The notes under the pieces: generated by a model
What the model was told of the DNA's origin: nothing
What the model saw: only the letters and a program-made list of their open reading frames with translations
Databases searched by the model: none
Program-made: the position numbers and the translations under genes
Shown here: positions 1 to 64,000 of the stretch, one piece after another
Position numbering within the stretch: the first letter of the stretch is position 1
Layout: every line of letters starts with the position of its first letter
Source of the DNA: Candidatus Bathyarchaeia archaeon
GTDB lineage: Archaea; Thermoproteota; Bathyarchaeia; Bathyarchaeales; Bathyarchaeaceae
Reading direction: 5' to 3'
Length of the DNA: 64,000 bases
Assembly: GCA_035283685.1 (NCBI GenBank)
Contig: DATETJ010000008.1
Span: 1 to 64,000, forward strand

Positions 1-138
1 GGTTATCCATTTGCTGTTGGAGAGCACGTATTCCCAGTGAGCGCAAAGACAGGAGAAGGACTGGGCGCTTTGAAGAACTCCATCCACAAAAGGTTGGTGG
101 CGAAAGGATATAGAACGCCACTTAAAGTAGGCTTATAG
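1..138 (+). CDS. C-terminal end of a GTPase-like protein (partial)
   Basis: The first 45 codons form an open frame that runs in from the window edge and stops at TAG. The peptide contains VSAKTGEGL, which fits the G5 (SAK) loop of small P-loop GTPases, followed by a basic helix (LKNSIHKRL) and a short tail. Only the last part is visible, so the subfamily (Era-, Obg- or HflX-like) cannot be chosen. The call rests on one motif and its position near the C-terminus. Confidence 0.5.
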   Translation, partial: GYPFAVGEHVFPVSAKTGEGLGALKNSIHKRLVAKGYRTPLKVGL

Positions 139-158
139 TTCGTCCAGAGGTGTTTAAG

Positions 159-246
159 CCAAACCGCGCGCGAGAGGGATTCGAACTTTCGCCGTGCATA
201 GTACAACATGCTTTTACCGGTAAAGTTGGGTGGGGGTCCCACCCCC
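159..246. other. run of short hairpins downstream of the GTPase-like gene
   Basis: This non-coding stretch holds four successive inverted repeats: GCGAGAG/CTTTCGC around a 9-base loop, GCAT/ATGC, the palindrome CTTTACCGGTAAAG (one extra T on the left side), and GGGTGGG/CCCACCC around GGT. The last is the strongest and could end transcription of the preceding gene. The first includes GGATTCGAAC, the complement of a tRNA B box, but no full tRNA folds around it. From 247 to 597 I see only a G/T-rich stretch and one dispersed hairpin repeat. Confidence 0.35.
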
Positions 247-461
247 CGCACTCTTGTCAGGTAGAGTGTATTAGTGTGTGGAAAAATTTTCAAGAGGCTG
301 AGCTGAGCTTGTTCTGTTTGTGTTTTGTGGTTTGTTTTTGTTTGTGGTTGTGTTTTGGGTTTGTTTGGCGTGGGTTTAGCGCACGTTCTATGTTGTCAAG
401 AGTGACGCTCAATGTTGCTAAAAGTGGCGTTTACCATAAATGCTGTTGCTTTTGGGGCTGC

Positions 462-517
462 GGGAAGAGAAATTTCAAAAGAAGAAGGTGGCTTTTCCCT
501 TTAGCCTTCTTCTACCA
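462..517 (+). repeat. dispersed hairpin repeat, copy 1
   Basis: The core is AGAAGAAGG (480-488), a 16-base loop, then CCTTCTTCT (505-513), a perfect 9-bp stem. The flank GGGAA..AAATTTCAAA before the stem and ACCA after it recur in copy 2 at 3886-3941; the 5' flank recurs in copy 3 (minus strand, 37748-37802). About 180 bases upstream are strongly G/T-rich. The role is unknown; terminator, small RNA or a miniature repeat are all possible. Confidence 0.7.
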
Positions 518-597
518 GAATGTTCCGTCAAGACAAAGGGTTGCGTTTGTTCTATTTGCATTTTGACCGTGTGTCTTTGGTTTGGTTGGATGTTTCT

Positions 598-771
598 TCA
601 GTAGTAGATTTCTTTGTGGCATTCCTCACAGTAATATTGCCTTTTTGTGTGATAAGCTGTTTGCTTGTAGAGAGGTGCGTCGCATTTGTGGCATGCGACA
701 TATTTGAATCTGTTGTCTCTGCACTTAATTTTCCTCACAGAAACTTGCCCTATGACCCTTTTTGGTCCCAT
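598..771 (-). CDS. small zinc-ribbon protein (57 aa)
   Basis: This 57-residue frame starts at ATG 771 and stops at TGA. It has a basic N-terminal segment (MGPKRVIGQVSVRKIKC) and two CxxC knuckles, CHKC and CEEC, separated by about 20 residues, typical of a zinc ribbon; an extra Cys lies 12 residues before the first. The ending CHKEIYY resembles short archaeal zinc-ribbon proteins of unknown function. It is too short for many gene callers, and no operon partner is evident. The cysteine pattern makes a real gene likely; any nucleic-acid-binding role is inference. Confidence 0.6.
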   Translation of the reverse strand: MGPKRVIGQVSVRKIKCRDNRFKYVACHKCDAPLYKQTAYHTKRQYYCEECHKEIYY

Positions 772-1006
772 TTCTTGGGTATGGTTATGATGAATTTTGT
801 TCTTTTGCTAAGGGTTTCTTCACCATGCGTCTGAGTCCTTGTACTGCAATCCTCAGAACAGTGAACACGTGAGACCATTTCAAGCGCCTGCTCCGCCAGA
901 TACTTGTGCTCTTGTCCGATGATTTAACGTGTATGAAAATGGAGTCTGAATATAAGTAGTCATACATATTCAGAGTCCGACTCAAACACTGCGTATCCTT
1001 CAAGTA

Positions 1007-1363
1007 TCAATTGCACACAGATTTCTTCTCACTATCAGCCGCGACTAGAAGCTTGAATTTAGCCTCATACAGCTGGTCTAGCAACGAAAGGTGCTTCTTT
1101 ATCTCCTCATACTCCTGTTTCAGGTTGATGACCAAGCACTTAAGGCTAGCGGCCCACACAACCTGCGTTCGCTCGGAACCGAGCAATTTCTCTAGATAAT
1201 CATGGAAAACCTCAATTTTAACTCCATTCTCCTCGCGCTTCAGAGAAGCCTGTCTTTCCGCAAGTCCACACATCAACTCAGAGGGAGCTTCCCCAAAGAT
1301 CCATGCGATTGTCGAATGCACTGACTCCCAAAATAACTCGTCAAAATCCTTCAACCTAAGCAT
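1007..1363 (-). CDS. conserved hypothetical protein, NitrOD5-like
   Basis: This is a 118-residue, mostly helical, soluble protein with no signal peptide. The pattern of an N-terminal helix pair (ESVHSTIAWIFGE), a charged middle (VKIEVFHDYLEKLLG) and a following hydrophobic helix resembles the small NitrOD5 output domain found in Nitrososphaeria and Bathyarchaeia. The C-terminal half (about residues 75-110) is predicted coiled-coil (LKQEYEEIKKHLSLLDQ). The function is unknown. A single ATG start is available, and no neighbour in the same direction is close enough to suggest an operon. Confidence 0.55.
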   Translation of the reverse strand: MLRLKDFDELFWESVHSTIAWIFGEAPSELMCGLAERQASLKREENGVKIEVFHDYLEKLLGSERTQVVWAASLKCLVINLKQEYEEIKKHLSLLDQLYEAKFKLLVAADSEKKSVCN

Positions 1364-1682
1364 GGCTCCTTCAGCATATGTTGTAGCTCTTTGTTTGACT
1401 TGACTCGGAAGTTGAAAAGCCTTACGCCGCGGTCGGATTCTGACGCAGAACAGTAGCGAAAAATCTTATAAAAGAATGTATCAGACAAGTGGAGTATGAC
1501 TCGGAGACTGATTCAATGACAGCTTCTACGTTCGTAGATGAAATGCGGAAGCGGGTTATACAAAACTTCATGGACAAATGCCTAGCTTTTCGTAGAAACC
1601 CCCGCTTCAAATAGATGCCAACAAGATTCGAAAAATGATAATCTGACTGCGTGTTTTAGTTACAGGAAGATTCTCTTTTGCT

Positions 1683-3281
1683 CTACATTGCTTGGTTTAT
1701 TGCGTCAAGAGTTCTTCGGGCTATTGTCTTTCTCCCTGTGTCGCCTCGGCGATATTTCAAGTTGTATAGAAGATCGCAGAGAAATTTGAAACCTAGTTTA
1801 GCCCATTTTGATGTGTATGGCGGATGGTTGAAAAAGCTGGGTCCCCAGAGTCTAATGTTGTGTTCCCAAGCTGAGGCAAAGACTTCGACTTGCGTTTCCG
1901 AAAGGTCGTTGAAGAACTTCAGCGCTGAGTCTCTGAGACTGCACGTTCCCAGAGGGACGAATATTAATGGAACGAGAAATGTGTTCAAGCCCAAGTTGTC
2001 AATGTTCTGAATGAGCTTAATCGTGTGCTGTGTATCCTCAGGGGTTTCCCCTGGTAAGCCCATCAGGATTGTGGCAAGCGCTACCCAGCCATGGTCCTCC
2101 ATGAAAGAAAGCGAAGACAGAACAGTCTCGGGCCATTCATCAGGTTTGAAGGGTCTACATTTTCCAGCCATATATTTCTCAATCAGCCTGGGGCTGCCGC
2201 TTTCAATGCCTACTTCAACAGCTGCGACCTGTTTGTTCCTGAATGCCCATTTCGACTTCTCCCTTAGAGTTTCAGCTACTTGTCCAGCTAATGCCTTGTC
2301 AGCGTGAACGGTGGCTAGGTTTGCATGCGTCACTTGAATTGATTCAACTTCATTGATGTTGCTGACAGCGTTTAGGAGACCGTTGACAGCCTCTCTGTTG
2401 GGAACGAAGTTTGCCCCCTTCGCCCCATACATGAAAATATCCTCAGTCACCAGGAGAACATCGCGCACGCCACAGCTGACGTTCAACTTGACTTCATGAA
2501 CGACTCTTTCTACAGGGATGACCTTCCTGCGTACCATGGTTGGTGAGCAGAAGCCGCAGCCTCTTCCGCATCCTCTTGATATTTCAACTGCGCCGTAGAT
2601 GGTAGGTTTGATTATTGGGGAAATATCGTCGATGTCAACTTGCTTTCCTTCGATCACTTTGGGCAAATTTCGACCTTTGACGAGTTTCCAGAAGACTTCG
2701 GGCGCCGTTACGTCTCCTTCGCCCGTGAACACAACGTCCACTTGGAACGTGTTGTTGACTTCGGGGCGCAGAAACTGCCATGACCCAGGGCCTCCAACGA
2801 TTATTTTTGCTCCGCTTTTCTGTTGAGCCCTTTTGACGTTTTTGATGAGTCGCTTGTATTCGGTTTTGTTTATGGGTTCGCCTAGGTCGAAGACTGAGGA
2901 GTATGTTAATGATACGTATGCGAAGCCAAATGGGTCTTTTGCTGAGATTCCTATGACTTTTGTATCAGGTCCCACAGTTTTTTCTAGATCATCAGGGTGC
3001 ACCACAGCTATGTCTTGAGGTTTGAATCCCGACTTAACTAGGCTGGCTTCGAGTCTTCGTAGGCTGAGGGGGGCTTTTGTTACCTCTAGGCTGTTTGACG
3101 GTACGGGTTTGAAGAACGTTTTTTTCAGAAAGAATCTGGGTATGAACCATGGTTTGGAAAAGCCGGCTGCGAAGGGTATGATTAAGTTGCCTTCGTAGTC
3201 GCTCATCTCTGTAGATGGGCCTGTTAGTACTATGAGCGGTGAGGATTTCTGCATTTTGTGGTTCTCTGAAAGTGAAATCAC
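1683..3281 (-). CDS. B12-binding-type radical SAM protein
   Basis: This 532-residue protein has an N-terminal region like the cobalamin-binding half of B12 radical SAM enzymes (about residues 15-200, with IIVGGPGSW and VVFTGEGD) followed by a radical SAM barrel. The [4Fe-4S] cysteines are C238, C242 and C245 in SRGCGRGCGFC, and the Gly-rich stretch VEVGIESGSP lies later. The canonical DxHxxG B12 motif is not seen, so cobalamin binding is uncertain. The substrate is unknown. It probably starts at GTG 3281, about 25 bases after a TTTAAGTA box; an ATG nine codons inside is the alternative. It ends in TAG. Confidence 0.8.
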   Translation of the reverse strand: MISLSENHKMQKSSPLIVLTGPSTEMSDYEGNLIIPFAAGFSKPWFIPRFFLKKTFFKPVPSNSLEVTKAPLSLRRLEASLVKSGFKPQDIAVVHPDDLEKTVGPDTKVIGISAKDPFGFAYVSLTYSSVFDLGEPINKTEYKRLIKNVKRAQQKSGAKIIVGGPGSWQFLRPEVNNTFQVDVVFTGEGDVTAPEVFWKLVKGRNLPKVIEGKQVDIDDISPIIKPTIYGAVEISRGCGRGCGFCSPTMVRRKVIPVERVVHEVKLNVSCGVRDVLLVTEDIFMYGAKGANFVPNREAVNGLLNAVSNINEVESIQVTHANLATVHADKALAGQVAETLREKSKWAFRNKQVAAVEVGIESGSPRLIEKYMAGKCRPFKPDEWPETVLSSLSFMEDHGWVALATILMGLPGETPEDTQHTIKLIQNIDNLGLNTFLVPLIFVPLGTCSLRDSALKFFNDLSETQVEVFASAWEHNIRLWGPSFFNHPPYTSKWAKLGFKFLCDLLYNLKYRRGDTGRKTIARRTLDAINQAM

Positions 3282-3426
3282 ATCATATTAGGATGGAAAT
3301 ACTTAAAGTTTAAGAACCAAGCTAAGTTAGCTCGGCGGAAGACCTTGTGGGAGTTTCCGCGTGCTTTTTACGCAAAACTGCAGATACCATGCTGCTTGAG
3401 GCAAGATTGCGGGGGAACGCCGAGCT

Positions 3427-3591
3427 GTGAGTAGACCCAGAGTAGTTGTTTACGGGTGCGTTTCTGTTGATGGCAGACTCACTATTGCTCCTGGCGTGCT
3501 TCTCATGTTTGGGGGCAAGCGATGGGAGGCGATACGTCATTTTCATTCGGCATGGAAAAGGTTATTTGCATGTGTGGCATGTGGAACCTAG
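3427..3591 (+). pseudogene. truncated RibD C-terminal-domain (reductase) remnant
   Basis: From GTG 3427 a 54-residue frame reads like the N-terminus of a RibD-C/dihydrofolate-reductase-fold enzyme: RPRVVVYGCVSVDGRLTIAP, then FGGKRWEAI and a helix, and stops at TAG. Family members run to about 220 residues, and L40e begins 24 bases later, so most of the fold is missing. The GTG overlaps the TGA of an upstream short frame (GCCGAGCTGTGA), the kind of overlap seen in operons, suggesting a decayed two-gene unit. I could not identify the upstream frame. Confidence 0.5.
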
Positions 3592-3614
3592 CCAGCTTAT
3601 GAGTTGACGACCCA

Positions 3615-3776
3615 ATGCCGATTACTGATCCTTTTAAGAAAGCTATTGCGCAGCAGCATAGGTTGTACATGAAAATTTGTCGTGACTGTGGCGTTCGAAA
3701 TGCTGGATCAGCCGTGAAATGTCGCAAGTGCCATGGTAAGAACCTGCGCTGGAAGAAACGCGAAATAGTCAAGTAA
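3615..3776 (+). CDS. rpl40e: large ribosomal subunit protein eL40
   Basis: This 53-residue protein begins MPITDPFKKAIAQQH and contains two zinc knuckles, CRDC and CRKC, then a basic tail (KNLRWKKREIVK), the hallmark of archaeal and eukaryotic L40e. It binds the large ribosomal subunit. Length and cysteine spacing match the archaeal family, which lacks the eukaryotic ubiquitin fusion. It starts at ATG 3615 and stops at TAA. It stands apart from other ribosomal genes here. The gene is below the size cut-off of many gene callers. Confidence 0.93.
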   Translation: MPITDPFKKAIAQQHRLYMKICRDCGVRNAGSAVKCRKCHGKNLRWKKREIVK

Positions 3777-3885
3777 CATACTTCACATTGTGCGATCTAT
3801 TGCCTCTTTCGTCAGTTTCTCTGTGTGGGTGTCGTCGTCAGTCTGTTCCTAGTGACATCATCACCCAGCATGTTGAATGCGCTGG

Positions 3886-3941
3886 GGGAAAACAAATTTC
3901 AAAAGAAGAAGGCGCCCTTTCCCTTTAGCCTTCTTCTACCA
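3886..3941 (+). repeat. dispersed hairpin repeat, copy 2
   Basis: AGAAGAAGG (3904-3912) pairs with CCTTCTTCT (3929-3937). The 5' flank GGGAAAACAAATTTCAAA is shared with copy 3, and the loop segment TTCCCTTTAG and the ACCA 3' flank with copy 1. It lies between L40e and tRNA-Val in otherwise featureless DNA. Confidence 0.75.
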
Positions 3942-4005
3942 TGGCTGAGGCATGATAACCTTTATTTTGTGACTTTGGATATGGAGTGTTTGACTCTTCG
4001 TTTCA

Positions 4006-4080
4006 GGGCCGGTAGTCTAGTCTGGTTAGGACGTCGCCCTCACACGGCGGAGGTCGCAGGTCCGAATCCTGCCCGGCCCA
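4006..4080 (+). tRNA. tRNA-Val (CAC)
   Basis: A complete cloverleaf without intron: acceptor GGGCCGG pairs with CCGGCCC (4073-4079) and A4080 is the discriminator. The anticodon loop CTCACAC gives CAC for GUG, and the T arm is GCAGG/CCTGC around TCCGAAT. CCA is not encoded. Confidence 0.93.
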
Positions 4081-4188
4081 CTTGAAAGATTGCGCTTTGT
4101 CTTCTAGAAGTATCTTCCACAAAGGAGATAAGGAGTCATGCGATTATGATTGGATGTTAGAGAGAGGAAGGAGTAAAATCACACAAAG

Positions 4189-4327
4189 ACCCTTTTAAAA
4201 GAAAAAGGGTTCGTTTGCCTTGTGACTGTTTCCGCAAGGCCGCGTCGAAGGCGGAGATGAACCTCCGAGCAAGAGGCCCCTCGGGCTCGTAGGGGGAGAT
4301 GAGGGCGAGTGGCCCGCTCTACGGAAG
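4189..4327 (+). ncRNA. GC-rich structured intergenic element, candidate non-coding RNA
   Basis: Between the two tRNAs an ACCCTTTT/AAAAGGGT inverted repeat (4189-4210) precedes a GC-rich block closed by TTCCG (4230-4234) and CGGAA (4322-4326). Inside is a hairpin CGAGC-aa-GAGG-cc-CCTC-gg-GCTCG (4266-4289), a second stem GAGTG/CGCTC, and two copies of GGAGATGA. There is no long open frame. I do not recognise SRP, RNase P, tRNA or a known riboswitch. The block is much more GC-rich than the DNA around it, as archaeal structured RNAs often are. Confidence 0.45.
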
Positions 4328-4531
4328 ATTTTACCTATTGCTGAGCCCTACATCCAGTTGACGCTCTTAAGCCTCTTACGGCAGCACTAAAGGCTGGTGT
4401 ATCACCCTTTTCTCACTTATTTGCAGTTGACATAGGTAGAAAAACTTATCGACACACGTACACAAACTGCAAGTGCAATTAAGAAAACTTAAAAACAGCC
4501 ATGCATTGAAGTTGATAGCACGTTGCGCTGG

Positions 4532-4605
4532 GCCGAGGTAGCTCAGCTTGGGAGAGCACCCGGCTGAAGACCGGGTTGTCGCCGGTTCAAATCTGGCCCT
4601 CGGCA
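4532..4605 (+). tRNA. tRNA-Phe (GAA)
   Basis: Acceptor GCCGAGG pairs with CCTCGGC (4598-4604). The anticodon loop CTGAAGA gives GAA, and the T arm GCCGG/CTGGC surrounds TTCAAAT, with the last 5' base pair being G-C. CCA is encoded at 4606-4608. No intron is present. Confidence 0.95.
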
Positions 4606-4717
4606 CCACTAATGAATTGTCATCAACCGACTAAATGAAGCCTAGCTTGTGCTTGTTCTTCTTTCCTGAAACCTCAACAAAAAAAAAGGGAAGATGGGAT
4701 TCTGTTAGTTTTGTTGT

Positions 4718-7700
4718 CTAGTGGTTTGCTTCTGCGTTGTCGTAGAGGAAGCGTCCGAAGATCCATGCGTAGACTCCGCCGTCTCTGAAGAATTTCTCTA
4801 CCCAGTAGTGTTTCGCCACGAAGATGTAGTTTCCTGGAACATGAGCTGTGTAGTAGATTTCCACTGTTGCGCCTGCGGGAAGCCATGGGTTCTGGTTAGC
4901 GAATTCAACAGCTGCCGGAATGATTGCAGAGACTGTTATCCTGAACGTTGTCAAGTCGTCTGGACTAATAGTGACGTAGTTGACGCCATCACCGTCGCTG
5001 ACTCCTGCAACTTCCGCATCAGTGAGCCAATCAGCGTAGGACAGAACTACAGCGCCGTCGGAGTGTAGCTTGGCTTGCACCAAGGGGCGTACGTTCGACG
5101 TGGGTTCGCCGAATGCTCTGCCAATCCATAGGAAGGTAACGTAGGTTCCGTGGTTGATAGCGTAGACCGATGTCACCAAGTCTCTAGCCATAGCGGAGAC
5201 CATTGGTGTGCTCATGAACAGACCTAGAAGCCCAGAGTAGCTGGTGTAGCCTTGGAGGAACGTGATGTAACCGTTGGTGCCCACATAGACGGTGGAATAG
5301 CTGCTTCCACAGAACGGGAAGCTGAACGGCACAACATATGTTGCGTATGCGTCGTCGCCTGAAACCAAAGGCATGACAATGTCTTCCCAGAAGAATTGTT
5401 CGCTTGTGACAGTGTAACTGACCAGTCGGTATTCCATGGTGGTGTGCTCGTAAGTGTACTGATATGCCGTGCTGTCTGCTGGTGAAATCGTGATGTATGT
5501 GGCGCCGTCGCCTTTGCTCACTCCGGCTCGTCCGCTTATCCAGTCAGTGTAGGACACTAGTATGTTGCCGTTATCGTAGAGTTGAACGAGCATGAGTTCA
5601 TGGTCTGGCGGGACTCCGTAAGCGCGTCCGTACCAGCGTATTGTAACGTAGTTGCCATGATCTGTCACGTAGCCAGTTGTGACCAAGTCGCTTCCCATAA
5701 CCGCTATGGTTCGTGTGGTCAAGAACATGTTCCAAATGCTGCTGTCAGTGTAATACGTGTAACCTTGGTTGAAGGTGATGTAGCCGTTTGAGCCAACGTA
5801 TATGGTGTTGTAGTTTGTGCCATAGAATGGGAAGCTAAAGGGCAACGCGTACGTGCCATAGGTGTCGTCGCCGCTGAATATTGGTGTGCCGCCTGTTTCC
5901 CAGAAGTAAGATATGCTGCTGACGGAGTAGGTGTAGGCATCGATTATAATTGGCGTGTACGAATACGCGAACTTGAACGCAGTCAAATCCGCTGGCGATA
6001 TCGTCATGTACGCTGCGCCGTCGCCCTTGCTCAATCCACCATATCCGCTTATCCAGTCGCTGTAGGACATCACTATGTCGCCGTTGTCATACAGTTGTAC
6101 AAGCATCAGGTTGCGGTCTGGCGGCACTCCGAAAGCGCGTCCGTGCCATAATATCGTGACGTAGTTGCCATGGGGTATTGCGTAGGCTGATGTTACCAAG
6201 TCCATGGACATCGCTGCAATCATAGGATGCTGTAAGAACAAATTCCAAAGGTCATAGTACTGTGAGAAGCCCGCGTCGAAAGTTATGTAACCGTTTGAGC
6301 CAACGTAGATTGTGGTGTAGTCTCTGCCGTCGTAGAATGGGAAGCTGAATGGCAACGTGTAAGCCGCATATGTGTCGTCGCCTGAAAACAGTTGATTCGC
6401 CACACCTGGCATTTCAAAGTCATAGTCAAGACTCTCGACGCTGTAAACCTTTGTAGGTCTTGTAGCATCTCTAATCCTGCCCTCAATCGAGATTAGGAAG
6501 TTCTCTTGGGCTGTAACTGGCGTGATCTTGTAGCCAGCGACAAGAATCGTCCATGTTCCTGCTCTGATGTTGGCGGCGGTGTAATCTCCGAAGTAATCTG
6601 TTTCTGGAATGTTCACCGTGGCGCCGAATATGCCCATCGGGCTGTTCGGTGGATCGTAAGCAACCCACATAGTTCCAAACGGGTCGATCAGGTAGAGGTC
6701 TAGGTCAGCTGGATATTTGTCTGTGTAATCGTCGTCCCAGTCTAGAGTCACAAGCAGTTCCTTAGTGTCCGGAAGGACGTTGAAAGCTGTGCCATAGACT
6801 TGACCTTGCTTAACCGAGCCAGAGAATGAGGCTGTGTTGCCTTCGTAGGCTTTCAGACCTCCTGGCGCGCTCAAACCCAAGTCTACTCCGTCGTTTCTAA
6901 GTGTGACTTTGGAAGCCGAAGCGCTCATTGATACTTCGCTTTTCTCCACTCGAATGGTATAGCCCACTGGTTCCCAGCTGTAGTAGTCGTTTTCAACGAC
7001 TACTTCCCATATGCCCGGATCCATCGGTGTCCAGTGCTGGTTCCACTTGTAAACGCCGCTGTACTGTGTTTCGCCGACAAGGTAGTAGTAGTATCCTGTC
7101 TGCCCGTAATTCAGGACAGTGCCGCCGCTTGTCCACGCCATGCCTATGTTGGCCAAGTCGCCCTTCGGGTCAAACACCCACATGTAGAGAGTGTTGCCGC
7201 CCGGGAGGGTTTCAGCAATGTTGGTTATCGAAATCCTGTACATGTCTGGGTCGGACAAGCTGAAGTAGAACCGGGAATAGTGTTCGATGCCTAATGATTG
7301 AATTGTCTGTTCGGCTACGCCGTTTGTGAAGGACAGTGCGCCGGTGACACGCAAGTCGTGGAAGTTGTTGACGTCCAGAATGTTGTTTGCTTGCCCAACG
7401 ACGTTTTTCTTTAGGATTTCACCTGCTGCTTTGTAGGGGTTCCATCGTCCGCCACCTTCTTCGATTTTGTGGTAGCCTGGAATGTAGTCCGCGCCCACCA
7501 CGATGGCGGCTCTAACGGTCTCTGGAGTTGGATACATGCCCTTGTACGCTTTGTAATACTGAATCAAGAGCAAGGCTTCGCCTGCAACTCTTGGTGCGGA
7601 GAAGCTGGTTCCAGCGCCCCAGTACATGCTACTTGTATCGCCAGCGCCTATTGTGAAAGCGCATGGAGCCACAACTGCAACTCCTGTTCGGTAGTCGCGG

Positions 7701-9139
7701 GTTGGGCCTCTGCTTGCAAAGTAGAACACCATTTCTTCATCGTCGCCCATGTGAGCGTAGAGATCTGAGTATCCGTAGCCGTAGTATGCGTCCAGGTATG
7801 TTTTCAACATGCGAGCGTAGACGTATCCTCCGACACCGACGTTTTTGTCAGCCACCGCAGACTGAGTTATCGTGAACGCGCCTGGACCTGCATTTCCAGA
7901 TGATTGAACCACGGTTATTCCATAGTAGGCTAGCACGTTCACCATTAGTGACCATGGGTCTGTGCCGTCGTTTATGGCGCTCCATGGCATTGGCAATCCT
8001 AGGCTCATGCTTACAACGTCGATGTGGTAGGGCGTAGTTCTGCGCAAGTTGAGCACGTACTGCATGCCTGCCAAGATCCAAGAGATGGCGCCGCTTCCAC
8101 CGAAAGTCAAAACCTTCTCTACCCACAGCCCAGCGCTTGGTGCTTCGCCGATGAAGGCAATGCCGACATATCCCGCTGGGATAGTGCCCCACGGGTATGT
8201 TCTTGGCGGTATGATTTTGCTTGGGAACCACCTTGCTACGGCTCTAGCGAGGCTGTAAGTGTCGGGCATTACTGCAATAACGGGTCTGCCTACTGCCATG
8301 CTTGAAGTCATAGTGCCGTGCGTTGCCGAGACTGAGTCCCAGTTGGGTTCTGATGGAACTGTGGAGTGACCGCCCACGATAGCGCTACTTATCATTGGAT
8401 GCGCTGCTGTGGCGCCAACATCCAAGACGGCTATGTAAGTTCCTGCTCCAGTATATCCCATGGCCCACAGGTTTTCAGCTCCAACCTGATATGTGAAGTA
8501 AGTTTGTGGCGTAACGTCAGCTAAGCCGATTTCGAACAAACTAATGTCGGTCTCTTTCTCTTTCGCGGCGCTCACAATTCCCTCTTCAGGGATTGTGTAG
8601 AGTTCAGGATTCAAGCCTTCATGGAATGCCTTGTCTCCGCCGGTTGTCTCAGCACTCGCTTTCTTGTCTGCAACCTTGTTGATGATGCTCTGTATTAGGT
8701 CTGCCTTGATGTTTGAGACATCAGCCTGCGCTTTAAGGCTCACTTGCTGGTCTAACCAAATCTTTTTAACGCTACTGCTCTTGGCAACGCTTTCCACACT
8801 GGTCGACGGAACAGTGACCGCGAGCGCATTAATGGACTCCAACGAAAATCTGACAGTGCCTCCGTACGACAGAACCAATTGGCGCACAGAGTCTAAGCCT
8901 CGCGAAGCAACGACAATCGTGTCTACGGATTGGCTTTCGCTGTTGCTGATTAGCTTCATCAAGTCTCGGTCTATCTTTGAGAGGTAATTGTATTCTGTGC
9001 TAGCTGCTTCTGCTCTTGGTGCAATGAACACTGAAGGAGCCAATAGTAGTAGTGCAAACGTTAAGGATATTGCTAAGCGTTTCAATTTCTGTCTCTCCCT
9101 TTCTCTCTTTCTCCTCTTTTTAGTGGAAACTTTTTTCAT
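4718..9139 (-). CDS. secreted subtilisin-like serine protease with three C-terminal repeats
   Basis: A 1473-residue S8-family peptidase. A very basic N-terminus (KKRRKRERERQKLKR) and hydrophobic core (about 22-40) form a signal peptide with likely cleavage near AEA-A46. The catalytic triad is visible: Asp240 (YIAVLDVG), His264 (SATHGTM) and Ser512 (GTSFSAP), with the oxyanion Asn416 in SSGNAGPG. A pre-peptidase-C-like region covers about 600-890. Three tandem repeats of about 170 residues (about 890-1410) each carry SGDD..Y..PFSFPF and YVG(S/T)NGYITF, resembling nidogen-like beta domains. There is no C-terminal anchor, so it is probably released or bound through the repeats. It likely degrades external protein. 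Confidence 0.9.
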   Translation of the reverse strand: MKKVSTKKRRKRERERQKLKRLAISLTFALLLLAPSVFIAPRAEAASTEYNYLSKIDRDLMKLISNSESQSVDTIVVASRGLDSVRQLVLSYGGTVRFSLESINALAVTVPSTSVESVAKSSSVKKIWLDQQVSLKAQADVSNIKADLIQSIINKVADKKASAETTGGDKAFHEGLNPELYTIPEEGIVSAAKEKETDISLFEIGLADVTPQTYFTYQVGAENLWAMGYTGAGTYIAVLDVGATAAHPMISSAIVGGHSTVPSEPNWDSVSATHGTMTSSMAVGRPVIAVMPDTYSLARAVARWFPSKIIPPRTYPWGTIPAGYVGIAFIGEAPSAGLWVEKVLTFGGSGAISWILAGMQYVLNLRRTTPYHIDVVSMSLGLPMPWSAINDGTDPWSLMVNVLAYYGITVVQSSGNAGPGAFTITQSAVADKNVGVGGYVYARMLKTYLDAYYGYGYSDLYAHMGDDEEMVFYFASRGPTRDYRTGVAVVAPCAFTIGAGDTSSMYWGAGTSFSAPRVAGEALLLIQYYKAYKGMYPTPETVRAAIVVGADYIPGYHKIEEGGGRWNPYKAAGEILKKNVVGQANNILDVNNFHDLRVTGALSFTNGVAEQTIQSLGIEHYSRFYFSLSDPDMYRISITNIAETLPGGNTLYMWVFDPKGDLANIGMAWTSGGTVLNYGQTGYYYYLVGETQYSGVYKWNQHWTPMDPGIWEVVVENDYYSWEPVGYTIRVEKSEVSMSASASKVTLRNDGVDLGLSAPGGLKAYEGNTASFSGSVKQGQVYGTAFNVLPDTKELLVTLDWDDDYTDKYPADLDLYLIDPFGTMWVAYDPPNSPMGIFGATVNIPETDYFGDYTAANIRAGTWTILVAGYKITPVTAQENFLISIEGRIRDATRPTKVYSVESLDYDFEMPGVANQLFSGDDTYAAYTLPFSFPFYDGRDYTTIYVGSNGYITFDAGFSQYYDLWNLFLQHPMIAAMSMDLVTSAYAIPHGNYVTILWHGRAFGVPPDRNLMLVQLYDNGDIVMSYSDWISGYGGLSKGDGAAYMTISPADLTAFKFAYSYTPIIIDAYTYSVSSISYFWETGGTPIFSGDDTYGTYALPFSFPFYGTNYNTIYVGSNGYITFNQGYTYYTDSSIWNMFLTTRTIAVMGSDLVTTGYVTDHGNYVTIRWYGRAYGVPPDHELMLVQLYDNGNILVSYTDWISGRAGVSKGDGATYITISPADSTAYQYTYEHTTMEYRLVSYTVTSEQFFWEDIVMPLVSGDDAYATYVVPFSFPFCGSSYSTVYVGTNGYITFLQGYTSYSGLLGLFMSTPMVSAMARDLVTSVYAINHGTYVTFLWIGRAFGEPTSNVRPLVQAKLHSDGAVVLSYADWLTDAEVAGVSDGDGVNYVTISPDDLTTFRITVSAIIPAAVEFANQNPWLPAGATVEIYYTAHVPGNYIFVAKHYWVEKFFRDGGVYAWIFGRFLYDNAEANH

Positions 9140-9322
9140 TGCGCCTCCTTGGGGCGCTCAAGGGGCATGAAACATGAGACATTCGCGGTTTGGAAATTCT
9201 AGTAAGTCAGCCCCCATACTTGGTACACTCGTTTAGTTTAAAAGATTTTCCAACTTCTTTCTTGCAAGAAAACAAAAACCTTCTTCGCGATTTAGGACAA
9301 TGAATCATGACGGTTTTCCGCA

Positions 9323-11113
9323 TCAGCGACTGGCTTTTCCGTAGTTTTCGTTTGTTATGGACAAATCTGCACTATCGACAGTGCCGTTGCTATCTATGTC
9401 GCAATCTGCATTCCAGTTGGAGCTAGCATACGTCGAAGCAAATGCCCTTCCAAGCCGATATAGGTCGAAAACATCAACCCTGCCGTTACTGCTCAAGTCT
9501 CCCGGTAATGAAACAGTTATCAAACCGTTGGCGAGCAAGTTGTCCGTTGGATCTGCATCAACCGTTGGCGGAGGAATCACTGTCTCAGCGCTTAAGGCGT
9601 AGTTGCCCTTCGGAAACTCTCCTTCAATTGCGGTCCAAGTGAATGAAAGGACCTGGATACCACCAGGTGTTATTATCTGAAGGCTTGAAAGAGCATCAAC
9701 GACAGTTGTATTAGCGTATACGGTTACGTTCACCATTTCCAAGCGGTTGCCTTGATTTTCAACAGTCACGTTGATAAGTGCTGAGTAGCCTTGACCCACC
9801 ACCGTCTTAGTGGACGCACAATTAATGACAGCTACGTCATGTCGTGGAATGCTGCCTTCAACCTTAACAAGCCACATGTCACCGCTTCCCCCACCATAGG
9901 AGAATGTGTCGCCAGCTAATGCAAAGCCTCTATCGCTAGTCTCAATCATCGAATAGGCAAAATCGTAGCCTACACCGCCATACGTTTGACTCCAGTTCAG
10001 GTTCCCAGCAGAATTGACCGTGATCAGCCAGGAATCCCAGTAGCCAGCGCCATAAGACAGCGTTGCGCCTGCAATTGCGTAACCACCACTTGCAAGGATA
10101 ATCAAGGACTCAGCAGAGTCGCCATCTAAACCTCCATAAGCCTGAGTCCAAAGCTCTCTTCCCATCGAGTCTATCCTGACCAGCCAGAAATCCGGATAGC
10201 CAAGTATTCCATTTCCCCATGATTCGGTGTAGCCAGCTAGCGCATAGTCTCCATCAGACGTTTGGACTAGTGAGTAGGCGCCCTCAGGATTCACTCCTCC
10301 ATATGATTGATCTCTTTGCTTTCTTCCATCTGCTGCTGTTTTGACCCACCAGAAGTCTGGTTCAATCGCTCCAGCAGGATCGGTTTCGCCTGCAAGCGCA
10401 TATCCGCCGTCGCTGGTTTGAATCACTGAGCGAGCTTCCTCCGAGCCTCTTCCTCCATACGCTTCGCTCCATTGCATGATTCCATTGACATCCGTCTTGA
10501 CTAGCCAGAAGTCTCCGCCTTGACCGTACGATTCTGTGTAGCCAGCCAATGCGTAGCCGTCGTCGCTCGTTCTAATTGCAGAAAAAAGGTAGTCGTAGCC
10601 TGCTCCACCGTAAGTTTGATTCCACTGATGATTACCGTTCGAGTCGGTTTTGACCAGCCAGAAATCTGTAACTCCAGCGCCATAAGACCGTGTGACTCCA
10701 GCGAGCGCGTATCCTCCATCACTGGACAAAATCACAGAATGAGCCTCATCATAATCTGCTCCACCATAAGTTCGATTCCAAAGCGCTCGCCCGGCAGAAT
10801 TGGTTTTTACCAACCAGAAGTCGCCGCCTCCGGCTCCGTGAGACTGAGTCCAGCCTGCTAGCATGAAGCCTCCATCATTTGTCTCAATTACCGAGTTTGC
10901 CACATCCCAAGCAGCGCCTCCAAAAGTTTTGTTCCACTCGGTTGGAGGAGGTAGAGTATCAGGAAAGTAATCGTCTGCAATTGAGAACGTTCCCGTTGCT
11001 GCCCTAGCTTTTCTGTTAAACATGAAATCTGAAGAACCTAGGGCTACTGCCACCAAGCCTACGATAAGCAATAAGAACATTGCCATGGAGACTGCCGGCT
11101 TTTCCCTATCCAT
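9323..11113 (-). CDS. secreted seven-repeat propeller-like protein with CARDB and dockerin domains
   Basis: This 596-residue protein has an N-terminal signal or anchor helix (about 8-27). Residues about 57-420 are seven repeats of about 52 residues following YGG..yD.A.S.I.TSDGGYALAG...DFWLVK, a likely seven-bladed beta-propeller. A CARDB-like beta domain (about 425-535) and a type I dockerin (about 537-594) follow. The dockerin has two Ca-binding EF-like loops, DLSSNGRVDVFDL and DIDSNGTVDSADL. A dockerin implies a cohesin partner, which is not in this window. It lies downstream of, and in line with, nothing obvious; its neighbour at 4718-9139 is also secreted. Confidence 0.8.
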   Translation of the reverse strand: MDREKPAVSMAMFLLLIVGLVAVALGSSDFMFNRKARAATGTFSIADDYFPDTLPPPTEWNKTFGGAAWDVANSVIETNDGGFMLAGWTQSHGAGGGDFWLVKTNSAGRALWNRTYGGADYDEAHSVILSSDGGYALAGVTRSYGAGVTDFWLVKTDSNGNHQWNQTYGGAGYDYLFSAIRTSDDGYALAGYTESYGQGGDFWLVKTDVNGIMQWSEAYGGRGSEEARSVIQTSDGGYALAGETDPAGAIEPDFWWVKTAADGRKQRDQSYGGVNPEGAYSLVQTSDGDYALAGYTESWGNGILGYPDFWLVRIDSMGRELWTQAYGGLDGDSAESLIILASGGYAIAGATLSYGAGYWDSWLITVNSAGNLNWSQTYGGVGYDFAYSMIETSDRGFALAGDTFSYGGGSGDMWLVKVEGSIPRHDVAVINCASTKTVVGQGYSALINVTVENQGNRLEMVNVTVYANTTVVDALSSLQIITPGGIQVLSFTWTAIEGEFPKGNYALSAETVIPPPTVDADPTDNLLANGLITVSLPGDLSSNGRVDVFDLYRLGRAFASTYASSNWNADCDIDSNGTVDSADLSITNENYGKASR

Positions 11114-11258
11114 TAGGTGCCCTCTCTCACTCTATCGTGTCTCATTGTCAACGAGAAAGTAGACTCAACACGCTAAACATAAGTCGCTATCATCATTTAT
11201 GCCTTGTGAAACAATCTTCGACACGGTTCACCTTTGTTTTCTCTAGGCTCCAGTCATG

Positions 11259-12509
11259 TCAGGCTAGAAAGTAAACCAGCAGAGCAGCTATGAATGACAC
11301 CAAAAACGAAGGAATTATGTACTTGTACACTTTACCCATCGAGCATTTGAAATAATCCACAGTGAACGCCAGACACAAATGTGAAGGCACAATCAAATAG
11401 CCCAAATACGCGCTCATGAAAAGCAAAGCAGCTGTTTTTGGCGAAAAAGCCAGCAAGCCAGCCAGAATTGAGACGCTTATGGCCACCCCGCCCGAAGGAG
11501 AGCCAGTGACGAAACCCAGAACAGCTGGAACAAGGGTCAGCAATATAATGACGTCAACACCGCCGTTAACGACAAACGCTTTAAGGATCTCAGAGATGCC
11601 CGTGGCAACAGTTACGTTTCTCAACAGGAACGCACCATAAGCCGCCAACGTGATGCCATAGATCTCCCAGCTCCTCAGGGGCTTCACCAAAACTTGTCGA
11701 CTCGGCTTAGCTATCAACACTAACACTATTATGCCTACAAACGTAGCTACACAAACATCCAAGCCTATGCCGGCAAGACCCAGACCTGCAGCATCCAAGG
11801 CAACAACTGCGATTATCGTTGCCATGATCGGTGCAAACGCGATCAGGAATCGTTTGAGGTTTGAGTTCACGTTCTGCGTTTCGACGGGGTTCAACCGCGC
11901 TTCTTTTTCTGTTTTTGAAAGTTTCCAGAAGCTGATGAGATACCCTATGATGATCATGACAGCAATTACGGGAATTTGGCGCAGGATTATTAACGGTACT
12001 GCTACTCCAGTGAGCGCTGCGGTTATCACCAGAACTTGACTCAGAGGATAAACTGGGAAAATCGTGTGCCTGAACCATATGTTAACATAAGCCTTCTTTT
12101 CAGGCTTCAACCCCAGCTTCTCTGTCTGAGAGTCCACAAGAGGTGCCGACATTAAGGCGCCGCCGGCAACTGGAAGAAACCCTATGATCGCTGGAAGAAT
12201 GCTAGACACGATTTTTGGGTTGTTTATTATTTTGCCCACGCTTTCACTCAAAGCATCGATGACTCTAGTATGCTTATAGAGCTGGCTCAGCATCATTATT
12301 CCAAACGTTGCGAGCACGACCGCAATTGTGAGCGGCTCAAGCGTTGTTCTGTAGATTATCGCTGGAATGGTTGCGATGTCGACTGCCAACAATGCCAAAA
12401 GCAAAGCCGTAGCGTTCAACGTAATTCCGAGATTGACTCGCTTGAATAGCATAACGCCAAGAAAGCCAAAAGACACTAGAAGCGCCACGACTGGATTGAC
12501 GAGTCCCAA
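11259..12509 (-). CDS. DUF401-family membrane protein, putative carrier
   Basis: This 416-residue integral membrane protein has about 10-11 hydrophobic helices. Its sequence pattern (VAGGALMSAPLVD, NIWFRHTIFPVYPLSQ, GSPSGGVAISVSIL) is that of DUF401, related to the GntP/ion-transporter superfamily of anion carriers. The substrate is not known. The start at ATG 12509 lies in a promoter-like region, with TTTAAAG (minus strand) about 50 bases upstream. The final residues (LVYFLA) are hydrophobic, so the protein ends in a helix. Confidence 0.75.
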   Translation of the reverse strand: MGLVNPVVALLVSFGFLGVMLFKRVNLGITLNATALLLALLAVDIATIPAIIYRTTLEPLTIAVVLATFGIMMLSQLYKHTRVIDALSESVGKIINNPKIVSSILPAIIGFLPVAGGALMSAPLVDSQTEKLGLKPEKKAYVNIWFRHTIFPVYPLSQVLVITAALTGVAVPLIILRQIPVIAVMIIIGYLISFWKLSKTEKEARLNPVETQNVNSNLKRFLIAFAPIMATIIAVVALDAAGLGLAGIGLDVCVATFVGIIVLVLIAKPSRQVLVKPLRSWEIYGITLAAYGAFLLRNVTVATGISEILKAFVVNGGVDVIILLTLVPAVLGFVTGSPSGGVAISVSILAGLLAFSPKTAALLFMSAYLGYLIVPSHLCLAFTVDYFKCSMGKVYKYIIPSFLVSFIAALLVYFLA

Positions 12510-12599
12510 ACTATGCGCTTTCCTGTTAAGCCATGTTTTGAAGATGCAGAATGAGACACAGTGGTTCTTAAACTTTAAATCGAGTTGCCAAATGCGGTG

Positions 12600-13133
12600 T
12601 CAGAGTTCACGCGTCATGCGAATCAAATCGATGTATTCGCCTTTTTTGAAGATGCCTTTTGGTATTCTGCCGTTCTCTATGAACCCCATTTTCTCGTAGA
12701 GCTTCCTCGCGATCTTGTTTGTTTCGAAGACCTCGAGAACCAGCATTTTCATGTCCATTTTCTTTGCTTGGTCAATGAGCGACCTCATCAGTTCAGCGCC
12801 GATTCCTATGCTGGGGTAACCAGCGCGTATCCCAATGCCGAGGTCTCCAACATGATTCATATTGCCCTTTCTACGCCCAACCTCAGCGTTAGCAACCATT
12901 TTGCCGTCAACCTCGGCTACAACGTCAACTAACTCGCCTTTCTCAATGCTTGCGAGTCGTCTTCCAAGCCAGTCTGCTTCCTCATCTCGAGTGACTTTGG
13001 CTTCTCTTGCTATGTTAGAGCCTTCGTCAACTAGCGAGTTAATGAATTCGATGCAGTCGTCCAGATCTTCCCACCTGATTGATCGCAAGGTAACCTTTTG
13101 TCCATCCTTAGCCGTGAATGTTCTCAAGTCCAT
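12600..13133 (-). CDS. GNAT-family N-acetyltransferase
   Basis: A 177-residue single-domain GNAT protein. The first strands (VTLRSIRWEDLDDCIEFIN), the acetyl-CoA-binding segment with GIGIRAGYPSIGIGAELM (Q/RxxGxG/A-like loop) and the C-terminal KLYEKMGF element are all present. Specificity (small molecule or protein N-terminus) cannot be told. The final part, GRIPKGIFKKGEYIDLIRM, is the usual last strand. It is a monocistronic gene on the minus strand, with the tRNA-Gly gene diverging upstream. Confidence 0.85.
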   Translation of the reverse strand: MDLRTFTAKDGQKVTLRSIRWEDLDDCIEFINSLVDEGSNIAREAKVTRDEEADWLGRRLASIEKGELVDVVAEVDGKMVANAEVGRRKGNMNHVGDLGIGIRAGYPSIGIGAELMRSLIDQAKKMDMKMLVLEVFETNKIARKLYEKMGFIENGRIPKGIFKKGEYIDLIRMTREL

Positions 13134-13228
13134 ATGGTCTTCATCCAGCCCTCTCCGTCAATGTTGCTAGAAAGATTTTTAGACACCACATATTAAACCT
13201 TACAGACGCAGATGGCGTATCCATGCGA

Positions 13229-13303
13229 GCGGTCGTAGTCTAGCCTGGTCTAGGACGTTGCCCTGCCACGGCAAGAACCCGGGTCCAAATCCCGGCGACC
13301 GCA
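13229..13303 (+). tRNA. tRNA-Gly (GCC)
   Basis: Acceptor GCGGTCG pairs with CGACCGC (13296-13302). The anticodon stem TTGCC/GGCAA encloses CTGCCAC, so the anticodon is GCC. The T arm is CCGGG/CCCGG around TCCAAAT. CCA is encoded at 13304-13306, and no intron is present. Confidence 0.94.
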
Positions 13304-13437
13304 CCACTAATTCTCTCAGATTGCACCGGCGTCAATCAAGTCTGTAGCCCCGACGATATACCATCATGTGACGAGCCGCCTAGGAACACAGTACACTAAT
13401 AACCATTCTTTCAGCAGTTATGAACCACATGTAGCTC

Positions 13438-14346
13438 TTACCTCATGTTTGTGTGGAATGCCTTTCGGAGTTCCTCTGGGGAGAAGACTCCCTTCTCGCA
13501 GACAACTGCGGCAACATACTTCATGGGGGTGATGTCGAAAGCTGGGTTCAAAACCATTGTTCCATGTGGTGCAAACCTTTTAGAACCTATTTTTGTCACT
13601 TCCTCTGGGTTTCTTTCCTCAATGACCACGTCTTCGGCTGCATGGTTCAAGTCGAATGTGCTTAAAGGAGCTGCAACGTAAAATGGCACTTCATGCTCGT
13701 GGGCAAGCACAGCGATCGAGAACGTGCCTATCTTGTTGATTACAGCGTCCTTCACTATGCGGTCTGCACCAACAAAAACTGAGTTTACCATTCGCTTAGA
13801 CATGACGTAGCCAACCATGTTATCTGTGATCAACTTGAACGGGATGCCCAATGTCTTGAGTTCGTAGGCTGTAAGCTTCGCGCCCTGAAGTTTCGGGCGA
13901 GTCTCAGTTGCTATCACACTGATCCTCTTACCCTGTTCCCAAGCCGCCCGTATAACCCCTAATGCTGTACCATAGTCGACAGTTGCCAGAGCTCCAGCGT
14001 TGCAATGCGTCAAAATTGTGTCGGCGTCATTGATCAGTTTTGAACCGTATTCGCCCATTTTTCGATTCGCTTCAGCGTCTTCATCTGCTATTCTCTGAGC
14101 TTCATTCAAAACTAGGTTTTTCAGCGCGCTAGTGGAGGCAGATGGAGTCTGAGCGATCTTTTCTAGTATTCGCTCGACTGCCCAGAATAAGTTGACGCCT
14201 GTTGGCCTAGTCGCTTTGAGAAATTGAGCTGACTCCTGCATCTGCTCAAGCAACTCGTTCTTGTCAGATGCTTTTGAATGAACTGCCGTAAGGGCTAGAC
14301 CATAGGCAGCCGCGGCTCCTATGAGAGGAGCGCCTCGAATCTTCAT
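13438..14346 (-). CDS. mtnA: S-methyl-5-thioribose-1-phosphate isomerase / aIF2B-like
   Basis: This 302-residue frame contains the MtnA/eIF2B-like signatures KIRGAPLIGAAAAYG, ILTHCNAGALATVDYG (catalytic Cys) and TETRPKLQGAKLTAYEL, plus NKIGTFSIAVLA and FDITP near the C-terminus. It probably isomerises methylthioribose-1-phosphate in methylthioadenosine salvage; a ribose-1,5-bisphosphate isomerase role in AMP breakdown is a related alternative. The first ATG lies inside a conserved block: about 40 residues homologous to the family N-terminus continue upstream in the same frame (see 14347-14482). The HTH-phosphoribosyltransferase is divergently ordered only by gap, being the next gene on the same strand. 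Confidence 0.85.
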   Translation of the reverse strand: MKIRGAPLIGAAAAYGLALTAVHSKASDKNELLEQMQESAQFLKATRPTGVNLFWAVERILEKIAQTPSASTSALKNLVLNEAQRIADEDAEANRKMGEYGSKLINDADTILTHCNAGALATVDYGTALGVIRAAWEQGKRISVIATETRPKLQGAKLTAYELKTLGIPFKLITDNMVGYVMSKRMVNSVFVGADRIVKDAVINKIGTFSIAVLAHEHEVPFYVAAPLSTFDLNHAAEDVVIEERNPEEVTKIGSKRFAPHGTMVLNPAFDITPMKYVAAVVCEKGVFSPEELRKAFHTNMR

Positions 14347-14482
14347 TTTCTTGATGGCGAGAGCAACATCTCGACAATTCCTGAGCTTTATGTAGACAAG
14401 CCTATGAGGCAGCTTCGTCTGGTCAACTGTAACAACCGTGTCATTCTTCCACTGTATTGTTCTCGTTTGCGTTAGCCTCCAT
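14347..14482 (-). other. disrupted 5' end of the mtnA-like gene
   Basis: The same frame continues upstream with RTIQWKNDTVVTVDQTKLP and then RDVALAIKKM, which is the missing family N-terminus, but contains no ATG, GTG or TTG before a TGA at about 14492. An ATG at 14482 opens the next frame (MEANANENNTVEE, then stop). Dropping one A in the GAGAAC run near 14463 would join them as MEANANE-TIQW. So there is either a one-base frameshift (real or from assembly) or a non-standard start. Confidence 0.6.
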
Positions 14483-14581
14483 ACGAGTGTCTCTCAAGTC
14501 CAGTCGCGAACCCTATCAATTGTGTCAGTTTAACAGGCTAAAAAAATGCTTGGCTACAATTATCCCGTCGTCTCAAGATGA

Positions 14582-15322
14582 CTACGGTATATTTACCCTA
14601 GTAACAACTTCAACCGCTTCCTTTGGGAGGTTGATTCGTCTCTGCCATTCCTCGCCCACAGCAACTATGGAATAAATACCGGCGATGTCAGCTTTTGCCT
14701 TCTTTGCCAGAGTGACTAGAGCGGCCTGGGTTTCACCTGTTTTTATCATGTCGTCCACAATGAGCACGCTATCACGCTTCTTGAGTGCATCCTTGGGAAT
14801 GTACAGTGTCATCGTGACTCCCGAGTCTCTCAGCGCGTAGGTCTCCTCAAGAAATGCTGGAACGCCCACCTCCTTGTTCCATTTTGCTATGACAAGGTTG
14901 ACGCCCAACGAGTTGGCAACCATCGTGCCCAACGGTATGCCGTCAACTGCAGCAGTTAAGACTTTGGTCACCCTTTTACCAGCAAAAACAGCCAACGCAT
15001 GATGAGCCGCTTGCCTCAAAATATTATAGTCTCCGATGATATCGGTATTGTTGAAGTATCCGTCGCTGTTGAAATGAATTCTTCGGCGCAACTCAGCCTG
15101 CAAACCCACCAGTTTGGTCAGGGTTCGCCAAAGCTGATGAGCTCTTTCAGCGTTGGGCAACACATGACCCTTCGCGTACCGACTCAACACAGTAACAGGC
15201 AAACCTGTCTTCGCAGACAGTTCTCGATAAGTGTAAGGCACCCTTTTCGCTATGCGCAGAAGCTCAATAGTCATTAACCTGAACTTCAAGTCTTCAGCAT
15301 GTGTACTCATGGATTCCTGCAT
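14582..15322 (-). CDS. HTH-domain phosphoribosyltransferase, GfcR-like regulator
   Basis: A 246-residue protein with an N-terminal helix-turn-helix (about 25-65; YRELSAKTGLPVTVLSRYAKG) joined to a type I phosphoribosyltransferase domain. The PRPP loop is VLIVDDMIKTGET, and a flavin- or base-contacting DGIPLGTMVA segment precedes it. This layout is typical of archaeal regulators such as GfcR, in which the PRTase fold senses a ligand and the HTH binds DNA. It may control purine or sugar metabolism. Its position just upstream of the MtnA-like gene suggests nucleoside salvage. Start: ATG 15322, or ATG four codons inside. Confidence 0.8.
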   Translation of the reverse strand: MQESMSTHAEDLKFRLMTIELLRIAKRVPYTYRELSAKTGLPVTVLSRYAKGHVLPNAERAHQLWRTLTKLVGLQAELRRRIHFNSDGYFNNTDIIGDYNILRQAAHHALAVFAGKRVTKVLTAAVDGIPLGTMVANSLGVNLVIAKWNKEVGVPAFLEETYALRDSGVTMTLYIPKDALKKRDSVLIVDDMIKTGETQAALVTLAKKAKADIAGIYSIVAVGEEWQRRINLPKEAVEVVTRVNIP

Positions 15323-15470
15323 CTCTTTTTATACAATAACACGTCAATTACAAGACGCGCAGAATCCTTTTTTGTGTTGAGAGATTTAATGCTTTCCATT
15401 GCTTCCGCAGACTCTAAAGAATGCCCATAAAGAAAACGCATATGAGAGCGATTCTCTCAGCACTGCAGGG

Positions 15471-15983
15471 TCAGGACTCGTTATCACCTTTCCTGCATTT
15501 GCCGATCAGGCGGGCGTATTCGAAGACAACTTCTCTCTGCGCAAAGGATTCGACTCCAATGCCGCGTTGTTCCTCAATTCGCTTTAGGGCTTCTTCAGGA
15601 GACTTGCACTGACTGACCAAATACGCAGCCAGCATCGTGCCTGTCCTTCCAATCCCAGCTCCGCAGCACACCAACACAGGCATGCGTTGGTTAATCATGG
15701 TATTAACAAAATTCACAAATTCCATTATGTCCTCAGTTTTTGGCGCCGCGAAATCCTTCACAGGAATAAAACAGTATTCAAACCCCAGTCCTGTGACTTG
15801 CTTGTCTTCGAGTGGGCGCTCTTTGTTTAAGCAGACAATGGCCTTTATCCCTGCGTCTTTGAGCCATCTGAGTTGATCTTCATTTTCAGGTCTTGCGCTG
15901 CCAGCCAACTTGCCCTTAACGACCCATGAAAAATTCCCGGGCTTGTGAGACGACGTACGCCCAAGTGACAAAGCTGGCGGCAC
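15471..15983 (-). CDS. dual-specificity / tyrosine protein phosphatase
   Basis: This 170-residue protein carries the CX5R active-site loop, VCCGAGIGRTGTM, with the nucleophilic Cys and the phosphate-binding Arg. A general-acid Asp is likely in the VKDFAAPK loop. The N-terminal NFSWVVKGKLAGSARP and a final helix match archaeal DSP/PTP enzymes of about 150 residues. It acts on phosphotyrosine or a small phosphoester; the substrate is unknown. It begins 6 bases after the enoyl-CoA hydratase stop, so the two are probably co-transcribed. Confidence 0.85.
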   Translation of the reverse strand: MPPALSLGRTSSHKPGNFSWVVKGKLAGSARPENEDQLRWLKDAGIKAIVCLNKERPLEDKQVTGLGFEYCFIPVKDFAAPKTEDIMEFVNFVNTMINQRMPVLVCCGAGIGRTGTMLAAYLVSQCKSPEEALKRIEEQRGIGVESFAQREVVFEYARLIGKCRKGDNES

Positions 15984-15989
15984 CAGCGT

Positions 15990-16766
15990 TTACTTGCCCT
16001 TCCATTGAGGCTTTCTCTTTTCCATAAAGGCTTTGAGACCCTCAACCGCATCTTCCGTGCGCATTAGCAGACTGAGGTAAATGCCAGTTACTTCTTCAAG
16101 TTCCTTCTTGAAATTGGCGTCGAGCATTTGATGCAGCGACATTCGTGCAAGCCTAAGCACAACCGGGCTTTTGTCCTTCAGCTTTGCCACCAACTCTCTT
16201 GCGGCTTCTTCAAGCTTCTCCTGTGGCACTACTTTGTTGACTAAACCTATTTGTTTGGCTTCAGCCGCCGATATCACATCGCCAGTCAGAATCAGCTCAA
16301 ACGCTTTCGCCGGACCAACGAGTCTGGGCAAGAGAACAACTGCAACTGGAGGAATGGCGCCAACCGTTATCTCAGGCTGTCCAAACTGCGCTTTCTCAGA
16401 CGCGATTATCAGGTCGCAGCCCATAGCCAGTTCGCAGCCACCACCTAAGGCGACGCCATTAACAACAGCAACAGAGGGCTTATCTAAACCTCGCAGCGCA
16501 TAGAAAACCTTGTTGAAAACCGACAGCGTTGAACTAACTTTGTCTGGAAGATGATCTCTAATGTCGACACCAGCGCTGAATGCTCTGTCACCTACTCCAG
16601 TGATTACTACAATAGACACTGACGAGTCTGTTCGTGCTTTTTCCAACGCCATAGTTAACTCGAGCAGCGTTTCCGTGTTGAGTACATTGAGCGGCGGATG
16701 GTTGATGCTGATTTTTGCCACGCCAGCTGCGCTTTCATAGAGAATATTCCTGAAACCGAGGCTCAT
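15990..16766 (-). CDS. enoyl-CoA hydratase/isomerase family protein
   Basis: A 258-residue crotonase-fold protein. The oxyanion hole (AFSAGVDIRD and NGVALGGGCELAMG) and both general acid/base glutamates, one in GGCEL and one in FGQPEI, are present. The segment after the second Glu, GAIPPVAVVLLPRL, differs from the usual GTIPGAGGTQRL and resembles dienoyl- or cyclohexadienoyl-CoA hydratases, so the substrate may not be a straight-chain enoyl-CoA. It precedes the phosphatase gene. It is probably used in acyl-CoA breakdown. Confidence 0.85.
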   Translation of the reverse strand: MSLGFRNILYESAAGVAKISINHPPLNVLNTETLLELTMALEKARTDSSVSIVVITGVGDRAFSAGVDIRDHLPDKVSSTLSVFNKVFYALRGLDKPSVAVVNGVALGGGCELAMGCDLIIASEKAQFGQPEITVGAIPPVAVVLLPRLVGPAKAFELILTGDVISAAEAKQIGLVNKVVPQEKLEEAARELVAKLKDKSPVVLRLARMSLHQMLDANFKKELEEVTGIYLSLLMRTEDAVEGLKAFMEKRKPQWKGK

Positions 16767-16878
16767 GCAGATTTCACCATTGCGGAGGCATCCTACTTTT
16801 TTTGTGTGGTTCTATAAGGCATTTACTACCGTATGTGGGATTGAGGCAAAACCGAGACTTGACGTAGGCTCTTTGATA

Positions 16879-17814
16879 CTAGACTATTAGCTTGAAAAAG
16901 TCCCTCTCGGTAACGATTCCAACAAGTCTTTCATCTTTCGCCACAAGAACGGAGCCAACGTTCTTCTGTTGCATGATTTCTGCCGCTTCGCCCACATCAG
17001 CATCTGGGCTTACGAAATACACGTCTTTTGTAGCAGCTTCCAAAATAGATGTCTGCAACACCTGCGCCATGGTTCCAGATCGCAAATGCTTGAAGACTTC
17101 GCCTGAACCGAAGAAGCGCAGTATCGTCCGCGCGGTTGCCATGCCAACTACCTTGCCGTTAACCACCACTGGCAAACGCCTGAAACCCTTCTCAACCATG
17201 GTTTTTTCAGCTTCAAAAATGGACATGTTCGGCGTTGCGGTCACCAGCTTCAGACTCATCACGTTGACTACTTTTACTCCGCTTAACATTCCAGCAAAGA
17301 AAGTGAGTAGGTCACGTTCAGTGAGAATTGCCTGGACGCGCTTGTCTTCGTCAACTACAGGCAGCCCGCCGATCTTGTGATTTTTCATGATCTCCAATGC
17401 TTGGCTTATGGTCGAGGTGGTGTAGACATAAACGACGTCTTGAGTCATAATGGATTTTATCGGCTCATTGATTGCTTTGAAGAAGTTGCCGTCGTGTTTG
17501 CGCTGGACGAGCTGGAACTTATTTCCTCCGCCAAGGAAATCCACAACATCAGTAGCTGTAAAAATGCCCAAAAGCCTCTTGGTGGCGGGTTCAGCTACGG
17601 GCATGCGTCGAAAGCCTTCTTTCACCATGGTTTTGATGGCATCATAAACTGGGGTTGTAGGCGCCATCGTCACAACGGGACGCTTTGCTATGTTTAGTAC
17701 ATCTCCCTCGCGTTTCTTGGCTGGATGAGTTTTCAAGCCTAACGGACCATAGTCACGTAAACCACGCCTGAACGTCTCTCTCCTACCTGCTTCTCCAGAC
17801 ATCGTTCTCACCAC
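16879..17814 (-). CDS. CBS-domain protein (four CBS motifs)
   Basis: This 311-residue soluble protein contains two Bateman modules. CBS motifs end in G(I/V)(F/V)TATDVVDFLG, AILTERDLLTFF, GMATARTILRFF and GIVTERDFFKLI. CBS pairs bind adenosyl ligands such as AMP, ATP or SAM. There is no attached enzyme domain, so it probably senses energy state and acts on a partner. Its start (ATG 17814) overlaps by one base the stop of the next CBS gene upstream. A basic N-terminal tail of about 40 residues (TFRRGLRDYGPLGLK) precedes the first motif. Confidence 0.85.
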   Translation of the reverse strand: MVRTMSGEAGRRETFRRGLRDYGPLGLKTHPAKKREGDVLNIAKRPVVTMAPTTPVYDAIKTMVKEGFRRMPVAEPATKRLLGIFTATDVVDFLGGGNKFQLVQRKHDGNFFKAINEPIKSIMTQDVVYVYTTSTISQALEIMKNHKIGGLPVVDEDKRVQAILTERDLLTFFAGMLSGVKVVNVMSLKLVTATPNMSIFEAEKTMVEKGFRRLPVVVNGKVVGMATARTILRFFGSGEVFKHLRSGTMAQVLQTSILEAATKDVYFVSPDADVGEAAEIMQQKNVGSVLVAKDERLVGIVTERDFFKLIV

Positions 17815-18608
17815 TAATCCTGTTTCAAAAGTGCCTTCACAACGTCTTCCCGATCAACTATTCCGACAAGCTGACCCCTGTTGTCGACTATTGGCATGCG
17901 CCCAATATCCTTCTCCAACATGAGCTTGGCAGCGTCTCCCACCGTATTGTATGGCTTGAGCGACAAGGCAGGAGTCCTCATGATTGTGATAATTGTTGAA
18001 GGATTTTTGAATCGTCCCTTCTTAGCTTCAAAGGCTGGAAAAATTGCGCCACTTTCAATAAGATTCTGTTGAGTTACGATGCCGACTGGCTTACCCCTTG
18101 CCACAACAGGGCAAGCAGCAAACGAGCGTTCCTTCATTCTGTGCCAAATGTTATCAGCTTCATCGTCAGGTGAACAGATAAAAAGTTGCTCAGTCGACAT
18201 CACATCGGATAGCGGCACTTTCAACCTGGCCACCTTTTTGTCATACAAAACTCTAATGATATGCTCTAAACCCAGCACGCCACAATAAGCGTCGTCATGC
18301 TGAGACTTGACCACTGGAACATACCACTCGTCCAAACGCACCATCTCTCGCGCAGCTTGAGCCGTATCCATATCCATCGTAGCTCTAAACCGAGCTACTG
18401 ACATTATACCCTTGACGCGCATCACTGACACCGACGACGATATAGTCATTACATCGTTCCGTGAGACAACGCCCAGAAGCTGTTTGTTGTCGCCCACAAC
18501 AGGCAAGATTCGTAACTTGAGGTCCCTTAGAAAAGCGCGAGCCTTGGTTGCAAGTTCATCAGGGTAGATTGTAGGATGATTTCGGTTCATTACGTCTTGA
18601 ACACGCAA
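17814..18608 (-). CDS. CBS-domain protein (four CBS motifs)
   Basis: A 264-residue protein that starts directly with a CBS domain (MRVQDVMNRNHPTIYPDEL) and contains four motifs, including GVVSRNDVMTIS, GIVTQQNLIESG and GIVDREDVVKALL. It is the middle member of three adjacent CBS genes on one strand and overlaps the downstream gene by one base, so they are translationally coupled. The third motif region is followed by a short basic insert (AKKGRFKNPST). The ligand is not evident from sequence. The three proteins may assemble together. Confidence 0.85.
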   Translation of the reverse strand: MRVQDVMNRNHPTIYPDELATKARAFLRDLKLRILPVVGDNKQLLGVVSRNDVMTISSSVSVMRVKGIMSVARFRATMDMDTAQAAREMVRLDEWYVPVVKSQHDDAYCGVLGLEHIIRVLYDKKVARLKVPLSDVMSTEQLFICSPDDEADNIWHRMKERSFAACPVVARGKPVGIVTQQNLIESGAIFPAFEAKKGRFKNPSTIITIMRTPALSLKPYNTVGDAAKLMLEKDIGRMPIVDNRGQLVGIVDREDVVKALLKQD

Positions 18609-18636
18609 ATCATCCTACCTCTAAGCATACTCGGGG

Positions 18637-19221
18637 CTAGTATTCGCCTTTGAGTTCGACTTGGCATTCCTCGCATAAAAGCTGACCATCGTTGTCTTTT
18701 AGGGCATCGGACCATCTTCCACAATGGTCACAGTAGCCAGCCAACGCGCGAGGCTCAGGTGCTTCCTCTTCAGGCGCAGGCTCTTTTTGGAGCTTAGCCT
18801 GTTCCTGAATGGTTTCCAGAAGCTCAGGCGTAACTGCCAAAATGTCTTTGCTCGAGACTAAGCCAACCAAGTTACCTTTGTAAATGACCCCGAGTCTTCT
18901 GACGTTGAGTCTGCTCATTTTTCTGGCTGCTTCAGCCAGCGGTTCATCTGGGTCTATGGTCAGAAGGGGAGACGTCATCACTTTCTTGGCTTTCACTTTG
19001 CTAGCCAAGAGGTTCTTTGACATGACACGTGTAATCAAATCGCGTTCAGTTATTATGCCCACTGGCTTTCCTTTCTTGTCGGTAACGATTATGCAACCCA
19101 AGTCGTTCTTGTCCATAAGTTTGGCTGTTTCATGCACTATACCTTCTTCACCGATAGTCACCACTGGGCTTGTCATGACATCTTTGACTAGCATGCGTGG
19201 TCTCAAGCCAAGCTCTGACAC
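18637..19221 (-). CDS. CBS-pair protein with C-terminal zinc ribbon
   Basis: A 194-residue protein with one Bateman pair (about 8-130; VKDVMTSPVVTIGEEGI, GIITERDLITRVMS, GLVSSKDILAVT) and a C-terminal zinc ribbon, CDHC and CEEC (about 167-189), separated by an acidic proline-rich linker (EPAPEEEAPEPRA). CBS plus zinc-ribbon proteins are common in archaea and probably regulate a nucleic acid or protein partner. It lies 28 bases before the next CBS gene and is likely the first gene of this operon. Confidence 0.88.
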   Translation of the reverse strand: MSELGLRPRMLVKDVMTSPVVTIGEEGIVHETAKLMDKNDLGCIIVTDKKGKPVGIITERDLITRVMSKNLLASKVKAKKVMTSPLLTIDPDEPLAEAARKMSRLNVRRLGVIYKGNLVGLVSSKDILAVTPELLETIQEQAKLQKEPAPEEEAPEPRALAGYCDHCGRWSDALKDNDGQLLCEECQVELKGEY

Positions 19222-19340
19222 CGCTGGTTTCCCTCCAATACCGTGAATGCCGCAGACGTATTAAACGTTTGTTGAAAGGGCTGTGAAAGTTTCGCAGAAG
19301 CAGTTAAAAAGATTTGAGGGAAAAGAGGATCACATTGGTC

Positions 19341-21392
19341 CTACTTTTTGCCCGTGAAAACTGCCCCTTTTCCAAGAGGAATAAACTGCTGAATTTCCTC
19401 GATCGGAACCTTCAATACACTTTCTCGATCCTTCTTTTCTACTCTTTCCGAAAACAAGCGACGCAGTTGCTTCGCCAATTTTGCGCTAGGTTCATTGCCT
19501 GGAACGATTTCAACATAGATACCCGTGTGTTTACGAATAGCCTCAGTTGGACCTCCAATCACCCGTAATTGCTCGCCTATTCTCTGCAGGCCTATCGCAA
19601 CTCGCAAAGGAACTTTTCTAACGTAGTTCTTTGCGCCTTGGATAATGAATGCCCCTTTCTCAACATACTGCCCTGTCGGTGCTCTCTTGCTGACTTGATT
19701 AGGGTGAACCCAAAAGACATCTACGGCGCCGAGCATTTCGCGCCACGCTCTTGAATAGGATGCAGCAAGCATAGCTGCCTCTTGGATGACTTCAGCTGTC
19801 GGAGGCTTACTTTCCGTCTTGATGATCACGAAGGGAGCACCAACGATATCTGCATGAAAAACTATGTCGTGTGGCTCAAGATGCTTCTTTATTAATATCT
19901 CGTTTGTGACTGCATCTCTACCGCCAATAACGAGGAAGCCATCTGTGGAAACAAACCACCTGAACTTTTCATACCAGTCTTTTTTCACTTGTCTCACTGG
20001 AGTTTCAACGCGGGTTTCCTCTGCCTTTATGATCCACTTTTTTTCTAGCTCCTCGATTCTGCTCTGTGTTTCCTGCGTAGCCTTCTCGGAGCCTTCGAGT
20101 TTTCTTTCAGCTTTCTTCATTTTTTCATAATGCTCTGCCGCGTTTGCTTGTACCGAACGCTTCATTTGCACAGGGAAAACTGTGTTATCAATGCAGATGT
20201 TTAGAATGAGGTTCTTAGGATTGAGCGAGTCAAAGTAGACCGCCGGACTGAGACCTGACTGCTTTTCTCTTTGAAGTCTGTTGATTATCTGTTCCCAGCT
20301 TTCGCCCATCTGTTTGGCGTCGGCAATCTGCTGCTGTAGCAGTTGAAGTTCACCCAAATGAGAGTAGATGATATCGCCCGCGCGTTTGTGCTGTTCAATT
20401 GCCCTCTGCGCATCTTCAAGCGTTCTTTGCTGTTCTTGCAGCATCCTCTGCTGTCTGGCTAACTCCTTCTGATACTCCTCTCGAGCTTCTGACAATCGCA
20501 CGACATGGGTTGCTTTCGAAAAGTACTCGTCCAAGGCTTGGTTAAATGAGCTACAGGGCTTATTCTTCAGTTCTTCGTATCTTTTCAATCTGATCGGAGT
20601 TGCATCAACCCAGTCGCCCTCCTCATTAATGACAATCACCGGGTTGAATTCTCCTTCTCGAAGCACGGACAAGATCGTTTGGAGCTCGTTGAAAATCGCA
20701 TCGATCTGTTTTGGTGACAACTGTTCGCAGGGAATATTCTTATCTAGATTCGCTCTTAGCAACACTTCTTCGGCGTATGTCCCGCCGATGCTAAGAAATC
20801 TGGCAAGTCCTCGCACAGTTTCCAGCGCACCGTGATTCTTTAGCTCGTCTAATTGAACGCGGGTTAATGCAAGTGGATTTCTGCCGCTTGGGGGCGCTTG
20901 TTGAAACTGCTCATTTCTATGTATGTTGCGGTCTCTCATTTTCTTGTACGTCATCGCGGCGACAATAGCGCCTTGGGGGCTTGTCAGGATTATGTTTCCG
21001 TCTCCAAATAACTCGACAAAGAGCTGCATCACACCCTGCCTTGAGTGTATCTTGAAAGTGATGCTTCGTTCAAATTCGTGTTGCTCAACGCCCACGATTG
21101 TGCTACCGTTCAAATACTTTCTTAGCGTCATACAGAAAACTGGCGGTTCAAGAGGCTTCTCTTGGACATAGACTGTTTGATGAACTCTTTTGCCCGCCTC
21201 GACCAAGAGCTGCATCGCAGGCTGATTAGGCATGTGCAGTCTGAGCAAGAGCACTTTGGAGCCAGTTTGGTAGATATTTTCTATTCGACCGTATTTGACG
21301 GTTTGATTAAGCTCACGAACTATAACTGCAACGTCAAAGCTGGTCATCTCACGCTTCAAACTCGGTCGGCTTCTCCTCGAAACATTCGACAT
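19341..21392 (-). CDS. rqcH: NFACT-family ribosome quality control protein (RqcH/Rqc2/NEMF-like)
   Basis: This protein of about 683 residues has an N-terminal NFACT-N domain (SFDVAVIVRELNQTVKYGRI), a helix-hairpin region, a long charged coiled coil (about 290-420; REEYQKELARQQRMLQEQQ) and the NFACT-R domain (RDAVTNEILIKKHL, DIVFHADIVGAPFVI). In related systems it binds 60S/50S subunits with stalled tRNA and adds C-terminal tails. I start it at ATG 21392, since the upstream TTG (21413) only adds seven residues. A gene of this size with all domains is intact. Confidence 0.85.
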   Translation of the reverse strand: MSNVSRRSRPSLKREMTSFDVAVIVRELNQTVKYGRIENIYQTGSKVLLLRLHMPNQPAMQLLVEAGKRVHQTVYVQEKPLEPPVFCMTLRKYLNGSTIVGVEQHEFERSITFKIHSRQGVMQLFVELFGDGNIILTSPQGAIVAAMTYKKMRDRNIHRNEQFQQAPPSGRNPLALTRVQLDELKNHGALETVRGLARFLSIGGTYAEEVLLRANLDKNIPCEQLSPKQIDAIFNELQTILSVLREGEFNPVIVINEEGDWVDATPIRLKRYEELKNKPCSSFNQALDEYFSKATHVVRLSEAREEYQKELARQQRMLQEQQRTLEDAQRAIEQHKRAGDIIYSHLGELQLLQQQIADAKQMGESWEQIINRLQREKQSGLSPAVYFDSLNPKNLILNICIDNTVFPVQMKRSVQANAAEHYEKMKKAERKLEGSEKATQETQSRIEELEKKWIIKAEETRVETPVRQVKKDWYEKFRWFVSTDGFLVIGGRDAVTNEILIKKHLEPHDIVFHADIVGAPFVIIKTESKPPTAEVIQEAAMLAASYSRAWREMLGAVDVFWVHPNQVSKRAPTGQYVEKGAFIIQGAKNYVRKVPLRVAIGLQRIGEQLRVIGGPTEAIRKHTGIYVEIVPGNEPSAKLAKQLRRLFSERVEKKDRESVLKVPIEEIQQFIPLGKGAVFTGKK

Positions 21393-21467
21393 TAATGCCT
21401 TTACTATAGGCAAGCATAAGGTTTAACTCTAAATCTCAAAATAAAGGTTGACAAAAGGTGAAGCATA

Positions 21468-21878
21468 ATGCCAGAGAAACTAGTTATGAAAGTCGATAAA
21501 CCACATTTTACCGTGAAGCTTCACGACGATCTGCTTGAAGTCGACCTGAAGAACGGCGCCAAGAAAGAACTTGAAGAAGCAGTTGAGGCCAGTCCTATTC
21601 TTAGAGAAAGCCTAGGCGTCCTATTCCAAACCATTGTGCCCTTAGACATACCTTTGAAAGATATAGACACGGTGAAAATTGACAAAAAAGGTCAGCTCAA
21701 AGTGCTCATTCCACTACGAAGAGACATTACCATTCCCTTAGACCCCAACGAATCCAAGAAACTTGCCGAGAAGCTAAACCAGCTAATACCTTCAGCCAAA
21801 GAGAGAGATGCAAAACGAAGAAAAGTAATCGAAGAAGCAGAAGACAGGCCGAAACGCAAAATGGAAGAGCCTGTTTGA
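21468..21878 (+). CDS. hypothetical archaeal protein (136 aa)
   Basis: A soluble, strongly charged 136-residue protein. The first half looks like a small alpha/beta domain (KVDKPHFTVKLHDDLLEVDL), and the last 30 residues are a basic and acidic tail (KERDAKRRKVIEEAEDRPKR). I recognise no family. It starts at ATG 21468 after the sequence AAAGGTGAAGCATA, a possible ribosome site (GGTG), and is divergent from the RqcH gene. The epimerase begins 45 bases after its stop, so the two may be co-transcribed. Confidence 0.7.
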   Translation: MPEKLVMKVDKPHFTVKLHDDLLEVDLKNGAKKELEEAVEASPILRESLGVLFQTIVPLDIPLKDIDTVKIDKKGQLKVLIPLRRDITIPLDPNESKKLAEKLNQLIPSAKERDAKRRKVIEEAEDRPKRKMEEPV

Positions 21879-21923
21879 AGTAACCCAGCCCTAGAGTTCT
21901 CACGTTTTCCGAGGAAAAATGGT

Positions 21924-22322
21924 TTGATCAAAGGTTTAGACCACATCGCCATAGCCGTAAACAAAATAGAGGACGCATTGCTGGTTTTCGAACGTACATT
22001 TGGCTTGAAGCTTGAAAAGACCAAAACCGTTGACCAGCAAAAAGTGAAAATCGCAATTCTCCGTGCTGGGCAGACCAAGATCGAGCTGCTGGAGCCAACG
22101 GACCCTGAAAGCACCGTTGCCAAATTCCTAGCTTCGCGAGGCGAAGGCATCCACCACATTGCCTTGGAAGTGTCTGACATGGAAAACCATCTAAAAGCAC
22201 TAAAAGACAAAGGCATAGACCTCATCGACGACAAGCCTAGGCTAGGCGCTGAAGCACGAAAAATCGCTTTCATACATCCAAAAAGCACGAAAAACGTGTT
22301 AATAGAGCTAGTTGAACACTAG
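21924..22322 (+). CDS. mce: methylmalonyl-CoA epimerase
   Basis: This 132-residue protein of the VOC superfamily converts the (R) and (S) forms of methylmalonyl-CoA. Metal-binding residues are seen in LDHIAIAV, KIELLEP, GEGIHHIAL and the final NVLIELVEH. The length is as expected for the family. The start is TTG 21924, since the ATG a few bases upstream runs straight into TGA. The biotin ligase 0.8 kb downstream fits a propionyl-CoA/methylmalonyl-CoA route, though the mutase and carboxylase are not in this window. Confidence 0.88.
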   Translation: MIKGLDHIAIAVNKIEDALLVFERTFGLKLEKTKTVDQQKVKIAILRAGQTKIELLEPTDPESTVAKFLASRGEGIHHIALEVSDMENHLKALKDKGIDLIDDKPRLGAEARKIAFIHPKSTKNVLIELVEH

Positions 22323-22341
22323 CTCTAAGATACTTCTGCAG

Positions 22342-23028
22342 CTACGGTGCCGCAATCTCCATTACCGTCAGCGTTCTGTCCAGTATCGCTGGGGAGCCGT
22401 TTTCCCTCAGAAACTGCACTTCAACGGTATGTTGCCCAGCACTTAGATTATCAGTTAGGAATTCAATGTGTCCCGGCATGTTGAAAATTCCACTTGCAGG
22501 CGCTAGCGACGAGCACTTGACTACACTGCTGTTACTGACATTGTCTACAACTAATCTCACCCAAATCGATCCAGGTGAAGTCAGATAGACCGTGCTTGAG
22601 AATTCCGCGAATATTCTTGAATTCGCTTGAACGTTGATCGTCAGCTTCATGGATGAATCAAACGTCGACATGTTGAACCACTGCATCAACGAAAAGCCAC
22701 TCACGTCAGCCTGCGTAACATTTCTGACCCGAAGAATCTGTAGAACCGCATCCGTCCCATTTACACGTGGAACGCCTTGTGAACCAGTAGGTCCCTGTGA
22801 GCCTTGCACGCCCTGCGAACCTGTGTCACCTTGCGGACCTTGCGACCCTTCAGGTCCCTGAGGACCTTGCACTCCGTGCAGTCCTTGTTCTCCAATAGGA
22901 CCTTGAGGACCTGTAATGTCTACTAGTGGTGCGATTAAAGCGGCGCCTAGGATACCGCCGAGAAGCCCGATTACCAATGCTAGGACAACCAATTTCCATG
23001 TTGTATTGCTTTCTAATGCCAATTTCAA
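22342..23028 (-). CDS. membrane-anchored collagen-like protein
   Basis: A 228-residue protein with a hydrophobic N-terminal anchor (about 10-35), then about 16 uninterrupted Gly-X-Y triplets rich in Pro and Gln (GPQGPIGEQG..., about 40-88) and a C-terminal beta-rich globular domain of about 135 residues. The last part has many Ser, Thr and Asn residues, as in a surface protein. Collagen-like tracts are known in bacteria and viruses but are uncommon in archaea. It is probably exposed outside the cell and may trimerise; the function is unknown. It diverges from the biotin ligase gene. Confidence 0.8.
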   Translation of the reverse strand: MKLALESNTTWKLVVLALVIGLLGGILGAALIAPLVDITGPQGPIGEQGLHGVQGPQGPEGSQGPQGDTGSQGVQGSQGPTGSQGVPRVNGTDAVLQILRVRNVTQADVSGFSLMQWFNMSTFDSSMKLTINVQANSRIFAEFSSTVYLTSPGSIWVRLVVDNVSNSSVVKCSSLAPASGIFNMPGHIEFLTDNLSAGQHTVEVQFLRENGSPAILDRTLTVMEIAAP

Positions 23029-23152
23029 AACCCTCCTGTTTCCTGAGATGGGAAATTGATAAAAGGATTATGAACCGCAAATCCGTATGGCCAGCCGACG
23101 CCAAAGTTGGGAGTCGCAGAGTATGACAAGAACTTTCCAGAGGACAGAAAGG

Positions 23153-23959
23153 ATGAACCCGTCAAAAGTCAAGGAACACCTGCAAACCAAGACTTTGGGT
23201 CGACGCGGTCTGTATTTCCGGCAATTGACTTCCACCAATGAAATCGCCAAAGGATTGGCTCGCAGAGGCTTGAGAGAAGGCGCCATCATTGTGGCTGAAA
23301 CTCAAACAAGTGGGAAAGGTAGACTTGGACGAGAATGGACATCTCCAGAAGGCGGACTTTGGCTTTCCGTAATGCTTCGACCAAATGTGCAGTCTAGACA
23401 TGCAGCTAAATTGACTTTGCTGGCTTCTGTTGCAGTGGCAAAAACAATTAGCAAACTGTATGGGCTCAGGGCTGAGGTCAAATGGCCAAACGACGTTCTA
23501 CTCGACCAAAAAAAAGTGTGCGGTATACTTACAGAAGGCGAGATTCAAGGCCATAATATTGACTTTGCCGTTTTGGGGGTTGGCATCAACGCAAACATTA
23601 GTCTTAAGGCTCTTCCGGAGCATCTCAGACATTCAGCGACAACACTAAAGTATCAGCTGAAAAAGGAAATATCGCGTGAGACTTTGTTGTGCGAACTGCT
23701 CAAGGAAACCGAGTTTTATTACGACTTGTTCGGGAAAGGAGAGTTTGAAGCCATACTGAGTGATTGGCGTCGTCTCGCCAGTTTCCTAGGCTCCATTGTG
23801 GAAATCACAGGAGGCGAAGAGACGGTTCGAGGCTTGGCAACAGACATAGACGAAAACGGAGCCTTGGTGATAAGACTTGAAGATCAAACCGTGCAGAGGG
23901 TGACATCAGGAGACATGAGGATTATCCGAAAGGAACACCCAGAATTCATTGATGAGTAA
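23153..23959 (+). CDS. birA: biotin--[acetyl-CoA-carboxylase] ligase
   Basis: Attaches biotin to carboxyl-carrier proteins. The catalytic motif GKGRLGREWTSPEGGLWLS, the biotin/AMP loop VKWPNDVLL and GILTEG are present, followed by an SH3-like C-terminal domain (RLASFLGSIVEI). There is no N-terminal HTH, so it is a catalytic type rather than a repressor. Possible starts are ATG 23087, 23123 and 23153; 23153 fits the usual family N-terminus (about 15 residues before GRRGLYF) and follows GAGGACAGAAAGG. It likely serves a biotin-dependent propionyl- or pyruvate carboxylase. Confidence 0.88.
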   Translation: MNPSKVKEHLQTKTLGRRGLYFRQLTSTNEIAKGLARRGLREGAIIVAETQTSGKGRLGREWTSPEGGLWLSVMLRPNVQSRHAAKLTLLASVAVAKTISKLYGLRAEVKWPNDVLLDQKKVCGILTEGEIQGHNIDFAVLGVGINANISLKALPEHLRHSATTLKYQLKKEISRETLLCELLKETEFYYDLFGKGEFEAILSDWRRLASFLGSIVEITGGEETVRGLATDIDENGALVIRLEDQTVQRVTSGDMRIIRKEHPEFIDE

Positions 23960-24104
23960 CTAAGCTCTCTTCCTTTCCGCCTCGCGTTTGCTTTAGGCTT
24001 GTCTTTTGCTCTTTTTCTTAGCCAAACGGGTTCCACAGCGTTTCTACGTAACACATATGAGGCGGAGCGTTCAACACGTATGCTCTTTGCGAGGGCTAAA
24101 TGGG

Positions 24105-24989
24105 ATGCAGGCAATTGAGAAGGTTGTCGAGGACGCAGCTGTCGATCTTTTGAAGTTGGCTGTTGTGCAGTTACCAGACGATGTTAAAGAGGCCTTGAAA
24201 CGGGCTTACAAAGAGGAGACCAGCGAGGCTGGGAAGGTTCAATTTGAAGCCATCCTGAAGGACATTGAACTTGCCGAGAAAGAAAACACTCCGTTATGTC
24301 AAGACACAGGAATAATCATATTCTACGTCAAAGCTGGAGCCAACGCGAATGGCTTGAATAAAATTGAAGCCGCTCTTCAAAACGCGACAAGGAGAGCCAC
24401 GAAGGAGATACCGCTTCGACCTAACACGGTTGACCCGTTCACGCAGAAGAACACGGGCGACAACACAGGACGTTACATACCGTACATAAACTGGCAAGTC
24501 GTCGAAGGCGACAGCATCGAAATAACAGCGTTCCCAAAGGGCGGAGGCTCCGAAAACGTGTGCGCCATAGGCATGATAACCCCAGGCGAAGGCGTCAACG
24601 GTTTAAAGAAATTCGTCATCGACTCCATCATCAAAGCAGGCGCGATGCCCTGTCCACCAACAATTGTCGGCGTGGCAGCAGGAGGCGGAGCAGACATAGC
24701 CATGAAGCTAGCCAAAGCTTCCCTACTCAGACCTCTAAACGAGCCAAATTCCAATCCTGAACTGGCTAAGCTGGAAAATGAGCTTTACGAAGCCGCCAAC
24801 TCAACTGGAATCGGACCTATGGGTTTAGGCGGTAAATTCACGGTTCTAGGCGTGAAAGTGGACTATGCCCATAGACACCCCGCTTCTTATCCTGTAGCAG
24901 TCGCTTTTCAATGCTGGGCGGCTCGGAGGGCAACAGCCCGAATCAAGCTTGATGGAAAAGTTGAGTATTTGACTCACAAAGTGAGGTGA
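24105..24989 (+). CDS. class I fumarate hydratase, alpha (N-terminal) subunit
   Basis: About 294 residues; the archaeal two-subunit class I fumarase/tartrate dehydratase. Conserved cysteines for the [4Fe-4S] cluster are in NTPLCQDTG, GSENVCAIGM and GAMPCPPTIVG, with the substrate region FTQKNTGDNTGRYIP before them. It makes malate from fumarate or the reverse. The start is ATG 24105 (MQAIEKVVEDAA), with GAGGGC upstream; an earlier in-frame ATG (24006) would add 33 poorly conserved residues. The beta subunit begins 9 bases after the stop. Confidence 0.93.
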   Translation: MQAIEKVVEDAAVDLLKLAVVQLPDDVKEALKRAYKEETSEAGKVQFEAILKDIELAEKENTPLCQDTGIIIFYVKAGANANGLNKIEAALQNATRRATKEIPLRPNTVDPFTQKNTGDNTGRYIPYINWQVVEGDSIEITAFPKGGGSENVCAIGMITPGEGVNGLKKFVIDSIIKAGAMPCPPTIVGVAAGGGADIAMKLAKASLLRPLNEPNSNPELAKLENELYEAANSTGIGPMGLGGKFTVLGVKVDYAHRHPASYPVAVAFQCWAARRATARIKLDGKVEYLTHKVR

Positions 24990-24998
24990 AAAGGCAAA

Positions 24999-25601
24999 AT
25001 GACCGTTTACAAATTCAAGACTCCGATATCTGAAGAAGATGCGCGCAAATTGAAGGTAAACGATGTTCTTTACGTCACGGGCACAATTGTAACCGCTCGG
25101 GATCAAGCTCACAAAAGAGCGCTTGAGTATAACAAACAAGGAAAGAAACTGCCCGTCAATCTTGAAGGATTAGCTGTGTTTCACTGCGGACCGATAGTGA
25201 AGAAGGAAGACGACAAATGGGTTGCTGTGGCTGCTGGCCCAACTACAAGCACGCGCATGGATCAGTTTGAAGACGAGTTTATCAAAGCCTTCAAAGTGCG
25301 TGTGGTCATTGGCAAAGGGGGCATGGGCAAGCGAACCACTGATGCTATGCAAAAGTATGGTGCAGTGTATGGGGCCTTCACAGGAGGCGCTGGAGTATTG
25401 GCCGCCAAGGCAATCAAAAGCGTCAAAACCGTAGAGTGGCTCCAAGACCTTGGCATGCCTGAAGCCTTCTGGGTGTTCGACGTCGAAGACTTTGGACCCC
25501 TATCCATAGCTATTGATTCGCATGGAAACAACCTGTTCGAAGATGTCAAGAAGAAGGCTGAAGAGCAGCGTATGAAGATTTATGAAAAACTCAGCGCATA
25601 A
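24999..25601 (+). CDS. class I fumarate hydratase, beta (C-terminal) subunit
   Basis: A 200-residue partner of the alpha subunit. Family signatures TPISEEDARKLKVNDVLYV and the substrate-binding block GPTTSTRMDQ are clear, followed by VVIGKGGMGKRTTDAM. Bacterial class I fumarases fuse the two parts. The spacing after fumA (9 bases) and before tfrA (20 bases) puts all four genes, fumAB and tfrAB, in one operon. Together they convert malate to fumarate and then to succinate, or the reverse. Confidence 0.93.
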   Translation: MTVYKFKTPISEEDARKLKVNDVLYVTGTIVTARDQAHKRALEYNKQGKKLPVNLEGLAVFHCGPIVKKEDDKWVAVAAGPTTSTRMDQFEDEFIKAFKVRVVIGKGGMGKRTTDAMQKYGAVYGAFTGGAGVLAAKAIKSVKTVEWLQDLGMPEAFWVFDVEDFGPLSIAIDSHGNNLFEDVKKKAEEQRMKIYEKLSA

Positions 25602-25621
25602 GTCAACATTCATCATAGGGT

Positions 25622-27340
25622 ATGATGGAGAGGAAAGGTAATATGGGCTACGAGAAAATCATCACCGATGTGCTCGTTATAGGCGCAGGTGGCGCTGGAA
25701 GCAGAGCCGCCATAGAAGCCACAAACTACAACGTGAACGTAACGTTGCTAAGTAAGGAGCTCTTAGGCAAAGCGCACACTTGCATGGCTGAAGGGGGAGT
25801 CAACGCTCCATTGGCAAACGTTGATCCAGCTGACAACTGGCAAGTTCACTTCAAAGACACCATTGAGGGCGGCGCCTACATCAACAACCAGAAACTTGTG
25901 GAAACCCTCGTAAAAGAAGTCAGTGACAGCATATACGACTTGGAAGACTTCGGAGCGGTTTTCGACCGAACACCAGACGGCAAAATAATGCAGCGACCGT
26001 TCGGCAAACAAACATACAGGCGCACGTGTTACGCTGCAGATCGCACAGGCCATGAAATGATGCAGACACTTGTGGAAGAAGTCCGCCGCAGAGGCATCGA
26101 TGTGCTCGATGAAGTTTTCGTCACCAACTTTCTGACAAGCGGCGGCAAGGTCGCAGGCACGTTTGCCATTGACTGCAAAAGTGGTGGCTTCATGGTTTTC
26201 AGGACTAAGTCGATTGTTCTCGCAAGTGGCGGCGCTGGTAGGTTATACAAGATTACCACAAACGCAGCTCAGGACACTGGTGACGGGATGGCCTCAGCAT
26301 ACGGTATAGGCTCCAAACTTGTCGACATGGAGATGGTTCAGTTTCATCCGACGGGTATGGTGTTTCCCGAGTCACATCAAGGCGTACTTGTAACCGAGGC
26401 TGTACGCGGCGAAGGGGGATTATTATTCAACATAAACAAGGAGCGCTTCATGCAGCGCTACGAACCTAAGAAAATGGAGTTAGCTGGAAGAGATGTCGTT
26501 GCAAGGTCAATTGCCACAGAGATTCTTGAGGGAAGAGGCACGCCGCGAGGCGGCGTCTACCTAGACGTGTCTCATCTTCCAGCAAACATCATCGAGGAAC
26601 GCTTGCCGTCCATGCTCCGACAATTCATGGACATAGGAGTGGATATTCGCAAAGAGCCGATGCAGGTGGCGCCCACGGCTCATCATTTCATGGGCGGCGT
26701 GCAGATCGACGAGAATGCTGCGACCAACATCCCAGGACTGTACGCTGCTGGCGAGATAACTGGCGGAGTGCACGGAGGCAACCGACTGGGCGGCAACGCC
26801 TTAGCAGACACGCAGGTGTTTGGCAAGAGAGCTGGAGAGAACGCAGCCAAATTCGCTCAGAAAAATACTCTTCCCACTGTGGACACAAAGCAAGTTAACC
26901 GTGAAGTCAAGCATGCCAACGGATTTCTGAAAAGGAAAGAAGGCTTGCGACCCGTTGCGGTCAAGAACAAGTTGACCAGCATGATGTGGGACAAAGTGGG
27001 TATCTTCCGCACAGGTAAAGAGATCCAAGAAGCAATTGCTGAGGTTGAACGGATTAAGGCGAAGGATCTGCCCCAGCTCTATGCTATGGACGGCAACACA
27101 CGCTACAACCGGGAATGGATCGAAGCCATGGAAATTGAAAACCTTGTCACCGTGGCTGAAATGGTGGCTAGAGCCGCACTTATGCGGGAAGAAAGCCGCG
27201 GAGCACACTATCGCCGAGACTTTCCAAAGACGGACAACCAAAACTGGTTTGGCAGCATTATGATTCAACAGAAAAACGGTGACATGCAGTTCCAAAAGAC
27301 TCCTGTGGTTGTCACGACATTGAAGCCGGAGGGACTCTAA
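25622..27340 (+). CDS. tfrA: thiol:fumarate reductase / succinate dehydrogenase-like flavoprotein subunit
   Basis: A 572-residue FAD subunit. It has the N-terminal dinucleotide fold (VLVIGAGGAGSRAAIEA), the capping domain, and substrate-binding residues such as AEGGVNA, HPTG and HHFMGGVQIDENAATNIPGL, ending with a helical domain. The FAD-linking His is probably in KAHTCMAEGG. The next gene is a TfrB-type subunit, not an SdhB with membrane anchors, so it fits the soluble methanogen-type Tfr better than a membrane complex II. The start is ATG 25622 or the internal ATG six residues later. Confidence 0.9.
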   Translation: MMERKGNMGYEKIITDVLVIGAGGAGSRAAIEATNYNVNVTLLSKELLGKAHTCMAEGGVNAPLANVDPADNWQVHFKDTIEGGAYINNQKLVETLVKEVSDSIYDLEDFGAVFDRTPDGKIMQRPFGKQTYRRTCYAADRTGHEMMQTLVEEVRRRGIDVLDEVFVTNFLTSGGKVAGTFAIDCKSGGFMVFRTKSIVLASGGAGRLYKITTNAAQDTGDGMASAYGIGSKLVDMEMVQFHPTGMVFPESHQGVLVTEAVRGEGGLLFNINKERFMQRYEPKKMELAGRDVVARSIATEILEGRGTPRGGVYLDVSHLPANIIEERLPSMLRQFMDIGVDIRKEPMQVAPTAHHFMGGVQIDENAATNIPGLYAAGEITGGVHGGNRLGGNALADTQVFGKRAGENAAKFAQKNTLPTVDTKQVNREVKHANGFLKRKEGLRPVAVKNKLTSMMWDKVGIFRTGKEIQEAIAEVERIKAKDLPQLYAMDGNTRYNREWIEAMEIENLVTVAEMVARAALMREESRGAHYRRDFPKTDNQNWFGSIMIQQKNGDMQFQKTPVVVTTLKPEGL

Positions 27341-27341
27341 G

Positions 27342-28889
27342 ATGACAACAGACGTGATTCGTGCAAAGGTGTTCAGGTACAATCCTGATGTTGACAAGGA
27401 ACCACGTTATGAGACCTATGAAGTTCCCTATGTAGAAGGCATGGTCGTCTTAGACGTTCTGCGCACAGTCTATGAAAAGTATGATGGTTCATTTGCTTAT
27501 AGATGGGCTTGCAGAGCTGGTCAATGCGGATCGTGCGCGGTTATCATTAACGGCAAGCCTAGAGTGGCATGTCGAGCAATTGTTGAGAAAGGCCAACCGT
27601 TGACTATTGCTCCTCTTCTGCAGTTTCCAGTAATAAAAGACTTGGTTGTTGACTTGGACAGAGGGCTACGCCGACTGATGCGAATGCGCCCCTACGTGGA
27701 ACGAGTAAAGCCTTCAACTCGACCCGAAATTATGAAAAAGGAAGCCGTCGAGCCAATCAAAGAAGTGCGCGAGTGCATTGAGTGCTGGGCGTGTATATCT
27801 GCCTGTCCAGCAGTTGCTGAAGCATGGAAAGACTTTGCGGGTCCTATGTACGACGCCAAACTTGCGCGGCTAGAATTCGACGAGCGCGATGTTGAAGACC
27901 GTGTGAAGATTGCTTTTCTTGAGGGCCTCTACAAGTGCACCACGTGCAGAGCCTGTGTTGAAGTTTGCCCTAAGGAAATTGACATTCCTGGCAAAGCCAT
28001 TGAGAAAATGCGTGCAGTCGCCGTTAAGACTGGAATTGGACCCTTGCCTGGACACAAAGAATACACCACCAGAGCGGTAAGCACGGGCAGATCCATTGAC
28101 AAGTTAGGAACGTCATTACTTGAATTGATTAGAACAGGGCTAATCTCCAAAGTTAACAACCCGAAGGACAAGGTAGGTTACTTCCCCGGCTGCTTGACTG
28201 ACTACAGACTGCAGGAAGTGGGCAAAGCCATCATACAGGTTCTAACTAGGAACAGTGTTGAGGTTGTGGTTCCGTCCGAGTTCACGTGCTGTGGTTCTCC
28301 GCTTCTCCGAGCTGGCATGGTTGACGAAGCCAGAGAGAATCTAGTGCCCAAAAATGTCAGCATACTCGAGGAACTTCGTGTTAAGACCATTGTGACTGGA
28401 TGCCCAGGATGCGGCATGACAATAAAGCATAATTATCCGGAGCTGATTGGGCGAAAGCTAGGATTCGAGATCATGCATGTGTCAACGTACTTAACTGAAC
28501 AAGTGAAACTCAATCCAAGCGACATGGCGCCCATCAACATGAAGACCACGTTGCACAATCCTTGTCACCTCAACCGCGGCCTTCATGCACCCAATTCGCT
28601 GGAAAAAGCGTTGACAAGCATTCCGGGCGTACGGTACATTGAGATGCAGGAGTCCGACCGATGCTGTGGAGCAGGTGGCGGTGTGCGTGCTAGCGATCGA
28701 CCTTTGTCAATGATGATGGCACGTAGAAAAGCCGAATTCATCATCAACTCAGGCGCTGAAGCCTGCGTCACTCAGTGTCCTTTCTGCTACATCCAAATCC
28801 AAGACGCATTGAAGCAAGTGGGATACCAACAAATCAAAGTGTACGACCTCGCAGACTTGCTAGCTTTGGCATATAACGCCAAACACTAG
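27342..28889 (+). CDS. tfrB: thiol:fumarate reductase-like iron-sulfur/CCG subunit
   Basis: A 515-residue fusion. The 2Fe-2S cysteines are C57, C62, C65 and C77; two [4Fe-4S] sets follow at C145/148/151/155 and C199/202/205/209. The C-terminal half has two CCG domains (FTCCGSPLLR..., RCCGAGGGVR, with CPFC), as in HdrB and GlpC. In methanogens TfrAB reduces fumarate with CoM-SH and CoB-SH. Here the thiol donor is uncertain. The start is ATG 27342, right after the tfrA stop (27340). Confidence 0.9.
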   Translation: MTTDVIRAKVFRYNPDVDKEPRYETYEVPYVEGMVVLDVLRTVYEKYDGSFAYRWACRAGQCGSCAVIINGKPRVACRAIVEKGQPLTIAPLLQFPVIKDLVVDLDRGLRRLMRMRPYVERVKPSTRPEIMKKEAVEPIKEVRECIECWACISACPAVAEAWKDFAGPMYDAKLARLEFDERDVEDRVKIAFLEGLYKCTTCRACVEVCPKEIDIPGKAIEKMRAVAVKTGIGPLPGHKEYTTRAVSTGRSIDKLGTSLLELIRTGLISKVNNPKDKVGYFPGCLTDYRLQEVGKAIIQVLTRNSVEVVVPSEFTCCGSPLLRAGMVDEARENLVPKNVSILEELRVKTIVTGCPGCGMTIKHNYPELIGRKLGFEIMHVSTYLTEQVKLNPSDMAPINMKTTLHNPCHLNRGLHAPNSLEKALTSIPGVRYIEMQESDRCCGAGGGVRASDRPLSMMMARRKAEFIINSGAEACVTQCPFCYIQIQDALKQVGYQQIKVYDLADLLALAYNAKH

Positions 28890-28901
28890 AATAGACTGTC
28901 T

Positions 28902-30620
28902 TCAGGCTCTGGGCTGCATAATCTCTGGTGGCGGCGGCGGAACAACAGGTTGTGTTCTTCCGCTTTTTCTGGTGAGAATGAAGACCAGTAGCACAAGTAT
29001 GCCTATTATCGTCAGGAAAGTGAGTAGAGGGGCAAGATTAGCCAGTGTTATGCTGAGGTTGAGCAGACTACTGGCTCTGTCCCAATCGCCTTGTTCGGCG
29101 CTTGATAGTGCTTGCTGGTAGAAGTAGTCGGCAAGGAATCTGTACGGTTGAAAAATTGGGTTCACTTCGCCAAGTGCCTTTCCTGCTTCTGCAATCAACT
29201 CTTGTATTGGTGATTCGTAAAGGTCGGTGAGTGAGAACCCCCAACGCTTTAGAGTTGACGCAACAGACGCATTTGCAGCTTGGCTCAAGTAGAGAGTCAT
29301 TTCGCTTATGTTCTTGACTTTGACGCCACTGAAATTTGACGGCAACTGCCCAACTAGTTCAAAAAAGCGTTGGTAATACTCGAATCCATCCTGTTTAACT
29401 ACTTGGGGCAATCGGCTAACCACGTAATATGATGCCACATACAACGAGCTCACATCTGTCGAAGGTTGAGAGCTTGGAGACCATCTCTGCAAACTTATCG
29501 AGTCGAAGTTCTCGCCTCCTAGAAGTTGAATGAGGCGCGAGACACCGTTTTCCAGATTCTCTTTCTCTGTTTCAGCGCCTTCGTAGCCCAGATTCGCGAC
29601 AAGGTTGACGCTTATGTATTGAGCCATGCCTTCGTGGAACCACAGGAAGTCGCTGGGCGGTATTCCTGCCGTGCCTAAGAAGCGATGAACTAGCTCGTGT
29701 GTTGCTATAGCTTCGATCGTGCCATTGACTGTGCGGATGAAAACGATGTTCAGGTTAATCTCGCCTAATCCTCCAGTGAAAACTGGAACATAGCCTCCGA
29801 CAGACAATAGGCTTTCGAAATCTGGGAGGAACCATTGGACTATAATGTCCTCTAATGTGACGTTGAACAGGCGAGCAGTTTGGTTGTAAATTCGGTCATA
29901 GAGTCTGAGAATGTTGCGCGCATAGGTTTCATATCGTGACACTGTTTTGAACGTGAAGGTTTTGTTATCACCGTTCCTAAGTGTGATTTCCTGGGGTGTG
30001 GCGTTCACGCTGAATTCTATCTGAATGCGAACGACGTTCTCTTGAAGTCTAAAAAGGGCTCGGTTTTGCACAACTTTTTGAACGGGATAACTAGTGCTTG
30101 AGCCAACAACGACGGCGAGTTTTTCGTTGATCTGGAAATTGTGGTCGAAGGTCACCTCTGCATTTCCGTTACTGCTGGCCTGGAACCCGATTTGAGGCGA
30201 GTAGAACATGCCGTCAGGCTCCATCACCAACGCGCCGTTGTTAAAATCGAATTTCAAGGTCATGTTAAAGACTCCTGTCGATTGGTAACGAAACCTGAAT
30301 GCTTGGTAGAAATAGAGAGCTTGCCCAATCACTTGATCGGTCTCAACCAATTCAGACTGTGTAATTTGACCGCTTGTCTCTGTGTGATTCCAGCTGGAGT
30401 ATTTTGGCACGAAAACCCAAGATTCACCAGATGTGTCAGTGCTGTTGAAGTTGATTTCAACATTTGTGAAACCATCTCGGTCAACCGTGAACATAAAGTA
30501 ATAGTTCGAATCGGGCGAGGCATTCTCGCTAACAAAAAGTAAGTCAGATGCGATGGGAATAATGAGGACAAGAAGTAGCGAAAACGAGAAAAACCGAGAA
30601 TCAGCAATCTTGAGTTTCAA
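28902..30620 (-). CDS. membrane-anchored M1-like gluzincin metallopeptidase
   Basis: A 572-residue protein with an N-terminal signal peptide (about 8-30), a beta-rich domain, and the zinc motif HELVH (308-312) with the third ligand Glu330 in FLWFHEGMAQYI, typical of M1-type gluzincins. A single transmembrane helix (about 525-547) and a proline-rich tail (PVVPPPPPE) end it. So it sits outside the cell, tethered. The usual exopeptidase GXMEN motif is not evident, so the activity could be endo- or exopeptidase. With the secreted subtilase, it fits protein scavenging. Confidence 0.82.
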   Translation of the reverse strand: MKLKIADSRFFSFSLLLVLIIPIASDLLFVSENASPDSNYYFMFTVDRDGFTNVEINFNSTDTSGESWVFVPKYSSWNHTETSGQITQSELVETDQVIGQALYFYQAFRFRYQSTGVFNMTLKFDFNNGALVMEPDGMFYSPQIGFQASSNGNAEVTFDHNFQINEKLAVVVGSSTSYPVQKVVQNRALFRLQENVVRIQIEFSVNATPQEITLRNGDNKTFTFKTVSRYETYARNILRLYDRIYNQTARLFNVTLEDIIVQWFLPDFESLLSVGGYVPVFTGGLGEINLNIVFIRTVNGTIEAIATHELVHRFLGTAGIPPSDFLWFHEGMAQYISVNLVANLGYEGAETEKENLENGVSRLIQLLGGENFDSISLQRWSPSSQPSTDVSSLYVASYYVVSRLPQVVKQDGFEYYQRFFELVGQLPSNFSGVKVKNISEMTLYLSQAANASVASTLKRWGFSLTDLYESPIQELIAEAGKALGEVNPIFQPYRFLADYFYQQALSSAEQGDWDRASSLLNLSITLANLAPLLTFLTIIGILVLLVFILTRKSGRTQPVVPPPPPEIMQPRA

Positions 30621-30680
30621 GTTTTAGGTGCCTCGTTGGAAATAGTCGTCAGCAAGCCATCTTATATTGGTTTCTTGAAT

Positions 30681-31892
30681 CTAAGAACGAGACGCTCCCG
30701 TCAACGATGTCAGAACTTCCCTCAGGACATTTGCAGACGCATCGGTTCGAACAGCTTTGCTGTTGAAATGCGTTGGCACAGCCTGAAAGCCTCCAGCAGT
30801 CAATCCATTGATGACTTTTGATAGCGAAGGCACGGGAAGGTTGAACTTGTCGCAAAGCTTGTCAATTGCGTAGTAGGTTATCGGTGCAGAGACTTCTCGG
30901 ATCATCAAGGACAGCATGTTGAGAATCTTGGGCTCGTTGCGGAGATTTCTTCCCTTGACCTCGTCTCGTGTTCTGACGCAAAACTTTTCATCCCAAAGTG
31001 AACCAAGCCACAGGGGTCCTGCTGCGCGGAGTTTTGAACCACATTCGGAGCAGACTTGTTTTAGGAGCGGGATCAAACCTTCCTGACTTTCTCTGTGGAA
31101 ACAGGAAAAACAGTGCAGAATGTAGCCCATACCCTGAATGCTCTTGTCAGCTTGCTTCGCGCCATAATCAATTGTTGCATAGGCTCTGACATAATTGTAA
31201 TGACTGTAACTGAGTACAGGAGTAACTCCAATATCGTGCTTAGCCGCCGTGCTCGCAAAGCAACCAAGTAAGAGCCGAACAGCCACTTCATGGCAATACT
31301 CAGTTCTCAGAGGTCTTCCACCGTACTTTCTGACGCACGCTTTCGGGTGAACCCCACATAAAGGCGCCATGTCTGTTGCTGTGAGCGCAACCAAACCGCC
31401 ATTACCCAACGCTCTGACAGCCGAATCAATGTAGGGAGCAGGCGTACCAAAGGGATCAACATCCACGTAATTGAACCGTTTGCGAGGCGCAGCGTAGCGG
31501 CTCAACATGAGGTTGGCATCCTCATTGGTGATAGACACCCGGTCGGCTAGATTGTTGAGTTTCACGTTGAACTGAGCGAGTTCAGCGGCTTCAGCACTAA
31601 TGTCATTGATAACCACTTTGTCAACGCCATTGACTTCTCTTGCGAGTCGAATGCCTCTGACACCGCAACCTGTCAATGGCTCGCACGCTATGATTTCGTG
31701 TTTGACTGTTTTCTGATAGGCCTGAACTGCTAGAACGGCTATGTCTCGGTTCAATTCCATGGCAGGGTTATAGAAAACAGGCGCCTTTGATGGCGCGTAT
31801 TCCCAAGCCTCTTTCACAAAAGCCCCGCGTTTGGGCGCGAGGAATTCGACATTACCTTCCTTTACGTTTTCGGTTGGAAAACCGGCACTCAT
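30681..31892 (-). CDS. trm1: tRNA (guanine(26)-N2)-dimethyltransferase Trm1
   Basis: A 403-residue archaeal Trm1. The SAM-binding start (CEPLTGCGVRGIRLAREV), NDISAEAAELA and the catalytic VDVDPFGTPAPYIDSA block are all present, as is ATDMAPLCG. A zinc-binding segment (CFSCFHRE...VCSECG) and a C-terminal winged-helix-like domain follow. It methylates G26 in tRNA. It begins at ATG 31892; the NTPase gene diverges upstream. Confidence 0.94.
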   Translation of the reverse strand: MSAGFPTENVKEGNVEFLAPKRGAFVKEAWEYAPSKAPVFYNPAMELNRDIAVLAVQAYQKTVKHEIIACEPLTGCGVRGIRLAREVNGVDKVVINDISAEAAELAQFNVKLNNLADRVSITNEDANLMLSRYAAPRKRFNYVDVDPFGTPAPYIDSAVRALGNGGLVALTATDMAPLCGVHPKACVRKYGGRPLRTEYCHEVAVRLLLGCFASTAAKHDIGVTPVLSYSHYNYVRAYATIDYGAKQADKSIQGMGYILHCFSCFHRESQEGLIPLLKQVCSECGSKLRAAGPLWLGSLWDEKFCVRTRDEVKGRNLRNEPKILNMLSLMIREVSAPITYYAIDKLCDKFNLPVPSLSKVINGLTAGGFQAVPTHFNSKAVRTDASANVLREVLTSLTGASRS

Positions 31893-31967
31893 GGCACGTT
31901 ACCTTGCTTTCTTATGGACTAGGTCTATTAAAGCAGTTGTTGAAAGAATTAGTTAGGGGAAATTGAC

Positions 31968-32507
31968 GTGAAGCGGCTTCTCTTAGTGACTGGACGACCG
32001 GGAATCGGAAAGACAACAGTCCTGTTGAACACAGCAGCCATGCTCAAGGAAAGAGGCTGCAGCGTGGGCGGCATGATAAGCAGAGAGGTTAGGCAGAAAG
32101 GGAATCGCGTCGGTTTCGAGATAATCGACTTTGAAACTGGTTGCAGAGGTTGGCTGGCGCATGTAAATCAACCGACGGGTCCGCAGGTAGGCAAGTATAG
32201 GGTCAACTTGCGCGACCTTGACTCCATCGGGGTCAAAGCCATTCAAACTGCCTTAAGAGGATCTTCGATCGTCATCGTGGATGAAATCGGACCTATGGAG
32301 TTGTTTTCTCAAGCCTTTATACAAGTCATCAAAGATACGGTTGATAGCAGCAAACTAGTATTGGGAGTAATACACAACAGCGCACGACACCCTCTGATCG
32401 AAACAATCAAACGAAGAGATGACACCCACATCGAAACAGTCACGGTTGAAAACAGGAGCAGTCTTCACAACATTCTTATCCAAAACGCACTCCAATACTT
32501 GCAGTGA
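31968..32507 (+). CDS. THEP1-family nucleoside-triphosphatase
   Basis: A 179-residue P-loop NTPase with Walker A GRPGIGKTT and Walker B IVIVDEIGPMELFS, the signature of the THEP1/NTPase1 family known from Aquifex and human NTPCR. It hydrolyses NTPs to NDPs; its cellular role is not settled. It starts at GTG 31968 (MKRLLLVTG). The rnhB gene starts 25 bases later, so both are likely in one unit. Confidence 0.9.
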   Translation: MKRLLLVTGRPGIGKTTVLLNTAAMLKERGCSVGGMISREVRQKGNRVGFEIIDFETGCRGWLAHVNQPTGPQVGKYRVNLRDLDSIGVKAIQTALRGSSIVIVDEIGPMELFSQAFIQVIKDTVDSSKLVLGVIHNSARHPLIETIKRRDDTHIETVTVENRSSLHNILIQNALQYLQ

Positions 32508-32531
32508 AAAAGCCAATAGGCTGCGAGATTC

Positions 32532-33194
32532 ATGCTTACAGCAGGAGTGGACGACGCGGGACGCGGCCCAATCATTGGACCACTTCTCATCGCCGGCGTC
32601 TTACTTGATGAGAAGGACCTACACCGCTTGAAATCCCTAGGCGTCAAAGACTCCAAGCTATTATCCCCTCGAAGACGCGAGCAACTGGCGCTGGAAATCA
32701 AGAAACTAGTCATCAAATACCATGTTGAGAGGCTGTCACCTGCAGAAATCGATAAAGTGGTCGAAACAGGCAGAAAACTCCACAGACTGAATCGGTTGGA
32801 GGCACACACCATGGCTAAGGTCATCGATGCCTTAAAGCCTGAAATCGTCTACGTTGACGCTTCAGACGTGTTAGCTGACAGGTTCAAAGCACACATACTA
32901 GAGAAGTTGTCTTTTCAAGTCAAGATAGTTTCAGAGCACAAAGCAGACGCCAAATACCCAGTGGTGTCCGCGGCTTCGATAATTGCAAAGGTTGAACGCG
33001 ACGAGGAAATTCAGAAACTCGCAGAGAAATTCGGAGACATGGGCTCAGGCTACGTGACAGACCCCAAAACTATTGAGTTTCTGGAAAAATGGCTTCTCAA
33101 ATATGACTCGTACCCAGAGTTTGTACGAAAGTCTTGGAAGCCAGCCAAGAAACTCCAAAGCAATCTTAGATCTAAGCAGATGAAGTTGAGGTAA
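32532..33194 (+). CDS. rnhB: ribonuclease HII
   Basis: A 220-residue RNase HII removes RNA from RNA/DNA hybrids. Active-site motifs are AGVDDAGRGPIIGP, VYVDASDV and EHKADAKYPVVSAASIIAK. The first motif has Asp-Asp where most family members have Asp-Glu (GxDEAGRG), a conservative change. The length and the basic C-terminal tail are typical of archaeal enzymes. Start ATG 32532. Confidence 0.92.
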   Translation: MLTAGVDDAGRGPIIGPLLIAGVLLDEKDLHRLKSLGVKDSKLLSPRRREQLALEIKKLVIKYHVERLSPAEIDKVVETGRKLHRLNRLEAHTMAKVIDALKPEIVYVDASDVLADRFKAHILEKLSFQVKIVSEHKADAKYPVVSAASIIAKVERDEEIQKLAEKFGDMGSGYVTDPKTIEFLEKWLLKYDSYPEFVRKSWKPAKKLQSNLRSKQMKLR

Positions 33195-33273
33195 GACTGC
33201 TTCGTGATCTCCTAGATGCGAGACTCTCATTGGAAATGAAAGAAGAACCTTTTTTGCTTGCTGACTTGGATTT

Positions 33274-34215
33274 TCAAAGTCTTGAGACCAAGTCTTCAGC
33301 CAAATGCATTCGTCCAAGCTCTTGGGAATCGATAAGTGGAATGTCAGTTTCGGGCACTAGCTTTCCGTCTGTTATGAAGAGTGGTTGAGCGTCTAGAACA
33401 TCGCTTACACTGAGAATCTCCTCTGCCCTATCGTTGATCGTCCTCTCTCCCCTGCGAGTGACTCCGCCGATAATCGTGACTTCATCGTTTGGTGGTTGGG
33501 CAATAAAGTCAAAGGGTGCGCGTGTAGTTGCTGCCACTTTGAAATCCCAAAGGATTAGTCGTTTCAGGACGGTTTTGAGGAATCGGTTTCTAATTATCAG
33601 CCTTTTGGCTGTAGCAAAGAAACCAGCCTCAGGCGGCACTGGCTTAAAGATGTCGATGGGCTTCACCACGGGTATGCCAAGTAACCATTCCAGATTGTAT
33701 GCGGCTGAAACAGAGGCTTTAACCATATCACGCTCATAACCGTACAACGTTCGCCTTGAGATCCGCAACTGTTCGGCGAGTTTGCCCACAGAAAGCCCAA
33801 GCTTCGTTCTTCGTTTCCTGATTGTTTCGCCATCCACTCTAACGTAATAGCCACCTGGCCCGGCTTCAACGAGTGGCATCATGCTACGCGTGACAACATC
33901 CTCCAAGGTCTTCAACGTCAAGGCGTAGATGTCATATCTAGTATAGACTGTGTCGTCTTCAAGCAATCGCTCTCGAGCCGCGTCGCCCACAAACAACGGT
34001 GTCGCTGAAAAAAGCGAAGATATCGCTTGCAGCTGCAGCGCGTCCTTCAACGAGATCTTACTCAGGTCGGTGGGCACTTTGACAAAGGCGAGGTTTTCGT
34101 CTTTCCTTGCAACCATGCAGAAGCAGCTCGGTCTGGAATCGCATCTTTTGGAGATCTTGAAGCCAGCGCTTGTCAACACCTGTTCTGTGGCGTTCAACAT
34201 CTCCGCTCGGTTCAT
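33274..34215 (-). CDS. HTH-type transcriptional regulator, COG1395-like
   Basis: About 313 residues. An N-terminal alpha/beta domain (AFVKVPTDLSKIS) precedes an XRE-type HTH (about 130-185; IRKRRTKLGLSVGKLAEQLRISRRTLYGYERD) and a C-terminal alpha/beta domain. This matches the conserved archaeal regulators of COG1395. The target genes are unknown. I place the start at ATG 34215, which follows a good ribosome site (GAGGAGAG) and a TATA box; a longer frame to 34311 runs through the promoter. Confidence 0.82.
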   Translation of the reverse strand: MNRAEMLNATEQVLTSAGFKISKRCDSRPSCFCMVARKDENLAFVKVPTDLSKISLKDALQLQAISSLFSATPLFVGDAARERLLEDDTVYTRYDIYALTLKTLEDVVTRSMMPLVEAGPGGYYVRVDGETIRKRRTKLGLSVGKLAEQLRISRRTLYGYERDMVKASVSAAYNLEWLLGIPVVKPIDIFKPVPPEAGFFATAKRLIIRNRFLKTVLKRLILWDFKVAATTRAPFDFIAQPPNDEVTIIGGVTRRGERTINDRAEEILSVSDVLDAQPLFITDGKLVPETDIPLIDSQELGRMHLAEDLVSRL

Positions 34216-34254
34216 CGACTCTCCTCTCGACCACCAGACCATAATCCGGGGGGT

Positions 34255-34264
34255 CATATAAACG
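34255..34264 (-). promoter_or_regulatory. TATA box of the COG1395-like regulator
   Basis: The minus strand reads CGTTTATATGA, about 40 bases before ATG 34215. Initiation about 25 bases downstream would leave a short leader containing GAGGAGAG. This supports the shorter start. Confidence 0.55.
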
Positions 34265-34335
34265 TTCAGCGAAACCCTTAAATTGACAATTTGACCAGCA
34301 AACGGCATCAATTTTGAAAAAAATAAAACGACATC

Positions 34336-35034
34336 TCAGCGCATTCTCTGAGCTACTATCATCGCGTGAGCCTTATCAAATGGCTCCAAATGGACAATTT
34401 GCGCAATTCTGAAACGGCGGGATCTCAAAGTGTTGATCTCTTGCTCATAGACTTCAGACGGCTCCTTTGTAACATCTATGCTTTGAGCCTTTATCGCCAG
34501 CATTATCCAGCCTTCGGGTTTCAGAAATTTATCCGCATTGTCTGCCAATATTCTGGCTTGCTCAGGTTGAGCGACGTCGCAGTAGATGTCTTCAACCTTC
34601 TCGACTAGCATGGCGTATTGTTCAGGTAATCGAGCATCAGCCAAGATCGGGGACATGTTCATGCGATAGGCGCAGACATTTTCAACAAGATCTCTGATGC
34701 TACGGGCAGCGAATTCCACGCAGTAGACATGACCTTTCTCGCCTACAATATCAGAAACATGGCTCGCGGTTGTTCCCGAAGCAGCGCCTAGGTACAAGAC
34801 CTTATGGCCCATTTGGATTGGCAGTGTTTCCAAACCGTTCATGATAGCTGCGGCACATTTGCTCCGATATTGATCCCAGACTCTGTATTCGACATTTCTA
34901 TGTTTGACCAAGCGCTCGCCATAGACGGCGCGTCCAAGCGCGAGATTCTGCGTGGCTAGCCTTCTGGACCTGTCTTCAAAGGTCATCCAATAAATGCGGC
35001 TGAAACATGGGTGCGGCTCAACGTCTACGACCAC
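34336..35034 (-). CDS. flpA: fibrillarin-like rRNA/tRNA 2'-O-methyltransferase
   Basis: A 232-residue archaeal fibrillarin. SAM-binding LYLGAASGTTASHVSDIVG, VEFAARSIRDLV and the catalytic lysine region MLAIKAQSID are present. It carries out the methyl transfer in C/D-box sRNPs. Its 5' end overlaps the nop5 3' end by 17 bases, the standard archaeal arrangement, so the two are co-expressed. No residues look abnormal. Confidence 0.95.
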   Translation of the reverse strand: MVVDVEPHPCFSRIYWMTFEDRSRRLATQNLALGRAVYGERLVKHRNVEYRVWDQYRSKCAAAIMNGLETLPIQMGHKVLYLGAASGTTASHVSDIVGEKGHVYCVEFAARSIRDLVENVCAYRMNMSPILADARLPEQYAMLVEKVEDIYCDVAQPEQARILADNADKFLKPEGWIMLAIKAQSIDVTKEPSEVYEQEINTLRSRRFRIAQIVHLEPFDKAHAMIVAQRMR

Positions 35035-36259
35035 GCTTCATTCTCCTATATTGCTGCTCCCTGAACTGTTTCATCTTTGGGGGCGACTGTTGAGGCTTCT
35101 CTGGCGGCGGTTCTCCATATTTTTCCTGAATTTCCTTGATTCTCCTATCCAAGCCCGCCTTCAAGCCGTCTCCAAGGTATTTGTCGCTGTAGGCGTCTGT
35201 GCGAGCTGCTATGGCAAGCTTGCCCGCAATGGCTCTTGCTATCTTGCCTCTTTGCCAACGCTTTGCCTCATGAATCAATGTGTGTTGAAACAGTATTCCG
35301 TGCTTGGGTGGACGCGTGCCAGTTTTCAGGGAACGAAACAGAGCTTTCTCGGCGCCTAGAACCTGAATTGTGCTGGCAGGCATCTTTGCAAGGTTTCCAA
35401 GTCCACTTGTGAGAGCTATCAACCTTGCACCCAACAATGACCCCACTAAGGCTTTAACGTTCGGCGCCACCTCTTCCATCAAAGAGTCCATATAGCTTTC
35501 AAATGATTGCCTAACGTCATAAAGCTGCAACGTGTCTCGGCTCAGAGCCTGAATCTGAGTTAAATCTGAGTCTTCCAGTCCACCCCCCATGGATCTGGCG
35601 GCTACCTCAGCAATCTGGTCGGCTCTAGTTCGGGGCAAGCCTTCCTTTTCCAAGTGATCAGCGGTGAAGTTTTCTCTTCGCCCCAAGTTAACGATTAGAC
35701 GCGCGTATGTTTCATGTTTTTCAACTATGCGGTCCAATTCAGGAAAGTGCAGACCATACCATTCTCTTATTCGCCCCATGAAAACATTGACCGCTTTGTC
35801 AAGATCATCTATCGCTTGAATTGCTTGCACAACCAGCATGTCACGTTTTTCAGCGGCTTTCCTAACCTTAAGCTTGGTCATCTCCATCGAGACACGATGC
35901 ATCCAATCGCGTAGCTGATCAGATTCTTTGATAAAACCTGTTTGAACCGCAAACTGCTCGAGATTTGCGCGAAGTGTTTCGCCTGCCTGAGATGGTTGGG
36001 CAACCTCAACAGCGATCTTCAACCGTTCGTGAGCGTTGCGGGCTGTTTCAGCATTCTCGAATACAAAAAAGGTGTAACCTTTCGATCGGAGTTGTTCAAT
36101 CAAGGTTGCTTGCTCGTCAACGATCCTACCTGTCGCTATTTTGAGCAGCGTTTCAGCGACTCTTTGGGGTTCTTTGGGAAACAAGACATAATCAATCAAC
36201 ATGTTGTTCTCGTCAAAGCCCAAGGCACCCATGACCGATTCAACGATTGTAATTTTCAT
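35018..36259 (-). CDS. nop5: NOP5/NOP56-family C/D-box sRNP core protein
   Basis: A 413-residue scaffold of C/D-box sRNPs, linking fibrillarin, L7Ae and the guide RNA. After an N-terminal domain (about 1-120) and a coiled coil comes the Nop domain: APNVKALVGSLLGARLIAL, SGLGNLAKMPASTIQVLGAEKA and KHGILFQHTLI. The tail is basic (RRMKRGRRR). The gene starts at ATG 36259. Confidence 0.95.
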   Translation of the reverse strand: MKITIVESVMGALGFDENNMLIDYVLFPKEPQRVAETLLKIATGRIVDEQATLIEQLRSKGYTFFVFENAETARNAHERLKIAVEVAQPSQAGETLRANLEQFAVQTGFIKESDQLRDWMHRVSMEMTKLKVRKAAEKRDMLVVQAIQAIDDLDKAVNVFMGRIREWYGLHFPELDRIVEKHETYARLIVNLGRRENFTADHLEKEGLPRTRADQIAEVAARSMGGGLEDSDLTQIQALSRDTLQLYDVRQSFESYMDSLMEEVAPNVKALVGSLLGARLIALTSGLGNLAKMPASTIQVLGAEKALFRSLKTGTRPPKHGILFQHTLIHEAKRWQRGKIARAIAGKLAIAARTDAYSDKYLGDGLKAGLDRRIKEIQEKYGEPPPEKPQQSPPKMKQFREQQYRRMKRGRRR

Positions 36260-36390
36260 GCTGACTCCTCGTATCTGCTAACCTTATTCAACCAAACAAA
36301 ATAAATCTATTCTAAACCAGTTTCTCGCGCGGAAGACGTCAGGCCCCCTTGCACACAGAAAGATTGGCGTTAGCATGTATCAATAAAATC

Positions 36391-37167
36391 TTACGGAAGA
36401 GTTCCCTTGAACAGGTCCTCTTGCTCGGAAATGAACAACTCGCCAGCTGACACTTCTTCATTAAACTTGATATTGCCTAAGCCCTTGATCACAACCACTG
36501 GAGTGGCTTCTCCGCCCTGGCCCATAAGAAGCTCAGCCGCAGAAGCAATCTCATCTGCGATGGCTGAGAGTTTCACCTTCAGGACGTAGCCAAATAGATC
36601 CTTTTGCCCACGGTAGTCTCGAAACGGGCTGATGCCTGCTAAGCCTATGGCGAATTCAACTTGCCCACGTCTAAATGGTCTGCTGTAAGTGTCACATATT
36701 ACTACTGCCACTTTTTTTCCAGTCAGTTTCTTGATCTGAGAGTGGATTTGCCTAGCTGATTCGTCGGGGTTGAGGGGTAGAAGAGTGTATCCGTCTGCTC
36801 CTTCAACATTCGATTTGTCGACGCCAGCGTTGATGCAGACGAAGCCTAGTCTGTTTTCCACGATGAGAATTTCTGAAGTTGCCTTAACTACGCGTTTAGC
36901 CTCTCTTAGGACAAGTTCAACTAATCTGGGGTCGCGTCTTGTGATCTTCGCTAGTTCATTGGCTCTCTTGGAAGGTTTGATGGCGCTCAGCTTGATTGTT
37001 CTGCCCTCTGCTTTGGATACGATTTTGTGAGCCACCACGACGACGTCGCCTTCGTCAAACGTTACATGCTCGTTTCTAGCGGTTGCAAGTATGAGCTCCG
37101 TTACGTTGTCGCCTGCTTTGACCATTGGAAAACCTTCAAGTCCAACAATGCTAACGGTCTTCGCCAA
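36391..37167 (-). CDS. cofE: coenzyme F420-0:L-glutamate ligase
   Basis: A 258-residue CofE adds gamma-linked glutamates to F420-0. The GTP/metal-binding pattern VVVVAHKIVSKAEGR, the VCINAGVDKSNVEG segment and ICDTYSRPFRRGQVEFAIG are diagnostic. Its presence indicates that the organism makes F420, an electron carrier that could work with the Hdr modules in the window. It is monocistronic and starts at ATG 37167. Confidence 0.94.
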   Translation of the reverse strand: MAKTVSIVGLEGFPMVKAGDNVTELILATARNEHVTFDEGDVVVVAHKIVSKAEGRTIKLSAIKPSKRANELAKITRRDPRLVELVLREAKRVVKATSEILIVENRLGFVCINAGVDKSNVEGADGYTLLPLNPDESARQIHSQIKKLTGKKVAVVICDTYSRPFRRGQVEFAIGLAGISPFRDYRGQKDLFGYVLKVKLSAIADEIASAAELLMGQGGEATPVVVIKGLGNIKFNEEVSAGELFISEQEDLFKGTLP

Positions 37168-37343
37168 GGTGTTGTCCTCCTAGCCTGCACATCAAGCATC
37201 GTAACTGGCATTCCATCGTTATTAATTATGACGCCTCCACATCATCATTAAGACTAGTTGACTGTGGCATTGAGAGCAACGTTTGGAAAAGTGGTTTGGT
37301 TGCGCTAATAACGATGATAATAAGGCTTTACTGGTTAGTTGTT

Positions 37344-37457
37344 ATGTCTGGGAGAGAAAAAATAGAGAAAATTCTTGGAAAGGCAAAGGAACGGGAGAAG
37401 GATTCGGTCCTTAATGAAAAGATCCCAAGTCTCTCCACACGATTCCCCCTTGTTTGA
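37344..37457 (+). CDS. 37-aa micro-ORF, possible truncated helical-repeat protein
   Basis: ATG 37344 opens a 37-residue frame ending in TGA. The first 25 residues (SGREKIEKILGKAKEREKD) resemble the first helix of archaeal TPR-like proteins, after which similarity ends, so this may be a 5' remnant of a deleted gene. It lies in a gene-poor 0.9-kb gap between cofE and pyrD that also carries two repeats. Confidence 0.3.
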   Translation: MSGREKIEKILGKAKEREKDSVLNEKIPSLSTRFPLV

Positions 37458-37650
37458 GCATAGGTCTGGCTCTACTTGACAACCAGCCTAAACCCCTCTT
37501 CTTCTCTCCATTTGTTCAGACTTCATGACACTATGGCGCAATTGGTCATCAACAAGCATACAGCACCCTTCCAACTCAGCGAAGAAACAGTAGTCAAGAA
37601 CACGCGGAGCAGACTACCACTTCGAAGCAATCCAGCCAGCCAACAAACAA

Positions 37651-37697
37651 CGGTATTATTACTGTTTCCAAGCGAAAGTTAATAACATCTGAAACAG
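37651..37697 (-). repeat. long-range imperfect repeat, copy A
   Basis: On the minus strand, TTCAGATGTTATTAACTT followed by a GCTT(G/A)GAAACAG segment and TAATAATACCG matches plus-strand 58091-58133 with about three mismatches over 43 bases. The flanks are also similar (GGCGGG before, GTGG(T/C)AGTC after). GTTATTA and TAATAAT make an imperfect inverted repeat within it. Confidence 0.65.
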
Positions 37698-37747
37698 AAA
37701 CCCGCCACAAACAGTCTACGCTTCCGTATTCAACTACAACTGTCCAA

Positions 37748-37802
37748 GTAGAAGAAGGTATAAGGGGCTTAGCGCCTTCTTCTTTTGAAATTTGTTTTCC
37801 CG
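37748..37802 (-). repeat. dispersed hairpin repeat, copy 3
   Basis: The stem AGAAGAAGG (37750-37758) / CCTTCTTCT (37775-37783) is perfect. On the minus strand it is preceded by GGGAAAACAAATTTCAAA, as in copy 2. The adjacent upstream stretch on that strand (about 37803-37960) is G/T-rich, as at copy 1. The rest of 37458-38078 has no gene that I can support. Confidence 0.75.
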
Positions 37803-38018
37803 CAGAGCACTCATCATTCGCAAACGTCACGCCAACCAACATGAAAGCGCACCACAAACTATGTTGAAACGCACCACAAAACACGAGTGAACAGCGCCAG
37901 AAACAACATACAGAAACCAAAACAGAACCCAAACGGCAAACAGAAAAGCAGAACTTTCACCCCAAAAAAAATTCCCAGACTCATACTAACCCTCCACCCA
38001 TCTGAGCCAACAGCCTAA

Positions 38019-38027
38019 CTTAAATAA
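38019..38027 (+). promoter_or_regulatory. TATA-like box upstream of pyrD
   Basis: CTTAAATAA lies about 52 bases before the pyrD ATG (38079), in A/C-rich DNA. A second AT-rich tract (AAAATATCAA) lies about 10 bases later. It is the most probable promoter of the pyrD-pyrK pair. Confidence 0.4.
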
Positions 38028-38078
38028 CCAAAATATCAACCACAATAAGGCAACAATCAAGGAGCCAAAACACAAAAC

Positions 38079-39002
38079 ATGCCAAACCAATTGGCTATTG
38101 AAATCGCGGGTCTCAGGCTATCAAACCCCACAATGTTGGCAGCGGGCATACTTGGACTCTCAGCAGCAACGCTTAAAGAGGCAGTCGAACAAGGCGCAGG
38201 CGCAGTTGTCACCAAATCAGTGGGTTTAGAGCCACGCTCCGGGTACACCAACCCAACTGTCGTTCAAATCGATAATTGCGGCTTGCTCAACGCCATGGGT
38301 CTACCGAACCCGGGCGCCAAATCCTTTGCTCATGAAGTTAAAGAACTCAAGAAAAGCGGATTCAGTGCACCACTAATAACCAGTGTGTTCGGATTCACAG
38401 CAGAGGAATTCGCTGAGGCTGCCAATATTCTGGCGAAGGCTGGTGCTGATGCTGTTGAATTGAACGTGTCCTGTCCCCATGTAAGGAAGACCGGCTCAGA
38501 GATTGGACAGAGTGCAAATCTAGTTTCGCAGGTTGTGAAACAAGTCAAGAATGCCATTTCAGATCCGGTCATCGTTAAGCTGACTCCGAATGTAAGGGAC
38601 ATCGCTGAAATAGCTGTGGCAGCAGCCAAAGCTGGAGCTGACGCAGTTGCAGCTATAAACACTGTGCGTGCCATGGCGATAGATGTTGAAACAGCTCGCC
38701 CAATACTTGCCAACAAGATAGGCGGATTGTCTGGGCGGGCAGTGAAGCCGATTGCAGTGCGATGTGTTTATGAAATCTATGAAGCAGTCAATGTGCCCAT
38801 CATTGGCTGTGGCGGCGTAGCCTCTTGGCAAGACGCTGTCGAATTCATGTTGGCAGGAGCTTCAGCCGTTCAAGTAGGCACTGCGATAGCGTCTGAGGGA
38901 TTAGGCGTTTTCAAATCTGTATGTAAGGGCATCGATGCCTACCTGCACGACAATGGTTTAAAGAGCGTGAGGGAAATTGTCGGACTATCACACCGCCGTT
39001 AA
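38079..39002 (+). CDS. pyrD: dihydroorotate dehydrogenase, catalytic subunit
   Basis: A 307-residue class 1B PyrD, FMN-dependent, fourth step of pyrimidine synthesis. Motifs: NPTMLAAGILG, the substrate loop NAMGLPNPG, the catalytic-Cys block ELNVSCPHV, IVKLTPNV and the FMN phosphate site IIGCGGVASWQDAVEF. It works with the PyrK electron-transfer subunit encoded immediately downstream. Confidence 0.94.
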   Translation: MPNQLAIEIAGLRLSNPTMLAAGILGLSAATLKEAVEQGAGAVVTKSVGLEPRSGYTNPTVVQIDNCGLLNAMGLPNPGAKSFAHEVKELKKSGFSAPLITSVFGFTAEEFAEAANILAKAGADAVELNVSCPHVRKTGSEIGQSANLVSQVVKQVKNAISDPVIVKLTPNVRDIAEIAVAAAKAGADAVAAINTVRAMAIDVETARPILANKIGGLSGRAVKPIAVRCVYEIYEAVNVPIIGCGGVASWQDAVEFMLAGASAVQVGTAIASEGLGVFKSVCKGIDAYLHDNGLKSVREIVGLSHRR

Positions 39003-39006
39003 CAGG

Positions 39007-39813
39007 ATGCGTACTGTCAAGATAACGAGCATCACCGTTGAGACGCCCACAGTCAAATCCTTCACGTTCAATGATGACCTGTGCTCTAGGGCTGAACCTG
39101 GCCAGTTTGTCATGGTCTGGATACCGGGCGTAGACGAAGTTCCCATGAGTCTATCATCGTTGAATCCAAGGAGAATCCAAGCCTCCATAACCGCTGAAAG
39201 AGTTGGGGAAGCAACAGATGCGTTGCACAACATGAAGACAGGGGACGCAATTGGAGTGCGTGGGCCTCTTGGAAACGGCTACACTATAACAAATGTCAAA
39301 AAAGCCTTAATCGTGGGCGGCGGCACAGGACTCGCGTCGCTAGCGCCCTTGACAGAGGAATTTGTCAAACAGAAAACCAAAATCACGCTGTTGATGGGAG
39401 CCAATATGAAAAGTAACTTGCTGTTTCATGTGCGCATGAGCAAAGTAATCTCAAGGATCAAAGGCCAACTGGTAGTTACAACTGAAGATGGCAGTTTCGG
39501 GCAAAAAGGCTTGGCGACCACGCCTGCAAGGGAGATGTTCGCACAAGGTGAAAAATTCAACATGGCGTATGCCTGCGGACCAGAGAAAATGCTACAGATA
39601 ATGTTCGGCTTGGCTGAAGAGTTCCATGTGCCCTTCGAAGCCAGTTTGGAGCGTTTCATGCGCTGCGCCATAGGCATATGCGGAACATGTGTGATTGGGA
39701 AATACCGTGTTTGTCGAGATGGACCGGTTTTTTCTGGTCAGCAACTGCGTGGAGTCAAGGAGGAATTTGGACATTGGCGCAGAGGTTTTGATGGCAGAAA
39801 AACCGCGATCTGA
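39007..39813 (+). CDS. pyrK: dihydroorotate dehydrogenase, electron-transfer subunit
   Basis: About 268 residues. It has an FAD-binding barrel (PGQFVMVWIPGVDEVPMSLS), an NAD-binding Rossmann part (ALIVGGGTGLASLAPLTEE) and a C-terminal 2Fe-2S site, CAIGICGTCVIGKYRVC. It passes electrons from PyrD to NAD+ or another carrier. I start at ATG 39007, four bases after pyrD; a start at 38977 would overlap pyrD by 26 bases. Confidence 0.92.
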   Translation: MRTVKITSITVETPTVKSFTFNDDLCSRAEPGQFVMVWIPGVDEVPMSLSSLNPRRIQASITAERVGEATDALHNMKTGDAIGVRGPLGNGYTITNVKKALIVGGGTGLASLAPLTEEFVKQKTKITLLMGANMKSNLLFHVRMSKVISRIKGQLVVTTEDGSFGQKGLATTPAREMFAQGEKFNMAYACGPEKMLQIMFGLAEEFHVPFEASLERFMRCAIGICGTCVIGKYRVCRDGPVFSGQQLRGVKEEFGHWRRGFDGRKTAI

Positions 39814-39853
39814 TTGTCCATAACTTATCGCTACTGAAGCGAAAAACTGCGTG

Positions 39854-39891
39854 AAAGAAGAAGGCGAATGACCCTTAAGGCCTTCTTCTTT
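39854..39891 (+). repeat. dispersed hairpin repeat, copy 4
   Basis: AGAAGAAGG (39856-39864) and CCTTCTTCT (39881-39889) enclose 16 bases; extra A/T pairs extend the stem outwards. It sits 43 bases after pyrK and before tRNA-Gly, so this copy may end transcription. It lacks the AAATTTCAAA flank of copies 1-3. Confidence 0.65.
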
Positions 39892-39952
39892 CGGGCTTTC
39901 GAGATTTTAGTTTTAAATTCTAGGCTTCACATTATACATTGCTTCAAAAAGG

Positions 39953-40027
39953 GCGACCGTAGTCTAGCCTGGTTTAGGACGTCGGCCTTCCAAGCCGTTG
40001 ACCCGGGTCCGAATCCCGGCGGTCGCA
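39953..40027 (+). tRNA. tRNA-Gly (UCC)
   Basis: Acceptor GCGACCG pairs with CGGTCGC (40020-40026). The anticodon stem CGGC/GCCG encloses CTTCCAA, giving TCC. The T arm is CCGGG/CCCGG. CCA is encoded at 40028-40030. No intron is present. Confidence 0.94.
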
Positions 40028-40059
40028 CCACACATTCAACCGTGCTAGAGTGGATAGAA

Positions 40060-40764
40060 ATGGAGTACCTCGAAATTCTTGAGAAGCTGAAATCCATGGC
40101 GGATCTGAGAGCAGTGGAAGGCATGGCAAGATTCGGAATCAACCCGAAGAACACGTATGGCGTGTCAATCCCAAACCTGAGAAAGATAGCCAAACAAGCA
40201 GGCACAGATCATGCTTTGGCGCAGCAACTGTGGAATTCCGGGGTTCACGAGGCTCGTATATTGGCGTGCATGATTGACGCACCCGAATTGATAACAGAAA
40301 AACAGATTGAGAAATGGGTCGGCGAGTTCGACTCTTGGGACATCTGCGACCAATGTTGCAGCAACCTTTTCGACAAAACCAGATTCGCGTATGAGAAAGC
40401 GGTTGAATGGAGCCAACGAAAACGAGAATTTGTCATGAGAGCAGGATTCGTCATGATGGCAGTGTTGGCAGTGCACGACAAGAGCACGGCTGATGGAAAA
40501 TTCCTGAAGTTCCTGCCAATCATAAAACGAGAATCAACGGATAACAGAAACTTTGTCAAGAAAGCCGTCAACTGGTCCCTGCGCCAGATTGGAAAACGCA
40601 ACATCAACTTAAACAGGGCGGCAATTGAAACCGCAAAAGAAATCCAGAGACTCGATAACAAAGCAGCCAAATGGATTGCAGCGGACGCGCTTCGAGAACT
40701 AGCCAGCAAAGCTGTTCAAGAAAAAATCCGCAGGTTCGAAAACTTGGGAACTCGAAAGGCTTAA
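40060..40764 (+). CDS. AlkD-like DNA alkylation repair protein
   Basis: A 234-residue protein made of HEAT-like helix pairs. Family features: FGINPKNTYGVSIPNLRKIAK, WDICDQCCSNLF (the WD/CD region that contacts the damaged base in AlkD) and FVKKAVNWSLRQIGKRN. It probably removes alkylated bases without base flipping. The frame is open further upstream, but that part runs through tRNA-Gly; ATG 40060 is the natural start. Confidence 0.88.
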   Translation: MEYLEILEKLKSMADLRAVEGMARFGINPKNTYGVSIPNLRKIAKQAGTDHALAQQLWNSGVHEARILACMIDAPELITEKQIEKWVGEFDSWDICDQCCSNLFDKTRFAYEKAVEWSQRKREFVMRAGFVMMAVLAVHDKSTADGKFLKFLPIIKRESTDNRNFVKKAVNWSLRQIGKRNINLNRAAIETAKEIQRLDNKAAKWIAADALRELASKAVQEKIRRFENLGTRKA

Positions 40765-40815
40765 GCTAGGCTGCACGGCTTCCAAGATGATAGCGATACA
40801 ACGCAGCTTGGACTT

Positions 40816-42213
40816 TCATCTTCTGCCACGCTTTTCACCCAAGAGAAACTTCGGTCTAAATATCTGCTCAGCTTGTTTGGGTTTAAGCACGCCTCTTTCT
40901 GTGGCAATTTCCTTCACCGAGGCTCTTTCGTCCAAGGATTGCTTGGCGATTTTCGCGGCTTCCAAGTATCCGATATAAGGGGAAAGATAAACTGCCAGGG
41001 AAGGGTTCTTGTCAACATAGTCTTTGCACTTTTTCCTGTCAACTGTTATTGCTTCGACGCATCTACGCGTGAACACTGGAAGATAATTGGTCAAGATTTG
41101 AATAGACTGTAGAACGTTGTACATCATCACAGGAGTCATAACGTTCAAATCCAGTTGCCCAGCCTGAACCGCCAAGGACACAGCTAGGTCGTTTCCCACA
41201 ACTTGGAACCCGATCATGTCTAGACATTCAGCCATCACCGGATTAACTTTCCCGGGCATTATTGATGATCCAGGTTGCACAGGCGGCAACTCAATCTCAG
41301 CCAACCCTGTGGTCGGACCGGAAGAAAGAAGCCTCAGATCGTTGGCGATTCGAATTAATTCGAGAGCTAATTCTTTAAGTCCGCTTGAGACAGCGGCGAT
41401 AGCATTGCGGCTTTGAAGAGCCTCAAAAGAGTTCTTCGCTTGTTTCAGCTGGAGCCCAGTCATTCTGCTGAGTTCGGCGATGGCGATTCTCCTATATCGA
41501 GGATGAGCATTGACTCCCGTGCCCACCGCCGTGCCTCCAAGCGCCAACTCCTCTAATCTTCTGCTTCTCTCGGCAATCTGTACTCTGGCGTTACGTATTG
41601 CCTCTGCATATGCAGTGAATTCCTGTCCAAGCGTTACTGGCAAAGCGTCCTGAAGATGCGTTCGCCCGGATTTTATAACATCAGCGTTTTTTTTCCCCAA
41701 TTTTTCAAAGGCGTCTGCAAGCCTTTCCAACTCTTCCATTAGAGGTTGCAGTGAAATAAGCGTGGCTAAGTGAAGTGCGGTGGGAAAAGTGTCGTTTGAT
41801 GATTGCGCCATATTCACATGGTCGTTTGGACTTATGCTCTTGTAGTCGCCTTTCTCTCTGCCCAGAATCTCAAGCGCACGATTCGCCAACACTTCATTAA
41901 CGTTCATGTTGAACGAAGTGCCTGCCCCAGCTTGAAAAACATCAACTACAAACTGATCTAGGAAAGCGCCTCTCAAAACTTCGTCGCACGCCTTAACTAT
42001 GGCATCGCCTATTTTCTCGTCTAGCCAGCTGATTTGCATGTTAGCTATGGCTGCGGCTTTTTTGACCATGATGTAGGAGTAAATAAACACTTTGGGCACT
42101 TTGATGCCGCTCACAGGAAAGTTCTCAACAGCTCGTTGAGTCTGAATACCATAGTAGGCTTTTTCTGGTACGTTCTTGGTGCCCAGAGAATCAACTTCTA
42201 CCCGCGTTTTCAC
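40816..42213 (-). CDS. aspA: aspartate ammonia-lyase
   Basis: A 465-residue fumarase/aspartase superfamily enzyme, cleaving aspartate to fumarate and ammonia. EVDSLGTKNVPEKAYYGIQT, the aspartase-type NENVLANR-like segment and the catalytic-serine loop GSSIMPGKVNP are present. The N-terminal pattern (YYGIQTQRAVENFPVSG) matches aspartases better than class II fumarases. Since a class I fumarase is also encoded here, aspartase fits best. It would supply fumarate to the Tfr-like enzyme. Confidence 0.87.
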   Translation of the reverse strand: MKTRVEVDSLGTKNVPEKAYYGIQTQRAVENFPVSGIKVPKVFIYSYIMVKKAAAIANMQISWLDEKIGDAIVKACDEVLRGAFLDQFVVDVFQAGAGTSFNMNVNEVLANRALEILGREKGDYKSISPNDHVNMAQSSNDTFPTALHLATLISLQPLMEELERLADAFEKLGKKNADVIKSGRTHLQDALPVTLGQEFTAYAEAIRNARVQIAERSRRLEELALGGTAVGTGVNAHPRYRRIAIAELSRMTGLQLKQAKNSFEALQSRNAIAAVSSGLKELALELIRIANDLRLLSSGPTTGLAEIELPPVQPGSSIMPGKVNPVMAECLDMIGFQVVGNDLAVSLAVQAGQLDLNVMTPVMMYNVLQSIQILTNYLPVFTRRCVEAITVDRKKCKDYVDKNPSLAVYLSPYIGYLEAAKIAKQSLDERASVKEIATERGVLKPKQAEQIFRPKFLLGEKRGRR

Positions 42214-42265
42214 TGAAACAACTCCTGGAAAACTTTGACAGCCAATATGCCTTATAAGCCGATCT

Positions 42266-43348
42266 CTAATCTGGCGTCTTCAAACCCAAGGTCATGTAAA
42301 CAGCTTTGCGTACGGTAAGCGCTGATTTTTCATCTTTGACGTTCTTAATCAACATTCGTCCGCCGTTGAATAAGCTAACTTCAATGCCGCGTTCGTACCT
42401 AAATACTATTACCAGAGAAGACTTGAGCAGGATCTTGAACTGGCTCTTCAATTTTAGGTAGATTTGATTAAGGCTCAGCTTGATGGGCTGTTGGGGATTT
42501 ACGTTGAAGGTGTTGCTTCCACAGAGCACCGCCAGCTGTTCTGCTTCTTTCGCAACTGCAGGTGCCGTCTTGGCACCACACACGGGGCAGTCTGGTCGCT
42601 TGAAAATTTCAATTGTGGTGAAGTACATGTCTCTGAAGTCGCACACCATAAGCTTCCCCTTCAGTGAGCCGCCCATGTCGGCGAGCAGTTTAACAGCTTC
42701 CATGGCTTGTAGCGAGCCGATGATGCCTGTGGTGGCGCCAAGCACTCCTCTTGTGTCGCATGTTGGCAACTGGCGGTCATCCAAACCGGGCAAGAAGCAC
42801 TCTAAACAAGGGGTTTCAGGTGAGTGTAAAACGGATAGGTTGCCTTCAACGCCAATTGCGGCGCCAAAAACATAAGGAATCCGATTTCTTACACAGGCTC
42901 GATTCAACAGGTAGCGGGTTCGCATGTTGTCTAAACCGTCGACCACGCAGTTCACGTCACAAACAATATCGTCTATGTTGCTTTCATTCACGTTCTCTGG
43001 CACAGGTTCAATCGTTACATCAGGGTTCATGTGCTGAATTCTTTCTGCTGCCGCCTCGACCTTCGGATACCGCAAATTGTCCAAGCTGTACAAAATTTGC
43101 CTATGCAGATTTTTCAGTTCAACCGTGTCTTGGTCTATCAGGCGCAGGTGACCGACGCCTGCCAAGGCTAGATAAAGCGCCGACGCCGTGCCTAATCCGC
43201 CTAAGCCCACGACTGCCACCCTTGATCGCCTAAGCTTTTCCTGTCCCTGCCTTCCCAACTCAGCCAAGACAACTTGTCGGCTGTAGAACTCTTCAGGTTT
43301 GAACGCGGCTTTCCGACTCAACTGCTTCACCTTCCGTAACGTAATCAT
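42266..43348 (-). CDS. MoeB/ThiF-type E1-like adenylyltransferase with extra C-terminal domain
   Basis: A 360-residue protein. The adenylation domain (about 20-255) has VAVVGLGGLGTASALYLA, the arginine finger region NLHRQIL and DGLDNMRTRYLLN. Two zinc pairs are likely, with CLEC and CPVC visible. The last 90 residues are a separate domain ending in GGRMLIKNVKDEKSALTVRKA, which is similar to the 112-residue protein at 48033-48371. It probably activates a ubiquitin-like sulfur carrier for thiamine, molybdopterin or tRNA thiolation. Confidence 0.85.
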   Translation of the reverse strand: MITLRKVKQLSRKAAFKPEEFYSRQVVLAELGRQGQEKLRRSRVAVVGLGGLGTASALYLALAGVGHLRLIDQDTVELKNLHRQILYSLDNLRYPKVEAAAERIQHMNPDVTIEPVPENVNESNIDDIVCDVNCVVDGLDNMRTRYLLNRACVRNRIPYVFGAAIGVEGNLSVLHSPETPCLECFLPGLDDRQLPTCDTRGVLGATTGIIGSLQAMEAVKLLADMGGSLKGKLMVCDFRDMYFTTIEIFKRPDCPVCGAKTAPAVAKEAEQLAVLCGSNTFNVNPQQPIKLSLNQIYLKLKSQFKILLKSSLVIVFRYERGIEVSLFNGGRMLIKNVKDEKSALTVRKAVYMTLGLKTPD

Positions 43349-43481
43349 ATTACCGTATCTTTGAATATTTATCTAGCTCGCAACTCAACATCTTCATTGA
43401 ATGATAATATGCATTCGGAATCTGGATTATACTTTATCAATGCTTTTGTATAAGCTGCGAGCAAACTCCAAACGATTGCAA

Positions 43482-44243
43482 ATGAAGACTCCGTATCTAG
43501 TGAGCATACTTCTAGCCGCAGCGCTAGCGATTATTTACCTTTTCCAAGACCAGTACGCTGACCAGATGTATTTGTTTTCAAACGCCTTCCCCCCTGTAAT
43601 AGCTGCCGTAACGGTTGTCTCATCTATCTATGGGCTCATGAAATATTGGGGAAAGCTTGAAGACAAATTCTCCAAGATCTGGCTTGGCTTCACGCTAGGA
43701 ATGATTTTCTGGTTTCTTGGGGAATTATTCTGGGCGATTTACACTCTCTTGTTGAATGTGGAAATACCGTTTCCATCAATTGCAGACGTGGCATGGTTGA
43801 TCGGGTACGCACCCATGATGATCGCCTTTCACTGGTATGTAAGAACCTTTCAGTTCACAATTTCAAAGAAAGTGTATAGGGCAGGCGCCATAACAATCGG
43901 GCTGGTAAGCTTTGGACTCTTTGCGTATTTTCTAACTCCCGTTCTTGCAGAGATGGCTGGAAAGGAGGTTGTAGCCGTTGGCATTGACATCGCATATCCA
44001 GCTTTGGACCTTGCCCTGTTTGGCTATGCCCTTCTAGCTCTTCTCATTTTCACAGGAGGAAAGATTGCTGTGGCTTGGGCGTTGATCAGTATTGCAACTT
44101 TCATGGATGTCGTAGGAGACATGCTTTTTTCGCTCACTACTCTTCAAGGCACGTACTATAATGGACATCCGTTGGAACTGCTGTTTCATTTCAGTTACAT
44201 CTTGTACGCATTGGCTTTCTACGCCCACAGAAAAGAATTCTAG
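43482..44243 (+). CDS. multi-pass membrane protein, possible sensor-like domain
   Basis: About 253 residues with 7-8 hydrophobic helices and short loops. It looks like the membrane sensor modules that precede kinase domains in bacteria, but no signalling domain follows. The helices carry several aromatic residues (WFLGELFWAIYTLL, AFHWYVRTF). I prefer ATG 43482 (MKTPYLVSI), the first residue before the first helix; a longer frame begins at 43401. The function is unknown. Confidence 0.6.
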   Translation: MKTPYLVSILLAAALAIIYLFQDQYADQMYLFSNAFPPVIAAVTVVSSIYGLMKYWGKLEDKFSKIWLGFTLGMIFWFLGELFWAIYTLLLNVEIPFPSIADVAWLIGYAPMMIAFHWYVRTFQFTISKKVYRAGAITIGLVSFGLFAYFLTPVLAEMAGKEVVAVGIDIAYPALDLALFGYALLALLIFTGGKIAVAWALISIATFMDVVGDMLFSLTTLQGTYYNGHPLELLFHFSYILYALAFYAHRKEF

Positions 44244-44257
44244 ATCGATATTTTCCA

Positions 44258-45460
44258 TCACTTGGTTTTGAGAGTCAAAGCAGCGGCAGCCGCCACTAAT
44301 GGAAACAAAGAGATTCCAAGAAAGATCGATGGAAGATGCTGAGTTGTCTGTATCAAGTATCCTGCGTATGGCGCAGAAAAAGCGATGCCAATGTTCTGGC
44401 AAAGAGTCACTATACTGAAAGCTGTCCCAGCCAAGTTAGGCGGCGAATTTTGAGGTGGGATCGTCATCACCACAGGCGGAACCGACGCAGCAGCTATGCC
44501 CAGCAGAATGACGGACACAACTAGCATGAGACCGGAAGAGAAGGATGTTACAATCAGTGCAAGAGCCATCGCAATTGATCCTACAACGAGGAATGGTTTT
44601 CGTCGCTCGGTCTTGTCAGAGGCCCAGCCAAAAAGGGGCACGAAAACAACAGCTGCATACATAAGAACACTTGCGAAAATGCTTGCTTCAATGGGCTGTA
44701 GTCCTTTGAAAGTCTCGAACAAGACTTTTGCCCACGACAAATACGCTATCGCCGCAGCATTGAAAAACATCCAGACAAGGCTTGCCTTCCAAATCTCTGA
44801 GTTCCTAACAGCCTTCTTGACCTCTGTTAAACCAATAGGAGTGCGCTCGCCCTTCATTGGACCCTCTCTGACTACCGCTACAAAAACAACTGCGACCAAA
44901 ACGGCTAACACTGAGCCCACATAGAACGGATACCGCCAATCGTTGAAATTCTGCGCTAGAACCGTAGCCGTCGGAAAAGCAAGTATCGTGGCAACAGGCA
45001 TATTCGTGCCGTACAAACCCATGGCTTTGCCCAACTCCTTGTGACCGAACCACTGTGGAATGATAGTAGGCACGCCAACGACGATGAAAGCCCCTCCGAC
45101 ACCCAATATGAACCTACCCAGCAACGTTAGAGCAAAGCTTTGAGCCAGTGCAGTCACTAGGCTGCCAGAGGCGACTAATAGTAGCGAGACAAATCCAAGC
45201 CAACGAAATCCATACTTATTCACGACTAGCCCAGTAGGCAGAGCCAGAATAATTCCAGGAATCACCGTTAAAGACATCAGCAAGCCGACCCGCACCTCGT
45301 CAACAGTGAACTCATCAGCTACTCTCGTTAGTAGCGGGGGCATCAACTGAAAAACAAAGGCAAAAGCCAAGAAAGTCAAGAAGGAAGCAAACAAAACAGC
45401 CCAGCGGCGATTAGACGACCGCAACTCCTGCAATTTCTTTCTCTCCAAGATCTCAAACAC
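44258..45460 (-). CDS. MFS transporter
   Basis: A 400-residue protein with 12 predicted helices. The loop between TM2 and TM3 is LPTGLVVNKYGFRWLG, the MFS motif A equivalent; its second-half copy is GWASDKTERRKP. The central loop is EGPMKGERTPIG. The pattern resembles nitrate/nitrite and oxalate:formate carriers as a general class, but the substrate is not clear. It stands alone, convergent with the 43482 gene. Confidence 0.8.
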   Translation of the reverse strand: MFEILERKKLQELRSSNRRWAVLFASFLTFLAFAFVFQLMPPLLTRVADEFTVDEVRVGLLMSLTVIPGIILALPTGLVVNKYGFRWLGFVSLLLVASGSLVTALAQSFALTLLGRFILGVGGAFIVVGVPTIIPQWFGHKELGKAMGLYGTNMPVATILAFPTATVLAQNFNDWRYPFYVGSVLAVLVAVVFVAVVREGPMKGERTPIGLTEVKKAVRNSEIWKASLVWMFFNAAAIAYLSWAKVLFETFKGLQPIEASIFASVLMYAAVVFVPLFGWASDKTERRKPFLVVGSIAMALALIVTSFSSGLMLVVSVILLGIAAASVPPVVMTIPPQNSPPNLAGTAFSIVTLCQNIGIAFSAPYAGYLIQTTQHLPSIFLGISLFPLVAAAAALTLKTK

Positions 45461-45648
45461 ACCATCACCACTGCATCATATTTGATTTGCCCCCTCGCCA
45501 AACTCTGAACAAGAACCACACTATTCACCTGTTATTATCCCCTTTGCCGACATCTTTCCGAAAGTAATTTATCAGTTATAGGCAAATATCAGACTGTTTC
45601 CAGAAGACTTAAATAAGTAATATCCGTTTAGAGGAACCGTTAAAGAAG

Positions 45649-45658
45649 ATAAATATGA
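45649..45658 (+). promoter_or_regulatory. TATA-like box before the four-helix membrane protein
   Basis: GATAAATATG lies about 25-30 bases before ATG 45680, and GGATGGTGA follows as a possible ribosome site. Another AT-rich box, CTTAAATAAG, lies at 45608-45617. Either could drive the gene. Confidence 0.35.
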
Positions 45659-45679
45659 TATGGATGGTGAAAAAAGAAA

Positions 45680-46183
45680 ATGTCTACACCTGAAACCTGG
45701 GCAAAGAGATTTGGAGCAATGGCTATCATCAACCTCTTGTTGACCATAGGGTGGGCGCTTCTCCCCCTCTTATACGACCCCAACATTTCACGCTACATCG
45801 CAGGCGGCTCAGCAGGCACATGGGGCTATCTCGGCTTCCTCGCCATGATCATTGGAGGTTTCACAGGATTCGCGGCATTGGCTTCACTCTACTACATAAT
45901 TCCCAAAGCGACGGGCGGCAACGTCAATAACATCCTCGCATGGCTAAACCTGGTGTTGGGAGAAGTAGGGATCATAGGGCTTTCAACGCTTCTCGGTGTT
46001 GCTGGATATATTGGAGGACAACTCATACGCGCAGGACGCGCTGCTGAAGTACACGCCGCTATAGTGTGGTTTACAGTTGAGCCATTCCCTGGACCAGTCG
46101 CCATATTCTTAGGTTTGGCTGGACTCGGAGCTTTCCTTGGAATTGTCAACCTGCTCCTAGCCTTTAGAAGCAAGAAGGTCTAA
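45680..46183 (+). CDS. hypothetical four-helix membrane protein
   Basis: A 167-residue protein with four hydrophobic helices (about 13-30, 44-75, 85-110, 138-162), rich in Gly and Ala. It has no cysteines and one His in a loop (VHAAIVW). I recognise no family. It lies between divergent transport genes and a polyprenyl synthase. Its promoter region is well defined, so it is likely expressed. Confidence 0.6.
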   Translation: MSTPETWAKRFGAMAIINLLLTIGWALLPLLYDPNISRYIAGGSAGTWGYLGFLAMIIGGFTGFAALASLYYIIPKATGGNVNNILAWLNLVLGEVGIIGLSTLLGVAGYIGGQLIRAGRAAEVHAAIVWFTVEPFPGPVAIFLGLAGLGAFLGIVNLLLAFRSKKV

Positions 46184-46267
46184 ACACAGATCTCTAGGGC
46201 GAACCTTCTAACATCACATTTTTTAACTTAAACATCTATTATCGGTTAAACTTCAGCGGCGTCACAG

Positions 46268-47266
46268 ATGAAACAGGAATATACACTTGGAAACAATGCT
46301 GAGAAGTCTCTCAAGTTATACATCTCAGGAACTAAAAGTCAAATTGACACGGAACTGGCAAAGTTGGCTTCCGGACTCACACAGCTTAGTCTTCATCCAC
46401 ATGTCGATTATGCGCTTTTGTCAAACGGGAAGCGACTTCGACCCTTACTTGTCATATTGTCAGCTGAAAGTGTGGGCGGAAAACGAAATAACGTCATGCA
46501 TCTAGCATCGGCCTTTGAGCTGATGCACACAGCCACATTAGTCCACGATGACATCATAGATGGAGATGAGTCTCGCCGAGGGATCCCAGCTGTTCACAAG
46601 AGATGGTCAGTTAATGAAGCCATCTTGGCTGGAGACGCGTTGATCGCACTCGCTGTAAGACTAGCAGCTGAATACGGCGAAACAATACTGAAGACTGTGG
46701 CACAAAGCGCGCTTGAACTCTGCGACGGCGAACACAGGGACATAACCTCGTCTCTAAAAGCAGCCACTAGACAGCAATATTACAAGAGAATCAAGGAAAA
46801 GTCAGCCTCTCTCTTCAGATCATCTACCTACTGCGGAGCACTGGCTGGAGGAGGCAACCCGACGGAGACAAAGGAATTATCAGCGTTTGGCGAAAACTTC
46901 GGAATAGCCTATCAACTGAAAGACGACTTGCTGGACTGGACTCGGAACGGCAACTTGTTTTTGAACGACTTGAGAAATGGAAGGACAAGCCTTCCGATAA
47001 TTCACTACTACGTGACATGCAGTTCAAGCCAGAAAAAACACCTTGAGAACATGCTTGACCCTCTCATAGAGAAAAAGGAATCAACAGAAAAAGACGAAGC
47101 CGAAGAACTCAGACAAGTTCTCAAACAGGCAGGTTCCTTCAACTACTGCGAAAAGCAAATAGACGAATACTTGAGACAAGCAGTCGACAGCATCTCCGAT
47201 CTCAGAAACACAGAGTACAAGCTCTATCTCAATGAAATGGCAGAAACCCTCAAAGCCATGACGTGA
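46268..47266 (+). CDS. polyprenyl (geranylgeranyl) diphosphate synthase
   Basis: A 332-residue trans-prenyltransferase that makes the lipid isoprenoid chain. The first aspartate-rich motif is VHDDIIDGDESRRG, and the second is YQLKDDLLDWTRNG; the FARM-preceding helix is ASAFELMHTATL. The chain length cannot be fixed from sequence alone. Its TGA overlaps the GTG of the following PP-loop gene by 4 bases (47263-47266), so the two are coupled. Confidence 0.9.
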   Translation: MKQEYTLGNNAEKSLKLYISGTKSQIDTELAKLASGLTQLSLHPHVDYALLSNGKRLRPLLVILSAESVGGKRNNVMHLASAFELMHTATLVHDDIIDGDESRRGIPAVHKRWSVNEAILAGDALIALAVRLAAEYGETILKTVAQSALELCDGEHRDITSSLKAATRQQYYKRIKEKSASLFRSSTYCGALAGGGNPTETKELSAFGENFGIAYQLKDDLLDWTRNGNLFLNDLRNGRTSLPIIHYYVTCSSSQKKHLENMLDPLIEKKESTEKDEAEELRQVLKQAGSFNYCEKQIDEYLRQAVDSISDLRNTEYKLYLNEMAETLKAMT

Positions 47267-48006
47267 AGACCTTCAGACATCTAAGGGTTGGGTTTTTCAA
47301 AAGACTTAACGCGCAACTGGAATCTATTGTGGGAACCATGTCCAAGCCGATCAATGTTGCAGAATCTCACACTGGGAAGGTCGTCTGCCTCTTATCAGGT
47401 GGAATCGATTCGCCTGTTGCAGTTTGGCTTATGGCACAGAAGAACTTGGCGCCGATTTGCGTTTATTTCGACAACTCTCCGTTTGCTGATGAAACAACGC
47501 AACAGAGAGCAGTTGAAGCAGCCAAAAGAGTCAGAAGACACATCGCTCATTCAATTAAGATGTACACTGTTCCCCATGGGGCCGACCTAGCGGACATTTT
47601 GAGAAAGTGTCCGCGCAACTTGACCTGTGTACTCTGTAGAAGGATGATGTACCGAGTCGCCGAGAAAATCGCCTTGAAGGAACGAGCCGAAGCCATAGTT
47701 ACGGGCGAAATAATTGGAGAACACGCCAGTCAGACTCTTCGTAACTTGCACGTCGAAACAGAAGCTTTATCATGTGTGACGGTTCTGCGACCGCTAGCTG
47801 GCATGAACAAAACCGAGGTCGAAAACCTAGCTAGAAAAATAGGAACTTTCGACGCTTCAACTAAACCTGCATCATGTTGCACTGGCCCACCGCCCCAACC
47901 ACGAACCCGCGCTCGACTTGAAGAGGTTCTCAAAGCAGAGGGAAAGCTCGACATCAACAGCATGATTGAACGCGACTTGAAAGGCGCATTTGTTTCTTTC
48001 ATCTAG
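47263..48006 (+). CDS. ThiI-like PP-loop sulfurtransferase/adenylase
   Basis: A 247-residue PP-loop protein. SGGIDSPVAVWLM is the ATP loop, and CVLCRRMMYRVAEKIA plus GEIIGEHASQTLRNL are ThiI-type. The THUMP and ferredoxin-like N-terminal domains of full ThiI are missing, so only the catalytic half is present. A CC pair (PASCCTGPP) may replace the ThiI end. It probably works in 4-thiouridine formation or another thiolation; the E1-like protein and the 112-residue protein fit this theme. The start may be GTG 47263 or ATG 47338. Confidence 0.8.
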   Translation: MKTFRHLRVGFFKRLNAQLESIVGTMSKPINVAESHTGKVVCLLSGGIDSPVAVWLMAQKNLAPICVYFDNSPFADETTQQRAVEAAKRVRRHIAHSIKMYTVPHGADLADILRKCPRNLTCVLCRRMMYRVAEKIALKERAEAIVTGEIIGEHASQTLRNLHVETEALSCVTVLRPLAGMNKTEVENLARKIGTFDASTKPASCCTGPPPQPRTRARLEEVLKAEGKLDINSMIERDLKGAFVSFI

Positions 48007-48032
48007 AAGCTGCCACGTGTGATATGGCACAA

Positions 48033-48371
48033 CTACTTCACTGTCTGTTTGAGTGTTGCGCTCAGTACTTCGTTGGCAACTTTCGTGGCTTCGGCTTCGT
48101 TGGAGACTCTTTTGATCAACATTCTGCCGTCTCGGCTTAGTGTGATTTCAGCCTTTCCACTTTTCATTATTATCATATGCGGCGTGTCCAAAACAATCTC
48201 ATACTGTTTCGACCGCTCAAGTGTTCGCTTCACTTCGTTCATGTTTAGATTCAGCTTTTTCGAGGTTCGAGCTTCGAACGCAGCTTTGTCCGAGCAGAGC
48301 TTAACCATCAGTTGTAGAGACGAAGCGCTTGTATTGATCATACCTTGGCACACTTGCTTTTTGGTATTCAA
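48033..48371 (-). CDS. small protein sharing the C-terminal domain of the E1-like protein
   Basis: A 112-residue soluble protein. Its second half (YEIVLDTPHMIIMKSGKAEI, then GRMLIKRVSNEAEATKVANEV) aligns with the last 80 residues of the E1-like protein (FKILLKSSLVIVFRYERGIEV, GRMLIKNVKDEKSALTVRKAV). It is convergent with the ThiI-like gene, 26 bases apart. The repeated domain probably serves sulfur transfer or carrier binding; this is inference. Confidence 0.65.
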   Translation of the reverse strand: MNTKKQVCQGMINTSASSLQLMVKLCSDKAAFEARTSKKLNLNMNEVKRTLERSKQYEIVLDTPHMIIMKSGKAEITLSRDGRMLIKRVSNEAEATKVANEVLSATLKQTVK

Positions 48372-48491
48372 TATTGCCCGCGATACTTATGGATTCGCAC
48401 AGGTTCTCATCATTAAATCTCATAATATTGATAGAAATGAAACATTTATTAGCCCGACTGACGATAGTCAAGAATTCAGGTGGCTTCCTAA

Positions 48492-50918
48492 TTGCCTCAC
48501 AAGAAAAGCGCAAATGCGGAAAATGCGGGAAAAAAGAAGCCGGAAACAGGCGTCTACATATGTCATTGTGGCGGAAACATAAGCGACAACGTAGACGTGG
48601 TTAGAGTTAAGGAAGCCCTGACAAAGTGTAAGGGCGTCAAAGTCTGCGAAACCTACGAGTACATGTGTAGCAAACCAGGTCAGGACATGATTGAAAGAGA
48701 CATTAAAGAGCACAAGCTTAACCGAGTTGTTGTCGCATCCTGTTCCCCCCGCATGCATCTAGACACTTTTAGAGGCGCGGCAAAACGAGGCGGGCTAAAT
48801 CCGTATCTCCTCGACATGGCTAACATACGTGAGCAATGCAGTTGGGTTCACGACAACAAGGAGCTAGCCACTCAAAAAGCCACAGCAATCGTGCACGGAG
48901 TAACTGAACGTGCACAGCATCTGGAACCCTTAGAAGCAAAAAACATGCCAGTAAATCGAGACGTAGCCGTGATCGGAGGCGGGATAGCCGGCATTCTGGG
49001 CGCGATTGAACTTGCAGACAAGGGTTACAAGGTTTATTTGGTCGAGCGCAATCCGAGCATAGGCGGACACATGGCTCAGCTAAGCAAGACTTTTCCCACG
49101 CTCGACTGTTCAGCCTGCATTCTGACACCCAAAATGGTCTACGTATCGCAACACCCAAACATAGAAATAATCACGCTGGCCGAACCGATCGCTGTGAACG
49201 GTTCACCGGGCAACTACGAAGTTACGGTTCGAATTCGACCACGTTATGTTGACGTTGACAAGTGCATCTCATGCGGCGAATGTTCAAGAGTTTGCCCTGT
49301 CAAGAAACCCAGCACGCATGAAGAAGGGCTGAAACTGGAAAAATGCATCGACCTATCTTTCAAGCAAGCTGTGCCAAACGCTTATGCTATCGACAAGTCT
49401 CTTTGCCTCTGGTTCAATAAAGGGGTCTGCCGCGTCTGCGAGAAATTCTGCAAAGGCAAAGCTATTGTTTTTGACCAAAAGGAAGAAACAAGAACTCTGA
49501 ACGTGGGCGCCATAATCTCGTGTACAGGCTATCAGCAACTTACTCCAGAATCATCAAAAGAGGTCTTTAATGGTGTGAACCTGTTTGGCCAATATGCATG
49601 GGGACTTCACCCAGACGTCGTCACTAACCTTCAGTTTGAGAGACTGATGCTGCAGGGTCTTCATAGACCTTCGAACGGCAAGCCTCCCAAGAAAGTGGCA
49701 TTTGTGCTCTGCGTCGGGAGCCGAATGGACACGGGCATCACCTATTGCTGCAAAATAGGCTGCATGAACGCAATCAAGCATACTTTATTGCTTCTCAAAG
49801 CCTTTCCAGAAGCCGAGCCATGGGTATTCTACACTGACATCCGAGCGCATGGGAAAGGCTACGAGGAATTCTACTCCAACGCTCGCGACCACGGCGTCAA
49901 ATTCATACGAGGCAGAGTAGCAGAAGTTGTACCTAACGGCGACAGCCTGATCGTCAGGGCAGAAGACACGATACTAAGCAGGCGAATCGAAGAGACATTC
50001 GACATGGTTGTCCTCAGCCCAGCATTGCTTCCAAATGCTGGCACAGGCGAACTGTCCAAAATGATGGGCATTGATCTTGGACCAGACAGCTTCCTACTCG
50101 AACGACACCACAAACTGAGACCCGTCGACACCAAGATGGAAGGCATGTACATAGCCGGTTGCGCACTCGGACCAAAAGACATCAGAGAAACCACACTTGA
50201 GACCATGGCGACAGCCTCAAAAGTTGCAACTTTTCTCGGAAAAGGCGAAATTGCTGTCTCACCGGAAATCGCGTTCATCATCCCTGAAAAATGTAACTCA
50301 TGCGGTGAGTGCATCAAACACTGTCCAACTAAAGCTATAGAGCCAACGCCAAAAGGCGTATTCATAAACTCAATCTCATGCACAGGATGCGGCATATGCG
50401 TGCCCAAATGCCCCACAGAAGCCATCGAACTCAAACATTCAACTGATTCGCAACTCACTGCGCAGATTCAAGCCACAAGCATTGAGGACGGCGACCGCCC
50501 GCGGATAATCGCCTTCTTGGAGAAGACCACAGCATATGGGTCAGCAGATCTCGCGGGACAAACCAGAGTATCATATACGCCTAACGTGAAAATCATCCCG
50601 GTGCCCAGCACAGGCAGAGTAAGCTTGAAGCACGTGTTACACGCATTCGCAAGCGGAGCCGACGGCATCATATTCATCGAAGGAGACGACAGCCCCTTCA
50701 GAGAAGACAACGTCAGAGACCACGTGAACAGCATAAAAAAAGAACTGGGCAAGTACGGCGTCGAATCACTAAGAGTCATTTCCACGACAACAACACTACC
50801 ACAATACGACAAAGTAGTAAACTTGTTCCAAACCTTCGACGAAAGAATTTCGAAGATGGGACGGATATCGCCAGAGAAGCGTCAGAAGATCGCTCAAACG
50901 CTGGCAGGAGGCAAATAA
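48492..50918 (+). CDS. hdrA: heterodisulfide reductase subunit A with degenerate MvhD-like C-terminus
   Basis: An 808-residue electron-bifurcating flavoprotein core. It has the N-terminal Cys domain (YICHCGGNI), FAD site (VAVIGGGIAGILGAIELA), cluster set CISCGECSRVCP, VLCVGSRM...YCCKIGC, and two [4Fe-4S] motifs CNSCGECIKHCP and CTGCGICVPKCP (about 595-650). The last about 135 residues follow MvhD (GSADLAGQTRVSYTPNVKII, GADGIIFIEG) but have no cysteines, whereas MvhD has several. So it should not bind its 2Fe-2S cluster. Start TTG 48492, with GGTGGC upstream. First gene of hdrACB. Confidence 0.92.
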   Translation: MPHKKSANAENAGKKKPETGVYICHCGGNISDNVDVVRVKEALTKCKGVKVCETYEYMCSKPGQDMIERDIKEHKLNRVVVASCSPRMHLDTFRGAAKRGGLNPYLLDMANIREQCSWVHDNKELATQKATAIVHGVTERAQHLEPLEAKNMPVNRDVAVIGGGIAGILGAIELADKGYKVYLVERNPSIGGHMAQLSKTFPTLDCSACILTPKMVYVSQHPNIEIITLAEPIAVNGSPGNYEVTVRIRPRYVDVDKCISCGECSRVCPVKKPSTHEEGLKLEKCIDLSFKQAVPNAYAIDKSLCLWFNKGVCRVCEKFCKGKAIVFDQKEETRTLNVGAIISCTGYQQLTPESSKEVFNGVNLFGQYAWGLHPDVVTNLQFERLMLQGLHRPSNGKPPKKVAFVLCVGSRMDTGITYCCKIGCMNAIKHTLLLLKAFPEAEPWVFYTDIRAHGKGYEEFYSNARDHGVKFIRGRVAEVVPNGDSLIVRAEDTILSRRIEETFDMVVLSPALLPNAGTGELSKMMGIDLGPDSFLLERHHKLRPVDTKMEGMYIAGCALGPKDIRETTLETMATASKVATFLGKGEIAVSPEIAFIIPEKCNSCGECIKHCPTKAIEPTPKGVFINSISCTGCGICVPKCPTEAIELKHSTDSQLTAQIQATSIEDGDRPRIIAFLEKTTAYGSADLAGQTRVSYTPNVKIIPVPSTGRVSLKHVLHAFASGADGIIFIEGDDSPFREDNVRDHVNSIKKELGKYGVESLRVISTTTTLPQYDKVVNLFQTFDERISKMGRISPEKRQKIAQTLAGGK

Positions 50919-51506
50919 ATGAGTCACCGTTTTCCGCACACAATAACTGCCAAAGACGTCGACCCCACCTTCATCAAAGAGATCAAGGATTTGCCCGGCG
51001 GAAAGAATATTCTCGACTGCATTCAATGCGGCGTCTGCTCAGGCTCATGCCCCGCTCGATTCGCCATGGACTACAGTCCAATGCAAATCCTAAAAATGGC
51101 ACATCTCGGACTTAAGCAAGAGGTTCTATCAAGCCACACAATCTGGATATGCGCCTCATGCTACACCTGCGCTTCACGGTGTCCCCGCGGCTTAAACATT
51201 CCAGCCATAATGTCAGGCTTCAAGAACATGGCTCTGAAAAGCAACATACAATCTCCCGTACCTGTCAAGCCCAAATTCCACAAAGCGTTTGCAGAAATCG
51301 TGGGCAAATATGGAAGAATGCACGAAGCAGAACTAAAAGTTAAACTTGCCAACAAGACCAGTTTTAACGAGTTACTCGGCAACGCCTCTCTAGGCTTCCG
51401 TATGCTTAGAAAAGGCAAACTGAAACTGCGTCCATCAAAGCTGGATTCTTCAACCCGTTTCGCCGAGATTTTCAAGAAAGCTCAAGGCAAGGAGACTCAG
51501 AAATGA
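50919..51506 (+). CDS. hdrC: heterodisulfide reductase subunit C
   Basis: A 195-residue protein with two [4Fe-4S] motifs, CIQCGVCSGSCP and CASCYTCASRCP, and a C-terminal basic helical part. It links HdrA to HdrB. It starts at the base after the hdrA stop and overlaps hdrB by 4 bases, so the three genes form a tight operon. Confidence 0.92.
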   Translation: MSHRFPHTITAKDVDPTFIKEIKDLPGGKNILDCIQCGVCSGSCPARFAMDYSPMQILKMAHLGLKQEVLSSHTIWICASCYTCASRCPRGLNIPAIMSGFKNMALKSNIQSPVPVKPKFHKAFAEIVGKYGRMHEAELKVKLANKTSFNELLGNASLGFRMLRKGKLKLRPSKLDSSTRFAEIFKKAQGKETQK

Positions 51507-52399
51507 AATACGCGTACTTTCCAGGCTGCTCCATCCACGGCTCATCCAAAGAATACGAGATGTCGGCGAACGCCATAAACAAACGCCTAGGCATTGAACT
51601 GGTTGAGATTCCTGACTGGAACTGCTGCGGCGCCATCGACGCTGTATACGCTTACAATCCTACTTTAGCGATTTCTTTGGCAACTCGAAATCTAGCCCTG
51701 GCCGAAAACATGAAAACAGATGTCGTAACGCTTTGCAGTGCCTGTTTTTTCACTCTCTCTCGAGCAAACATGATGCTCCGCCAATACACAGACATGAAGG
51801 ACAGAGTTGACAAAGTCATCAATGATGCTGGACTCAAATACGCGGGAGATGTCAAAGTGAGGCATTACATGGACATACTGGCTAATGATGTGGGCTTTGA
51901 CAGAATCCGCCAGAACGTCACTGTTCCATTGAAAGGCTTGAAGATTGCACCATACTACGGATGCCTCATCGTGAGACCAACAGGCATACACGCGTTCGAC
52001 GATCCTGAGCATCCTGTTTCAATGGACAAGGTGGTTGAAGCCTTGGGGGCCGAGGTTGTTGATTACCCAGATAAGACTCGATGCTGCGGTGCATCATTAG
52101 CCATAACCGACGAGAAAGTTATGATGGAGATGACAAAAGCGCCGCTGCTCACGGCAAAAAACGCACAAGCCGACTGCATAGTCACCCCGTGTCCAATGTG
52201 CCACTTCAACCTTGACGCCAAGCAGAGAGACGTTGAAAAGCACTTCGATGTTGAAATAGAGCTTCCTGTGCTTTACATTACGCAACTGGTAGGCTTAGCA
52301 TTCGGTTTGCCTCCCAAGGAACTCGGACTGAACCGGAATATTGTGTCGACAAACCGGGTTATCGAAAAAGTTCAAGCACTCAGTCATGCCACACATTAG
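51503..52399 (+). CDS. hdrB: heterodisulfide reductase subunit B
   Basis: A 298-residue protein with two CCG domains. The cysteine sets are YFPGCS...NCCGAID...LCSAC and YYGCLI...RCCGASL...CPMC, which hold the non-cubane [4Fe-4S] clusters that split disulfides. In methanogens the substrate is CoM-S-S-CoB; here the disulfide is unknown. Start ATG 51503. Its 3' end faces the NirK-like gene, which converges on it at 52461. Confidence 0.93.
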   Translation: MKYAYFPGCSIHGSSKEYEMSANAINKRLGIELVEIPDWNCCGAIDAVYAYNPTLAISLATRNLALAENMKTDVVTLCSACFFTLSRANMMLRQYTDMKDRVDKVINDAGLKYAGDVKVRHYMDILANDVGFDRIRQNVTVPLKGLKIAPYYGCLIVRPTGIHAFDDPEHPVSMDKVVEALGAEVVDYPDKTRCCGASLAITDEKVMMEMTKAPLLTAKNAQADCIVTPCPMCHFNLDAKQRDVEKHFDVEIELPVLYITQLVGLAFGLPPKELGLNRNIVSTNRVIEKVQALSHATH

Positions 52400-52460
52400 A
52401 CTCTTGTCCTCGAGACGAGCGTCTGATCGGAACGGAAAAGAAAAGAAAGCAGATTCGCTT

Positions 52461-53906
52461 CTAATGACCGCTTCCACTGCTAGATGATTCAGCGTTGTAG
52501 ACGTCTGGATTCGGCTGCCCAGATACTGTGAGTATTGCCAGAGCGCCTTTGTCAATGGCTCTCGTCAACGAATGGTCCACTAGGATGTAGTCCGCTGGCA
52601 CCTGTAGTTTAAATTCGACTACTGTCGCGCCTCCAGCTGGCACAAGGGTTGTTTGAACGCTCTGCAATGGCGCTGAAACTAAGTCTCCTTCAGGATATAC
52701 TCGGTCAAAGATTCCGCCTATCACGTGGAATGATGAAATCATATTTGGTCCGCCAACGCCGAAGAAGATTCGTACGGAATCGCCTACGTTAGCTTTCAAA
52801 GTGTGGTTGCCCGTTAAGCCTCTCCAGCGTCCATTGAACACTACGTATGTGGGCTCTTCGTCGTTTAGTTTCTGCGAGTCGAATTCCTGATGCCCCTGAG
52901 TTCCAACGGGCCAAAGAGTGTAGAAGTCGCCTTGCATCACATAGAACTCCTTGTCCACAGGAGTCAGTCCGCTTTCAGGTTCCACTAGTATCAAACCGTA
53001 CAAGCCGAAGGCTAGATGCGTTGGAATGTGAGGCGAAGCGCAGTGATACACGTACACGCCCGGGTTCAACGCTTTGAACGTAAACATCGTTTCTTGTCCC
53101 GGCGGCGTCTGAGTTGCTTTGGCTCCTCCTCCTGGGCCTGTTACTGCGTGAAAGTCTACTGAATGACTCATTGTGCTGTTCGCTGCGTTCCTAAAGTGCA
53201 CAACCACTGTGTCATTTGCGCGGACTCTGATGAATGGGCCTGGCACTGTGCCGTTGAAAGTCCAGAAGTTGTACGTTGTTCCCGGCTCAATCTCTGCTAT
53301 TACTTCGATGGCTTCAAGCGTTATGTGCAGCGTTGTCGAATAGTCTCGGCTCAATGGTGAAGGTAAGTCGCTTGCATTCCTTGAAATGTACGACACGCCG
53401 ACAGGCTTTGCTGGTTCTGGTTGTCTGCCGCTTCCTCTGCCGACGACTAATTGTCCCTGCATTCCAGATGCTCGGTGTCCAGGCACTGTACAGTAGTAAG
53501 CGTAAGTCCCGTCAATAGTTGCTCTGAAGGTCACCGATGCAGTTTCATCTCTCCTCATTACATGGGAAGTCTTAACGTCAAGCTCTTCGACTGCAAAGTC
53601 GTGCATCAGATTCTCGCCATTAACTATGTTGACCTTGACTGTGTCTCCAACGTTGGCTTTCAAAGTTGGATTCGCTACTCCGTCGATGCCGCCGCCGACT
53701 CCCACGTAGCCGTTAAGATAAGTTCTCAGAGTGAATTCCTGTTGTCCTCCTCCAGATTGCGCAAACAGAAACGGGTTAGTGCTGAAATAGTCGTAGGCGT
53801 TGACAACTAAGAATGATAGTAGTATCGCCAATGTGAAAAGCACTGGTGGAAACTTCAACGCTTTCAATCTGCTTCTTCTTTCTTTTTTGTTTGTTTGGTT
53901 TGTCAT
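52461..53906 (-). CDS. cupredoxin-NirK-like fusion (copper nitrite reductase family)
   Basis: A 481-residue exported protein with a membrane anchor (about 18-38). The N-terminal plastocyanin-like domain has type 1 Cu ligands His102, Cys139, His144 and Met149 (YYCTVPGHRASGM). The next two cupredoxin domains match NirK: His248, Asp251 and His253 (SHSVDFHA), His288, Cys289 and His297 (YHCASPHIPTH), catalytic-type His394 (FHVIGG) and type 2 His445 (DHSLTRA). The NirK type 1 Met is Leu302 here. All type 2 Cu ligands are kept, so nitrite reduction is possible, but the substrate is not proven. Last gene of a four-gene operon. Confidence 0.82.
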   Translation of the reverse strand: MTNQTNKKERRSRLKALKFPPVLFTLAILLSFLVVNAYDYFSTNPFLFAQSGGGQQEFTLRTYLNGYVGVGGGIDGVANPTLKANVGDTVKVNIVNGENLMHDFAVEELDVKTSHVMRRDETASVTFRATIDGTYAYYCTVPGHRASGMQGQLVVGRGSGRQPEPAKPVGVSYISRNASDLPSPLSRDYSTTLHITLEAIEVIAEIEPGTTYNFWTFNGTVPGPFIRVRANDTVVVHFRNAANSTMSHSVDFHAVTGPGGGAKATQTPPGQETMFTFKALNPGVYVYHCASPHIPTHLAFGLYGLILVEPESGLTPVDKEFYVMQGDFYTLWPVGTQGHQEFDSQKLNDEEPTYVVFNGRWRGLTGNHTLKANVGDSVRIFFGVGGPNMISSFHVIGGIFDRVYPEGDLVSAPLQSVQTTLVPAGGATVVEFKLQVPADYILVDHSLTRAIDKGALAILTVSGQPNPDVYNAESSSSGSGH

Positions 53907-53919
53907 GAGGTCATACCTC

Positions 53920-54345
53920 TTACTCTTGAGTTACTTCCAGCACTCCGTTCATGAACGGATGCATGGAACTGCAAATCGTGTTGCAGTAAAACACGAACTC
54001 GCCCGCCTCGTTGGGTGTGAACTCGAAGGCCTTTCTGTACCCCGCGTGCACTGGTCCGCTGTCAAAATCGAAATCAGGAATGACCAAGCTGTGGGTAACG
54101 TCCATGCTCATTAGCGCAAGTTTGACTGTGACGCCCTGTCTCAAGGTTATGGTGCGCGGTGTGAAGCCGCCAGCTTCTTCTGTATACATCCGTATTAACA
54201 CTTCGTCGGGTTTTGTGCCCACAAAGAAGGAGTCCAAAAGTGGTGCCGAAGCCGCGGCTACAATTGATCCCTAGAGGATGACTAATGCTAAAGCTTCCCA
54301 GAGAACCCAGCGTTTTCTTCGTCCGTCAGTACCGTTTTTGGACAT
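53920..54345 (-). CDS. exported CuA-type cupredoxin with an in-frame TAG in its signal segment
   Basis: The frame starts at ATG 54345 with a good ribosome site (AAGGTG, 7 bases away), reads MSKNGTDGRRKRWVLWEAL, then meets TAG at 54271-54273 (codon 25) and continues GSIVAAASAPLLDSFF. The rest is a CuA domain: His in VTHSLVIP and C-x3-C-x3-H-x2-M in YCNTICSSMHPFM. Without the TAG it would be a 141-residue exported protein. A TTG at 54237 could start a 105-residue form without signal peptide. CuA domains accept electrons in oxidases and N2O reductase; here the partner is likely the fused protein upstream. Confidence 0.75.
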
Positions 54346-54360
54346 GCCTGGCACCTTATC

Positions 54361-56292
54361 TCACCCCATCAGTATCGAGATAAATATTGCAGCCATCAAC
54401 GTGTGAAGCGCGCCCATCACCACGGTTCCTCTGAAGGCTTTCTTCTGATCTTTGAACAGATTCAAGCCAATGTGATGAGTAGAGATTATTGCGAGGGTAA
54501 GCCCCACAAACACGATTGGCGCTTGAATGAGCGGGATGTAGTTGGGAATGAATGGTTTCCATGCCACGCTGCCTGTTCCTAACAAGTTCCATCCCCAACC
54601 GAATGGATCAGAGAACGCACGCATCGGGTAGGCCCAGTTTACTGCAACAAGTGTGACGGCAAATGCCATCCAAAGCAGATGCCCATAAGACGAAAGCGAA
54701 TAGCTGTAAGCCAAAAACACCTGCTTGCTAGACGTTTCTCCGTCTTTCACCACTTTCTTCGCCAGCCATGAAAAGGCAAAGAAAGCTGCCGGGAAAATGA
54801 TGAGCGCAACGCTGCTCACGATGGCTGCCCATCCTAGCCAGTTTCTGAACCCACCAAGAGTCGGCATTAGCAGATGTATGGTCAATAGGTTGGCGCCCAT
54901 GTTGACTCCCATGTTGCCCCAGTCCTTGATCCAGAAGTATGGACCGAAGAAGACCAGTTGATAGAAAACGACTAGGCTGAACCGGATGAACCCCATCCAA
55001 GCTTCGTCTGTTTTCGCATGTAATCGCGCATCAATATCCTTGTCAATTGGTCTGTACTTCAGAGTCATGTTGTCAAGAGGACAAGACTTGAGGCATTCAA
55101 AACACTGTCCGCAGTAGTTGTTCCAATCTAGGCCTCCCGGATAGCGTTTCCATGGACACCCGTAGCCTTTAGGGCCTCCTCTTATACACTCTTTCGCTAC
55201 ATGTTTGTCGCATATTGCCTTGTCTTTTGACCTGACAGCTAGTAGAGAACTCGATGCGTGGTAGCCGATGTATGCACTAGCAGGGCATACGTGCAAGCAG
55301 AAATGTCGCTCGGTGTAGACTAAATGCAAAGACAAGGCTGCCAGAATCAAAATGAGGAACAGAATGCCTGAGACAACGGGTCGCGTAACCAACCAAGGAA
55401 TAATCAAGGAAATGCTCAAGAAAGCCAAGGAGGCAATCATAATGCTGTCTAGGCTTTTAGGCCACGCTTTTCTCAAAGAAAACCATTTCTTTGTCTGGTG
55501 AACGCTGTAGAGCCTGCGTCTAGCAAGCCATTCGCCGAAAGCTGGCAAAGGACAAACAGTACACCAGATTCTAGAGGCAAAGAGTATCATGAATTCAATT
55601 GCGGCGAACCAGAGTATCCAAACAACTGCTATGGAAAAATTCAGAGCGCCCATGGGGTTGCCGATGAACCCACTTGCCAAGACGATGATGAATATGAGAA
55701 GGTTGGGTAATATGAGCGCAAGATGTATGCCTCTCCACTGTAGCACGCGCTTCAACACTGGGCCAATCTTCTTGATTTTCAGCAGGTCGATCTCAAAGTC
55801 GAAAAGACGCTTCAATGGCGCGGGGCTTTGCCTAGGCTTGTTGAGATATACGATTGAGCCTACGCCGACAACTATGGTTGCGGCAAAGAACAGGTAATAC
55901 GGCGTGTTTGGCTCCACAACTATGTCTGCAACCATGAATGGATGAAGCGGACCGCAAAGCGTGGCACAGCGAATCTTGATTTTTCCCGGCTCGTTAAACT
56001 TGACTGGACCAACTTCGATTGTTTCTCCCGGTGGCACATCCGCGAAGATGTTGAATCCGTCTATGTAGAACCCATGGGTGACATCGGCGGACGTGACTCT
56101 AAAGATTACTTCTTCACCGACCCTGATGTGAATTGTCTCAGGGGTGAAGGCGAACTGTTTTGCCTCCACGTCTATAATGCGGGGTTCGGCTTGCGCTGAA
56201 GTCGGAACGAACAAGTGAGTTGAAAAGTAGATTCCTACGAGGCTGACCGCGATAATCGTTACTACGAGGATGTGCCACTTCAGATTTCTCAA
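54361..56292 (-). CDS. CuA-cupredoxin fused to a NosR/NapH-like membrane iron-sulfur protein
   Basis: A 643-residue protein. The signal or anchor (about 8-28) is followed by a CuA domain (His73; Cys109, Cys113, His117, Met120 in CATLCGPLHPFM). Helices then start near 133, and the membrane part has NosR/NapH motifs: CTVCP (244-248) and HFCLHVCP (330-337). A loop ferredoxin is CGQCFECLKSC (394-404), and there are about 8-10 transmembrane helices. The known NosR/NapH proteins carry no CuA domain, so this is a new combination. It probably moves electrons across the membrane to the copper proteins. Start TTG 56292, overlapping the upstream TGA. Confidence 0.82.
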   Translation of the reverse strand: MRNLKWHILVVTIIAVSLVGIYFSTHLFVPTSAQAEPRIIDVEAKQFAFTPETIHIRVGEEVIFRVTSADVTHGFYIDGFNIFADVPPGETIEVGPVKFNEPGKIKIRCATLCGPLHPFMVADIVVEPNTPYYLFFAATIVVGVGSIVYLNKPRQSPAPLKRLFDFEIDLLKIKKIGPVLKRVLQWRGIHLALILPNLLIFIIVLASGFIGNPMGALNFSIAVVWILWFAAIEFMILFASRIWCTVCPLPAFGEWLARRRLYSVHQTKKWFSLRKAWPKSLDSIMIASLAFLSISLIIPWLVTRPVVSGILFLILILAALSLHLVYTERHFCLHVCPASAYIGYHASSSLLAVRSKDKAICDKHVAKECIRGGPKGYGCPWKRYPGGLDWNNYCGQCFECLKSCPLDNMTLKYRPIDKDIDARLHAKTDEAWMGFIRFSLVVFYQLVFFGPYFWIKDWGNMGVNMGANLLTIHLLMPTLGGFRNWLGWAAIVSSVALIIFPAAFFAFSWLAKKVVKDGETSSKQVFLAYSYSLSSYGHLLWMAFAVTLVAVNWAYPMRAFSDPFGWGWNLLGTGSVAWKPFIPNYIPLIQAPIVFVGLTLAIISTHHIGLNLFKDQKKAFRGTVVMGALHTLMAAIFISILMG

Positions 56293-56684
56293 TTTCCTTT
56301 CCCCGCGGCGGATTCTTCTTGAAGAGCTGTGATAATCTCGTTCACTTTGATTTGGTAGGAACTCTGGTTGCCTTTGTTGCTATCCAGCTCATCCCACAGA
56401 AAACCAGCTGCATCCATACCAGCTAAATAGAGGTCGTTCGCCTCTTCAACGTTGGATGCAAATCTTCTCCCAGTATTCTCTAGGACAGAATCCAAGAGTT
56501 TGGAGCCTGCCAAGGCGCATTCTGTTTTTCTGTCGAGCTTTGCGTTCCAAGCCCTGAGAATGTAGTCGGACACGTCTTGGATTGGTCTAGTCTTCCTAAT
56601 TGACGAAGGATTTTCCTGATTCGGGAATCTGTCCCAATAATACTTGCGCAACGCTGCTTGGAGTTTTGGGATGAAGGGTTCCAT
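56289..56684 (-). CDS. hypothetical protein, first gene of the copper/iron-sulfur operon
   Basis: A 131-residue soluble, helical protein. It has no signal peptide and few cysteines (one, in ECALAGSKLLD). Its TGA overlaps the TTG start of the CuA-fusion protein by one codon, so it belongs to the operon. I recognise no family. It may be an assembly or regulatory factor. The upstream gap contains no obvious second gene. Confidence 0.7.
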   Translation of the reverse strand: MEPFIPKLQAALRKYYWDRFPNQENPSSIRKTRPIQDVSDYILRAWNAKLDRKTECALAGSKLLDSVLENTGRRFASNVEEANDLYLAGMDAAGFLWDELDSNKGNQSSYQIKVNEIITALQEESAAGKGN

Positions 56685-56881
56685 GCCGTCTTTCCAGCGG
56701 AATTAATATCATTTTTCTAACAATTATAAAAACATTGTGCAAACTTTCCCAAGACAAGACACAAAAATCATTGTTTCGGAAATTTCTCCAAAAAAGAGCA
56801 TCACGATGAGGACGATTTCAACTGAAAAACCTTAAAGCATTCAAGGGCTTCATGTAAGGGAAGTTTGAAAAGGAATGGCGA

Positions 56882-58054
56882 TTGAACGAGGATTTTGACG
56901 TTGTTGTTGTGGGTGGAGGTCCGGCTGGTCTAAGCTCAGCTAGATCTGCTGCTCTCGGAGGCGTCTCAGTCCTACTGGTTGAAAGAAAGAAGGAGATTGG
57001 AGCACAGATTCGATGCGGTGAATTCATCCCTTCCGCTGAGCAGATGAAGCCGCTTATGCCTGAGGCGAAGTCAATCTGGGACTTCTACGAGAGTAGGTTC
57101 CTGAAAGATGCTGTGAGCAATATGATCAAGAGGATACGGTTGCGCTCGCCAAAAAACAGGCCTTACGAGTTCTCTTTTGACGGTCTGGTGCTTCATCGAG
57201 ACGTATTCGAAAGGAATATTGCAGTTGAGGCTGAAGAGAGAGGCACAGTCATCCGAACAGCAACAACGGTTGAAGGCATCAAGAAAGATGTCCAAGCAGT
57301 CAAGATTGCGTTACGAGGCAGAGATTCCTCAGACTTCGTGAAAGCTAGACTTGTTGTCTGCGCTGACGGTTTCCCGTCTAAGACAGCTGAGCAGGCAGGC
57401 CTTTCAGTTAAGCCTGAGGCAGAAGACGTAGCCTTGTGTGTTGAACACCGAGTCTCAAACGCCGAGGTTGAAGAGGACCTTGTAGAGCTGTTTTTCGGTA
57501 GGAAAGTGGCGCCAGGCGGCTATGCATGGATTATACCGAAAGGTGATGGAGCTGCAAATGTGGGCCTAGGCGTGAGAACGCCATTCGTGGAACAGGGTCG
57601 TACTGCCGTGGACTACTTGGACGATTTTCTGCATACGCATCCTGTCTCATCGCCTCATTTTGTCAACGCACTGCTTGGGCCTTTGATTGGCAAGATTCTT
57701 TGTGTGAGCGGGTTAGCATCGACAGTTGTAGGTGATAGAGTTTTGTTGGCGGGTGATGCTGCTGGAACATTGATTCCTGTCAATGGCAGTGGCATTCCCA
57801 CCGCGCTGGTTTCGGGACATCTAGCTGGCGAAGTAGCGTCCAAGTTCTTGAAGGGAGATTGCGAACTTGCGGTTTACGCTGCGGCTCTGAAAAGAGAAGT
57901 TGGCAGAATCGTTGGTCGAGGTCGAACCTATTTGACTGTGGGTGATTTTTTTGCGCGTTGGGATGGCTTGTTCGAGAGGCTGTTGTGGATTATTGGGTCA
58001 AAGAATGTTGGCGTCGTCGTTAAATGTGAACCGATGCTGCCCTTGTTCAGATAG
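56882..58054 (+). CDS. geranylgeranyl reductase family flavoprotein
   Basis: A 390-residue FAD-dependent reductase with VVVVGGGPAGLSSARSAA, the GG-reductase motif (PGGYAWIIPKGDGAANVGLG) and VLLAGDAAGTLIPVNGSGI. It saturates the isoprenoid chains of archaeal membrane lipids or quinones. The reductant is a ferredoxin or F420 in related proteins. The start is TTG 56882, since the nearby ATG leads to a short frame. It lies between the copper operon and the repeat copy B. Confidence 0.87.
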   Translation: MNEDFDVVVVGGGPAGLSSARSAALGGVSVLLVERKKEIGAQIRCGEFIPSAEQMKPLMPEAKSIWDFYESRFLKDAVSNMIKRIRLRSPKNRPYEFSFDGLVLHRDVFERNIAVEAEERGTVIRTATTVEGIKKDVQAVKIALRGRDSSDFVKARLVVCADGFPSKTAEQAGLSVKPEAEDVALCVEHRVSNAEVEEDLVELFFGRKVAPGGYAWIIPKGDGAANVGLGVRTPFVEQGRTAVDYLDDFLHTHPVSSPHFVNALLGPLIGKILCVSGLASTVVGDRVLLAGDAAGTLIPVNGSGIPTALVSGHLAGEVASKFLKGDCELAVYAAALKREVGRIVGRGRTYLTVGDFFARWDGLFERLLWIIGSKNVGVVVKCEPMLPLFR

Positions 58055-58090
58055 GGTGTTGGTTTGAGGCAGCGTCGGCGGGCTTGTGTG

Positions 58091-58133
58091 TTCAGATGTT
58101 ATTAACTTCTGCTTAGAAACAGTAATAATACCG
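58091..58133 (+). repeat. long-range imperfect repeat, copy B
   Basis: It matches copy A (minus strand, 37651-37697) over 43 bases with three differences. The similarity extends to the flanks. It lies directly downstream of the geranylgeranyl reductase stop and upstream of a decayed gene. Confidence 0.65.
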
Positions 58134-58212
58134 AGCTGGTTTCTGTTCAGAAGTGGCAGTCAACTGGTGGTGCTTTGCGCCAGACTTCCTCTTTGTAGGG
58201 CATCAGTGCTTG

Positions 58213-58766
58213 TTAGAGTTGTAAGAGTGATGCCATGATTGGAGCGATGCCTAGTCCAAGGACTATTGTTAAGACCGTGGCTTTGAGTACAGCGATCATG
58301 CTTGGGTTGCTGAGTTTTTCAGCTGTTGTTTCAGTTGTTTGATCGGGGGTCTTGGTTGAGAGGATGTACCGTATTACTTGTCCATAGTAGCCGATTGACA
58401 GGCCTGTGTTGGCGATGGCGATGAGTGTAAGCCATGGTGCGATTTCGATGGTTGAGATGAAAAGGTAAAGGAACTTGCTCCAGAAGCCCAGCAGCGGGGG
58501 CAATGAACATGCCGGTGGTGGCAAGAACGTATGTTGCCAAGTGCAGAGCGATGCCTGGAATTCGGTAGAGTGCGCCTGTTCCGGAGGGGTGTGGCAGCCG
58601 CGAAGCCGACAAGAATGTAGCCTACATGGGCGATGCTGCTGTAACCCATCATACGTTGGACGTTTTTCTGAATTAATGCGGCTACGTTTCCAAACGTCAT
58701 GGTAACAATTGAAAGGGCGACGAAGAGCACTAGCCACTGAGCTTGCTCCTCTAACCCAGCGTAAGC
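58213..58766 (-). pseudogene. decayed NADH/F420H2 dehydrogenase subunit N gene
   Basis: Three frames together resemble the C-terminal half of NuoN/FpoN: LFVALSIVTMTFGNVAALIQKN and GYSSIAHVGYILVGFAA in one frame, then GIALHLATYVLATTGMFIA, then PPLLGFWSKFLYLFI. Frame changes occur near 58590 and 58500, and about 45 residues between TGMFIA and PPLLGFW are missing. The N-terminal half (about 250 residues) is absent. It is a clear pseudogene; no other complex I gene is nearby. Confidence 0.8.
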
Positions 58767-58772
58767 GACGTC

Positions 58773-59006
58773 GTGGACGACTATGATGTTGCTGGGTATG
58801 TGCAGAACAAGTTTCATGTGACAGTCGAGCCAGAAAGCATGCACTCTATCTTGGATGTTTTGGAGAAAAATGAACTAATAGAGAGTGAGGAAATCCACAA
58901 GAAAAAGGTCTATGCGCTAACTGAAAAGAGTAAAGAAACTGTCAAAACCGTTCCAAACTCGAGAGACAAGATCTTGGGTTTAGTGTTAAACATTTTAGCA
59001 GGATGA
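58773..59006 (+). CDS. winged-helix-like fragment (77 aa)
   Basis: From GTG 58773 a 77-residue frame reads DYDVAGYVQNKF, then VEPESMHSILDVLEKNELIE and KKKVYALTEKSKETV, like the wing and second half of a PadR/MarR-type winged helix. It begins only 7 bases after the pseudogene boundary, so it may be a truncated regulator or a chimera. A stop codon lies 7 codons upstream in frame. Confidence 0.4.
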   Translation: MDDYDVAGYVQNKFHVTVEPESMHSILDVLEKNELIESEEIHKKKVYALTEKSKETVKTVPNSRDKILGLVLNILAG

Positions 59007-59174
59007 GTTCTTCAAATCCCTTCCTTAGCCTTCCACTGTCCTCAGCAACAAGGTTGAACCAAAATTATCCACTTCCAACACGAGCTTTGTCCGCTAGAGT
59101 TTAATGATTGTTATAATAAGCACAGTAGAGGGCAAAGACGCTTCTGATCATGGAAGTCTTGAACGAGGAAGGGT

Positions 59175-60026
59175 TTACTGAGCTGCTTGCAGAATTTTGG
59201 ATGGGTCGACTCTGAGTTCTTTTATGGCTAGTTCGTCTGGGCTCATGCCCATAGCCAAGCCTAGCAACTGCGTGTAGTGCAGCACTGGAAGGTTGTAGGT
59301 TTCATTAAAGGCTCGCTCAATCCGCGACTGATTGACATCGAACATAAGGTGGCATGATGGGCAAACTGTTATCAAAGCCTCTGCGCCTACTGCCTTCACG
59401 TGGCTTAGCTTTTCTCGTGTGAGTTGAAGGGAAACTTTGTCGTCTACGGCTATAACGGTGTAGCCGCAGCACTCGGCTTCGTCCATGTAGTCTAAGCATT
59501 TGGCACCGGTTAATTTTATCAAATCCTTCAATGTCTGCGGGTCTTCTGGGTTGTCCCAGCCCATATATTTGACTGGTCGGAGAAGGTGGCATCCCGCGTG
59601 TTCGGCAACCTTCATCCAGGTGAGCGGTTTTTGAACCGTGTTTTTTATTCTTTCGTATCCGATGTCTTCTTTTAAGGCTTGAACCATGTGTTTTACTTCA
59701 ATGGTGCCCTTGAACTCCATGCCAATCTGCTTCAGGATTCCGTTGATTTCGTCCCTCATTTTCTTGTCTGTTTTCAACAGTTTGTTTGTTTTTCGCAGGG
59801 TTGTGGCGCATCCAGTGCACAGCGTGATTACGTTTAGGTTTTGTTGTTCGGCTAGGCACAGGTTTCGTGCTGACAGCGCAAGCGTCATTTCGTGGTTTGC
59901 TGGGTCAACTGGGAGACCGCAGCAGTTTGCGTCAGGCATTTCGACCAGTTCTACCTCTAGTTTGTCAAAGACCTTACGGGCAGAAATCTCGTAGCTTGCT
60001 TCTCGGTAGGGGATGGTGCAGCCCAA
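59175..60026 (-). CDS. hdrB: heterodisulfide reductase subunit B-like (second copy)
   Basis: A 283-residue CCG-domain protein. Cysteine sets are LGCTIPYRE, NCCGLPVD, LCTGC, AGCHLLRP, ECCGYTV and CPSC. Homology with HdrB extends 4 residues upstream as KYAFFLG, preceded by TTA instead of a normal start; TTG 60026 (inside FFLGC) is the first usual start codon and would trim the protein. It follows HdrC2 by about 35 bases and is probably co-expressed. No second HdrA is present. Confidence 0.88.
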   Translation of the reverse strand: MGCTIPYREASYEISARKVFDKLEVELVEMPDANCCGLPVDPANHEMTLALSARNLCLAEQQNLNVITLCTGCATTLRKTNKLLKTDKKMRDEINGILKQIGMEFKGTIEVKHMVQALKEDIGYERIKNTVQKPLTWMKVAEHAGCHLLRPVKYMGWDNPEDPQTLKDLIKLTGAKCLDYMDEAECCGYTVIAVDDKVSLQLTREKLSHVKAVGAEALITVCPSCHLMFDVNQSRIERAFNETYNLPVLHYTQLLGLAMGMSPDELAIKELRVDPSKILQAAQ

Positions 60027-60060
60027 GAAGAAAGCATATTTTAACTGTGCCAGCTGAGCC

Positions 60061-60591
60061 CTACCTCTTTAAGAGTTTTGAACCGTGCGTGAGTTCAATC
60101 AGTTTGGCAACATCAGCCTTTTTTGGTTTGGGCAAGGGCGGCAAACCCGTCTCTTCGCGTTTCTTGTGTTTGATTTCAGGAATCTTGTAGGCGTAGCCTG
60201 TCTCATTGATGTTGTTGGCGAGTTCTCTGTAAATCACTGGAACCTCTCCGCTCTTAACCGCCAGATTTCTGAGAACACGCAAAACGTTTGCAACTTCGAC
60301 GCCTTGAGGGCATCGGTCGGTGCACGCGAAGCAGGCGGTGCAGAGCCACAGCGTGGGACTTGACAAAACTCTCTGCCTCAGACCCAACTGTGTCATGCGC
60401 AGCACTGTTCTTGGTCGATATGTGCTACTGAAGCGTGCGGTTGGGCAGCTTGATGTGCAGGTTCCGCACTGAAAACATGTCTTTAATGTTTCGGCGTCGT
60501 GTTCCCTCAAGACTTCATTCTTGAATGATGGGTCCAGCCTTGATGGTTGAGCATTCTTCCTCGTTTCCGTTGTTGCTGTTGTTTGTGCCAT
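60061..60591 (-). CDS. hdrC: heterodisulfide reductase subunit C-like (second copy)
   Basis: A 176-residue protein with CFQCGTCTSSCP and CTACFACTDRCP, and a basic C-terminal tail (KPKKADVAKLIE). A Thr/Gln-rich N-terminus of about 20 residues precedes the domain. It forms an HdrCB pair with the next gene. The pair may take electrons from the copper/iron-sulfur system or share the single HdrA. It ends in TAG. Confidence 0.9.
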   Translation of the reverse strand: MAQTTATTETRKNAQPSRLDPSFKNEVLREHDAETLKTCFQCGTCTSSCPTARFSSTYRPRTVLRMTQLGLRQRVLSSPTLWLCTACFACTDRCPQGVEVANVLRVLRNLAVKSGEVPVIYRELANNINETGYAYKIPEIKHKKREETGLPPLPKPKKADVAKLIELTHGSKLLKR

Positions 60592-60729
60592 GGTTGCTCG
60601 CCTTGATAGAGGATATGAATGAGGTGAAGTGAATAATAAATCTTATTTTTCTAATAATTTTCAAGCCGTGGTGCACTGCGATTCTTTTGTGTCCTTCTGT
60701 TGTCAAGAATTCAAGCGGTTTTTGTCGCT

Positions 60730-60888
60730 TCAGTCGTTTGTTCCTTCGTAAACTAATTCTTCCACTTTCTTTGCTGCTGCCTCGTCGTCTGCCTCAATAG
60801 TTTCGACTCCGATAAGACGAAAGCCACTCAGAAGGTACTTGTCCCCAACCATTACCATGTCCAAGGTAGCTGCCCTCTTTGAAATCAT
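60730..60888 (-). pseudogene. truncated V/A-type ATP synthase subunit F-like gene
   Basis: From ATG 60888, 52 residues read MISKRAATLDMVMVGDKYLL, then SGFRLIGVETIEADDEAAA, which resembles the first half of subunit F (GDxxTxxGFRLAGV). Family members are about 100 residues, and the second half is missing: it ends VYEGTND then TGA. No other ATPase gene is near. A 5' start further up (60984) would run through the promoter. Confidence 0.5.
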
Positions 60889-60910
60889 GGAGCTGTAATT
60901 TGGCGTGAAG

Positions 60911-60921
60911 TAATATAAAAA
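60911..60921 (-). promoter_or_regulatory. TATA-like box upstream of the subunit F-like remnant
   Basis: On the minus strand TTTTATATTAC lies about 25 bases before ATG 60888. This suggests the remnant could still be transcribed and supports the short start. Confidence 0.4.
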
Positions 60922-61037
60922 CGAGGGATATTTAAAGATGATAGGATTCAAAAAAATTGGAAATATTGCATGATTTTCAGTCAACCGCTCATTTTTTATG
61001 TTGCCCAGAGGTTGTCTTCTTTTGAGCCGGTTCCAAG

Positions 61038-61913
61038 TTGCTTAGCTCACTGCGAAGCTACGTTGAAGTGGCAAAACCTAGAATTGTCCTCCTGCTCGTG
61101 TTCACCTCTGCAGTTGCGATGGCTGTGGCTGCGGCTTCAAGTTCTACTGCATTGCCGTACGAAGCGTGGGCTCTTGCGCTAATCGGTATAGCCGCAGGGT
61201 GCGCCGGCTGCAACGCTGTCACCTCTTACATCGACAGAGACATAGACTCAATCATGGTCAGAACAAAAAAGAGACCTTTGCCTTCTCGAAAGATCGATCC
61301 GCCTAAGAAAGCCCTCTATCTTGGCATATTTCTCATTATGGTGTCTCTTCTTGTGGCTGGTCTACGGAACTATCTGTCTTTCATCGCCGTTGCGTTAGGG
61401 GTTCTTGACAATGTTGTGGTCTACAGCCTTCTGCTCAAGAGGAGAGACCCGTTGAACATAATTCTGGGCGGAATTAGCGGAGGCTTGCCCGTCATATACG
61501 GCTGGGCCTACACAACCAATAGCATCAACCTTATGGCAGTTTTGATGGCTGCTATCGTGATTGTTTGGACGCCAAATCACATTTGGAGCCTAGCCTTAAG
61601 GTTCAAAGAAGACTACCAAAAAGTCAACGTGCCAATGCTGCCCGCGATTGTTGAGGAAAAAGTGGCTATCAGATTTATTGTGGCAACATCTATGCTCTTG
61701 GTGATTCTTTCGCTGGCACTTTTCTTTATGGGGGTTTTCCAATCGTTCTACTTGCTGGTCGCACTTTCTCTGGGAACGGTAACAACTGCAATCAACCTTT
61801 GGCTATTCTTCAAACCTACACGAAGAGCGGCATGGTTTGTATTCAAATTCTCCAGTCCATACTTAGCCGTTATTTTTCTCGCAATGATGATAGACGTTGT
61901 CTTGCGGTACTGA
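61038..61913 (+). CDS. ctaB: protoheme IX farnesyltransferase (heme O synthase)
   Basis: A 291-residue UbiA-superfamily protein with about 9 transmembrane helices. The first Asp motif is NAVTSYIDRDIDSIMVRTKK, followed by RPLPSRKI; WTPNHIWSLALRFKEDY is specific to CtaB/heme O synthases. Heme O is needed for haem-copper oxidases, but none is in this window; together with the CuA proteins it suggests such a chain or its remnant. Start TTG 61038. Confidence 0.88.
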   Translation: MLSSLRSYVEVAKPRIVLLLVFTSAVAMAVAAASSSTALPYEAWALALIGIAAGCAGCNAVTSYIDRDIDSIMVRTKKRPLPSRKIDPPKKALYLGIFLIMVSLLVAGLRNYLSFIAVALGVLDNVVVYSLLLKRRDPLNIILGGISGGLPVIYGWAYTTNSINLMAVLMAAIVIVWTPNHIWSLALRFKEDYQKVNVPMLPAIVEEKVAIRFIVATSMLLVILSLALFFMGVFQSFYLLVALSLGTVTTAINLWLFFKPTRRAAWFVFKFSSPYLAVIFLAMMIDVVLRY

Positions 61914-61925
61914 GCGAACCGCGCT

Positions 61926-63470
61926 TTAGGTTTGCATTGTCTTTTTTAGTCCTAGGAAAATGTTCTTTTGTCGTTCCATGCCCTTGTACGCGTTTACTGT
62001 AAAGAGCGCATAAACAGCGCCTATAAGAATAGCATATGCAAGGTTCTCGGTTCCAAACCCTTCAACCAAGTACCCTAGAGACAGAAGCAAACCTGTAGAA
62101 AGATGACAGATTATGGTTGAAACATTAGCAGGAATCAATTCAAAGGAACTTGAATGATGTTTGAGCGCATATCTAATTGCCTTCAACGCCAGAGGTAGTG
62201 TGGCAAGCCCAAGCAAGGTGTAAACTGGCAGTATTCTGATAAGAACCCCTATGGCTACGACCACATAAGTTCCTAGCATTATAGCCGCGTATCCGTAAGC
62301 CGCTTTGCCTCTACCTAGCCGAACCACCAGTGTGTTCTTGCCAACAGCTTTGTCAGCTGCGTAGTCGGGAAACTCGTTAATGTACACAACGGCAGCGATG
62401 AGCAGCGAGACAGGAATTGAAGCAATCAAAGGTTCAGTTGCCAATATTCGAGTCTGGACATAAAAAGACCCCGCAGTCAGCAACATTCCAAAGTTCAGTC
62501 CGATCAGGAGCTCTCCAACTCCTCTGCCAGCCCAGTTGACATGAGGAGCCACGTAGAAAAACCCTGAAATCAAACCTATCAGTCCTAAGAGCAACACGAC
62601 AGGTCCAACTGTCCACGTCAAGTAGAGACCGATTGAAATGCCAAGAGCATACAAAAGCAAAGCTTCAGACAACACTTCAAGCGGCGTCATGAGTCCCAAC
62701 TGAATCATCCTGCTGCCTCCGCTGAACGGTCTCACAAACTCTCGGTTTACTTCGTCGTTGCCGCTCGTGTAGTCAAAATAATCGTTTATGACATTGGTGC
62801 CGGCGTGAAGACAAAGTCCTCCCAAAAGTGTCAACAGGAAAAAGGTAAAGTCAAACGCGCCGTTCCTTACCCATGCAATTGATGTCCCTAAGAGAATCGA
62901 AACAATTGTTGCAGTGAAAAAAGCCCCTCTGAGCTCAAGTCCCCAAAGCTTTAGCTTATGTCCAAGCTTGGGAAACTCGCTTTCCGCAACTCTATTTTGC
63001 GCAAACTCTAACACCGTAGGGGGAAGCCCCTGCACAATCTCATTGAAAACACGATACTTCACAACGGTGGGAACAACTTTTACACAGTCCAGCACACCCA
63101 AATTCCCGGTGTCGTTTAAGTACTTGACAACTGGCGATTTTTCAGCCAAAGACTTGAAAGCCCGATTCTTCTCATCACCCTCCTTGACAAGGAATGCGCG
63201 TCCTGTGACTTCAACTTCGCTCGAGTCGTTAACGCCGCCGGTACGCTTCGAGATCAATAAGGAAATCGAGGGATTATGAGTTATCTGCAGAGTCTTTGGG
63301 TCACCCTTCATTGTGGCTAAATAGACGTTCAAGTTTTCATCGCTCCAGTAATGCATCATCCTAGAGCGTATATCAACGCCAGAAGCTGTGGCTACAACGG
63401 CGCAGTCAATGTTGTTCAATACAGATAGGATTTCTTCTTTGGTGTGAGATTGCTGCAACTCGGAGGTCAC
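61926..63470 (-). CDS. flavin-split-barrel/UbiA (MenA-type) prenyltransferase fusion
   Basis: A 514-residue protein. Residues about 1-150 form a pyridoxamine-5'-phosphate-oxidase-like FMN split barrel (CAVVATASGVDIRSRMMHYW). Residues about 180-510 form a MenA-like prenyltransferase, with NVINDYFDYTSGND and a second motif NEFPDYAADKAVGKNTLVVRLG. So a quinone head-group prenylation step is linked to a flavin or F420 domain. It converges on ctaB, with a gap of 12 bases. Confidence 0.83.
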   Translation of the reverse strand: MTSELQQSHTKEEILSVLNNIDCAVVATASGVDIRSRMMHYWSDENLNVYLATMKGDPKTLQITHNPSISLLISKRTGGVNDSSEVEVTGRAFLVKEGDEKNRAFKSLAEKSPVVKYLNDTGNLGVLDCVKVVPTVVKYRVFNEIVQGLPPTVLEFAQNRVAESEFPKLGHKLKLWGLELRGAFFTATIVSILLGTSIAWVRNGAFDFTFFLLTLLGGLCLHAGTNVINDYFDYTSGNDEVNREFVRPFSGGSRMIQLGLMTPLEVLSEALLLYALGISIGLYLTWTVGPVVLLLGLIGLISGFFYVAPHVNWAGRGVGELLIGLNFGMLLTAGSFYVQTRILATEPLIASIPVSLLIAAVVYINEFPDYAADKAVGKNTLVVRLGRGKAAYGYAAIMLGTYVVVAIGVLIRILPVYTLLGLATLPLALKAIRYALKHHSSSFELIPANVSTIICHLSTGLLLSLGYLVEGFGTENLAYAILIGAVYALFTVNAYKGMERQKNIFLGLKKTMQT

Positions 63471-63553
63471 CTACGAGGCATTCTCATACTTGAAAATATA
63501 GTATAGGCTAAATAGGTTTTCGATTAACCACGAAACAACAAGACCAGCCACAT

Positions 63554-64000
63554 TCAGTGGTTAACGTTGACAGTGATGAAGTGTGGCCCTTTCCAATAAA
63601 CCATCTTGCGCGCTTTCACCTTGATCAAAACCTCGGTTGATTCCTTCTGTGCATATTGAGCTGAAAACTGCATCTCGCGAATTACAGGATACTTTTGGTA
63701 AAAACTTCTGAAGATCCTAGCCAATCTTTCATCTTGGCTGATCCCAAAGGGGTGAAACGCCGCCTCAACTACAGCTTCGCCTTGCACCATGACGCCGCGA
63801 TTTTCAAACGGGTTGTCAGGGTCTCTTACATCAACTGTCAGACACACCTTTGGATTAAACTTGATGTTCTCTATCTTCTTGGATCCTGAATGGGTGAAGA
63901 CAAAGGCTTCCCTGCTTTCTTCATCAAATACGAAAAACATTGGCGTTATATGCGGTTGATTGTTCCTGTCCGTAGTGCAGAAATAGGCGAAATGTGTATC
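63554..64000 (-). CDS. pyridoxamine 5'-phosphate oxidase-like flavin/F420-binding protein (partial)
   Basis: The frame continues past the window edge; 149 residues are visible, starting DTHFAYFCTTDRNNQPHITP. The core SGSKKIENIKFNPKVCLTVD and the C-terminal strand KARKMVYWKGPHFITV fit the split-barrel family that binds FMN or F420. It is upstream of, and in line with, the flavin-UbiA fusion, which carries a similar domain at its N-terminus. Confidence 0.78.
   Translation of the reverse strand, partial: DTHFAYFCTTDRNNQPHITPMFFVFDEESREAFVFTHSGSKKIENIKFNPKVCLTVDVRDPDNPFENRGVMVQGEAVVEAAFHPFGISQDERLARIFRSFYQKYPVIREMQFSAQYAQKESTEVLIKVKARKMVYWKGPHFITVNVNH

Follow-up and report, generated by a model that had tools for sequence, protein, structure and literature searches.

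Four genes on the minus strand at positions 52461-56684 of a 64,000-nucleotide stretch from a Candidatus Bathyarchaeia archaeon (contig DATETJ010000008.1; the whole stretch is called the window here) encode, according to translation and family profiles, a helical protein, a CuA domain fused to a NapH-like membrane protein (CuA-NapH), a small CuA protein, and a cupredoxin-nitrite reductase fusion (NirK). We put the probability at about two in three that this operon specifies a membrane-bound electron-transfer complex feeding the nitrite reductase and that NirK joined an older module at a later stage.

Operon organization and protein families

The stop codon of the helical gene overlaps the TTG start of the CuA-NapH gene by 4 bp, and 13 bp separate the small CuA gene from nirK. 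The operon converges on hdrA-hdrC-hdrB (48492-52399, plus strand), as the original prediction stated, with 61 bp between the stops of nirK and hdrB. The functional tie to hdrACB that the prediction drew from this neighborhood was not supported: the genes are convergent here, and same-strand adjacency was found only in one analogous locus (L154), outside the clade of the window. The link between hdrACB and the operon is a weak one, of proximity only. A frameshifted NuoN-like remnant lies near the operon. Scans with sigma-70-type promoter and terminator models gave scores at chance level; such models do not fit archaeal promoters.

Table 1. Positions of the operon genes, their domains, and neighboring genes in the window
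Feature	Positions	Strand	Basis or remark
Helical subunit, 131 aa	56289..56684	-	family assignment: none known
CuA domain fused to 11-helix NapH-type membrane iron-sulfur protein, 643 aa	54361..56292	-	TTG start
External CuA domain of CuA-NapH, about aa 38-128	55909..56181	-	COX2 and ba3 CuA matches
11-cysteine region of CuA-NapH	55081..55563	-	alignment of 90 relatives
Small CuA protein, conserved frame from ATG 54345	53920..54345	-	COX2 match
nirK: membrane anchor, N-terminal cupredoxin, and copper nitrite reductase core, 481 aa	52461..53906	-	TIGR02376, 6tfd/2dv6
FPPV membrane anchor of NirK, aa 15-43	53778..53864	-	profile search
hdrA, convergent neighbor, link uncertain	48492..50918	+	NF040770 HdrA2, 827 bits, below its cut-off of 1100
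hdrC, convergent neighbor, link uncertain	50919..51506	+	family profile
hdrB, convergent neighbor, link uncertain	51503..52399	+	family profile
Geranylgeranyl reductase family gene, divergent from operon	56882..58054	+	TIGR02032 over cut-off; homologue near module in L073
menA-like prenyltransferase with N-terminal PNPOx domain (quinone synthesis)	61926..63470	-	TIGR00751, 104.0 bits versus cut-off of 102.15

The prediction had also described four tightly packed genes with gaps of 15 bases or less. Coordinates, order, and spacings bear this out, except that the small CuA gene is not intact. Its conserved frame, which begins 15 bp after the CuA-NapH gene, is interrupted in the middle of the anchor helix by a TAG at 54273-54271, so the 15-base gap holds only with read-through of this codon. 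The uninterrupted open reading frame (53920-54237) starts at TTG 54237 and lacks the anchor. Eight relatives have an anchor helix to which the residues flanking the TAG align, which indicates that the codon cuts a genuine anchor, and the ligands of the small CuA site (H, CxxxCxxxHxxM) are complete by sequence. A reading of the TAG as pyrrolysine was rejected because no pyrrolysyl-tRNA synthetase (PylS) in the genome scored over the cut-off. Since nirK itself also terminates with TAG, the codon most likely acts as a stop here. This stop may have disrupted the complex in the genome studied, or there may be an assembly error at that position.

The predicted structure of CuA-NapH (pLDDT 93.3, pTM 0.93) has 11 helices, with the CuA domain inserted between helices 1 and 2. 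A structure search with the model matched this domain to the fold of Thermus ba3 CuA, and its ligands (H73, C109, C113, H117, and M120) are complete; among the matches listed, the CuA domain alone was matched and the membrane part had no solved relative. The latter carries 11 cysteines, namely, C244 and C247 (Cx2CP), C332 and C336 (Cx3CP), C361, C369, C379, C394, C397, C400, and C404, each conserved in no fewer than 88 of 90 relatives, and its two ferredoxin-type cluster motifs are retained throughout these relatives. Topology prediction places all 11 cysteines in inside loops, which are richer in Lys and Arg, and the CuA domain outside. The CxnCP motifs and two 4Fe-4S motifs are of the NapH type, although the first is Cx2CP and not Cx3CP. 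The NapH family score is far under its cut-off (TIGR02163, 36 versus 213 bits), and the protein is therefore treated as NapH-like only. Scores for cytochrome oxidase subunit II are likewise low (CoxB, 52 and 38 bits versus a cut-off of 148); no subunit I gene lies beside the operon, and the COX1-type matches in the genome are atypical proteins.

The AlphaFold2 model of the helical subunit (pLDDT 88.8) contains five helices. It gave no significant fold match in the PDB, the best (E = 0.08) being to part of Cas10d. Every part of the operon has known relatives, with the exception of this subunit.

NirK and its membrane anchor

Judged by family score and type 2 site, the last gene encodes a true copper nitrite reductase. 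Its product scores 361.1 bits against the NirK equivalog model TIGR02376 (cut-off, 296.3), and a single alignment covers residues 57-470 against 6tfd (E = 9e-135) and 2dv6 (E = 1.5e-133). The H-C-H-M ligands of the N-terminal cupredoxin are all present, as are the type 2 ligands H253, H288, and H445 and the catalytic residues D251 and H394. Nitrite as the acceptor, which had been offered with reserve, is thus firmer than first stated. The fusion of a cupredoxin to NirK, at first thought unusual, is already known as the Hyphomicrobium type and hence is not new.

In the core type 1 site, H248, C289, and H297 are present and the axial position is Leu302, where the relatives compared have Met. Cupredoxin sites with an axial Leu are still able to bind copper. 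The Leu counts against our main reading. From known cupredoxin chemistry, it would shift the potential, and this might favor some other substrate of a multicopper-type enzyme as the final acceptor. Given a TIGR02376 score over the cut-off and the retention of Asp251, His394, and the type 2 His ligands, we regard an acceptor other than nitrite as very improbable.

The N terminus of NirK ties it to the rest of the operon. After the small CuA gene, six other operons (L073, L074, and L211 to L214) encode a protein with an anchor of the form KFPPVxFFxxILI at its start; in L073, a SCO1-like gene stands between the two. A profile of this anchor built from the fourth genes of five other operons found the N terminus of the window NirK with an E value of 4.4e-9 among the window open reading frames and 1.4e-7 among 7500 open reading frames, the best nonmember of which reached 0.065. 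The profile also found L212 independently (E = 5e-8). Three further NirK proteins included in the comparison (L202 to L204) have no such anchor. The anchor match and the position after the small CuA gene together indicate that NirK occupies the fourth slot of the module and carries its anchor. This shared anchor is the strongest new evidence, at the level of sequence, that NirK may be a physical part of the complex.

Distribution of the module and its partners

The CuA-NapH family is broad, with 80 loci returned from Archaea, Chloroflexi, Planctomycetes, and others. Matches resembling those of Sulfolobales (L158) lie in an unrelated setting and were set aside, and a conserved DPFGWGW motif was discounted as partly an artefact, since it was one of the search patterns. 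The order helical, CuA-NapH, small CuA is kept in three archaeal phyla, with examples in Thermoplasmatota (L073), Archaeoglobi (L074, L211, and L212), and Thermoproteota (L153); in each of these loci, a helical homologue lies directly upstream of CuA-NapH. The window, L153, L073, L074, L075, and L211 to L214 form one small clade (support, 1.0). Clade members with enough upstream contig have the helical gene immediately upstream or, in L213 and L214, a helical domain fused to a membrane protein. A small CuA gene follows in each, as a degenerate copy in L213 and L214. The copper sites of these two Archaeoglobi loci are degenerate, so the module need not always carry copper, and this weighs against our main reading.

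Synteny in archaeal relatives, on which the original prediction depended, is therefore conserved for three of the four genes; NirK occurs together with the module in this genome only, among those examined, which also counts against the main reading. The same genome carries a second, intact operon with tandem CuA, CuA-NapH, and cupredoxin. A search of 163 genomes from the same order turned up no further full-length CuA-NapH, and its remaining matches were short and weak. In a phylum-wide sample of 398 genomes, those listed as having a NirK match include none from that order. That the module and NirK turned up in no other member of the organism's order suggests that the operon was gained horizontally. 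A plasmid collection gave partial, low-identity matches only.

Such a gain could also be in decay, with a nonfunctional module and NirK serving as a stand-alone nitrite detoxifier. The in-frame TAG, the restriction of module and NirK to this genome among those searched in the order, and the nearby NuoN-like remnant would all fit, yet the remaining three genes are undamaged and keep their conserved ligands, the stop is possibly an assembly error, and the second CuA-NapH operon is intact. We consider decay unlikely.

Other reductases adjoin the module in relatives. A CuA-cytochrome d1 fusion (PF02239, 332 bits) precedes the module in L153, with gaps of 2, 6, and 6 bp. By sequence, its d1 domain is nearer NirN and NirF than NirS; nitrite reduction by this protein is possible, but it may not be a nitrite reductase, a further point against the main reading. 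An assignment of this beta-propeller neighbor as a lactonase-type NosZ was rejected (NosZ score of 136, far under the cut-off of 700; the Pfam match is to the cytochrome d1 domain). True NosZ genes lie near more distant relatives of the module (L077, L118, and L081). Hemerythrin genes were seen near L153 and L088, and another contig of the window's genome carries a hemerythrin gene next to one for a flavodiiron protein that resembles the NO-reductase type. The recurrence of the carrier part with different partners suggests a plug-in respiratory module. Since relatives have other domains in the slot or other reductases adjacent, the module is probably older than its NirK partner, which probably joined it by recombination.

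Some neighbors would suit a role of CuA-NapH and the CuA protein in copper-site assembly or copper handling instead of respiration: the SCO1-like gene in L073 and a copper-ATPase-like gene in L212 (both by inspection), and metal-transporting ATPase-like genes near several bacterial copies. The NosZ, CuA-d1, NirK, Hdr, and F420H2 genes that adjoin the module and the retained ferredoxin-type cluster motifs argue against such a role, and we judge it distinctly improbable.

Electron path and comparison with known systems

The path put forward at the outset, from a membrane iron-sulfur protein to external CuA and on to cupredoxin-NirK, is still the best reading, with synteny kept for three of the four genes. 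The NapH-type subunit would take up electrons at cytoplasmic-side iron-sulfur clusters, from quinol or a cytoplasmic carrier, and pass them across the membrane to its own external CuA. The anchored second CuA protein and then the cupredoxin of NirK would relay them to the type 2 copper, where, by family and ligands, nitrite would be reduced to NO. NirK would be held on the complex by the FPPV anchor of the module's fourth subunit. The in-frame stop in the small CuA gene counts against this path.

With the iron-sulfur cysteines predicted inside and CuA outside, electrons probably come from quinol or a cytoplasmic donor and flow on to CuA and NirK. The thiol or ferredoxin input originally proposed is in part upheld: cytoplasmic entry is plausible, and quinol is an equally good donor. 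Feeding of the module by cytoplasmic low-potential carriers (ferredoxin, F420H2, or thiols via HdrABC) in place of quinol would make it a transmembrane electron bridge and would alter the donor only. The inside position of all 11 cysteines favors such carriers, as do an F420H2 subunit of the FpoF/FrhB type interposed between CuA and NapH in the Methanoperedens version (L136) and POR and HdrA-HdrC-HdrB upstream of CuA/NapH in L154, where the Hdr genes are directly adjacent on the same strand; in the window, hdrACB is convergent. Both loci lie outside the window's own clade, and their F420H2 subunit and HdrABC are hints only. Quinol is favored by the likeness to NapH, itself reported to oxidize menaquinol and to have two Cx3CP motifs and two 4Fe-4S clusters (PMC3475470), and by the genes of the menaquinone tail (menA, GGPS, and geranylgeranyl reductase), which lie close to the module both in the window and in L073. 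We rate a cytoplasmic donor a little below even odds.

Whichever donor applies, our main reading is of a denitrification electron feed made of copper and iron-sulfur parts. Its extension to an archaeal respiratory complex for cytochrome-free nitrite respiration, with a fixed helical/CuA-NapH/CuA wire and an exchangeable FPPV-anchored socket, is tentative. If it is true, NirK is plugged into the socket here and other domains are in relatives, giving a membrane-tethered chain of iron-sulfur and copper centers. To our knowledge, the feeding of nitrite and N2O reductases in archaea without cytochrome c is poorly known, and a conserved module whose terminal reductase can be exchanged would help to account for it. 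In metagenomes, such a module would mark nitrite- and N2O-using archaea, and it would offer a natural example of a membrane-tethered NirK with a testable electron path. We found no description of it in the openly accessible literature, a search that left most subscription journals outside, and the CuA-NapH module, helical subunit, and shared anchor appear to be new.

Parts of the operon can be set beside characterized systems. Like the NapH/NosR quinol dehydrogenases of nitrate and N2O respiration, which feed an external reductase, CuA-NapH is a membrane protein that has CxnCP motifs together with two cluster motifs of the ferredoxin type; it differs in its 11 predicted helices, its length of 643 aa, and its fused CuA domain. 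The CuA domains share fold and complete ligands with their counterparts in NosZ and in cytochrome oxidase subunit II (Thermus ba3), but they have no attached oxidase or CuZ domain, and their oxidase and NosZ family scores are under the cut-offs. Chimeric nitrite reductases of Chloroflexi show a similar shuffling of cupredoxin, cytochrome c, and NirS/NirK domains; the part of that account consulted does not mention a CuA-NapH module or helical subunit (PMC8756737). The closest counterpart of the window NirK is the three-domain enzyme of Hyphomicrobium denitrificans (2dv6 and 6tfd), with which it shares the full-length domain order, the type 2 site, and the N-terminal type 1 site. The two type 1 coppers of the Hyphomicrobium enzymes, N-terminal and core, lie about 24 Å apart (PMC7201279), so that the relay within NirK is tentative there too. 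Relative to the H. denitrificans enzyme, the window NirK has Leu for Met at the axial position of the core type 1 site and adds a membrane anchor shared with the module.

Interrupted and uninterrupted CuA genes

The small CuA gene of the window operon carries an in-frame TAG within its anchor helix, which could reflect either decay or an assembly error. A second CuA-NapH operon, uninterrupted, is encoded in the same genome (locus L006); its fusion protein was 38% identical by sequence comparison, and its cupredoxin resembles the one adjoining CuA-NapH at another retrieved locus, L099.

Coordinates of the features described (L-prefixed, retrieved loci; others, window)
Feature	Coordinates	Strand	Content
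TAG, small CuA gene	54271-54273	minus	
Second operon	L006:8498-12138 (contig C9, about 380498-384138)		tandem CuA protein, CuA-NapH fusion, cupredoxin
Atypical COX1-like protein	45680-46183		
Atypical COX1-like protein	L042:8392-9903		503 aa
Heme o synthase	61038-61913		
NuoN-like frames	58213-58844	minus	two, overlapping
Second hdrB/hdrC-like pair in window	59175-60591	minus	upstream of operon
CuA-cytochrome d1 fusion	L153:1442-3211		
CuA and NapH genes, Methanoperedens	L136:7890-10834		

Respiratory-type genes

Heme o synthase scored over its cut-off, although searches of the genome turned up no subunit I of an ordinary heme-copper oxidase. Two atypical COX1-like proteins were recovered. In the longer one, the matches to the COX1 profile fall into three separate segments, and its neighbours include a flavodiiron protein and a hemerythrin. 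The two NuoN-like frames, each resembling parts of a NuoN-type subunit, are perhaps a frameshifted remnant; a Pfam search with one of them gave no match.

Module versions in other archaea

In a different Thermoproteota genome (L153), the first gene of the module fuses a CuA domain to a cytochrome d1 domain. In Methanoperedens (L136), a gene for an F420H2 dehydrogenase-type subunit is inserted between those for CuA and NapH. In two Archaeoglobi loci (L213 and L214), the CuA ligands are degenerate, a membrane protein carries the fused helical domain, and a molybdoenzyme of the DMSO-reductase family is encoded upstream.
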